A DNA stretch of 27,718 nt. Source: a virus. The number at the start of each line of letters is the position of its first letter. The stretch's first letter is position 1. The position numbers and the translations under genes are program-made. Under the pieces are notes generated by a model that was given only the letters and a program-made list of their open reading frames with translations, was not told where the DNA came from and did no database searches. The stretch lies in IMG/VR virus record IMGVR_UViG_3300032315_000106, positions 1-27,718 of that record; one strand, 5' to 3'. Below are positions 1 through 27,718 of the stretch, piece after piece.

Positions 1-903
1 AAAAAAAGAAACATAACCGGTAAGTACTATTCTTAAATCAGTAGTTAAAGTTGTACCACTTGTATAAGTAAATAACTCTCCTAAACTATCAACTGTAAAG
101 CTACCTGCCGTTACTACATCATATCTAACAAAAGGGTCAGATGTAAGGTTCATAGTTCTAACCTTTGCAGTTGCGCTAAAGCTTGTATTATTTAAAGATG
201 TAATAGTCGTTTGGTTATGCGGTATAATTAAACGCTTAAACAAAGCACTATCAAAAAATGAGCAGTTAAAAGTATAATCTGTATCTGCAAATATTTTGTC
301 TATATATTGCTTTACATATAAAGCAGGTCTAAACGTTGTATATTGAAAGTCTTTTTTAGCAGTTCCGTATGCTCCAGTACTCACGTTTCCGTAATCAATC
401 AAAGGGTAGTAATATCCAGAACCCCCTACGTTATCCCAACTATTGCTAATATTAGATACACTATAAGTATGGTTATATGCGCTAAAATCTAAATCTTCTA
501 AACGCTTATTTCCTAATTGGTTAATAAACCCACCAAGTTCTCCAAATACACTACATTGGTATTCAATAGTCTCTTTGTCTATAACTATTTCCAATATTCG
601 TAAAGTACCTTTAAATATCTGTACTTTGTCAATAAATATTTTGCAGTTAGCTTGTTTAGTTACATTGTAGTTATATCCTACGTTTGGAAGCGTGTTATCT
701 GTGAAGTTAGCATTGTTAAGTTCAAAGATGTAACCAAAGACTAAGTTGTTAGTTGCCGTTCCTGGTATGCTTATTGTTTTGCTAAAAGAAGTATTGCGAC
801 TACCAAACTCACTTACATCATCAATAGCATAAGTAAACTCCGTAGATATATCTTGCAATAAATCAATCTTCCTATCTTCTATATAAATCTCAGTACTAAT
901 CAT
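1..903 (-). CDS. tail-associated structural protein, C-terminus beyond window (partial)
   Basis: An open frame of 301 codons with no stop runs off the left edge; I translated it by hand and found it uninterrupted. It starts MISTEIYIEDRKIDLL, and its ATG overlaps the stop of the preceding gene (TAATG), so start and coupling are secure. A central stretch (SFSKTISIPGTATNN, about residue 39) resembles a motif I associate with virion or tail proteins of Bacteroidetes siphophages. The sequence is rich in aromatic beta-strand patterns with no membrane segment or catalytic motif, which suits a baseplate or tail-tip subunit. The assignment rests on position after the tail chaperone and on composition; no specific function can be read. 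The C-terminus lies outside the window. Confidence 0.7.
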   Translation of the reverse strand, partial: MISTEIYIEDRKIDLLQDISTEFTYAIDDVSEFGSRNTSFSKTISIPGTATNNLVFGYIFELNNANFTDNTLPNVGYNYNVTKQANCKIFIDKVQIFKGTLRILEIVIDKETIEYQCSVFGELGGFINQLGNKRLEDLDFSAYNHTYSVSNISNSWDNVGGSGYYYPLIDYGNVSTGAYGTAKKDFQYTTFRPALYVKQYIDKIFADTDYTFNCSFFDSALFKRLIIPHNQTTITSLNNTSFSATAKVRTMNLTSDPFVRYDVVTAGSFTVDSLGELFTYTSGTTLTTDLRIVLTGYVSFF

Positions 904-2117
904 TATCTGAATTGGCTTGTTAAGTATTTACCTACTTCTATTTCAATCTCAAAGTTAAATAGTTTATCTGCACTTTCTAACTTATACTCGTAGTTAGTTG
1001 TTGTTATAGTGACAGGGAAATAAGCACCAAGTACTTCCATATACACAATAGGACTCGATACAAGCTGAGATAACCACGCATAATCTTGCTCACTAACCCA
1101 ATCGCTAGTAAGCTTATATTTATCTTTATGCTGAATAGCATAGTTGAAAGTCGTTTCGTTATATCTGTTGTATCCATCTATGTTTGTCATTTGTCCACCT
1201 ACAAGTTGCCAATCGCTGCGCCTGTATGATGCTCTTTGATATTCGCTTGACCTTCTATTAACAAGGGCAAACTTCTTTGTATCCCAACCGCCAAGTCTAT
1301 TTAAGAACTCAAGATTGAATTGTTGGTATTTAGGATAGCACTTTTGTCTTATCTTAATTACCCTTGTTTTAGCTATTCCTCTTTTTAAATAGAAGTTATA
1401 GCCATAAGTATCTTCATTTATGATAGTGCCACTTGCCCAACTATTAATATGTCCGGCTTGTAGGTTAAACATATTAAACTGACCACCTAAAGTAATATTA
1501 CCCGATACTGTGTTAGTAACCACGTCTCCTGGTGCTAATACTTCTACCCAAGCAGAATAACCGCCCGTTGCTATGCGTAGGAAGGTAATGTAAAAGTTAT
1601 CTCCGTATTCAAGCGTTATATCATCTGTGTCACGCTCGGTCAGGAAGTCATCGGTAAAGTTTTCTAATAGTAAATTATCGTAATAGTCGGATAGCACCAC
1701 AGGTGTATTGTTCTTTGTCAAGAACACATCGGCAAACAATGGCGGCACGAAGTTGTAGGCTGAGAAGTTACCAGATGCTAAGTTAGTAGTTGTAATACCG
1801 CTTACCTCTTCGCCTATCCTTAATTGGTAATCTACTTTAATCTTGTCGTTTGATGCTACAAGTATTGAACTACCTGAAGGCTCGAAATAATTAGTTACAA
1901 AACTTCTAACCATTGGCGATGCGTTAAATACCCCATAGCTGCCCTCTGCACTTGGCGAAGGGAACACCTTTGATCTAATTACTTGGCTGCCGTTTATATA
2001 TACATCGTACACAAACTTAAAGTTTGTAGTTCCGCTATTAGTAGAACTTGACACGAACCAAAGGTTATCGTGCATAGACGAATAGGGTGCAGGACTACTT
2101 GTTATTGTTATTGCCAT
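903..2117 (-). CDS. virion/tail structural protein (404 aa)
   Basis: A 404-residue protein beginning MAITITSSPAPYSSM. It has alternating polar and aromatic residues typical of beta-rich virion proteins and no signal peptide, membrane segment or enzymatic motif. The C-terminal half is rich in Arg and Tyr around a YQRASYRRSDW stretch. It starts inside the end of the upstream gene (23-nt overlap) and its stop overlaps the ATG of the next gene (TAATG), so the genes from 2772 leftwards are one translationally coupled tail operon. I recognise the family only as a structural protein that recurs in flavobacterial phages. A tail-tip or baseplate role is inferred from context. Confidence 0.6.
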   Translation of the reverse strand: MAITITSSPAPYSSMHDNLWFVSSSTNSGTTNFKFVYDVYINGSQVIRSKVFPSPSAEGSYGVFNASPMVRSFVTNYFEPSGSSILVASNDKIKVDYQLRIGEEVSGITTTNLASGNFSAYNFVPPLFADVFLTKNNTPVVLSDYYDNLLLENFTDDFLTERDTDDITLEYGDNFYITFLRIATGGYSAWVEVLAPGDVVTNTVSGNITLGGQFNMFNLQAGHINSWASGTIINEDTYGYNFYLKRGIAKTRVIKIRQKCYPKYQQFNLEFLNRLGGWDTKKFALVNRRSSEYQRASYRRSDWQLVGGQMTNIDGYNRYNETTFNYAIQHKDKYKLTSDWVSEQDYAWLSQLVSSPIVYMEVLGAYFPVTITTTNYEYKLESADKLFNFEIEIEVGKYLTSQFR

Positions 2118-2772
2118 TTTTGCTTTCGTTAATTGTTTGCTTTATTTGAATTTGCACATCGCCACCTACTGCGACTGCTATGCTTTCAATAAATTCTTTA
2201 TTAAATATTTGTGCTACTGCTTTGTCAAAGTAGTGCGTTGACCTAAGTCCTTTAGTGTGTATGCTTCTTGCTATCGCCCAAGCCAAAGACTTCTTGCCTT
2301 GTATTGCTTTGCTCTCTGCTCCAAGCTTTGTATACTTTTTAACCGCTACTGTCTTAAGTTTATTATAGCTTAACCATTTCTCTATTGAACTTACCGGTAC
2401 TGCTTTTTTACTTGTCTTGAATAAATAGGGTGTGTTGCCGTCTGCCTTTGTGTTCTTTGTACCCTTTACCCCTTTGTTTACAAAGTCATAGTATTTAGAT
2501 GCCTCGCTTCCTTGTGTATATCCTACACTTAAAACATAGCCAGTACCAAACTTTGTAATGATTGGCAAAGCGGGTTCTGCTAATCTGCCAGAACTTGTAA
2601 TATTTTCCTTATCAAGTATTTCGGTAATTCTATCGTTAAAGGCTTGACCATACTTAGCAAGTGTTTCCTCTAATATAGGTAAATCGCCATCTTTGTACTT
2701 ATCAAAGCTACCGCCTAGGCTTTGTATAAAGTTATCCCTTAATGCTTGTATTTGTGCTTTATCTATACTCAC
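2095..2772 (-). CDS. neck/tail-completion-like protein (GTG start)
   Basis: A 225-aa protein whose only plausible start is GTG (MSIDKAQIQ); an in-frame TAG lies eight codons upstream and there is no ATG between. The middle contains SSGRLAEPALPIITKFG and a Tyr-rich YYDFVNKGVKG segment, followed by IHTKGLRSTHYFDKA. This pattern (a 'SGRL' strand, a Y-x-FVN-G turn, then a terminal helix) resembles HK97 gp10-like neck or tail-completion proteins. The tail is hydrophilic and Asn/Lys-rich. It follows the tail assembly chaperone and overlaps the next structural gene by 23 nt. Identity is by pattern and position only, so it is moderate. Confidence 0.5.
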   Translation of the reverse strand: MSIDKAQIQALRDNFIQSLGGSFDKYKDGDLPILEETLAKYGQAFNDRITEILDKENITSSGRLAEPALPIITKFGTGYVLSVGYTQGSEASKYYDFVNKGVKGTKNTKADGNTPYLFKTSKKAVPVSSIEKWLSYNKLKTVAVKKYTKLGAESKAIQGKKSLAWAIARSIHTKGLRSTHYFDKAVAQIFNKEFIESIAVAVGGDVQIQIKQTINESKNGNNNNK

Positions 2773-2795
2773 GCTAATAAATATAAGGAAGGTCT

Positions 2796-2827
2796 AAAAA
2801 TAACTAACCCCACCAAAATTGGCAGGG
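2796..2827 (-). terminator. weak terminator-like hairpin
   Basis: On the minus strand a CCC-TG-CCA / TGG-T-GGG hairpin with an ATTT loop (2808-2827) is followed by a T-rich stretch ending in TTTTT. It sits between the end of the frameshifted tail-chaperone frame (2840) and the GTG start at 2772. The internal loop and broken T-tract make it weak; it could instead be a partial terminator or a translation-control hairpin. Confidence 0.3.
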
Positions 2828-2839
2828 CTTGTCTGGGGG

Positions 2840-3112
2840 CTATCTTAATTTCCTATGTTGTTCTTTATCGTAATCGGCTTTAGCCTTTAGATAGGATAGC
2901 GTATTTAAGTAGTGTATTGTTCTTAACTCATAAGCTTGGTCAACTGTAATATTTTCTTGGTCGGCAACAGATTTGGTACAATACTGCCATCCAAAGTCTC
3001 GCATAAAGTTTGAACCACCTTTAGTGCCGTCTCCGTATCCATCCCCTTCGCTATCATTTCTTGTATCAAATAACCCTGAGAAACTTCTATCCAGTTTCTG
3101 TAAACTTGATAA
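2840..3112 (-). CDS. tail assembly chaperone, -1 frameshift extension (gpGT-like T domain)
   Basis: After the T-run at 3119-3111 the -1 frame is open for 90 codons (start TTA at 3112, stop TAG at 2842-2840), 83 nt beyond the zero-frame stop. The translation looks genuinely coding: a Gly/Asp linker, then FMRDFGWQYC, a helix ending NITVDQAYELRTIHYLNTL and a charged KAKADYDKEQ end. The fused product would be 252 aa. An alternative is separate initiation at the in-frame ATG at 3004-3002, which gives 54 aa and has GGTGG about 9 nt upstream. Either way, two frames appear to be used between 3112 and 2923. The G/GT arrangement is the known phage pattern; the choice of mechanism is my inference. Confidence 0.6.
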   Translation of the reverse strand, partial: LSSLQKLDRSFSGLFDTRNDSEGDGYGDGTKGGSNFMRDFGWQYCTKSVADQENITVDQAYELRTIHYLNTLSYLKAKADYDKEQHRKLR

Positions 3113-3597
3113 AAAAAAACAACCGATTGGTATATGTGCATAAACTTTGCACCTTGTAAGTCCTCAGCATATATGCTATGCTTTGAGGCATCGTACTTGT
3201 CATCTACCCATTTGCCGTACCAATTTTTGCGCTGAGGCATAACCATTGAAGCTGCTAATTTGTGTAGGTTACCTACTAAGTCCGTGCTAAATACTTTAGT
3301 CTCAATGTATCTGGCTGCTTTAATCTGCTGCACATCATAGATAAATCTATATCGTTTGCCGTTTACTTCTGTGTACTTAACAGGCTTACCTTCTATTTTA
3401 TCGTCTAAGAAGCCTAAGGTTGCCTTCATTTTATTAAACTCCCCTACGCTAAGGCTATCGACTTGCGTGTCTGTAATGTTGTATAAAATACCTACAAGCT
3501 TACTTTCAACATCTAAGGTAGTCCAATCCTTTTCAGGCTTAGTTACTATTGGATAAATCTGTTGGTACTGCCATACTGTTAATTCGTTCCAGGTCAT
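2923..3597 (-). CDS. tail assembly chaperone, zero-frame product (gpG-like)
   Basis: A 224-aa protein beginning MTWNELTVWQYQQIYPI, a start I associate with tail-assembly chaperones of Bacteroidetes siphophages. Its first 162 codons are shared with a longer product. A run of nine T on the coding strand at 3119-3111 gives Phe161-Phe162, after which the zero frame continues for 62 residues (YQVYRNWIEVSQ...) to a TAA at 2923. The zero-frame tail still looks protein-like. The start ATG overlaps the TGA of the small gene upstream (ATGA), so it is coupled. The role would be to bind the tape-measure protein during tail assembly; the tape measure itself was not found in the window. Confidence 0.65.
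   Translation of the reverse strand: MTWNELTVWQYQQIYPIVTKPEKDWTTLDVESKLVGILYNITDTQVDSLSVGEFNKMKATLGFLDDKIEGKPVKYTEVNGKRYRFIYDVQQIKAARYIETKVFSTDLVGNLHKLAASMVMPQRKNWYGKWVDDKYDASKHSIYAEDLQGAKFMHIYQSVVFFYQVYRNWIEVSQGYLIQEMIAKGMDTETALKVVQTLCETLDGSIVPNLLPTKKILQLTKLMS
3112..3118 (-). other. candidate -1 slippery heptamer T-TTT-TTT
   Basis: In the zero frame the sequence reads GTT TTT TTT TAT. The heptamer T-TTT-TTT matches the canonical X-XXY-YYZ shape, allowing both tRNAs to re-pair after a -1 step, after which reading resumes with TTA TCA AGT. It lies exactly where the frame with the T-domain-like coding potential becomes open. I did not find a clear downstream stimulatory structure by eye. Confidence 0.55.
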
Positions 3598-3710
3598 TGC
3601 TTATCTTTTTTATCTTGTTCTAACATCTTGTTGCTTTTGTCTATTAAGCGCACCCATACTATTGATATTATGGTTGCAAAGAATATAGAGCATAAAATTC
3701 CTACTATCAT
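3594..3710 (-). CDS. small membrane protein (38 aa)
   Basis: A 38-residue frame beginning MIVGILCSIFFATIISIVW: an N-terminal hydrophobic helix of about 19 residues followed by a charged, Lys/Asp-rich tail. Its ATG overlaps the TGA of the upstream 26-aa gene (ATGA), and its own TGA overlaps the ATG of the tail chaperone (ATGA). These double overlaps strongly favour a real, coupled gene. Topology (short N-terminus, charged C-terminus inside) is inferred from charge. Function unknown. Confidence 0.5.
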   Translation of the reverse strand: MIVGILCSIFFATIISIVWVRLIDKSNKMLEQDKKDKQ

Positions 3711-3787
3711 TTGGTTTGGTTATATACGTCTATAATTTCTATAATCATTAAAATTAGTACAATAACTCCGATTATTGTTAAAATCAT
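3707..3787 (-). CDS. tiny membrane peptide (26 aa)
   Basis: A 26-residue frame, almost entirely one hydrophobic helix (MILTIIGVIVLILMIIEII, then a short polar end). It lies 5 nt after the stop at 3793 and overlaps the next start as ATGA. No family recognised. It could be a membrane-acting peptide or simply a coupling ORF for the genes downstream. Confidence 0.4.
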   Translation of the reverse strand: MILTIIGVIVLILMIIEIIDVYNQTK

Positions 3788-3792
3788 TTGTT

Positions 3793-4257
3793 TTATTTTA
3801 AAGATACTGCTACACTTGTTGTGCTACTTTTGGCAGGTGGGTAAACCCTTGTAACCTCGCCAGTAACCCCGTTAATAATGTCAAGCCCAGAATGTGGCAC
3901 TTTTTTAAGGAACTCTTCCATATCCTTTTTAGCTTTAGTTGCATCGTTAAAGTCAGCTATAATTTCCTCGTAAGCAGGACTTTCACATTTGGTATAATCG
4001 TATTTAACACCTACTTCACGAATGTTAAACTTAGCACTCATATACTCAAAGTCCTTGCCATTAAGAACGGCTGCTTGTAATACGGCATCTTTATAGTCCT
4101 TGTTTGCCTTTAAGGTTTCAAGCATATCTTCTAAGGCTTTAACCTGGAGGTGTGTTTTAAGTGGGTCAAGTTCCCCTGCGTTTAAGCGTTCAATTAATTG
4201 GTAGGTAAACTCAGCCCTTTGTTCTTTTGTTGTTTCGAAGATTTGTTGTAGTTCCAT
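3793..4257 (-). CDS. conserved phage protein of unknown function (154 aa)
   Basis: A 154-aa helical, acidic-basic protein starting MELQQIFETTKEQRAEF, with likely coiled-coil character in residues 1-60 and 100-120, followed by a Gly/Val segment and a short stretch near residue 139 (VYPPAKSST). The pattern of a YDY-x-KC-x-SP motif near residue 86 plus a C-terminal YPPxK-S/T end is one I recall from small conserved phage proteins, but I cannot name a function. No catalytic or membrane signature. It precedes two tiny membrane ORFs and the tail chaperone. Confidence 0.6.
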   Translation of the reverse strand: MELQQIFETTKEQRAEFTYQLIERLNAGELDPLKTHLQVKALEDMLETLKANKDYKDAVLQAAVLNGKDFEYMSAKFNIREVGVKYDYTKCESPAYEEIIADFNDATKAKKDMEEFLKKVPHSGLDIINGVTGEVTRVYPPAKSSTTSVAVSLK

Positions 4258-4261
4258 TTGT

Positions 4262-4405
4262 TTATTTTTTAAAGATGTTTAGTTTTTGTATTATAGCCAT
4301 TATTAATAATCCAATATAAGCTAAGATGCCAATAGTAAAAAAAGCTATTTTGAATTTAAGTAAGCGTAAACGATTGTCTTTACTATCTTTTTTAGTATTT
4401 CCCAT
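4262..4405 (-). CDS. small membrane protein (47 aa)
   Basis: A 47-residue frame starting MGNTKKDSKDNRLRLL. It has a basic N-terminal segment followed by a single hydrophobic helix (about residues 19-40, IAFFTIGILAYIGLLIM) and a short basic tail. It fills most of the gap between two longer genes. An alternative 28-aa frame (4345-4431, MSILLIIAVWEIL) overlaps it in another phase and is also membrane-like, so only one may be real; I prefer the 47-aa frame for its length and typical positive-inside layout. Function unknown. Confidence 0.4.
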   Translation of the reverse strand: MGNTKKDSKDNRLRLLKFKIAFFTIGILAYIGLLIMAIIQKLNIFKK

Positions 4406-4436
4406 ACTGCAATAATTAATAAAATACTCATAGTAT

Positions 4437-4652
4437 CTATGGCTTAATTGGTTTGTTTAAATCGTATCCTTGATAATACATTACATTAGCCATTTTATTT
4501 ATACTAATACTAAATTGGTCTTGTATTTCTTTTGCAGTATATAGCTTATCTTTTAATGTTTCTTGGTCAGCTTCCATTAGTAAAAATATTTCTATGTCAG
4601 ATAATAGAAGTGCTAATAACTCTATTGTGCTTACGTTTTTATCAAGGCTCAT
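4437..4652 (-). CDS. hypothetical protein, HTH-like C-terminus (71 aa)
   Basis: A 71-aa protein starting MSLDKNVSTIELLALLLSD. The first half is a Leu-rich helix; the second half (TAKEIQDQFSISINKMANVM, about residues 39-58) has the spacing of a helix-turn-helix, as in excisionase or MerR-like domains. No ligand domain follows. It may be a small DNA-binding adaptor, but the helix-turn-helix reading is a visual inference. Confidence 0.45.
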   Translation of the reverse strand: MSLDKNVSTIELLALLLSDIEIFLLMEADQETLKDKLYTAKEIQDQFSISINKMANVMYYQGYDLNKPIKP

Positions 4653-4683
4653 ATTGTTTTGGGTTTATAGGTTATTTTTTTAA

Positions 4684-4800
4684 TTAGTCCATCCACTTAC
4701 CGTGAGTTCTTAAATGCCAAAATCTATGTTTTAATACTTCTATTATTATACCCCATAAGGTATCTGCTTCATAGCTTCCTTCTTTTACAATAAGTTTCAT
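4684..4800 (-). CDS. hypothetical small protein (38 aa)
   Basis: A 38-residue frame beginning MKLIVKEGSYEADTLW, rich in Trp and His towards the end (HRFWHLRTHGKW). It occupies the otherwise empty space between 4652 and 4817. The leader AAACAAAATAACCT is A-rich, as in other starts here. Similar short reading frames recur in phage early regions; no family or function recognised. Confidence 0.4.
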   Translation of the reverse strand: MKLIVKEGSYEADTLWGIIIEVLKHRFWHLRTHGKWMD

Positions 4801-4816
4801 AGGTTATTTGTTTTGG

Positions 4817-5029
4817 TTATATTGTTTCGGGTTTATAGTTCTCAATGTCAAAAAAGCCAATTTCTGACTTATGTTTTGGACTTCTCATTCTACGCTTAGA
4901 AGGTTCATACCCTTTGCTCTGGCAGTAGGTAAGTATCTCAAGATAGGTTGCATTGATGTTAGACATCATTATACTAATAGGTTCACTTGCGTAATATTTG
5001 TCTATGTATTCTTTTGCGCTTTGTGTCAT
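4817..5029 (-). CDS. hypothetical protein (70 aa)
   Basis: A 70-aa soluble, basic protein starting MTQSAKEYIDKYYASEP. The central YLEILTYCQSKGY and following KRRMRSPKHK give it a helix-then-basic-patch layout compatible with nucleic-acid binding, but no motif is diagnostic. It overlaps the end of a small upstream membrane ORF by 47 nt and carries an A-rich leader. Function unknown. Confidence 0.5.
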   Translation of the reverse strand: MTQSAKEYIDKYYASEPISIMMSNINATYLEILTYCQSKGYEPSKRRMRSPKHKSEIGFFDIENYKPETI

Positions 5030-5108
5030 TGTGTTTAATTAAATAGTCGGTTAATGCTGCCATTACAAAACCTGTTGTAATTAGCAGAAGACAGATAGCG
5101 TAAATCAT
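4983..5108 (-). CDS. small membrane protein (41 aa)
   Basis: A 41-residue frame starting MIYAICLLLITTGFVMAAL: one N-terminal hydrophobic helix, then a very basic tail (KRKRIHRQILRK). The ATG overlaps the TGA of the preceding 28-aa frame (ATGA), which supports it; its last 47 nt overlap the next gene in another phase, which weakens it. Its position among other single-helix ORFs suggests a membrane-acting accessory set. Confidence 0.4.
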   Translation of the reverse strand: MIYAICLLLITTGFVMAALTDYLIKHNDTKRKRIHRQILRK

Positions 5109-5191
5109 TTTGAGTAGATGTCTTGAAGTTGCCCTATAAGGTAACAAGCTACTAAAAATACTGCTAATAATTGTGCGGTTTCTTTTTTCAT
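5105..5191 (-). CDS. tiny membrane protein (28 aa)
   Basis: A 28-residue frame starting MKKETAQLLAVFLVACYLIG: a charged N-terminus, one hydrophobic helix and a short polar tail. Its TGA overlaps the next ATG (ATGA) and the leader is A/T-rich. No family recognised. Confidence 0.4.
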   Translation of the reverse strand: MKKETAQLLAVFLVACYLIGQLQDIYSK

Positions 5192-5202
5192 TGTGTTTGT
5201 GT

Positions 5203-5514
5203 TTAATTGTTTTGTAATTCAGTTACATCAAAATTTTCAGCTTCTTCGTATGTATCAAAAAAATATTCTTGCCCATCATTAAAGTCAGTAACTAAATATT
5301 CAACATCATTACCAAGCATAGAACAAATAGAAACACCATTGTCTAATGCAATATAAACATAAGCAGAATTACAATTAAAACCTATTCCGCCTTCCATTAT
5401 ATCTTCGTTGATAGACGCATAAGCTTCAAAGCATTTAGATAAGCCCATCGATTCGCAATAAGCAATACTTCCTTGATTAAAACCGTGAATCGTAATTGTG
5501 TTTTGATTTTTCAT
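5203..5514 (-). CDS. hypothetical acidic protein (103 aa)
   Basis: A 103-aa protein starting MKNQNTITIHGFNQG, strongly acidic towards the C-terminus (DFNDGQEYFFDTYEEAENF). No membrane helix or known motif. It is the first gene after the terminase and after a Bacteroidetes-type promoter candidate about 30 nt upstream, so it probably heads a transcript of small genes. An acidic, compact protein at the head of an early-type operon would suit an inhibitor or DNA-mimic role, but that is speculation. Confidence 0.5.
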   Translation of the reverse strand: MKNQNTITIHGFNQGSIAYCESMGLSKCFEAYASINEDIMEGGIGFNCNSAYVYIALDNGVSICSMLGNDVEYLVTDFNDGQEYFFDTYEEAENFDVTELQNN

Positions 5515-5543
5515 TGTATTTTGTTTTGTGGTTAATTGTTATG

Positions 5544-5575
5544 TAAATATACAACTTTTACACAATCCACAAAAT
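5544..5575 (-). promoter_or_regulatory. Bacteroidetes-type promoter candidate for the 5514 gene cluster
   Basis: On the minus strand TTTTG (5574-5570, upstream element) is followed, after 18 nt, by TATATTTA (5551-5544), a 7/8 match to TAnnTTTG. It lies in the AT-rich gap between the end of terL and the ATG at 5514, predicting a leader of about 25 nt. Confidence 0.45.
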
Positions 5576-5635
5576 AAATAATGAATTATTTTACAAATAT
5601 TACAATATTTTTGTATCTTATTGTAAATCAATGAG

Positions 5636-6784
5636 TTATAAAAAGGCGTATCTGCCAGACGTTGGATTGTCTAATATGTTAAGTGATGCGTACCTAAGGG
5701 CATCTATTGCGTGATTAAGGAAATCAACAGGCTCATTATCAAGTTTACCATCTCTATTTTGCTTCCATTTATACCCATTTAATTCCTTTTTAAGATTGCT
5801 TGACCTTTGCGTTACGTTTAATTTATAACGCTTTAAAGTATTAATTGATTGTCGTATGCTATCAGGTCCTTTTTTAGCACCCTCTATTTGCCACCCATAA
5901 GCCCCTAATTCAGCAATTGACTTAGGTTCGGCACTATCTGCCACAATTCTTCCGTTAACGCCTAATTCACGCATTAAATCGCTAATACGGACATTTAATA
6001 AACCTTTCTCGTAAATAAGCTCGTCTATAATTAGTTCTCCTGAATGAGAATACAGGGCAATTAATGCAGTTGGGTCATTACTAAAACCAAAGTCTAATCC
6101 ATAACCAATAAGTTTTGCATCTGTATCTACTGCACTAACTACGTTATAATCCCTAAAAATTACTCCCTCAAGCTTACCTGTAAGTCCACGAGCATAAACT
6201 TTATAAAGTTCAGGGTCATCTATTGCCTCAATTTTATCGTGTATCTTTTGGTCTAGGAATGTATTATGCCTATGGTCGCTAATTATTAGCGTAACGTTTG
6301 GCTTACCTATAAGCTCAGTATGTACCCAAAATTCATTGTTTGGGTTATAATCAATATAGCTTTTCTTTTTAGTCCTTATATATAATTCGTCCCATATTAT
6401 CTTGTCAACACCATTGGCTTCGTTTAAAAACAGATAATCCCTTTTACCTTGTTTAGCATCCTGTGAATCGTCATAGCTTTTAAACTCTATTATTGAACCA
6501 TTAACAAAAGTAAATACCCTATCCGATTTGTTATACTCTAAAATGTAATTATTAAGTCCCTCAGTTTGTTCTACTATATTATGTGCATCTCTTATGGGTC
6601 CTACTTTTAAGTTAGGTATGTCTTGTCCTGCAACAGTAATAATACACCTGTCGTTTTCTATTGCGTGAAGGAATAAGTTTTGAAGTATTGAATAAGTTTT
6701 ACCACTACTTGTACCGCCTTGATTGATTATAATGTCGGTTGTGGCATCTCGGTTACTTAAAAATACATCGGTTGTTCTAAACAT
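5636..6784 (-). CDS. terL: terminase large subunit
   Basis: A 382-aa DNA-packaging motor. The N-terminal ATPase has Walker A GGTSSGKT (residues 23-30), a Walker B-like DYLFLNEAN (116-124) with its catalytic Glu122, and a DYNP coupling motif (145-148). The C-terminal RNase H-like nuclease shows YGLDFGFSNDPTA (Asp231), VADSAEP (Asp283) and NHAIDALRYA (Asp361), the expected three metal-binding acids. Length is typical of a compact Terminase_3/6 type. It follows terS with an 8-nt overlap. It would cut and pump phage DNA into the prohead through the portal, whose gene is unusually far away at the other end of the window. Confidence 0.95.
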   Translation of the reverse strand: MFRTTDVFLSNRDATTDIIINQGGTSSGKTYSILQNLFLHAIENDRCIITVAGQDIPNLKVGPIRDAHNIVEQTEGLNNYILEYNKSDRVFTFVNGSIIEFKSYDDSQDAKQGKRDYLFLNEANGVDKIIWDELYIRTKKKSYIDYNPNNEFWVHTELIGKPNVTLIISDHRHNTFLDQKIHDKIEAIDDPELYKVYARGLTGKLEGVIFRDYNVVSAVDTDAKLIGYGLDFGFSNDPTALIALYSHSGELIIDELIYEKGLLNVRISDLMRELGVNGRIVADSAEPKSIAELGAYGWQIEGAKKGPDSIRQSINTLKRYKLNVTQRSSNLKKELNGYKWKQNRDGKLDNEPVDFLNHAIDALRYASLNILDNPTSGRYAFL

Positions 6785-7187
6785 CTGTTTCTCTATTTGC
6801 TAAAGGCACTCCGCTTGTTATTACTTCTACTTGTATTTTACCTGTTAACTCTGTTTTATTTGTAGTGTCTACTGTTTCTTTTGGCTTACCATAAACACGG
6901 GTAAGTAAAGTTTCTAAACTATAAAGGCTACCTTTTTCTAAGCTTTTACGCATTGCCGCTGCTATTGTTTTCTCTAATACTGTTCCTTTTGGGTTATCCC
7001 ATACAGATTTAAGTTCTTCAATATCCATTGCCATCATTGCTTGGATAGTATCGTTTATTTCAGATACTTTGTAACCTTGTTCTTTTAGTAAGCTTACATA
7101 CTTACGAGGTCTTCCGTTTGGGTTTCCTGACTCTCCTGCACCGAATGGTTTTGCTCCCTGTGGTATTATTCCTTTTTCAAATGGCAT
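6777..7187 (-). CDS. terminase small subunit-like protein
   Basis: A 136-aa protein directly upstream of terL (8-nt overlap). The N-terminus carries a Gly-rich SGNPNGRPRK segment (about residues 20-29), which I associate with DUF5681-type DNA-binding proteins next to phage terminases. The middle is helical (IQAMMAMDIEELKSVW; TVLEKTIAAAMRKSLEKGS), and the C-terminal strand EVITSGVPL may contact TerL. Position and basic N-terminus support recognition of phage DNA for packaging. A non-packaging role is possible because the family is loosely defined. Confidence 0.7.
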   Translation of the reverse strand: MPFEKGIIPQGAKPFGAGESGNPNGRPRKYVSLLKEQGYKVSEINDTIQAMMAMDIEELKSVWDNPKGTVLEKTIAAAMRKSLEKGSLYSLETLLTRVYGKPKETVDTTNKTELTGKIQVEVITSGVPLANRETDV

Positions 7188-7203
7188 TACTGATATATTT
7201 CTG

Positions 7204-7743
7204 TTATTTAATATAATTTAAAAACTCGTGTCTTGGTTCTCCATTCTTAAATATCCCTAATAGCTTTGATGTAATTGTCCAAGTATCGTGCTTCTTAACT
7301 CCTCTCATACACATACATAAATGCTGCGCTTTTAAAGATACTGCCACACCTTTAGGGTCAAGTTCTTCCATCAACCTTTCTGCTATCTGTGTTGTTATAC
7401 GTTCTTGGTTTTGAAACCTATTAGCGTATAGGTCTACTGTTCTTGCTAATTTAGATAAGCCTACTATCTTATTATTAGGTACATAAGCAACTGCTGCAGT
7501 CCCAAAGAAAGGTGCGGTATGGTGTTCGCATAAAGAATAAAAAGGTATGTCTTTTTGTATAATCATTTCATCAGTACCTTCTCCGTCAAAAGTTGTAAAG
7601 TTAAATTCTTTTGGTTCTAAGAATTCACGCATAAATTTTATATAACGTTTAGGTGTTTCTTTTAAACCTTCTCTATCTGGGTTCTCGCCAAGTTCTGCTA
7701 ATATTTGTTTAAAGTGCCATTCAGGGCTATTTATTTGATACAT
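7204..7743 (-). CDS. folE: GTP cyclohydrolase I (FolE type)
   Basis: Converts GTP to dihydroneopterin triphosphate, the first step towards 7-deazaguanines. I start it at MYQINSPEWHF (179 aa), 1 nt after the queE stop; a longer in-frame extension to 7818 lies wholly inside queE and has no family resemblance. Zinc and active-site residues are present: LCEHH (Cys72, His75) and AQHLCMC (His141, Cys143). VGLSKLARTVDLYANRFQNQ and RITTQIAE match the conserved core. It closes the modification operon just before the terminase genes. No folate genes accompany it, so its product most likely feeds QueD. Confidence 0.93.
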   Translation of the reverse strand: MYQINSPEWHFKQILAELGENPDREGLKETPKRYIKFMREFLEPKEFNFTTFDGEGTDEMIIQKDIPFYSLCEHHTAPFFGTAAVAYVPNNKIVGLSKLARTVDLYANRFQNQERITTQIAERLMEELDPKGVAVSLKAQHLCMCMRGVKKHDTWTITSKLLGIFKNGEPRHEFLNYIK

Positions 7744-7744
7744 A

Positions 7745-8470
7745 TTATACTCCTGTTTTTTTGTTCCATATTTCAATATGTAACCTATTAGTAAATTTAA
7801 TATAATTAGTTTTAGCAATTTCTGCTACTATTTCTTTTGATTTTATTAATTCATCTTGACTGCTTCCTGATGGCATTAACCATACCTTACTTCTATCTAC
7901 TATATCCATATAGAACTTTTTAACTTCCTCCCAATCTTTATCTGTTGTTAATACAAATTTAAATGCAGTATTGTATTTATTTAAAATTGCAATAGCATTA
8001 GTATTATATGTCTTTAATAAAGGCATTCCGCTATTAGCTAATTTAGGGCTACAATTCCATTGATTAACTAAATTGCTTAAATCTTGTCTTGGCTCTATAC
8101 TACCGTTTGTTTCAATCTCTACATAACAATTATCATTATAATTACTTCTAACGTATTTAATAAATTCTATTACATTATTTTGTTGCATTAATGGCTCACC
8201 GCCTGTTACAATTAAATTAGCACCTTTTTTTATTGCTTCAATACAATCTTCTGGTAATATGTCTTTTAATTCTTTTGCTCTACTTTTCATCCAGACCTCT
8301 ATTGTATCGCATCTCCAAGTTGCACCGTCGTATAACTTACCGTCTCTTTGTGTACCTTCTCCCCCACACATTAAATTGCAACCTCCTAATCTTACAAAGA
8401 CTGCAGGATAACCTGTTGTTGGTCCCTCACCTTGTATTGAATAAAATACTTCACTAATTGATAGCTTCAT
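7745..8470 (-). CDS. queE: 7-carboxy-7-deazaguanine synthase (radical SAM)
   Basis: Rearranges CPH4 (the QueD product) to CDG using radical SAM chemistry. I start it at MKLSISEVFYSIQGEG (241 aa), the usual QueE beginning; the 12-codon extension to 8506 lies inside queD. SAM binding is shown by VTGGEPLMQ (residues 88-96). The [4Fe-4S] cysteines are unusually placed: Cys31, Cys35 and Cys54, giving CX3CX18C instead of CX3CX2C or the CX14CX2C reported for Burkholderia QueE; the last sits in the familiar WRCDT context. It overlaps queD by 17 nt and leads into folE. Assignment is firm; the cluster spacing deserves a check. Confidence 0.92.
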   Translation of the reverse strand: MKLSISEVFYSIQGEGPTTGYPAVFVRLGGCNLMCGGEGTQRDGKLYDGATWRCDTIEVWMKSRAKELKDILPEDCIEAIKKGANLIVTGGEPLMQQNNVIEFIKYVRSNYNDNCYVEIETNGSIEPRQDLSNLVNQWNCSPKLANSGMPLLKTYNTNAIAILNKYNTAFKFVLTTDKDWEEVKKFYMDIVDRSKVWLMPSGSSQDELIKSKEIVAEIAKTNYIKFTNRLHIEIWNKKTGV

Positions 8471-8855
8471 AAATAACGTTTGATGTTTTTGTTTCTGCCA
8501 ATTCAATTTTAGTTATTGGCAAATTAGTTTTAATTTGATTAAATATCCATAGTGCCATATTCTCAGCACTTGTTTCAAATGGTAATTTAATATAAGGTTC
8601 GTTTAACAAATCTAAAGCATTGCACAAAGTATCTTCTTTATGTAATAATAAATAATGGTCATATTGTTTTATTATAGGTTCTACTATTTTATCTATATCA
8701 CTAAACAACATTGTAACACCATTTGTTAATTCAGTAAATTTAAAGTGACATATAACATTATAAGTATGTCCGTGCAATCTGCCGCATTTTACTCCTGCTT
8801 CTTTATTTCTGTGTGCAGCGTAAAAATGATATTTTTTTTCTATAATCATAACCAA
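8454..8855 (-). CDS. queD: 6-carboxy-tetrahydropterin synthase
   Basis: Converts dihydroneopterin triphosphate to CPH4. The 133-aa length fits the PTPS/QueD fold. Zinc ligands are His15 (FYAAH) and His28/His30 (GRLHGHTY); the catalytic Cys24 precedes them (GVKCGRLHGH), as in QueD. Asp66-His67 (QYDHYLL) and Glu121 (AETKTSN) complete the active site. It overlaps queC by 10 nt and queE by 17 nt, so all are co-translated. Either ATG at the N-terminus (M1 or M3) is possible. Confidence 0.93.
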   Translation of the reverse strand: MVMIIEKKYHFYAAHRNKEAGVKCGRLHGHTYNVICHFKFTELTNGVTMLFSDIDKIVEPIIKQYDHYLLLHKEDTLCNALDLLNEPYIKLPFETSAENMALWIFNQIKTNLPITKIELAETKTSNVIYEAIN

Positions 8856-9520
8856 CCTTTTTCTTTTGCTTCGTAATAACCTTTAGCTCTTAATTCTGTT
8901 GCAGGATTATCAATATCTCCAAAACCCCATTCATTTTTATTTAAACTTCCATTATAATCAGTCATTGTATAATCAATAATAATGTCTAAGCAATTTAATT
9001 CTTTAGCAAGTTTCCAAGTCTCTGCTTTAGTAATATACATTAGTGGAGTGTGTATTCTATAATCTCCTGTTCCCATTCCTAAAGACAATGTTGTTTGTAA
9101 GCTATCCATTGTTACTTTTCTGCAATCAGGGTATCCCGAAAAATCTGTTTGGCAAACTCCTGTTACTATATCGTTACATCCTAACTCAGCTCCGATTGAA
9201 GCAGCAATAGTTAAAAATAAAAGATTTCTACCGCTTGTAAAAGATGCAGGTAGGTTTTCGTTTAAATAGCTTTTTTGATTATGGTCAGTATTCATAGTTA
9301 AACTGCTATTTGCTAATAAGCCTTTTACATTTAATACTTTGTAACTAACACCTGCTAATTCTGCTATCTGTGCAGCTTTAACTAATTCTACATTATGCAT
9401 CTGTCCATAATTAAAACCTATTGCATAAACTTCTTTAAAATTTTTCTTTGCCCAATATAAACAAGTAGTAGAGTCTTGTCCACCACTTAATAAAACTATT
9501 GCTTTACTACTTTGTTTCAT
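8846..9520 (-). CDS. queC: QueC-like 7-cyano-7-deazaguanine synthase with degenerate zinc site
   Basis: A 224-aa PP-loop enzyme: VLLSGGQDSTT (residues 9-19) binds ATP, and NYGQMHNVEL, FTSGRNLLFL, VTGVCQTDFSGYPDCR and RIHTPL match the QueC core. QueC converts CDG, through the amide ADG, to preQ0. In canonical QueC the C-terminal region carries four zinc cysteines (a Cys before YNG, then a Cys-rich GCGxCxxC block before LR-x-GY). Here that region (residues 186-215) reads TMTDYNG ... WGFGDIDNPATELRAKGY with no cysteine. The fold may be stabilised without zinc, or the product may differ. It follows a 51-aa HTH-like gene and precedes queD. Confidence 0.88.
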   Translation of the reverse strand: MKQSSKAIVLLSGGQDSTTCLYWAKKNFKEVYAIGFNYGQMHNVELVKAAQIAELAGVSYKVLNVKGLLANSSLTMNTDHNQKSYLNENLPASFTSGRNLLFLTIAASIGAELGCNDIVTGVCQTDFSGYPDCRKVTMDSLQTTLSLGMGTGDYRIHTPLMYITKAETWKLAKELNCLDIIIDYTMTDYNGSLNKNEWGFGDIDNPATELRAKGYYEAKEKGWL

Positions 9521-9662
9521 TCTTTTTAATTTTATTAATTTGTATGTTAACTGTTGTTTTGTGAAAACCTAATTTGATTATCTCCTCTTTTGTTTTACCA
9601 TCAGAATGTAATTTTAAAATTGTTTTAATTTTAGTACCTCGTTCGTTGTTTTGTGTGTTCAT
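9507..9662 (-). CDS. small HTH-like protein in the modification operon (51 aa)
   Basis: A 51-residue basic frame starting MNTQNNERGTKIKTILKL and filling the gap between dpdA and queC; its stop lies 14 nt inside queC. Residues 12-45 (ILKLHSDGKTKEEIIKLG, then KTTVNIQINKIK) have helix-turn-helix spacing like short resolvase- or transposase-type HTH domains. It could be a regulator of the modification operon. The leader upstream of the ATG is A-rich. Confidence 0.5.
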   Translation of the reverse strand: MNTQNNERGTKIKTILKLHSDGKTKEEIIKLGFHKTTVNIQINKIKKNETK

Positions 9663-9676
9663 TTTTTTAGTTTTTG

Positions 9677-10408
9677 TTATAAAAAGTTTTCTGCGTATTT
9701 TGAAAATTTAACCCACTCATTAAAGTTATTAAGAGCAGTCATATTTGTTTTAACTCTTTGTCCAATTCCTTTATTTTGTTTTTTCATTGTTTTACCATCG
9801 AACCAATATACTGCTCCAAATCTATTACCTGATAACCAACTTGTTGAATCAACTGAATAAAATTTATATTTTTCTAAACCTTTTAAATTAGTAAAACCTA
9901 GTCCGTGTACTTTAGTATTATTTTCTTTAGCTATTTTAAGTAAATGATTAAATACATCGTATTCACCTCTTTTAATTTCTTGTGTAACAATTCCTCCTAT
10001 TGCTACATAATCATAATCCTTACACATTTTTTTCCAATATTCTAAACCTCTTGACTTATGCCATACGGGTATACTTTTTTTATTAGTTAAATTTTCAAGT
10101 AAACTTCTTAATCTCTCAACCTCTTTTATTCCAACAATTACATCAATATCTAATTCAAAAAAGTAATTTACATTATAATCGTTTATAAATTTAGCATATT
10201 TTTTTATATAATCATTCCAATCTACCTCGCCATTTACTTTTGACATAAATGTAAAAGCTCCGCTATCTAATAAAAACATATTATATTTATGTATATTTTT
10301 CTCTTCACCTTTAATATATACAAAGCTTTCTAATCTATAGAAGTCAAAAAAATCTCTATTTTCCCAACAATGTCTATTCCATCCAGAACCAGCTAAAAAT
10401 ATTCTCAT
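9677..10408 (-). CDS. dpdA: DpdA-like DNA 7-deazaguanine transglycosylase
   Basis: A 243-aa protein of the tRNA-guanine transglycosylase superfamily that would exchange guanine in phage DNA for a 7-deazaguanine base. Visible TIM-barrel motifs in order: LLDSGAFTF (residues 46-54), FFELDIDVIVG (83-93), PVWHKSRG (114-121), VAIGGI (135-140), VHGLGFTN (167-174) and SVDSTSW (185-191). The conserved aspartates in DSGAF and ELDID suit catalysis. It is shorter than bacterial DpdA, as is usual for phage forms, and lacks the classical TGT zinc site. It overlaps the ParB-like gene (ATGA) and precedes the queCDE-folE genes, so substrate synthesis and insertion are co-expressed. Confidence 0.82.
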   Translation of the reverse strand: MRIFLAGSGWNRHCWENRDFFDFYRLESFVYIKGEEKNIHKYNMFLLDSGAFTFMSKVNGEVDWNDYIKKYAKFINDYNVNYFFELDIDVIVGIKEVERLRSLLENLTNKKSIPVWHKSRGLEYWKKMCKDYDYVAIGGIVTQEIKRGEYDVFNHLLKIAKENNTKVHGLGFTNLKGLEKYKFYSVDSTSWLSGNRFGAVYWFDGKTMKKQNKGIGQRVKTNMTALNNFNEWVKFSKYAENFL

Positions 10409-10941
10409 AATCCTAATAAATTATAAATTGCATCTTCAGGAGTTTTACCGTGTTTTAATAACTCTGCTTTAACACTATCACATTCTTCTAAAGTATACTC
10501 AAGTATTATTTTACCTGTTGGTAATTTACTATCAATTTTACTATCTTCAAAGAATTCTTCTAAATTAATATTTGAATTAAAATTAGGTATATCTAATCCC
10601 CAATTTTCAAGTTCTTCTGCATCCCAATTATTAGCAAGGTCATCCCAATCCCATTCTCCATAGCCTACGTTGTCTTTAACTATAAACTCTTTTTGCTGCT
10701 GCTCGGTTAGTTCACTTGCTTTGATAATAGGTATATCTTTAAGTCCTGCTTCTTTACAAGCCTTTAATCTCATATTGCCACCAAGCACAACCATATCGTC
10801 ATTAACTACAATAGGTCTAAGTTTTAGCATCTGAGGGAACTCGTTAATTGACTTTACGAGCTTTGCAAACTTATCGTCCTTAATTATTCTTGGGTTGTTA
10901 GGGTTTGCTTTTACTGTGTTGATTGGTACATTTTGTATCAT
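10405..10941 (-). CDS. ParB/Srx-like domain protein
   Basis: A 178-aa protein with an N-terminal ParB/sulfiredoxin-like fold: PINTVKANPNNPRII (residues 6-20) and the nucleotide-binding VVLGGNMRLKACKEAG (51-66). A middle acidic, Trp-rich part (GEWDWDDLANNWD) is followed by a C-terminal helical domain. Members can be CTP-dependent DNA-binding proteins or nucleases, and stand-alone phage copies often sit beside DNA-modification genes. Its stop overlaps the dpdA start (ATGA) and its start overlaps the previous stop. A role in DNA handling for the modification step is inferred from context. Confidence 0.75.
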   Translation of the reverse strand: MIQNVPINTVKANPNNPRIIKDDKFAKLVKSINEFPQMLKLRPIVVNDDMVVLGGNMRLKACKEAGLKDIPIIKASELTEQQQKEFIVKDNVGYGEWDWDDLANNWDAEELENWGLDIPNFNSNINLEEFFEDSKIDSKLPTGKIILEYTLEECDSVKAELLKHGKTPEDAIYNLLGL

Positions 10942-11159
10942 AGTATTCCGTTTATTATGTCGTTTGCTTCGTCGATTGCGTCTTCTTGGTCAAGGTAAGT
11001 ATCTACATCTGCTATGTGCTTATTTATTAAAGTTTCTGCCATTGAGTACGTGTAGTGTCCTATTGTGGTCATATCGTCTCCATCTTTACCCGTCTTACAT
11101 ACTGCTAAGAAGTAAACTTTGTGAGTTAATAAATACCATATAGCCCATAACTTTCTCAT
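10938..11159 (-). CDS. hypothetical protein (73 aa)
   Basis: A 73-aa protein starting MRKLWAIWYLLTHKVYFLAV. After an aromatic-rich N-terminus comes a predicted helical, acidic C-terminus (IADVDTYLDQEDAIDEANDI). It overlaps both neighbours by ATGA, so it is surely translated in this operon. I recall similar small proteins beside ParB-like genes of Bacteroidetes phages but know no function. The N-terminus looks like a short beta hairpin rather than a membrane helix. Confidence 0.55.
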   Translation of the reverse strand: MRKLWAIWYLLTHKVYFLAVCKTGKDGDDMTTIGHYTYSMAETLINKHIADVDTYLDQEDAIDEANDIINGIL

Positions 11160-11278
11160 CTTCCTTGACCTCTATATGCTTTTTCTCTTGGCGTGTGCTT
11201 GTTAAAGGACTTCTTTGCAGACCCTCTTTTGCGTTTGCCAAAGCTAACTTTGTTATTGTTCTCTTTAATCTTTGCCAT
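11156..11278 (-). CDS. small, very basic protein (40 aa)
   Basis: A 40-residue frame starting MAKIKENNNKVSFGKRKRG and ending in AYRGQGR, with more than a third Lys/Arg and no hydrophobic core. Its ATG lies 14 nt inside the HNH gene and its TGA overlaps the next ATG (ATGA). The RGQGR end and basic composition suggest nucleic-acid binding or a disordered adaptor. I recall similar short basic proteins in flavobacterial phages; function unknown. Confidence 0.5.
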   Translation of the reverse strand: MAKIKENNNKVSFGKRKRGSAKKSFNKHTPREKAYRGQGR

Positions 11279-11519
11279 AATTATTTGCGTGTATCTCTTT
11301 TAAAAACTCTTTATATTGTTTTTTGTCTCCGTATTCTATGTGGCACTTCCTACAAAGTCCCATTAGGTTTTCTATTGTGTCCTTCTCATTTGTGCCACCC
11401 ATACCCCTCGCAACTATGTGATGCACATCAACTGCTTGTGCGCCACACACTTCACAGGGAACGAAGTCAGTTTTTTTATACCCCATTCCCTGCAAATATA
11501 TTTGTGTGTGTTTCCTCAT
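11265..11519 (-). CDS. HNH endonuclease-type protein (84 aa)
   Basis: A compact HNH domain: zinc pair CEVC (Cys22, Cys25), catalytic VHHIVARG (His33-His34), the central Asn51 (IENLMGLC) and the second pair CRKCH (Cys56, Cys59, His60). At 84 aa it is the bare domain. In many phages HNH proteins next to terminase assist packaging cleavage; here it lies about 4 kb upstream of the terminase and at the head of the DNA-modification operon, so nicking of DNA for modification or packaging are both possible. Confidence 0.85.
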   Translation of the reverse strand: MRKHTQIYLQGMGYKKTDFVPCEVCGAQAVDVHHIVARGMGGTNEKDTIENLMGLCRKCHIEYGDKKQYKEFLKEIHANNYGKD

Positions 11520-11560
11520 AGCTATCCCATTAAATTTTCCGTTGATTAATAATTAAAAAT

Positions 11561-12562
11561 TTAACTATGAGAAATTAGTTTATTATAAATATAAGTTCTG
11601 TCTAAATTTATCTCATCAAAGTTATACTTCTTTTGGCAAAACTCAAACAACTTTTGTCCGCTTTCCTTTCGCATATCCGCATCACTTACCAAATCTCTTA
11701 TATGTTTATACCAATCCTTTTGGCTTTTAACGTAATGCACGGGCATATCTAAGTAAGGATTGACGTGGCTAACTATTGCAGGGTTCTTTTTAGCAGCAGT
11801 TTCTAATACCTTTAGATTGGATTTCATAGCATTGAACTTGTTATCTACCAATGGTATAACTGAAATGTCTGAGTCCGTATATGCTCCCATATATTCCGTA
11901 ACCCTTGCATAGTTATAAATCGTAGGGTTTAGCTTTAAACCACAAGTGAAGCTATCAATCATTTTATCCCAAATAGGTTTCTCCGCATCGTTGTACCCTG
12001 CTATTACAGTTCTTATATTCATACCTTGTAACCTTTTAAACGGCTGCCTAAGTATTTCAATATCCCTTTCGTGCGTTCCGCTACCGCTCCAGAATAATCT
12101 AACCTTGTAATCTTCGGTCTTGTTATCCTGAAACTGCTCTTGCCCATAAGGTAAAGCGTTTGGTAATATGTGAACGTTCTTATTGTAAGGGCTTATCTCT
12201 GCTGCTAACCTTTCGTGTGTGCAGGTACAAAGGTCAGCTATCTTTAAGTAGTCGGTAATCTGTTTGCCGATGTTATTGTATTTGTATCGGTAATATAACA
12301 AATGGCTTTCGCTAAGTTCCCAATGGTCATCGTTATCGACTACTAACTTAAAGCCGTACTTAGTGCGCCAAGTGTCCATTTGCTTTGCATCAATCTCGTT
12401 AAGCATTCTATTCATTAACACAATATCCCAACCTTGCTCTAATAGTTCGTCATTCAATACATCGGTAATAAGTGCGTACTCTTTTTCTAAGTGTACTATC
12501 GGCATCATAATTCTATGCAGTCCTACGCCTGAGTTGGCAGAAGTTATACAAAGTATTCGCAT
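11561..12562 (-). CDS. glycosyltransferase, GT-B/GT4-like
   Basis: About 333 aa from my chosen start MRILCITSANSGVGLHR. A 15-codon extension to 12607 lies inside the preceding gene and is unlike the family, so I omit it. The Rossmann-like N-domain (RILCITSANSGVGLHRI) and a C-domain with VRLFWSGSGTHERDIE, RTVIAGYND and the donor-site-like ISVIPLVDNKFNAMKSNLKVLE strongly suggest a GT-B enzyme that adds a nucleotide-sugar moiety. It overlaps the GT-A gene by 19 nt and acts with it and the acyltransferase. Target (host surface glycan, virion protein or modified base) cannot be read from the sequence. Confidence 0.8.
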   Translation of the reverse strand: MRILCITSANSGVGLHRIMMPIVHLEKEYALITDVLNDELLEQGWDIVLMNRMLNEIDAKQMDTWRTKYGFKLVVDNDDHWELSESHLLYYRYKYNNIGKQITDYLKIADLCTCTHERLAAEISPYNKNVHILPNALPYGQEQFQDNKTEDYKVRLFWSGSGTHERDIEILRQPFKRLQGMNIRTVIAGYNDAEKPIWDKMIDSFTCGLKLNPTIYNYARVTEYMGAYTDSDISVIPLVDNKFNAMKSNLKVLETAAKKNPAIVSHVNPYLDMPVHYVKSQKDWYKHIRDLVSDADMRKESGQKLFEFCQKKYNFDEINLDRTYIYNKLISHS

Positions 12563-13227
12563 CTTATATTCTTTTGGTTGTGGTATATGTCTTGGTATTT
12601 TTCCCATACGCTTTGCGCCCGTCCTAAACTTTCGTCCTTCATTCGTCTGTACTCCGTTCCGTTGCCGACATCGTGTCCTATGTGTTCTGACCTCATATCC
12701 GGAAGGTAATAATTAGTATAGCCTGATATTGTTGCTCGTTCCCCGTAATCTCTGTCTTGCATTCCGTAAGGGTCATAGGCTTCATTGTAACCCCCAACCG
12801 CATCTATAAGTTCACGAGTAATAAAGTTATCGCCAAAGGGTGTATGTGTTTTATGTACCCCGTCTATTAATGGCGGCAAATCTTCTACGCAATGTATTCC
12901 TATTATGCCTGTCTTTTCTATTCGTTGTGCAAACAAAACAAACTTAGCTAACCAATCTTGCGGTAATAAAATATCATTAGCTAATAAACAAACCGCATCA
13001 TAGTTTTGGGTTATGCGTAACCCTGCGTTTACTCCAGCTGCTATGCCCCTCTTTTCTTTTGACAAGTCATAACCGGCAAACGGGTAGTTAAAGTTTTCGT
13101 GTGTGTCGCTGCCGTTATCTATTAAGAAGCAATCGGCATTGTAACCAGAGTTAAAAAAGTTTTGCTTAATTACACGCTGAGTTAAATCGTGTCTGTTTTG
13201 CGCAAGTAATAAAATAGCTACTTTCAT
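12544..13227 (-). CDS. glycosyltransferase, GT-A/GT2-like
   Basis: A 227-aa GT2-type enzyme. The N-terminal VAILLLAQNRHDLTQRVI and FLIDNGSDTHENF match the nucleotide-sugar-binding half. CLLANDILLP (residues 80-89) contains Asn84-Asp85 where GT2 enzymes carry DxD for the metal. The GIIGIHCVEDL stretch, GGYNEAYDPYGMQDRDY and the C-terminal helix complete a typical small GT-A fold. Its start overlaps the previous stop and its end overlaps the GT-B gene, so the sugar genes are one unit. Membrane segments are absent, so it acts in the cytoplasm. Sugar specificity is unknown. Confidence 0.82.
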   Translation of the reverse strand: MKVAILLLAQNRHDLTQRVIKQNFFNSGYNADCFLIDNGSDTHENFNYPFAGYDLSKEKRGIAAGVNAGLRITQNYDAVCLLANDILLPQDWLAKFVLFAQRIEKTGIIGIHCVEDLPPLIDGVHKTHTPFGDNFITRELIDAVGGYNEAYDPYGMQDRDYGERATISGYTNYYLPDMRSEHIGHDVGNGTEYRRMKDESLGRAQSVWEKYQDIYHNQKNIRCEYFV

Positions 13228-13706
13228 TATCTTATGTTTGATCCTATTTCTCTTGCAGGTACTCCTGCATATTTAGTATTTGGTTTTGCATCTCCTTTAA
13301 CAAAGGCACTTGCGCCAATCATACAATTCTCTCCGATGTTTGCAAACTGGTGTAAAACTGCGTTAAGTCCTATATTAGCACCTTTATCTACAATAGAATG
13401 CCCACCTATTTTTGCTCCGCAGCTAATTGTTACATTGTCTAAGATTGTGCAATCGTGTCCGATGTGTGCGTGTTTCATTATAAAACAATTATTTCCTATA
13501 AAGGTGTCTATCTCAGTACCTGCGTCTATTGTTACAAGTCCTGTAATAACATTGTTATCGCCTATGTATACTTTGCCTTTTTCTTTATTCCAAAACTTCT
13601 TATGTTCGGCAGGGTCTCCGATAATACAATAAGCACCAATGTAGTTGCCGTCTCCAATAATTACGTTATCGCCAATTATAGCGGTAGGGTGGATAAAGTT
13701 AGCCAT
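13227..13706 (-). CDS. left-handed beta-helix (hexapeptide) acyltransferase, LpxA/Neu-like
   Basis: A 159-aa protein made of hexapeptide repeats that build a left-handed beta helix: FIHPTAIIGDNVIIGDG, IGDNNVITGLVTI and IGHDCTILDNVTI. AHIGHDC holds the histidine position used as general base in LpxA-like acyltransferases. It ends in YAGVPAREIGS, the usual loop of sugar O- or N-acetyltransferases. It would acylate a sugar or nucleotide-sugar for the two glycosyltransferases that follow. It overlaps the 79-aa gene upstream by 8 nt and abuts the next start. Substrate cannot be told. Confidence 0.88.
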   Translation of the reverse strand: MANFIHPTAIIGDNVIIGDGNYIGAYCIIGDPAEHKKFWNKEKGKVYIGDNNVITGLVTIDAGTEIDTFIGNNCFIMKHAHIGHDCTILDNVTISCGAKIGGHSIVDKGANIGLNAVLHQFANIGENCMIGASAFVKGDAKPNTKYAGVPAREIGSNIR

Positions 13707-13938
13707 TCTTTTTTTTATTTTTAGGTTGTAAATCGTACCATTCGTAAAGCCTTTTAATCATATCAAATATACAATGGCTGCACCATACTGTCAATATAAA
13801 ATCTGGACTCATATACTTGCGGTATATATGCTCGTACATTTTTAAGATGTCTAAATCTATATTACGCACATAGCCGTTCTGCACCATTTCATAATTGGTT
13901 CTATGTAGGTCTAAATAATTTTGGTGTTCTATTTCCAT
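13699..13938 (-). CDS. hypothetical protein (79 aa)
   Basis: I start this at MEIEHQNYLDLHRTNYEM, which overlaps the previous gene by 10 nt; the longer frame to 14070 adds a Cys-rich stretch that is a shadow of that gene. The 79-aa product is helical and aromatic (ILKMYEHIYRKYMSPDFIL) with a CSHC pair (WCSHCIFDM) and a Lys-rich end. Its position before the acyltransferase and after a small membrane protein suggests an accessory role, but no family is recognised. Confidence 0.55.
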   Translation of the reverse strand: MEIEHQNYLDLHRTNYEMVQNGYVRNIDLDILKMYEHIYRKYMSPDFILTVWCSHCIFDMIKRLYEWYDLQPKNKKKNG

Positions 13939-14162
13939 AAGTTCCACATTAGTTTTGATAGTAAAGGTGCTAACACTCCTGGTATAAATACAAACGCAAA
14001 TACATCTGTACATATTGCAGGTAGTAAATATAAAACTAATCCTACCCAAGCTGCTAAACAACTTGTGCAACTAAAAGGCTTGTAATCTAAATACCATTTT
14101 CTGTGAAACTGATGTATCTCTACAAAGAATATTGCAAAGCATACTGCTGCGATAATTATCAT
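13929..14162 (-). CDS. small membrane protein, DUF1360-like (77 aa)
   Basis: A 77-aa protein with two hydrophobic segments: residues 1-14 (MIIIAAVCFAIFFVE) and about 37-66 (AAWVGLVLYLLPAI, VFAFVFIPGVLAPLL). Between them lies KPFSCTSCLAAW, which resembles the Cys-pair motif of DUF1360-type phage membrane proteins. It overlaps the sigma-like gene upstream (ATGA) and the 79-aa gene downstream. Its role is unknown; a membrane-anchored partner for the surface-sugar enzymes or a superinfection factor would fit. Confidence 0.55.
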   Translation of the reverse strand: MIIIAAVCFAIFFVEIHQFHRKWYLDYKPFSCTSCLAAWVGLVLYLLPAICTDVFAFVFIPGVLAPLLSKLMWNLWK

Positions 14163-14635
14163 TTGCGTAATTGTTTTTTAAGTTCTCGTTTAGTTAATTT
14201 AAGTTCCCTGTGTACTGACATATAAGGTATGCCTGTAACTCTGCTAAGTTCTTTAGCGTTGCAGTTATGGTTAATAGCGTACACTCTCAAAAGTTCTGCT
14301 TTATACCAGTGCATCTTTGATAGTTCATCTTCTACTTTGTTAAGTAAATCTTCGTCTCTGTCGTGTACTATTAATTCAACCTCTAAAGGTTTTCTGTATG
14401 TCCTATAAAATTGGCTCGTATTACTTTGCATCATATTAATCATAGTTCTAACTAAGTAGAACTTTAATACGTTACGGGTGCGCATATCAATTAATCGTTC
14501 CTCGTCCATTTCGCATAGCACCTTAAATAATTCACTTCTTAAATCTTCTCGCAAATCTTCCGGCTGCATCTTGTCTATTGCTTCCTTTAATTCTCTGCTT
14601 TCCCAAAGTTCTAATATGATACTATTCTTGTTCAT
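14159..14635 (-). CDS. sigma-factor-like transcription regulator
   Basis: A 158-aa protein starting MNKNSIILELWESRELKEAI. Residues 26-80 (LREDLRSELFKVLCE, KFYLVRTMINMMQSNTSQFY) resemble sigma-70 region 2 as seen in Bacteroidetes phage proteins: an acidic helix, then a helix with NMMQSNTSQFYR in the -10-recognition position. Residues 112-150 (KAELLRVYAINHNCNAKEL, TGIPYMSVHRELKLTKREL) form a region-4-like helix-turn-helix. It overlaps the VRR-NUC gene by 14 nt. It probably redirects host RNA polymerase to phage promoters, perhaps late ones. Confidence 0.65.
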   Translation of the reverse strand: MNKNSIILELWESRELKEAIDKMQPEDLREDLRSELFKVLCEMDEERLIDMRTRNVLKFYLVRTMINMMQSNTSQFYRTYRKPLEVELIVHDRDEDLLNKVEDELSKMHWYKAELLRVYAINHNCNAKELSRVTGIPYMSVHRELKLTKRELKKQLRK

Positions 14636-14927
14636 ATTCTTTTAGGATTAGTTTGCCATCTTCTTCGGTTGCTATGTAACAAAAACAATTTGCCGTCTTT
14701 GCTAAGTTTAAGAATGATATCTGATAGCTGCTTAATTTATCGCCTATTGCTTTTGTTTCGCAGTATACCGCTACTCCGCTTTGCGTATGAAAGCCTACAA
14801 CATCTGGCACTCCTTTTAAACCTATAAAGGTGCGCCCTCTAACCGCTAAGTTATTATTGCGCCATACAAAGCACCCGTTTTTATTAAGGGTTTGGATTGC
14901 TTCTTTGGTTAATTCGTTTGCGGTCAT
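14622..14927 (-). CDS. VRR-NUC-type nuclease (PD-(D/E)xK)
   Basis: A 101-aa stand-alone nuclease domain. Key residues are visible: Pro41-Asp42 (GLKGVPDVVGF), Glu57-x-Lys59 (YCETKAIGD), and Gln69 (KLSSYQISFL), the VRR-NUC set. The Arg/Asn-rich start FVWRNNNLAVRGR may bind DNA. Such phage proteins are thought to act in branched-DNA resolution. It sits at the end of the replication block and overlaps the sigma-like gene by 14 nt. A resolvase role fits but is by family only. Confidence 0.8.
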   Translation of the reverse strand: MTANELTKEAIQTLNKNGCFVWRNNNLAVRGRTFIGLKGVPDVVGFHTQSGVAVYCETKAIGDKLSSYQISFLNLAKTANCFCYIATEEDGKLILKEYEQE

Positions 14928-14941
14928 AAAGCAAAACTATA

Positions 14942-15703
14942 TTAAGAAAACGATACTTTGCTAATTTTTATTTGTTCCTCAAAAAATAAAGCTACTGCAA
15001 CTGCTCGAGCCTGGTTCTTTAGCCAACTCTCAGTCCACTCGTCTCGGTACTGCTTTGCACTTATTATGTCCATTTTATTAGCTTTGTAGGTAATAATCTC
15101 CATAAGTTTCTTTTTAGCAACTGCACCATCTTCTTTAGTCCATATCTTAATACCTAAACTATTAAGCTTTGTAAATACAGATAAAGGGTTAAATAACTTA
15201 TCAAATGTTCTATCTTCTAACAATTTGTATTCCTGATAACTGTAATCAATTATCTCTAAATCGGTTAAGTGCGGGATTGCTTCTACTCGTTCTTGTGGCA
15301 TCATTTTTCTTACTTCGTTTGCTTTTTTCTTATACCTGTCCATTACCTGACTAAAATAAGCAGGACTAAAGTTTTGGTAATGGTCTATAAAGTCATTAGC
15401 TACCATTTGCTTAAACGCTACTTTAACTTCGTTTATTGTAAAGTTTCCGTATTGTGTCCTTATCCAATCCTCTAAAACTGCTAACTTAACTTTGTCTGGT
15501 ATTACGTTTATGCCTACTAACTGCATAATGTAAATCAGGTTCTGATGCAGCATTGTTTGATTAAGGCTTCTTATCCTCTCACCCAAAAAGGCGGTCATAA
15601 TCTCCTGCTCCGAAGGTAGTAGCGTTGATAAGGTTGTAGCCGTCAAGGTTAAATTGTTCTCCTTTTGTAAGTTTGCGCTGATTGTTTGTAGTTCCTTTTG
15701 CAT
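14942..15703 (-). CDS. replication protein (helicase-loader-like)
   Basis: A 253-aa soluble protein. The middle (TQYGNFTINEVKVAFKQM, DHYQNFSPAYFSQVM, RYKKKANEVRKM) resembles proteins I associate with Bacteroidetes phage replication loci, downstream of a DUF1376 protein. A helicase-loader or primosome role is inferred. The chosen start MQKELQTISANLQKEN gives a 125-nt out-of-frame overlap with the preceding gene; a shorter start at M51 (15553) avoids this, but the overlapping segment (LLPSEQEIMTAFLGERI) looks coding, so I keep it. No Walker motif is seen. Confidence 0.6.
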   Translation of the reverse strand: MQKELQTISANLQKENNLTLTATTLSTLLPSEQEIMTAFLGERIRSLNQTMLHQNLIYIMQLVGINVIPDKVKLAVLEDWIRTQYGNFTINEVKVAFKQMVANDFIDHYQNFSPAYFSQVMDRYKKKANEVRKMMPQERVEAIPHLTDLEIIDYSYQEYKLLEDRTFDKLFNPLSVFTKLNSLGIKIWTKEDGAVAKKKLMEIITYKANKMDIISAKQYRDEWTESWLKNQARAVAVALFFEEQIKISKVSFS

Positions 15704-16280
15704 ATTGTTTAGTGTTTGTTATCCAATTATTTGCGGCTGCTCCCCAACTTTTCATAGGGTTCTTACCTACTTTCCACCCATTACTTTCGTAGTAATTTAC
15801 AAACTTTTCAGCTTCAATCTTTGCTTGGTCTAAATCAATTCTTGATGCCATATATTCATAAGCTTGTTCAAAATTACATTTACTTTTATTATTATTTATA
15901 TCTTTATTTATATCTTCATTTACATTTTCCATATGGGAGTCCATATGAGGTTGCATATGCGTTTCATATGGGGGTTCATATGAGGGTTTGTCTTTAGGTT
16001 TCATATTGTTTCGCCTTGACTCAGTAAAGGTTTTACGCTTATCCTTTTCAACATCAAGCCTGACATTGTACCATAAACCTTCGTTATCTTGTATAAACTT
16101 GCATTTCACTTGTTCCCACAAGTGACCAACCGTATGTTGTATCATATGAGTATTCATATGACCACGATTGAATTGAAGCATAAGCAAATCCATATATGCT
16201 CCTTTTTCTTCAAATGTCATTCCCATTGTGCCACTAACATAGTCGCCGGGATAAAATAAAAACGCTGGGTCTTTTGCCAT
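15579..16280 (-). CDS. DUF1376/YdaU-type replication initiator-like protein
   Basis: A 233-aa protein starting MAKDPAFLFYPGDYVSGTMG, a canonical DUF1376 N-terminus: a winged-helix-like domain (residues 1-75) that in phages sits at replication origins. A linker follows, full of Met-His repeats (METHMQPHMDSHMENV-like stretch around residues 104-120), then a C-terminal domain with KVGKNPMKSWGAAANNW. The ATG follows directly on an eight-U tract of a strong terminator hairpin, with no ribosome-binding site, so expression may be gated by read-through. It probably initiates or loads the replisome together with the next gene. Confidence 0.75.
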   Translation of the reverse strand: MAKDPAFLFYPGDYVSGTMGMTFEEKGAYMDLLMLQFNRGHMNTHMIQHTVGHLWEQVKCKFIQDNEGLWYNVRLDVEKDKRKTFTESRRNNMKPKDKPSYEPPYETHMQPHMDSHMENVNEDINKDINNNKSKCNFEQAYEYMASRIDLDQAKIEAEKFVNYYESNGWKVGKNPMKSWGAAANNWITNTKQYAKGTTNNQRKLTKGEQFNLDGYNLINATTFGAGDYDRLFG

Positions 16281-16319
16281 AAAAAAAATAAACCCCGATA
16301 GCTACGAACTACCAGGGTT
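16281..16319 (-). terminator. intrinsic terminator abutting a start codon
   Basis: On the minus strand AACCCUGGUAG pairs with CUAUCGGGGUU over 11 uninterrupted base pairs (two G-U wobbles, both possible only on this strand), with loop UUCGUAG, followed by UA and eight U. The U-tract ends immediately before the ATG at 16280. It looks like a strong Rho-independent terminator placed so that read-through transcripts start translating at once. Confidence 0.75.
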
Positions 16320-16375
16320 ATTATTATTTAACCACTAAACACATAGTCGGTTCGTAGTACGTCTATGTCTTTTTA
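16281..16375 (-). ncRNA. candidate leader RNA with kissing-loop hairpins
   Basis: A transcript from the promoter at 16382-16411 would begin near 16375 and end at the terminator (about 95 nt). Hairpin B (16341-16368) pairs ACAUAG with CUAUGU, then CG with CG across an A-A mismatch, leaving loop UACUACGAAC. Seven nucleotides of that loop, CUACGAA, are the exact complement of the complete terminator loop UUCGUAG, so the two hairpins could kiss, or an 8-bp long-range helix could compete with the terminator stem. It could act as an attenuator for the DUF1376 gene or be a free small RNA. Confidence 0.5.
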
Positions 16376-16381
16376 TATCTG

Positions 16382-16411
16382 CAAATATACACTAATTTTC
16401 AATAAGTTCAA
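16382..16411 (-). promoter_or_regulatory. Bacteroidetes-type promoter for the leader RNA
   Basis: On the minus strand TTG (16411-16409), exactly 19 nt, then TATATTTG (16389-16382), a perfect TAnnTTTG. It overlaps the last codons of the DnaA-like gene and points to a start near 16375, just before hairpin B. It is the best promoter match I found in the window. Confidence 0.65.
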
Positions 16412-16820
16412 TCTTTTGACAAATTCTTTTTAATTTGTCTTTAAACCAATCTTCCGTGTCAATTAGGTTGTTTGCTTGTTTTATGTTATGTATTGCGGTT
16501 GTGTGGTCCTTAGTGCCTGAGTATATGCTTATATCTTTGAGGCTTAACTTAGTGTATCGCCTTAATAAATAAGCAGCAGCCTTACGACCAAAAGTAGTTT
16601 TTAAACTTCTATCTTTTTTTAACACATCGCATTCAAATGTCTCATCTACTAAACTTACAATTTTTAATGCTCCTATATCTGCGCCTAAAGGCTGATTATC
16701 TTCAATGCCTAATAGTCCCAACTGGTGCATCATATCGTGTAGGCGTATATGGGTAAGTCTTTGAGCATAATATAAATCTTTTAATTGTTTGATTGATACA
16801 TCTTTTTTCTTAGTTAGCAT
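16392..16820 (-). CDS. orphan DnaA domain IV-like DNA-binding protein
   Basis: A 142-aa protein whose C-terminal half matches the DnaA DNA-binding domain: TTFGRKAAAYLLRRYTKLSL (residues 75-94), then ISIYSGTKDHTTAIHNIKQA (97-116), where KDHTTAIHNI reproduces the DnaA signature (GRDHTTVLHA-like). The AAA+ ATPase domain is absent; the N-terminus (residues 1-70) is an unrelated helical segment. It probably binds DnaA boxes, either to recruit host DnaA to the phage origin or to compete with it. The neighbouring DUF1376, ERF and HTH genes form the replication region. Confidence 0.75.
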   Translation of the reverse strand: MLTKKKDVSIKQLKDLYYAQRLTHIRLHDMMHQLGLLGIEDNQPLGADIGALKIVSLVDETFECDVLKKDRSLKTTFGRKAAAYLLRRYTKLSLKDISIYSGTKDHTTAIHNIKQANNLIDTEDWFKDKLKRICQKIELIEN

Positions 16821-16822
16821 AA

Positions 16823-17017
16823 TTAAAACGGCAATCCTTCCGTATCTTCTTTAGGTTTAAAATCATTTACATAAATCTTAAAGTCTGGTTGTTTGTCCTC
16901 TGTCTTGTAAGCGTTAACCCACATTGAGTAACGTACATCATTGATTGTAAAATTAATTACTTCTCCTTTAGCAGTTGTCTTTTTCCAACCGCCAGTACTC
17001 CATTTTTTTTGTTCCAT
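16823..17017 (-). CDS. small protein with SSB-like acidic tip (64 aa)
   Basis: A 64-aa beta-rich protein (GEVINFTINDVRYSMWVN, then DFKIYVNDFKP). It ends KEDTEGLPF, which resembles the acidic, Pro-Phe-terminated tip that single-strand DNA-binding proteins use to recruit partners. The size is too small for a full OB-fold SSB. It lies between the DnaA-like and HTH genes with 1-2 nt gaps. A role as ssDNA-associated adaptor is inferred; DUF736-like folds are another possibility. Confidence 0.5.
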   Translation of the reverse strand: MEQKKWSTGGWKKTTAKGEVINFTINDVRYSMWVNAYKTEDKQPDFKIYVNDFKPKEDTEGLPF

Positions 17018-17018
17018 T

Positions 17019-17228
17019 TTATTTGTTTTTGATTGAATATTTAGCTACTAATTTACTTTGTTTTTTCGTACCTACGTTAATTAATTCCGTTTGTACTTTA
17101 TAGCCTTGTCTCTTTAAATCAAAGACTACGGCTGCAAGTCTAAGACTGTTGTACTTGTTCAATGCTTGGATTGGTGTCAAGGTCTTGCCCGTAAGCAAGT
17201 GGTTCAAGATGCGTTGTTTCTGTGTCAT
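17019..17228 (-). CDS. HTH_39-type helix-turn-helix protein (69 aa)
   Basis: A 69-aa protein matching the phage helix-turn-helix family (HTH_39): MTQKQRILNHLLTGKTLTPI begins the first helices, ALNKYNSLRLAAVVFDLKRQ forms the recognition part, and a beta wing ends in KLVAKYSIKNK. These short proteins sit in phage replication regions and are assumed to be transcriptional regulators. It overlaps the next upstream gene by 89 nt in another frame, an unusually long overlap. Confidence 0.75.
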   Translation of the reverse strand: MTQKQRILNHLLTGKTLTPIQALNKYNSLRLAAVVFDLKRQGYKVQTELINVGTKKQSKLVAKYSIKNK

Positions 17229-17385
17229 TGTTTGGGATTTGGGTTAAAAATACTGGTTTGTCTAAAATGGTTTGATACTTTTCTATGAATGTTAATAAGT
17301 CAGCGTATGCCTCTTCGTTATACCAAGCGTAATGATATACTTCTGCTAGGAGCATCTGCCTTTCAAATGGTAGCAAGTCTCTCAT
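17140..17385 (-). CDS. hypothetical acidic protein (81 aa)
   Basis: An 81-aa protein starting MRDLLPFERQMLLAEVYHYA; its ATG overlaps the ERF gene stop (TAATG), so it is coupled to it. The first half is aromatic and helical, and the C-terminus acidic and Gln-rich (NDTETTHLEPLAYGQD). The last 89 nt overlap the HTH gene in a different frame; it is kept because the start is tightly coupled and the N-terminus looks coding. Function unknown, perhaps a partner of ERF. Confidence 0.5.
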   Translation of the reverse strand: MRDLLPFERQMLLAEVYHYAWYNEEAYADLLTFIEKYQTILDKPVFLTQIPNNDTETTHLEPLAYGQDLDTNPSIEQVQQS

Positions 17386-17918
17386 TAGCTTTTCTTTATG
17401 GTTTCTTTAATCTTGTTAAATTCGTCTAAGGTCTTGATGGCATTGATTTTAATGGCAGCCTTTACCTTCTGGTCTTCGGTAAACTTTGTCTTATCTAACT
17501 GCTCAATCAAGAACGCCTTTTGCCCTTCGCTTACTTCGTCTTTGTGTTCGTTAGTTGCGTCCGCATCTTTGGTATCGTCTATTGCAAAGAGTCCGTTAAG
17601 GGCGTACTTACGAGCGTAGCTACTTGCTGCTCCGGTAATCTGTGAAGCGTCCATACCTTTTTTGTTTTCCTCTTCACGGGCAAGACCCGTGCAAGTAATG
17701 TTATCCTCTAAGTTACTTAGACAAGCCGTAGCCTTTACATAAACCCTACCGCCTACTTCTACTACCTCATCGCTTAACATCAAAGCGTAGCCGTATTTAT
17801 GGCAGATAGGTTTTGCAGCTTCGATAATATCTTCTGCACTTCGGTACTTGTATTTAGCAAAAGCATTGAATTGATTTTTAGGTGCTTTTAATTCCTGTTG
17901 TATTTTAATTAGGCTCAT
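17385..17918 (-). CDS. erf: ERF-family single-strand annealing recombinase
   Basis: A 177-aa protein of the ERF family: ELKAPKNQFNAFAKYKYRSA (residues 9-28), IIEAAKPICHKYGYALM, and the signature QITGAASSYARKYALNGLFA (92-111), followed by IDDTKDADA. ERF proteins anneal complementary single strands in phage recombination and replication. The C-terminal 55 residues are a variable Lys/Glu-rich tail that probably binds partners. It precedes the 81-aa gene (TAATG). Confidence 0.9.
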   Translation of the reverse strand: MSLIKIQQELKAPKNQFNAFAKYKYRSAEDIIEAAKPICHKYGYALMLSDEVVEVGGRVYVKATACLSNLEDNITCTGLAREEENKKGMDASQITGAASSYARKYALNGLFAIDDTKDADATNEHKDEVSEGQKAFLIEQLDKTKFTEDQKVKAAIKINAIKTLDEFNKIKETIKKS

Positions 17919-17920
17919 TG

Positions 17921-18118
17921 TTATTGGTTTTGAATGTCTACTGAATAGTGTTCTAAAATTTCGATAATAGGCTCTTGCCTTTTCTTTAGGCTCACAAAGT
18001 ATTCGTAAGCCTGTGAGTATTCTAAGTACATACTCATACTATCGTATTTGTTATCTACTAAAGTATAGTAGAAAATCGTGCCGTCTGGCTTAGTTTCTTT
18101 TACAAATTCAATCTTCAT
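17921..18118 (-). CDS. hypothetical protein (65 aa)
   Basis: A 65-aa protein starting MKIEFVKETKPDGTIFYYTL and continuing with a helical YLEYSQAYEYFVSLKKRQ. The N-terminus recurs in small early proteins of Bacteroidetes phages, function unknown. It begins inside the end of the 68-aa gene (11-nt overlap) and ends 2 nt before the ERF gene, so it is co-translated. Confidence 0.55.
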   Translation of the reverse strand: MKIEFVKETKPDGTIFYYTLVDNKYDSMSMYLEYSQAYEYFVSLKKRQEPIIEILEHYSVDIQNQ

Positions 18119-18314
18119 ATTGTTCGGTTTTTAAAAGTTCTTGTTCTGCATTGTTTTCTACCCAACGAGTAAACGTATAATCGTCATCTTCGTAGTCGTA
18201 GTTTTTAGGCAATAGAGCAGGGTCATAAGGGTTTGTTGTACTCCTATCCCCGTCAATTAATATGTTCCCGTATCGCTGATATTGGAACATTTGGTAGGTG
18301 GTTAAATGTGTCAT
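18108..18314 (-). CDS. hypothetical protein, first gene of the early operon (68 aa)
   Basis: A 68-aa protein starting MTHLTTYQMFQYQRYGNILI, with an acidic, Tyr/Asp-rich middle (KNYDYEDDDYTFTRWVENN) and a Glu-rich end. It is the first gene after the 370-nt regulatory gap, only 11-25 nt downstream of a TATCTTTG promoter element. No family recognised. As first product it is a candidate early regulator or anti-host factor. Confidence 0.5.
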   Translation of the reverse strand: MTHLTTYQMFQYQRYGNILIDGDRSTTNPYDPALLPKNYDYEDDDYTFTRWVENNAEQELLKTEQYED

Positions 18315-18687
18315 ATTGTGTTTTGTTTCAACAAAGATAACACATTACACAATACAAAGTGCATAATTAAAAAATATATTTTTGTAACCTTGTTGCAAAT
18401 GATGGGTTTTATATAAATCAAAAAAACTATTTAATGTGCATTTTATCGCACATTATGTAAAAAAAAGGTATTTAATGATGTAAAATTCCGACATTAAGAG
18501 CAGCATATTGCACTTTAGATTCTGCTATTTATACGTAGGATTGTACGCATATACGTACAAAAGTGTTACAAATATATGTAAAATTGTAACATAAAGTAAG
18601 GGTAAAAGTTGCCAAAGTCGGTAACAAAATGCAGCCAAAAGTAGTAGTATTACTACCTTTATTTTACTTTAAATGTCTAAAGTAACA
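18315..18687. promoter_or_regulatory. 373-nt regulatory region with inverted repeats, possible origin or switch
   Basis: No gene fits here (longest frame 17 codons). It holds three inverted repeats: TAATGTGC-8 nt-GCACATTA (18432-18455), TTGTACG-CATATA-CGTACAA (18541-18560), and TGTTACAA-12 nt-TTGTAACA (18564-18591), the last overlapping a TATATTTG promoter-like box (18569-18576). A terminator-like GTAGTA-4 nt-TACTAC hairpin with T-tail (minus strand, 18641-18656) closes the upstream transcript. DnaA-box-like matches (TTATGCAC, CATTACACA) are imperfect. An operator cluster or replication origin fits; I cannot decide. Confidence 0.55.
18332..18355 (-). promoter_or_regulatory. candidate promoter before the early operon
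   Basis: On the minus strand TATCTTTG (18339-18332) is a perfect TAnnTTTG; a TTTG lies 15 nt upstream, shorter than the usual 17-23 spacing, so the upstream element is weak. A CACATTA half-site of the inverted repeat at 18432-18455 recurs at 18341-18347, overlapping the spacer, as expected of repression. Confidence 0.4.
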
Positions 18688-18879
18688 TTAATCTAAAAAG
18701 ATTTTAAGCGTTCTTTTGCCGTCTTGATAAGATAATTCTATTGATTTGAAGTCGCCAAGTTCCTGATATAAAGTTAATATCCTACCTATTGGGTAATCGT
18801 TTTTAGCGTGGTTAATTACTTCTAATCTTGTAATCTCTGGCTTGGTTTCGTTTTCCATATTTTTAATTTTAAACTTCAT
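18688..18879 (-). CDS. small conserved phage protein (63 aa, or 56 aa)
   Basis: A 63-aa protein ending RTLKIFLD; the core TRLEVINHAKNDYPIGRILT followed by SIELSYQDGKRTLKIF is a short beta-rich domain I recall from Bacteroidetes phages (function unknown). The second ATG (M8) has AAAATTAAAAAT before it and may be the true start. It is flanked by two regulatory stretches: an operator at 18884-18920 and a terminator-like hairpin downstream. A regulatory role is suggested only by this context. Confidence 0.5.
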   Translation of the reverse strand: MKFKIKNMENETKPEITRLEVINHAKNDYPIGRILTLYQELGDFKSIELSYQDGKRTLKIFLD

Positions 18880-18883
18880 ATAT

Positions 18884-18920
18884 TGTTCACAAAAGTTAAA
18901 CGTTCACGAATACGTGAACA
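18884..18920 (-). promoter_or_regulatory. operator-like half-site cluster
   Basis: The plus strand contains GTTCACG-AATA-CGTGAAC, a perfect 7-nt inverted repeat (18902-18919), and a third half-site TGTTCAC at 18884-18890. Together they flank the promoter of the 18879 gene, whose AACTTTTG box lies between them. This is the layout of a dimeric repressor with a secondary site. Confidence 0.5.
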
Positions 18921-18961
18921 TTATAAAATGTTGTTGTACCTAAATTATAATAAGTTGTACT

Positions 18962-19432
18962 TTAGAGCAACTTTTGAAAGTAAAGTTTGTCAGAACCCCC
19001 GTAAGAATACTCTGGTAAGTAAAGCTTGAACCGGCAATCTATAAGGTTATTAGCCGAAGGGAAGTTGTCTAAGGTAGTGTAAGTAATAGCTATGTGGCAA
19101 AAAGTAGATGCAGCCTTTAACCTGGTTCTAATCATTCGTCTCTGTATGCCCTGCCCTCTATATTCTTTTTTAACCCAAGCCCTGTTAAATATACAAATGC
19201 CCTTAGAATAAATTGAGCCGCAATATGCTACGATACGGCTCATATCGTCAAGCATTACCCACCACTCACGATTGAACTGGAACTCATCTCCGCAACCTTT
19301 AAAGTTTGGGTTCGTATAATCTAATTGCTTTAGGTCTTCGTAAACTTCTCTATCTAAAATATTTCCGAAGCTGTATATCTTCTTTAGGCGCATTGTGTAT
19401 CTGTTCGAGTTTAGTAAGGTATAAAATGGCAT
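18962..19432 (-). CDS. GNAT-family N-acetyltransferase-like protein
   Basis: A 156-aa protein with GNAT features: strands near IVAYCGSIYSKGICIF, then AWVKKEYRGQGIQRRMIRTR, whose RGQGIQRRM is motif A, the acetyl-CoA pyrophosphate loop, followed by FCHIAITYTTLDNFPSANNL (motif B-like). Start is ambiguous: M1 overlaps the upstream gene by 83 nt, while M14 (19393) gives a 143-aa protein. Phage GNATs may modify host proteins or nucleic acid bases (as Mom does); no evidence decides. It lies between a MazG-like gene and an operator. Confidence 0.72.
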   Translation of the reverse strand: MPFYTLLNSNRYTMRLKKIYSFGNILDREVYEDLKQLDYTNPNFKGCGDEFQFNREWWVMLDDMSRIVAYCGSIYSKGICIFNRAWVKKEYRGQGIQRRMIRTRLKAASTFCHIAITYTTLDNFPSANNLIDCRFKLYLPEYSYGGSDKLYFQKLL

Positions 19433-19574
19433 CTTGTAGTTCCTGCTTCAAATGTGTTATCCATTGCCCCGTAGATAAGTCTTGCCTATCCATTGTGCAG
19501 TTATACTTTTCTTTGCCTACTTTTTCACGCCTACGCATATCTTCTATAACTGCTGCTAATATTTTGCTATCCAT
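19350..19574 (-). CDS. MazG-like small protein (74 aa)
   Basis: A 74-aa helical protein with a MazG-type nucleotide pyrophosphohydrolase feel: ILAAVIEDMRRREKVGKEKY (residues 5-24), then TGQWITHLKQELQDAILYLT (35-54), where the E-x-x-D pattern of the second helix would bind metal. It is shorter than full MazG (one of two helical pairs), so activity is uncertain. It adjoins the DEDD exonuclease gene, both suited to nucleotide or DNA turnover. Confidence 0.5.
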   Translation of the reverse strand: MDSKILAAVIEDMRRREKVGKEKYNCTMDRQDLSTGQWITHLKQELQDAILYLTKLEQIHNAPKEDIQLRKYFR

Positions 19575-20308
19575 TATTTGTCTGTTTTGGAATGTATTTT
19601 AAAACAAGTTTTGCACTTGTATAATATCTTCTTAACTCCTGTTGCGGTTGTGCGCCTCATTTGTATTATCAAGTCATCGCTTCCGCACTCAGGGCAGCTA
19701 CCTCTGTCTGCTCCGAAGATAACTCCGTAATGTGTTTTAGGTTCGATGTGTAGCTTTAATGCGTTAAATACTTGCTCTAATAACACTACGTCCTTCTGGC
19801 AGTACTTAATCATTTTAGCCATAGCAATCTTATCCTTATGCAGAACGATGTCTTTCCATAAACTATATTCTGTTTTGATCTTAGTGCCAATACCTAAATA
19901 GTCAGCTATGTAATTAAGCTTGTTGCTATTAAATCTAAACTTTTGCCTTGCTACCTTTAGCGTGTCAATAGTAACATAAGAAGGGAACATTTCTATTTTG
20001 TGAAACAAGCACCTGGTTCTTATCCAAGCAAGATCAAACTTATCTCCGTTGTGTCCTACTAACTCCGATGCAGTATTAGCTACCTCTACAAACTTTTGCA
20101 GCATTCTTTTGTCATTCTGTTTGCTATCCCATTCTAAATAATAAACTTCTTTTTCGTCTTCCCACTTGTAACAGATGCAAATTACTGCACGTTCTTTGAT
20201 AATGCTATCAGTTGTAATGTTTAACTTGTAACCGGCAGTCCAGAAAAAGCCTACGTTCGGGCTTGTTTCGATGTCAAAGAATAGTCGTTTGCGTTTGGTT
20301 TTGAGCAT
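19574..20308 (-). CDS. DEDD-type 3'-5' exonuclease with C-terminal zinc ribbon
   Basis: A 244-aa RNase H-fold exonuclease: FFDIETSP (Asp12, Glu14), GHNGDKFDLAW (Asp92 as second acid), and YCQKDVVLLEQ (Asp173), the DnaQ/RNase_H_2-like set. The C-terminus carries CPECG (Cys205, Cys208) and CKTC (Cys232, Cys235), a zinc ribbon. It probably degrades or proofreads DNA during phage replication or host DNA breakdown. It is 3 nt after the holin stop and is coupled to the MazG-like gene by one-nt overlap. Confidence 0.85.
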   Translation of the reverse strand: MLKTKRKRLFFDIETSPNVGFFWTAGYKLNITTDSIIKERAVICICYKWEDEKEVYYLEWDSKQNDKRMLQKFVEVANTASELVGHNGDKFDLAWIRTRCLFHKIEMFPSYVTIDTLKVARQKFRFNSNKLNYIADYLGIGTKIKTEYSLWKDIVLHKDKIAMAKMIKYCQKDVVLLEQVFNALKLHIEPKTHYGVIFGADRGSCPECGSDDLIIQMRRTTATGVKKILYKCKTCFKIHSKTDK

Positions 20309-20311
20309 TGT

Positions 20312-20536
20312 TTATTTTTTGCTGAATTTATCTATTGTAGTGTAACCCATAGCAAATAGCGTAAGATACAAGACCGCATCTACCAACTTATCGCTTGGGT
20401 TAATTTTTAAGATTATATTTAAGAACAAAGAAATAAAAAGACAAATGCTGCCAAGCATAGCCACCACTCTTTTATGGCTTATACTGTTGCTTTCGTCTGA
20501 TAATAAATTAACTAATATAGTTCTAAAGTTGCTCAT
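20312..20536 (-). CDS. holin-like two-helix membrane protein
   Basis: A 74-aa protein with two predicted membrane helices: about residues 26-43 (VAMLGSICLFISLFLNIIL) and 51-67 (LVDAVLYLTLFAMGYT), and a charged ISHKRVV loop before the first. It overlaps the endolysin by 14 nt and lies downstream of it. Class II-like holin architecture fits. It would let the GH24 endolysin cross the inner membrane. Confidence 0.7.
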   Translation of the reverse strand: MSNFRTILVNLLSDESNSISHKRVVAMLGSICLFISLFLNIILKINPSDKLVDAVLYLTLFAMGYTTIDKFSKK

Positions 20537-20969
20537 ATAGTTTAGCCTCAGCCTCTCTTCGCCTCACTAACCCTTTCAGCACCACGTTGTTTGCCTTCGT
20601 CCATTTCATAAACTCAGCCTTAATTGTCGGGTCTTTAGGATTGACATTTACCTTTTTTAGTAAAGTGCTTTTCTTTAAGTTGCCCGTGCCTACATTAAAA
20701 GCAAACGAAACAATCGCAGAAAAATTGTTTTCACTAACATCTGATTTTACAAGCGCATCTGTCATTCTAACAAAGTCATCAATGATTGTGTCAAATAATT
20801 CATTCGCCCTTTCCTGAGTAATTACATCGCCTTCCTTTACTTTGCTTCCGTCCTCGTAGAAAGTATTGCCATAACCAATAGTCCAGACATTAGCCGGACA
20901 TTTGTATGCCTTTAACTTGCACCCTTCGAAGTGCTTTACTAAATCTTTACCTGCTTTATTTATTTCCAT
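20523..20969 (-). CDS. endolysin, GH24 lysozyme-like, Asp-to-Cys in the active site
   Basis: A 148-aa phage lysozyme. FEGCKLKAYKCPANVWTIGY contains catalytic Glu15 and Thr30; the Asp found at T4 lysozyme D20 is Cys24 here, a change seen in other phage lysozymes and, in T4, known to keep activity. FSAIVSFAFNVGTGNLKKST and GLVRRREAEAKLYEQL match the C-terminal lobe. No signal or SAR segment is visible, so it needs the holin. It overlaps the spanin by 10 nt and the holin by 14 nt. Confidence 0.88.
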   Translation of the reverse strand: MEINKAGKDLVKHFEGCKLKAYKCPANVWTIGYGNTFYEDGSKVKEGDVITQERANELFDTIIDDFVRMTDALVKSDVSENNFSAIVSFAFNVGTGNLKKSTLLKKVNVNPKDPTIKAEFMKWTKANNVVLKGLVRRREAEAKLYEQL

Positions 20970-21397
20970 AACTTATTCCAATATGCTAAAATTAATATAA
21001 TGGCTATTATTAGACCGATTAGAGCCTTCCAAAAGTTATTCTGTGTACTTACCTTACTTTTATCTGCAATCGAAATTTGAGTACTTTCTGTGCGATTAAA
21101 CGCTATTGTGTCTTTTTTGATAAGACTATTGTCTGTTTCCTTCTCTCGTATCTCATAAATCCATTTAGTTACGATTTTGGGAATAACTATAAGGCTATCC
21201 TTTGTGATGCGGATTGTGTCATAGATCGTAATGCTTTTTGTAAATATTTGTTCCTTCTCTATAATCTTGGTAACGCTATCGTAAAAAGTCAAACGCACGG
21301 AGTCCACTTTAATAGTGCCAGTGCTATCATATCTCTTTTCAAACTTCTTAACAGAAGCGCAACTTGTAAGTAGTAAAGCTAAAAGTATTATTCTCAT
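20960..21397 (-). CDS. unimolecular spanin-like lipoprotein with C-terminal membrane helix
   Basis: A 145-aa protein with a lipobox (LLLTSC, Cys13) after a short signal peptide and a C-terminal membrane helix (about residues 123-141, FWKALIGLIIAIILILAYW). The long middle is Lys/Ile/Thr-rich and beta-like (KSITIYDTIRITKDSLIVIP). An N-terminal lipoprotein plus C-terminal transmembrane segment, spanning from outer to inner membrane, is the known layout of u-spanins such as T1 gp11. It precedes the endolysin with a 10-nt overlap, completing a lysis cassette for a Gram-negative host. Confidence 0.72.
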   Translation of the reverse strand: MRIILLALLLTSCASVKKFEKRYDSTGTIKVDSVRLTFYDSVTKIIEKEQIFTKSITIYDTIRITKDSLIVIPKIVTKWIYEIREKETDNSLIKKDTIAFNRTESTQISIADKSKVSTQNNFWKALIGLIIAIILILAYWNKLWK

Positions 21398-21564
21398 TTT
21401 AGTTTCTTAGTCATTTTCCAATAGTATCTAATAGCCATACCGCCAGAAACAATAGCAACCAAACTCGCCAACAATGTGAATAGTGGTTGAATACTTGTAA
21501 TGCTAAGAGTAGCACTTACTAATGATACTATTGTTGATTGGTCTGCTTGGTTGTTATTTGCCAT
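21394..21564 (-). CDS. small membrane protein, lysis-associated (56 aa)
   Basis: A 56-residue frame starting MANNNQADQSTIVSLVSATL with one hydrophobic stretch (about 25-45, LFTLLASLVAIVSGGMAI), then a basic tail (RYYWKMTKKLK). It follows the 128-aa gene directly (TAAATG) and overlaps the spanin by ATGA. Being the first gene of the lysis set, it may be a second holin or antiholin; it has only one clear helix. Confidence 0.55.
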   Translation of the reverse strand: MANNNQADQSTIVSLVSATLSITSIQPLFTLLASLVAIVSGGMAIRYYWKMTKKLK

Positions 21565-21951
21565 TTATAGTTCTTCTTCTTCTTGTTTGTTAAATTCTAT
21601 TCCGGTAGTCCAATCTTCTAAGAATGTAAAGTCTTCAAGACCTTGTGGATTGACTACGTTAATTATTACAAAGTCAAATTCTTTATCATTTAAAGCGTCA
21701 ATGTCCTTAGTTAGTTTCTTGATGCCGTCTTTTGAGAACTTGTAATTTCCTTTGTCGTCTAATAGTAAGCAATCCTTATCGTCGGTTTGCGCTGCATCTA
21801 ATCTTAGGCTTTCTACTTCCGTATTATATGCTTCGTGATAAGGCTTTACTTTGTTGTAAATCTGTACTAACTTTTTTTGTGTCTTTGTTTCTGTACCGCC
21901 AATAACTGCGTTTAAGTTACCGACAAGTTGTAATAGTTGTTTGTGTTTCAT
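21565..21951 (-). CDS. hypothetical acidic protein downstream of tail fibre genes (128 aa)
   Basis: A 128-aa, mostly helical protein with the N-terminal MKHKQLLQLVGNLNAVIGG, a KLVQIYNKVKPYHEAY helix, and a Glu-rich end. Promoter-like sequence lies just before it and the small lysis membrane protein just after. I recall similar proteins near tail fibre genes of Bacteroidetes phages but know no function; a fibre-assembly or lysis-control role is possible. Confidence 0.5.
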   Translation of the reverse strand: MKHKQLLQLVGNLNAVIGGTETKTQKKLVQIYNKVKPYHEAYNTEVESLRLDAAQTDDKDCLLLDDKGNYKFSKDGIKKLTKDIDALNDKEFDFVIINVVNPQGLEDFTFLEDWTTGIEFNKQEEEEL

Positions 21952-21964
21952 TTTGTTTTTTTTG

Positions 21965-21992
21965 TAAAGATATATAGTTTTAGTTAATCCAA
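21965..21992 (-). promoter_or_regulatory. promoter candidate for the lysis module
   Basis: On the minus strand TTG (21992-21990), a 17-nt spacer, then TATCTTTA (21972-21965), a 7/8 TAnnTTTG match. It overlaps the end of the 106-aa gene and would begin a transcript about 7-10 nt before the ATG at 21951. Confidence 0.45.
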
Positions 21993-22300
21993 GGTAGTGG
22001 CAAGTTTACAATCGGGGGGTTCTTTTGGTTCTCGATTTGAGAAACTAAGTTACTATCTAAAGCTGCAACATCGTTACCGGCTACTAACCACTCGCATACT
22101 TGGTCATAAGTTAAATCAGCGTAAGCAGTAAAGTCCGTGTCCGAAGGTGTAGCGCAACCCATTGCCCCGTAAACCTCAGCGTTGTAAGTTCCGTCTTCTG
22201 CTTGATAACGCCAATGTACTACTTTAACTACATCGGTTAATGTGTTTTCGCTTGGTGCGGTGTCTAATTGGGATATTACCCATTTGTAAGTTGTTGCCAT
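21980..22300 (-). CDS. tail fibre-adjacent protein, DUF7936-like (106 aa)
   Basis: A 106-aa protein starting MATTYKWVISQLDTAP; VVKVVHWRYQAEDGTYNAEV, then a Cys-Gly loop (GAMGCATPSDTDF) and YADLTYDQVCEWLVAG. The beta-strand spacing resembles small domains (DUF7936-type) found next to phage tail fibres. It follows the 789-aa fibre by 17 nt. It may be a fibre chaperone or cap protein. The stop overlaps the promoter for the lysis module. Confidence 0.55.
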   Translation of the reverse strand: MATTYKWVISQLDTAPSENTLTDVVKVVHWRYQAEDGTYNAEVYGAMGCATPSDTDFTAYADLTYDQVCEWLVAGNDVAALDSNLVSQIENQKNPPIVNLPLPWIN

Positions 22301-22317
22301 TTATTTATTTTTATTTA

Positions 22318-24687
22318 TTATACAATCATTAATACTCCTGCACTTTTGTAAATATCTCCGCTTGATAAACCTGCGCTTGAACTTGGTACGTTAGATAAGT
22401 TAATTATTCTTGTAGATTTTATACGCATTGCTTCTGTATTACCACCTCCTGCATCGATAACAAATGTTAAGGCATTACTATTAGCGCTTGAAGAACCTAT
22501 TGCTATTCCCCAAGTATTTCCATAAGCACCTAATTGTAAACCAGCATAAGCAGATGCATTATTAGCTTGATTATCTATTCTTGACCAAGTATATGTATTT
22601 TGGTCTTTTTGCATATGAAGTAATGTACTTGGCGATGTAGTACCTATACCTACGTTACCGCTTGAATTAATAAATAATCTTGGAGCAGCAGCAAGAACAT
22701 CATAAATAAAGAAATCTTGAGTATCGGTAGTTGTATAACTTCTGCCTACTAAAAATCCTGTACTTGAACCACCTGCATTTTGATTAAACCATACTGCATT
22801 TTGATTAGTACCTTGAATAGTTACTCTACCACCGCTTGTTGAAATAGTTGAACTAAATGTAGCTGCTCCTGCTGAGGTTATTGTAAGACGAGTTGTTCCA
22901 CTTGTTCCTGTTCCAATAATAAAATTAGTTCCAATAGTTCCAACTACTGCTTGATAAGTAGTTCCAGCACTATCAAAAAATTGTATATTATTATTATCAT
23001 TTTTGCCAATAAATTTAATACTTTGTTCACTTACATTTGTTTGAATAGTTAAAGGATAACTACCCGCAGAAGCACTACCAAATGATGAACCATTACTACT
23101 AAAACTTGCACTCGTTCCAACTAAAGCACCCGTAAGCGTTCCACCCGTTAATGGTAGATAACCACTTAACGCACTTGTTAAAGCTAAAGTACCCGTAGCA
23201 CTTGGTAGCGTGTATGTATAAGTCCCGTCTGTAATAGTAGATTCTAATCTAAGTTGACCTGTTAATCTTGCCGTACCTGTTACATCAAGTTTAAAAGTAT
23301 CGTTAGTATTGTTTATAGATACGTTGCCAGAAGATTGTACACGCATCTTCTCAGTACTACTTGTACCAATAATAGTAGCACCCGTTTGTGAAATAATTAC
23401 AAAGTCCCCTGCAACACCTGCCGTTACAAACTGCCCATTGACAGTTACAAGACCGAACTTAGCTTGGTAGATAGAACCCGTTACCGCCTCGCCCATTGAT
23501 ACGCTTGGAGCATTACCGCTTAAACGCAAATGATTGTCCGCAGTAGAATTGAAAATCTCAATAGACCTTTGAGGGTTTGTTAAGCCAATACCTAAACGAT
23601 TATTAGCCGTGTCCCAAAAGAAATTATTAGTCCCCGTTAAGCTTGTAGTTCCGTTAAAAAATGCTACCTGCCCACTTGCACCTGTACCAGTAATCGGGTT
23701 AGTTAAAGCGTTCTGCTTATTATTAAATGTAGTCCAATCTGCACTTGACAAAGCACCACGATTAGTAGCACTTGCCGTAGGTAGATTAAAGGTATGTGTA
23801 GCCGTTGAACTTGCTATGTTAAAATCAGTACCGCTTGTTCCTGTTGCTAAAAATTGTACTTGTCTTGTTAAGTTATTTAACGAAGTCAATCCCTTAGAAA
23901 AAGTTGTAACTACTTGACATAAATGGCTATTTTCTGTATGTAAAGTTACAGTTCTACCATCTACGTTTGCATATATTCTAATTGCAATCCTATCTGTTAT
24001 TGTTAAAACAGTTGCAGTAACAGGGACAGCAAAGTAGTAAGGACTTAATGTAGTTCCAGATGTTAAATACTCAGGTACACTTTGACTGCTACCTAATAAA
24101 GTAAAAGTAGTTCCATCATATTTATACACCTCTGCATAAACATAAGGGTTGTGATTATTAGAGTTAACACTAAAATATAACTCACAATTAAAGTTACCGG
24201 CAGGTACTTCTAATAAAGCTGGGTCATTAGCATCAGTAATGTAAGAAGCTATATATCCGTTAGCCGAAACACTAATATCAGTTCCTGCACCTGCAATCGG
24301 TGTTTTACTAAATTGTCTATAAGCAACACCCCCTAATGTACCTTGACTTACACTTGAATTCAAATAATAAGAAACAGAACTTCCACCACCTGTTGATGTC
24401 GGGAAGTCAGATAATTGCCCATCGCCTCTTACATACTGAGTAGCTGCTCCTGCAAATCCTATATTAATAGTTCCAGCAGTTGTTATTGGACTACCAGTTA
24501 TTGTTAAAGCATTTCCTGTTTCAGTAACTGCTACGCTTGTAACTGTACCCGAAGTTGCAAACAAATTAGCTATTTGTGATAACGTAATCTTTTTACTTAC
24601 TCCTGTTACCGGGTTACCTATAATAGTTAAATCGGTTGTAGCAGGTGCTAACTCGGTAGCTAATTGGTTAATCTTTTTTCCTATCAT
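22318..24687 (-). CDS. tail fibre / receptor-binding protein (789 aa)
   Basis: A 789-aa, Ser/Thr/Gly/Asn-rich protein. The start KKINQLATELAPATTDLTII, followed by TLSQIANLFA, is an N-terminal tail-attachment motif common in Bacteroidetes phage fibres. GIG-T-P-type motifs recur (LGIGLTNPQRSIEIF, VGIGTTSPSTLLH), as in trimeric fibre and adhesin repeats, and the C-terminus ends SSSAGLSSGDIYKSAGVLMI, a typical fibre tip. No enzyme motif is visible. It would bind the host surface. It starts 1 nt after the tail-completion candidate. Confidence 0.85.
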   Translation of the reverse strand: MIGKKINQLATELAPATTDLTIIGNPVTGVSKKITLSQIANLFATSGTVTSVAVTETGNALTITGSPITTAGTINIGFAGAATQYVRGDGQLSDFPTSTGGGSSVSYYLNSSVSQGTLGGVAYRQFSKTPIAGAGTDISVSANGYIASYITDANDPALLEVPAGNFNCELYFSVNSNNHNPYVYAEVYKYDGTTFTLLGSSQSVPEYLTSGTTLSPYYFAVPVTATVLTITDRIAIRIYANVDGRTVTLHTENSHLCQVVTTFSKGLTSLNNLTRQVQFLATGTSGTDFNIASSTATHTFNLPTASATNRGALSSADWTTFNNKQNALTNPITGTGASGQVAFFNGTTSLTGTNNFFWDTANNRLGIGLTNPQRSIEIFNSTADNHLRLSGNAPSVSMGEAVTGSIYQAKFGLVTVNGQFVTAGVAGDFVIISQTGATIIGTSSTEKMRVQSSGNVSINNTNDTFKLDVTGTARLTGQLRLESTITDGTYTYTLPSATGTLALTSALSGYLPLTGGTLTGALVGTSASFSSNGSSFGSASAGSYPLTIQTNVSEQSIKFIGKNDNNNIQFFDSAGTTYQAVVGTIGTNFIIGTGTSGTTRLTITSAGAATFSSTISTSGGRVTIQGTNQNAVWFNQNAGGSSTGFLVGRSYTTTDTQDFFIYDVLAAAPRLFINSSGNVGIGTTSPSTLLHMQKDQNTYTWSRIDNQANNASAYAGLQLGAYGNTWGIAIGSSSANSNALTFVIDAGGGNTEAMRIKSTRIINLSNVPSSSAGLSSGDIYKSAGVLMIV

Positions 24688-24688
24688 C

Positions 24689-25132
24689 TTAGTATGTATA
24701 AATAGATGGAACTTGACATCTATCGTTTAAGTAAGGTAATTGCATTGTAATATCAATCTTAACTCCTGCAAGATAGTCAGGGTCGCTTTCAGTAAAGAAC
24801 GTAATAGCTGCGTTATCGCCTATCTCCCAAATAGCTTTAGGGTATCTAAGCTGCGCCACTATGTCTTGACCTACTAAAGTCATATCACTAAGTACTTCGG
24901 TTTCGTTGGTCTCTTCCATTAGCATACGATCCATAAAGTACAAGCTAAATTGATACTCTATATTCTTAGCTAAGATATTAGCACCCGTTAATGTAAAGAA
25001 CATAGCCGGATAAGTTACCTCTCCATTGCTTAAACGTTCCCACACATCGCCAAAGTAAACAAAGTTAATTTGTTCGTGGTCGTTTCCGAGTGTCGTTATT
25101 TGCTCTGTTATTTGGTTTAACGTTAGGCTCAT
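24689..25132 (-). CDS. tail completion/terminator-like protein (147 aa)
   Basis: A 147-aa protein starting MSLTLNQITEQITTLGNDHE. Mixed alpha/beta with YPAMFFTLTGANILAKNIEY, LYFMDRMLMEETNETEVLSD and a beta-rich C-terminus (ITMQLPYLNDRC). It sits in the order expected between connector and tail genes. Proteins with this arrangement recur in flavobacterial phages next to DUF6712-type connectors. The assignment is positional. Confidence 0.5.
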   Translation of the reverse strand: MSLTLNQITEQITTLGNDHEQINFVYFGDVWERLSNGEVTYPAMFFTLTGANILAKNIEYQFSLYFMDRMLMEETNETEVLSDMTLVGQDIVAQLRYPKAIWEIGDNAAITFFTESDPDYLAGVKIDITMQLPYLNDRCQVPSIYTY

Positions 25133-25196
25133 TCTTAATTTTTTCTAAATAAACACGAAGTTTATTTTGGTTCTTTATTGTTGTTACTTTACTCAT
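25065..25196 (-). CDS. doubtful small ORF (43 aa)
   Basis: A 43-residue basic frame starting MSKVTTIKNQNKLRVYLEKI, whose ATG follows the previous stop (TAATTATG). Its last 68 nt overlap the next gene in another frame. It would fill the 66-nt gap, but evidence is weak. Confidence 0.25.
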   Translation of the reverse strand: MSKVTTIKNQNKLRVYLEKIKNEPNVKPNNRANNDTRKRPRTN

Positions 25197-25198
25197 AA

Positions 25199-25780
25199 TT
25201 AACAGCTACTACAACCTTTGTCTCCTTGATAAAGTTCCTCAAAGCTTTTACCTGCACAGCAATCAAAATCGCCTAACCAAATGCTCGTTGTGTAAGCATC
25301 GTTCTCAGGGTGGATTGCATCAATGCCGCTACCAGGATTAAGGTACTCAGGATAAAGTGTAGAATATTCTTTTAAGTATTTAATCATTCTTTGCTTGTAG
25401 AACTCAGCACGGGTCTTGTATCTATTCGCCACATCAATCATATCTTGCATAGAAGGGTTCTCGGTATTTTCTCCGCCCTTCCTTAACAAGCCTTTGTTAT
25501 AGAACTGATAAGACAAGCCCATCGGCAACTCACTAAGTACATAGTGTACTAAAGTATCTGCTATGTATTGGTCTAATAAAATAACCTCGTTAGCGTTTAA
25601 GTTGTTTGCCGTAATACCTGCTTGTAAACGACTATATAAGGCACTACCTAAAGCCGGTAGGATATACATATCTTGTGCGGTTTTTATCTCAGGCAATACA
25701 AGTTTTTCGTCCACGTTTGCGTGTAAGCCAGAGCGGTCTTTAATATTCTGTACGCTTATGAATAATGTGTTTAAACTCAT
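25199..25780 (-). CDS. head-tail connector-type protein (DUF6712-like, 193 aa)
   Basis: A 193-aa protein located 3 nt after the portal. The N-terminal helices (LPEIKTAQDMYILPALGSAL, YIADTLVHYVLSEL) and following LSYQFYNKGLLRKGGENTE resemble DUF6712/gp6-type connector proteins of Bacteroidetes phages. The C-terminus is Cys-rich (DCCAGKSFEELYQ, CSSC), an unusual feature that may bind metal or form disulfides. It would link portal and tail. Confidence 0.6.
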   Translation of the reverse strand: MSLNTLFISVQNIKDRSGLHANVDEKLVLPEIKTAQDMYILPALGSALYSRLQAGITANNLNANEVILLDQYIADTLVHYVLSELPMGLSYQFYNKGLLRKGGENTENPSMQDMIDVANRYKTRAEFYKQRMIKYLKEYSTLYPEYLNPGSGIDAIHPENDAYTTSIWLGDFDCCAGKSFEELYQGDKGCSSC

Positions 25781-25783
25781 TTC

Positions 25784-27718
25784 TTATTTTCTTTTAACTA
25801 TGTTTGACTTCCACTCGTGTCTGCAACTTGGCGATACTGTATTTGTTCCCGGCTTAGTGTACCAACCGCCTCGTCTGTCCCATACAGAATAACCAAGCCT
25901 TGCACTCATTGTCTCTATTTCGCTACGAGTATAAAACTTATTAGCAGTTACTAAGTACTTACAAAAAGGTCTGCTTGTATCTAAATCGCCATCGTTAAAA
26001 CCTGCTTTCCACTCGTAGCTATATCTAATTAATATCTGCGTAGTTTGTGGCTTCATAGCTTCAACAATCTCTCCGATAGGTGCAGTTAATTGTCTTTCGA
26101 TAATAACGTTGCTATCAATTCCTTTGCCTTGCTTTACATCGCTTGTCTTAATAAACCCCTTCTCAATTAAGGTATCAATAACACGCTTTACCGCACCAAT
26201 GTCTTCTTTAAGTGTGTCAGCTATTACCTCTGGAGTAATACGCTTATCCTTAACAATCAAGTCCAAGATATTAGATTGTAACTGCGTTACATCTGCAAAC
26301 ATTTCAAAGTCTGCATCGTCACTAAATCTTGTCTTGCTTTTAAATACTTCGTAACCACTCCTATCTTCTCCGAACTCAAAGAAAACCTGAAAGTCAACTT
26401 CACTAAATTGCTCCTCTTCTGCACCTAACCAAGTAAATATCTCTTCGTCTGTAAGCGCATATCCACCCTTAAGCATTGAACTTGCTTGTTCTCTTGTTAT
26501 CTTACCCTTGTTAAAGTCTCTAATAATACGCTGCATATTTTGCCACTCACGACCTTTCAATCCTTTGATGTGTTCGTTTACACTTAAAGGACTTGCAGCC
26601 ATTGGTTGCTCTGTTTCTGCAACTATTCCGTATTGTGTAGGGTCAATGCCTAACTTCTCTAATATCCACTCTTTTGGTGCTACTTGCAAAATAACATTCT
26701 CACTAAAATCAATTCCAATCGGGTCAACAGGTTGTAGTTTAAGTTCTACTGTTACCCCTGCATATTGCGCTAACATATTAAACACGCCTTCAATTTGCAT
26801 CTGCTTATAGCGTACATAGGTGTTGTTAAATATCTCGTAACTATCACGCATCTGTTGTCTGTTGCCTAATTGACCTGGAACGGCAATACCGAATAAGTCA
26901 GGGCTTGTAATCTGGTGTCCGCTAAAAATGTTAGTTTGTATTAACTCGTCTACTCTACCGAAGTCCTCTTTAGTTAGATCACTTGCACCCAAATCATCTA
27001 CAATAGGCTTACGACTTACATCGTTTACAAAAGCAAGTAAATACTTTTTGCCGTCCGCACCCGTGTACATATTGTCAAACTGCTTACTTACGCTACGCTT
27101 CTCGTCAGGGCTTGGCTCTCCGTTTGGTAAAGTAATAAGTTTACTGGCAGAAAACCCTGTCTGAGCATTACCCAAAACGTGCTTACTAACTTCGACATCA
27201 CTTTCAATATAGTTAAGCGCACCGAAATAACCAGGAAGGCTATAAACATTCATACCCGGTCTGTACTCTTTAACGTAAAGTATCTGCACACCTTGTGGGT
27301 TAGCAGGGTTAAACGCATTGTAAATCTCTGCTTTTTCTTGATTGCGTGTAACTTTCCAATCGTCTTTATACCAAAACTGTGTATTGTCTTTGTTAGTTCT
27401 AATCTTTGTATAATCACAATGCCATAACTCAGCTACTTGTTCGCCCATTACACTCCAAATAACTTGGATGTAAGCACCGCCAAATAGTTCTAAATCTAAA
27501 GCAACCTTTTTAGTTAGGTCGATAAGGCTCTCTTCTCTATTAACCTTCTTAACAATAGCCTCTTCTCCTGCCCAACCATTGCCGACAATGTAGTTAACCT
27601 TGCCACGAATGATTGCATTGTGCTTTGCTGATTTGTTAAATAGGTCTAATAGGTACTGCGGATAGTCATTGTTTTGACCATACTGCATATACCCTTCGCC
27701 TTTTTTCTCTTTATATTC
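25784..27718 (-). CDS. portal protein with winged-helix insertion and MuF-like C-terminus (N-terminus outside window)
   Basis: 644 codons are open to the right edge; ten in-frame codons precede the first ATG, so the start is outside. Residues from that ATG: NNDYPQYLLDLFNKSAKHNA (6-25) and VNYIVGNGWAG open the portal core; GEPSPDEKRSVSKQFDNMYT, IFSGHQITSPDLFGI and NRQQMRDSYEIF (about 189-290) match phage portal crown and stem regions. About 470-518 (ILDLIVKDKRITPEVIADTL, RVIDTLIEKGFI) form a winged helix. About 555-630, with SRPFCKYLV, LGYSVWDRRGGWY and a final CRHEW, resemble the C-terminal MuF-type head morphogenesis motif. It forms the DNA channel of the head. Confidence 0.85.
   Translation of the reverse strand, partial: EYKEKKGEGYMQYGQNNDYPQYLLDLFNKSAKHNAIIRGKVNYIVGNGWAGEEAIVKKVNREESLIDLTKKVALDLELFGGAYIQVIWSVMGEQVAELWHCDYTKIRTNKDNTQFWYKDDWKVTRNQEKAEIYNAFNPANPQGVQILYVKEYRPGMNVYSLPGYFGALNYIESDVEVSKHVLGNAQTGFSASKLITLPNGEPSPDEKRSVSKQFDNMYTGADGKKYLLAFVNDVSRKPIVDDLGASDLTKEDFGRVDELIQTNIFSGHQITSPDLFGIAVPGQLGNRQQMRDSYEIFNNTYVRYKQMQIEGVFNMLAQYAGVTVELKLQPVDPIGIDFSENVILQVAPKEWILEKLGIDPTQYGIVAETEQPMAASPLSVNEHIKGLKGREWQNMQRIIRDFNKGKITREQASSMLKGGYALTDEEIFTWLGAEEEQFSEVDFQVFFEFGEDRSGYEVFKSKTRFSDDADFEMFADVTQLQSNILDLIVKDKRITPEVIADTLKEDIGAVKRVIDTLIEKGFIKTSDVKQGKGIDSNVIIERQLTAPIGEIVEAMKPQTTQILIRYSYEWKAGFNDGDLDTSRPFCKYLVTANKFYTRSEIETMSARLGYSVWDRRGGWYTKPGTNTVSPSCRHEWKSNIVKRK

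Follow-up and report, generated by a model that had tools for sequence, protein, structure and literature searches.

Kissing hairpin loops in the leader of a replication gene from uncultured phages

Described kissing RNAs and the present leader

Most known cases of terminators controlled by kissing loops come from plasmids and corrinoid riboswitches. In phages, complementary loops are found in the pRNA of phi29, a small RNA that multimerises and serves packaging, and short complementary segments set the immunity specificity of the c4 RNA of P1 and P7, which blocks the translation of another gene. The leader presented here resembles pRNA in having complementary loops in a phage RNA but differs by its location at replication. 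It resembles the c4 RNA in its short complementary segments, but c4 is not known to kiss a terminator loop.

In the CI/seqA-seqC system of satellite phage P4, premature termination in the leader blocks replication-gene expression (PMC4825925). There, as at the present locus, complementary segments lie inside the untranslated leader of a phage replication operon (PMC4825925). The CI RNA is processed and acts as an antisense RNA, whereas here the complementary segments are two hairpin loops, one of which belongs to the terminator. Kissing loops, a replication target and diversified loops are also shared with ColE1 RNAI/RNAII, the pT181 RNAI attenuator and the I-complex RNAI (PMC3753616, PMC10724649), and the pT181 case additionally shares a terminator with the leader. 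All these plasmid systems depend on an antisense RNA that is transcribed from the opposite strand, whereas the kissing described here lies within one RNA species. A TAHHTTTG box on the antisense strand within 400 nt downstream of the leader was absent from 10 of 11 genomes; since the lone opposite-strand match was a -7-like site at +373 in the remaining one (G020), an antisense RNA of the ColE1/pT181 type is unlikely. In corrinoid riboswitches, L5-L13 kissing between an upstream hairpin and the expression platform controls a terminator or ribosome-binding-site hairpin and stabilises P13 (PMC10653944). The present leader likewise places the kissing between an upstream hairpin and the expression-platform hairpin. 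Unlike the riboswitch, it has no known aptamer or Rfam match, and the partner is the terminator's own loop, paired over 7 bp.

The window, meaning the whole 27,718-nucleotide stretch of DNA that was analysed (IMG/VR record IMGVR_UViG_3300032315_000106), gave no match in Rfam 15 at E up to 1. Ten further loci were searched at their leaders with the same outcome, except for a weak rhtB match in L712 (29.9 bits against a cut-off of 55 bits). No description of the leader was found in the open literature searched. The leader is a new RNA family, which is classed here as a leader attenuator with a kissing loop. This structured RNA, uncatalogued so far, is widespread among uncultured phages and stands at their replication gene; in at least two versions of unrelated sequence, the kissing partner is the loop of the terminator itself. 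The replication control of Bacteroidota phages thereby becomes directly testable, and at least 15 natural loop pairs become candidates for use in RNA regulation.

Layout of the leader in the window

The window contains portal, terminase, Erf, exonuclease and endolysin genes and a 7-deazaguanine gene set, and for this reason it is regarded as a tailed-phage contig. In a separate region (7204-10408, minus strand), genes for GTP cyclohydrolase, QueE, QueD and QueC stand in a row with a gene like that for queuine tRNA-ribosyltransferase, which points to a probable 7-deazaguanine modification of the phage's DNA. On the minus strand, the locus of interest runs from a gene for a DnaA C-terminal domain through the promoter, hairpin H1, a linker, an intrinsic terminator and its U-tract to a DUF1376-like gene. 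Its features are as follows.

16392-16820, minus strand: upstream gene, protein with a DnaA C-terminal (DNA-binding) domain (Bac_DnaA_C, E 5.2e-11)
16382-16411, minus strand: Bacteroidota-type promoter, -33 TTG at 16411-16409, N19, -7 box TATATTTG at 16389-16382 (sequence inspection)
16338-16371, minus strand: hairpin H1, with an outer stem, a 1x1 mismatch, inner C-G/G-C pairs and a 10-nt loop at 16359-16350 (folding and covariation)
16351-16357, minus strand: first kissing sequence, CUACGAA, nucleotides 3-9 of the H1 loop (7/7 match to the terminator loop)
16320-16337, minus strand: invariant linker between the hairpins, UAGUGGUUAAAUAAUAAU in the window (class A comparison)
16291-16319, minus strand: terminator hairpin of 11 bp, arms 16319-16309 and 16301-16291, loop 16308-16302 (folding and covariation)
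16281-16290, minus strand: U-tract UAUUUUUUUU (T-rich in the DNA), with the start codon immediately after it (sequence; juxtaposition kept in relatives)
15579-16280, minus strand: replication gene of the primosomal/replication-initiation type, DUF1376-like N-terminus, ATG at 16280 (Pfam and PHROG)

The first-pass annotation had placed a consensus promoter, TTG-N19-TATATTTG, at the end of the DnaA-like gene, and this was located at 16411-16382 on the minus strand, where it overlaps the gene's stop codon. It agrees with the Bacteroidota promoter consensus, TTTG/TANNTTTG (PMC6847099). The -7 box (TATATTTG/TATATTCG) is retained in relatives, though the spacer between the box and H1 differs in length. 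By the Bacteroidota -7 rule, transcription is predicted to start at about 16377-16375, giving an RNA of about 95 nt. The two hairpins that had been described in a leader of this length were both recovered by folding, and both covary. A stretch of 116 nt folds better than its shuffles (z -3.3; 1 of 200 shuffles was as good). H1 is weaker in the window than in most relatives, with a G-G mismatch at alignment columns 6-35. The entire 7-nt terminator loop, UUCGUAG, is the second kissing sequence and is complementary to CUACGAA in the H1 loop.

For the 11-pair terminator, whose U-tract had been said to end at the ATG of the replication gene, sequence, folding and relatives agree. It has the features of an intrinsic terminator, an 11-bp stem and a U-tract, and both are retained across three stem types. 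The observation that the wobble pairs fit the minus strand only also stands, because G-U pairs in the stems were found solely on the transcript strand, and this indicates that the element acts as RNA. The replication gene matches Pfam DUF1376 with E 1.3e-5, under the gathering score, and PHROG primosomal proteins with 3.7e-7 and 6.1e-6. That no ribosome site precedes it, as the same annotation pointed out, is normal in Bacteroidota, whose genes have no Shine-Dalgarno sites (PMC6847099). The gene with the DnaA C-terminal domain is a neighbour of the element in class A, defined below, and lies outside the element itself.

Compensatory change in the loops and the distribution of the leader

Relatives of the leader in the window are termed class A. 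When IMG/VR was scanned with the DUF1376 protein, 80 relatives were obtained, and for 78 of them the upstream sequence was long enough. The first-pass annotation had named the loss of the paired loops in homologues that keep the gene as evidence against its proposal; no such loss was seen, and all 78 close loci have the leader with paired loops. More leaders were collected by scanning with the conserved linker, and there were 54 distinct cores among the matches listed. Their loops form six 7-mer pairs: CUACGAA/UUCGUAG, CUGCGAA/UUCGCAG, GUACGAA/UUCGUAC, GAGCGAA/UUCGCUC, AGUCCAG/CUGGACU and AGUCGAG/CUCGACU. The complementarity over 7 nt that had been noted in the window is kept at 7/7 by compensatory change in 53 of the 54 distinct cores among the matches listed. 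The sole core with a mismatch (L125) resembles a recombinant of two alleles.

The check that had been proposed, a search for covariation in relatives, was made on 26 representative sequences. In these, the kissing helix is 99.5% paired, 5 of its 7 pairs change on both sides, and none of this occurs through G-U. H1 is paired in 98.9% of cells, with three pairs that change on both sides (UA/AU, AU/GC/UA and CG/GC), and the terminator stem is 97.9% paired, with four pairs that show double changes. Shuffled and slid controls lay far below the real alignment in both the cells paired and the covariation score. As background, among 173 unrelated terminators with 7-nt loops, only 3 have a complementary 7-mer within 95 nt upstream. 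The linker is nearly unchanging through class A up to AAAUAAUA and is 16-18 nt long.

One earlier suggestion was not sustained, namely that an alternative 8-bp helix could act as a switch. In the class A alignment, the eighth pair (column 25 with 67) shows no compensatory change and is lost in two sequences, and a pair on the other side of the kissing helix never forms; pairing is limited to the loops because neither flanking pair is maintained. The forced 8-bp alternative is also 4.3 kcal/mol less stable. Since the eighth pair is uncompensated, the terminator stem covaries independently and no stem nucleotide is used, the pairing and the terminator can coexist. H1, the kissing helix and the terminator are kept together, which in the alignment has the signature of a kissing complex alongside the terminator and not of a mutually exclusive switch.

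More distant phages were reached by means of two other types of replication protein found downstream of the leader, FTDTEKW and Lin1244_N. Their leaders, termed class B, have the same position, after a TAnnTTTG box and directly before an ATG. The loops and linker are unrelated in sequence to those of class A; the plan is the same. The loop of H1 has 7 nt (e.g., AGGU-GUCGGAU-ACCU) and the linker reads AACUUAUU. The terminator has two tiers, and the 7-nt loop of its inner hairpin is the perfect complement of the H1 loop (AUCCGAC). Class B pairs were counted by script, as the MAFFT alignment misplaced the longer inner stems. Among the matches listed, 76 of 77 records have 7/7 Watson-Crick pairing, with nine 7-mer pairs; the exception (L832) has unrelated sequence where H1 should be. 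In both classes, two loops pair and their pairing is kept by compensatory change, as in a kissing-loop complex. Judged by comparison of sequences, the loop pairing is a real control element, kept through at least 15 loop sequences, and the comparison excludes chance. Other versions fit the plan, with complementarity over 8 nt (L717 and L703), 7 nt (L731) or only 6 nt (L630/L635/L659 and L712). Each is represented by one or a few sequences, and these versions are suggestive only. Those of L703, L712, L717 and L731 stand before genes of the Lin1244_N type.

The genes around the leader vary. Class A leaders precede two kinds of DUF1376-like gene, Lin1244_N, a gene for the FTDTEKW protein or an HNH/GIY-YIG endonuclease gene. 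The endonuclease genes (L083, L088, L094 and others) sit exactly between the leader and the replication gene and occupy the start-codon position of the latter, directly after the leader. Among the matches listed, class B leaders precede 23 different protein starts, belonging to more than 10 kinds of protein, and in 76 of 76 the ATG of the open reading frame follows the last U run by 0-3 nt. Upstream genes also vary among leader-bearing loci. The loop alleles do not track the upstream gene, with 53 changes on a tree of 111 rows and, on repeat, 54 changes against a shuffled mean of 66.6. Other genes of the region are mosaic as well (20 changes against 28.8 when shuffled), and therefore no special shuffling hotspot is claimed. 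The key point of the allele mixing is that, as far as the aligned loci tell, both loops stay matched through it. The replication protein of the window (P0001) and its counterparts (L058, L089 and L102) have differing N-terminal domains (DUF1376, Lin1244_N and others) and a common C-terminal part, which suggests domain swapping in the 5' half of the replication gene.

The genes for distantly homologous replication proteins often lack a leader and stand directly behind another gene, so the element appears to be a trait of certain phage lineages and dispensable for the protein. No such leader was found at the replication loci of the cultured phages inspected (Porphyromonas, Flavobacterium 1/32 and Pan5) or in two gut scaffolds inspected. 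The covariance model of class A gave a single weak match (E 0.0016) in 395 Bacteroidia genomes, and the DnaA-like protein was found in none of the 395. Other covariance-model matches in bacterial genomes were rejected, as they look like AT-rich sequence with a terminator. A scan of bacterial genomes with a 15-mer gave matches at chance level only. In a Bacteroidetes metagenome-assembled genome (L213:3250), GTGTTTAGTGGTTAAATAA stands directly before an intrinsic terminator without kissing loops, probably by chance. The uncultured phages that bear the leader probably infect Bacteroidota, a host phylum assigned from the promoter type only.

Possible modes of action

The reading that we favour, with moderate confidence at about an even chance, is that the leader is a cis-acting attenuator of the replication operon, with kissing loops within one RNA and a terminated product that is also a small RNA. 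As in a classical attenuator, a promoter and a terminator lie directly upstream of the operon. A classical attenuator would also have a mutually exclusive antiterminator; in the class A alignment, no conserved helix mutually exclusive with the terminator was found. In 11 genomes, one strand carries nearly all long open reading frames. Conserved intrinsic terminators number only about four per genome, and downstream of the leader about 2.5 kb pass before the next promoter-like site that recurs. Given these features, the replication gene appears to depend on terminator read-through, and we infer that the leader attenuates its expression in cis.

The dedicated promoter would give an RNA of about 95 nt, with the transcript either stopping as a small RNA or reading through into the replication gene. 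On leaving the polymerase, H1 would fold first and could capture the terminator loop before the 3' arm of the terminator exists. The kissing helix may then nucleate, stabilise or delay the terminator and in this way set how much polymerase reaches the replication gene. If H1, the 7-bp kissing helix and the terminator stem stack coaxially, the length of the linker suffices to bridge them, by a geometric estimate (approximately 75-80 angstrom). Because kissing and terminator are conserved together, the kissing need not oppose termination, and stabilising would be as likely as delaying. The read-through mRNA has a strong predicted hairpin about 12 nt before the AUG and a U-rich context with U at -3. 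In F. johnsoniae, initiation is favoured by A at -3 and by a lack of structure (PMC6847099). Translation of the read-through mRNA should therefore be weak, which could provide a second brake. The terminated RNA of about 95 nt would be expected to build up and may have a function of its own, and attenuation could be tuned by a factor bound to the kissing complex or to the invariant linker.

A tentative alternative, possible but rather improbable, is that the small RNA of about 95 nt is the main product. The kissing would then be its tertiary fold, the linker its functional site, and the gene would be served by leaky read-through. A promoter, a short RNA and a strong terminator with nothing else between them would suit such an RNA, as would the contrast between the diversifying loops and the linker, where conservation is highest, and the indifference of the element to the identity of the genes on either side. 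However, the ATG always follows the U-tract directly, whatever the gene; a free RNA would not need this, and the fixed junction argues for a role in cis. In addition, the phage genomes hold no consistent target for the linker's complement, and the linker of class B is unrelated.

We consider it unlikely that the terminated leader acts in trans, as a feedback or immunity RNA that kisses nascent leaders of the same allele, from the phage's own copies or from co-infecting phages, and changes their termination. Precedents are the P4 CI RNA (PMC4825925) and plasmid RNAI, in which single loop changes alter compatibility (PMC10724649). At least 15 alleles are common and intermixed among close relatives, the loops are the fastest-changing part, and cognate loops pair with means of -8.4/-8.0 kcal/mol against -2.5/-2.3 for non-cognate ones. 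A search of 11 genomes for a third partner found no other site that tracks the loop allele. Nevertheless, intramolecular kissing should usually beat pairing in trans, some alleles one base apart cross-pair well (CUGCGAA with UUCGUAG, -6.8), and the alleles are shuffled only somewhat more than these mosaic genomes are in general (54 of 66.6 against 20 of 28.8). If kissing were restricted to the same allele, which we likewise doubt, a phage could count its own genome copies and shut down the replication of co-infecting relatives with that allele. The interchangeable loop pairs would then be natural orthogonal incompatibility groups for phage replication.

It is improbable that the leader is riboswitch-like, with a ligand or protein binding the linker or H1 and thereby stabilising the kissing loop and hence the terminator. 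The linker is invariant within each class, and it is well established that an expression-platform hairpin can be engaged by kissing (PMC10653944), but there is no Rfam riboswitch match, the element is too small for the known large aptamers, and the linkers of classes A and B are unrelated. A role at the DNA level, as an origin element or as single-stranded hairpins bound by a primer or initiator beside the DnaA-like gene, is very improbable. The location between replication genes and the likeness of the linker AGTGGTTAA to a DnaA box would fit it, but the promoter and U-tract are conserved, G-U pairs occur on the RNA strand only, the linker occurs once per genome, and class B has the same architecture although its upstream genes differ and it lacks the box. 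A leader-peptide attenuator with a mini-ORF in the linker (MCLVVK-stop), suggested by AUGUGUUUAGUGGUUAAAUAA in nearly all leaders of class A, was rejected as hardly credible, since the frame is not conserved: it is broken in L331 (AUGUUUUAG), read through in the TATAAT variants L005, L017, L038 and L042 and absent in class B, and its start codon is buried in H1.

In many viral contigs that had been chosen because they contain the linker's complement, TTAACCACTAAA, this word lies 9-13 nt upstream of an ATG, a peak that is absent on the other strand (contigs L520-L535 and L400-L519). The word is possibly a common 5'UTR or initiation element. In the window, AATTAACCACAAAA stands at 5537-5524 on the minus strand, behind a TATATTTAC box and 9 nt before the open reading frame 5203-5514; a protein search for the product of this frame in 24 related genomes found nothing. 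Most of these 24 genomes have the word only as the leader itself, and the linker was rejected as an antisense seed on this ground. Another conserved hairpin that resembles a terminator stands about 29 nt upstream of a gene whose product starts with M(P/A)CALTQNY, for example in L573 (relative position -14278 in G001) and L580 (+20670 in G012). Its stems are GGGTAGG/CCTACCC, GGGGGAT/ATCCCCC or GGGGGG/CCCCCC, and its loop of 8 nt is TTGAAATA. The compensatory stem and near-constant loop suggest that this hairpin is another regulatory RNA.
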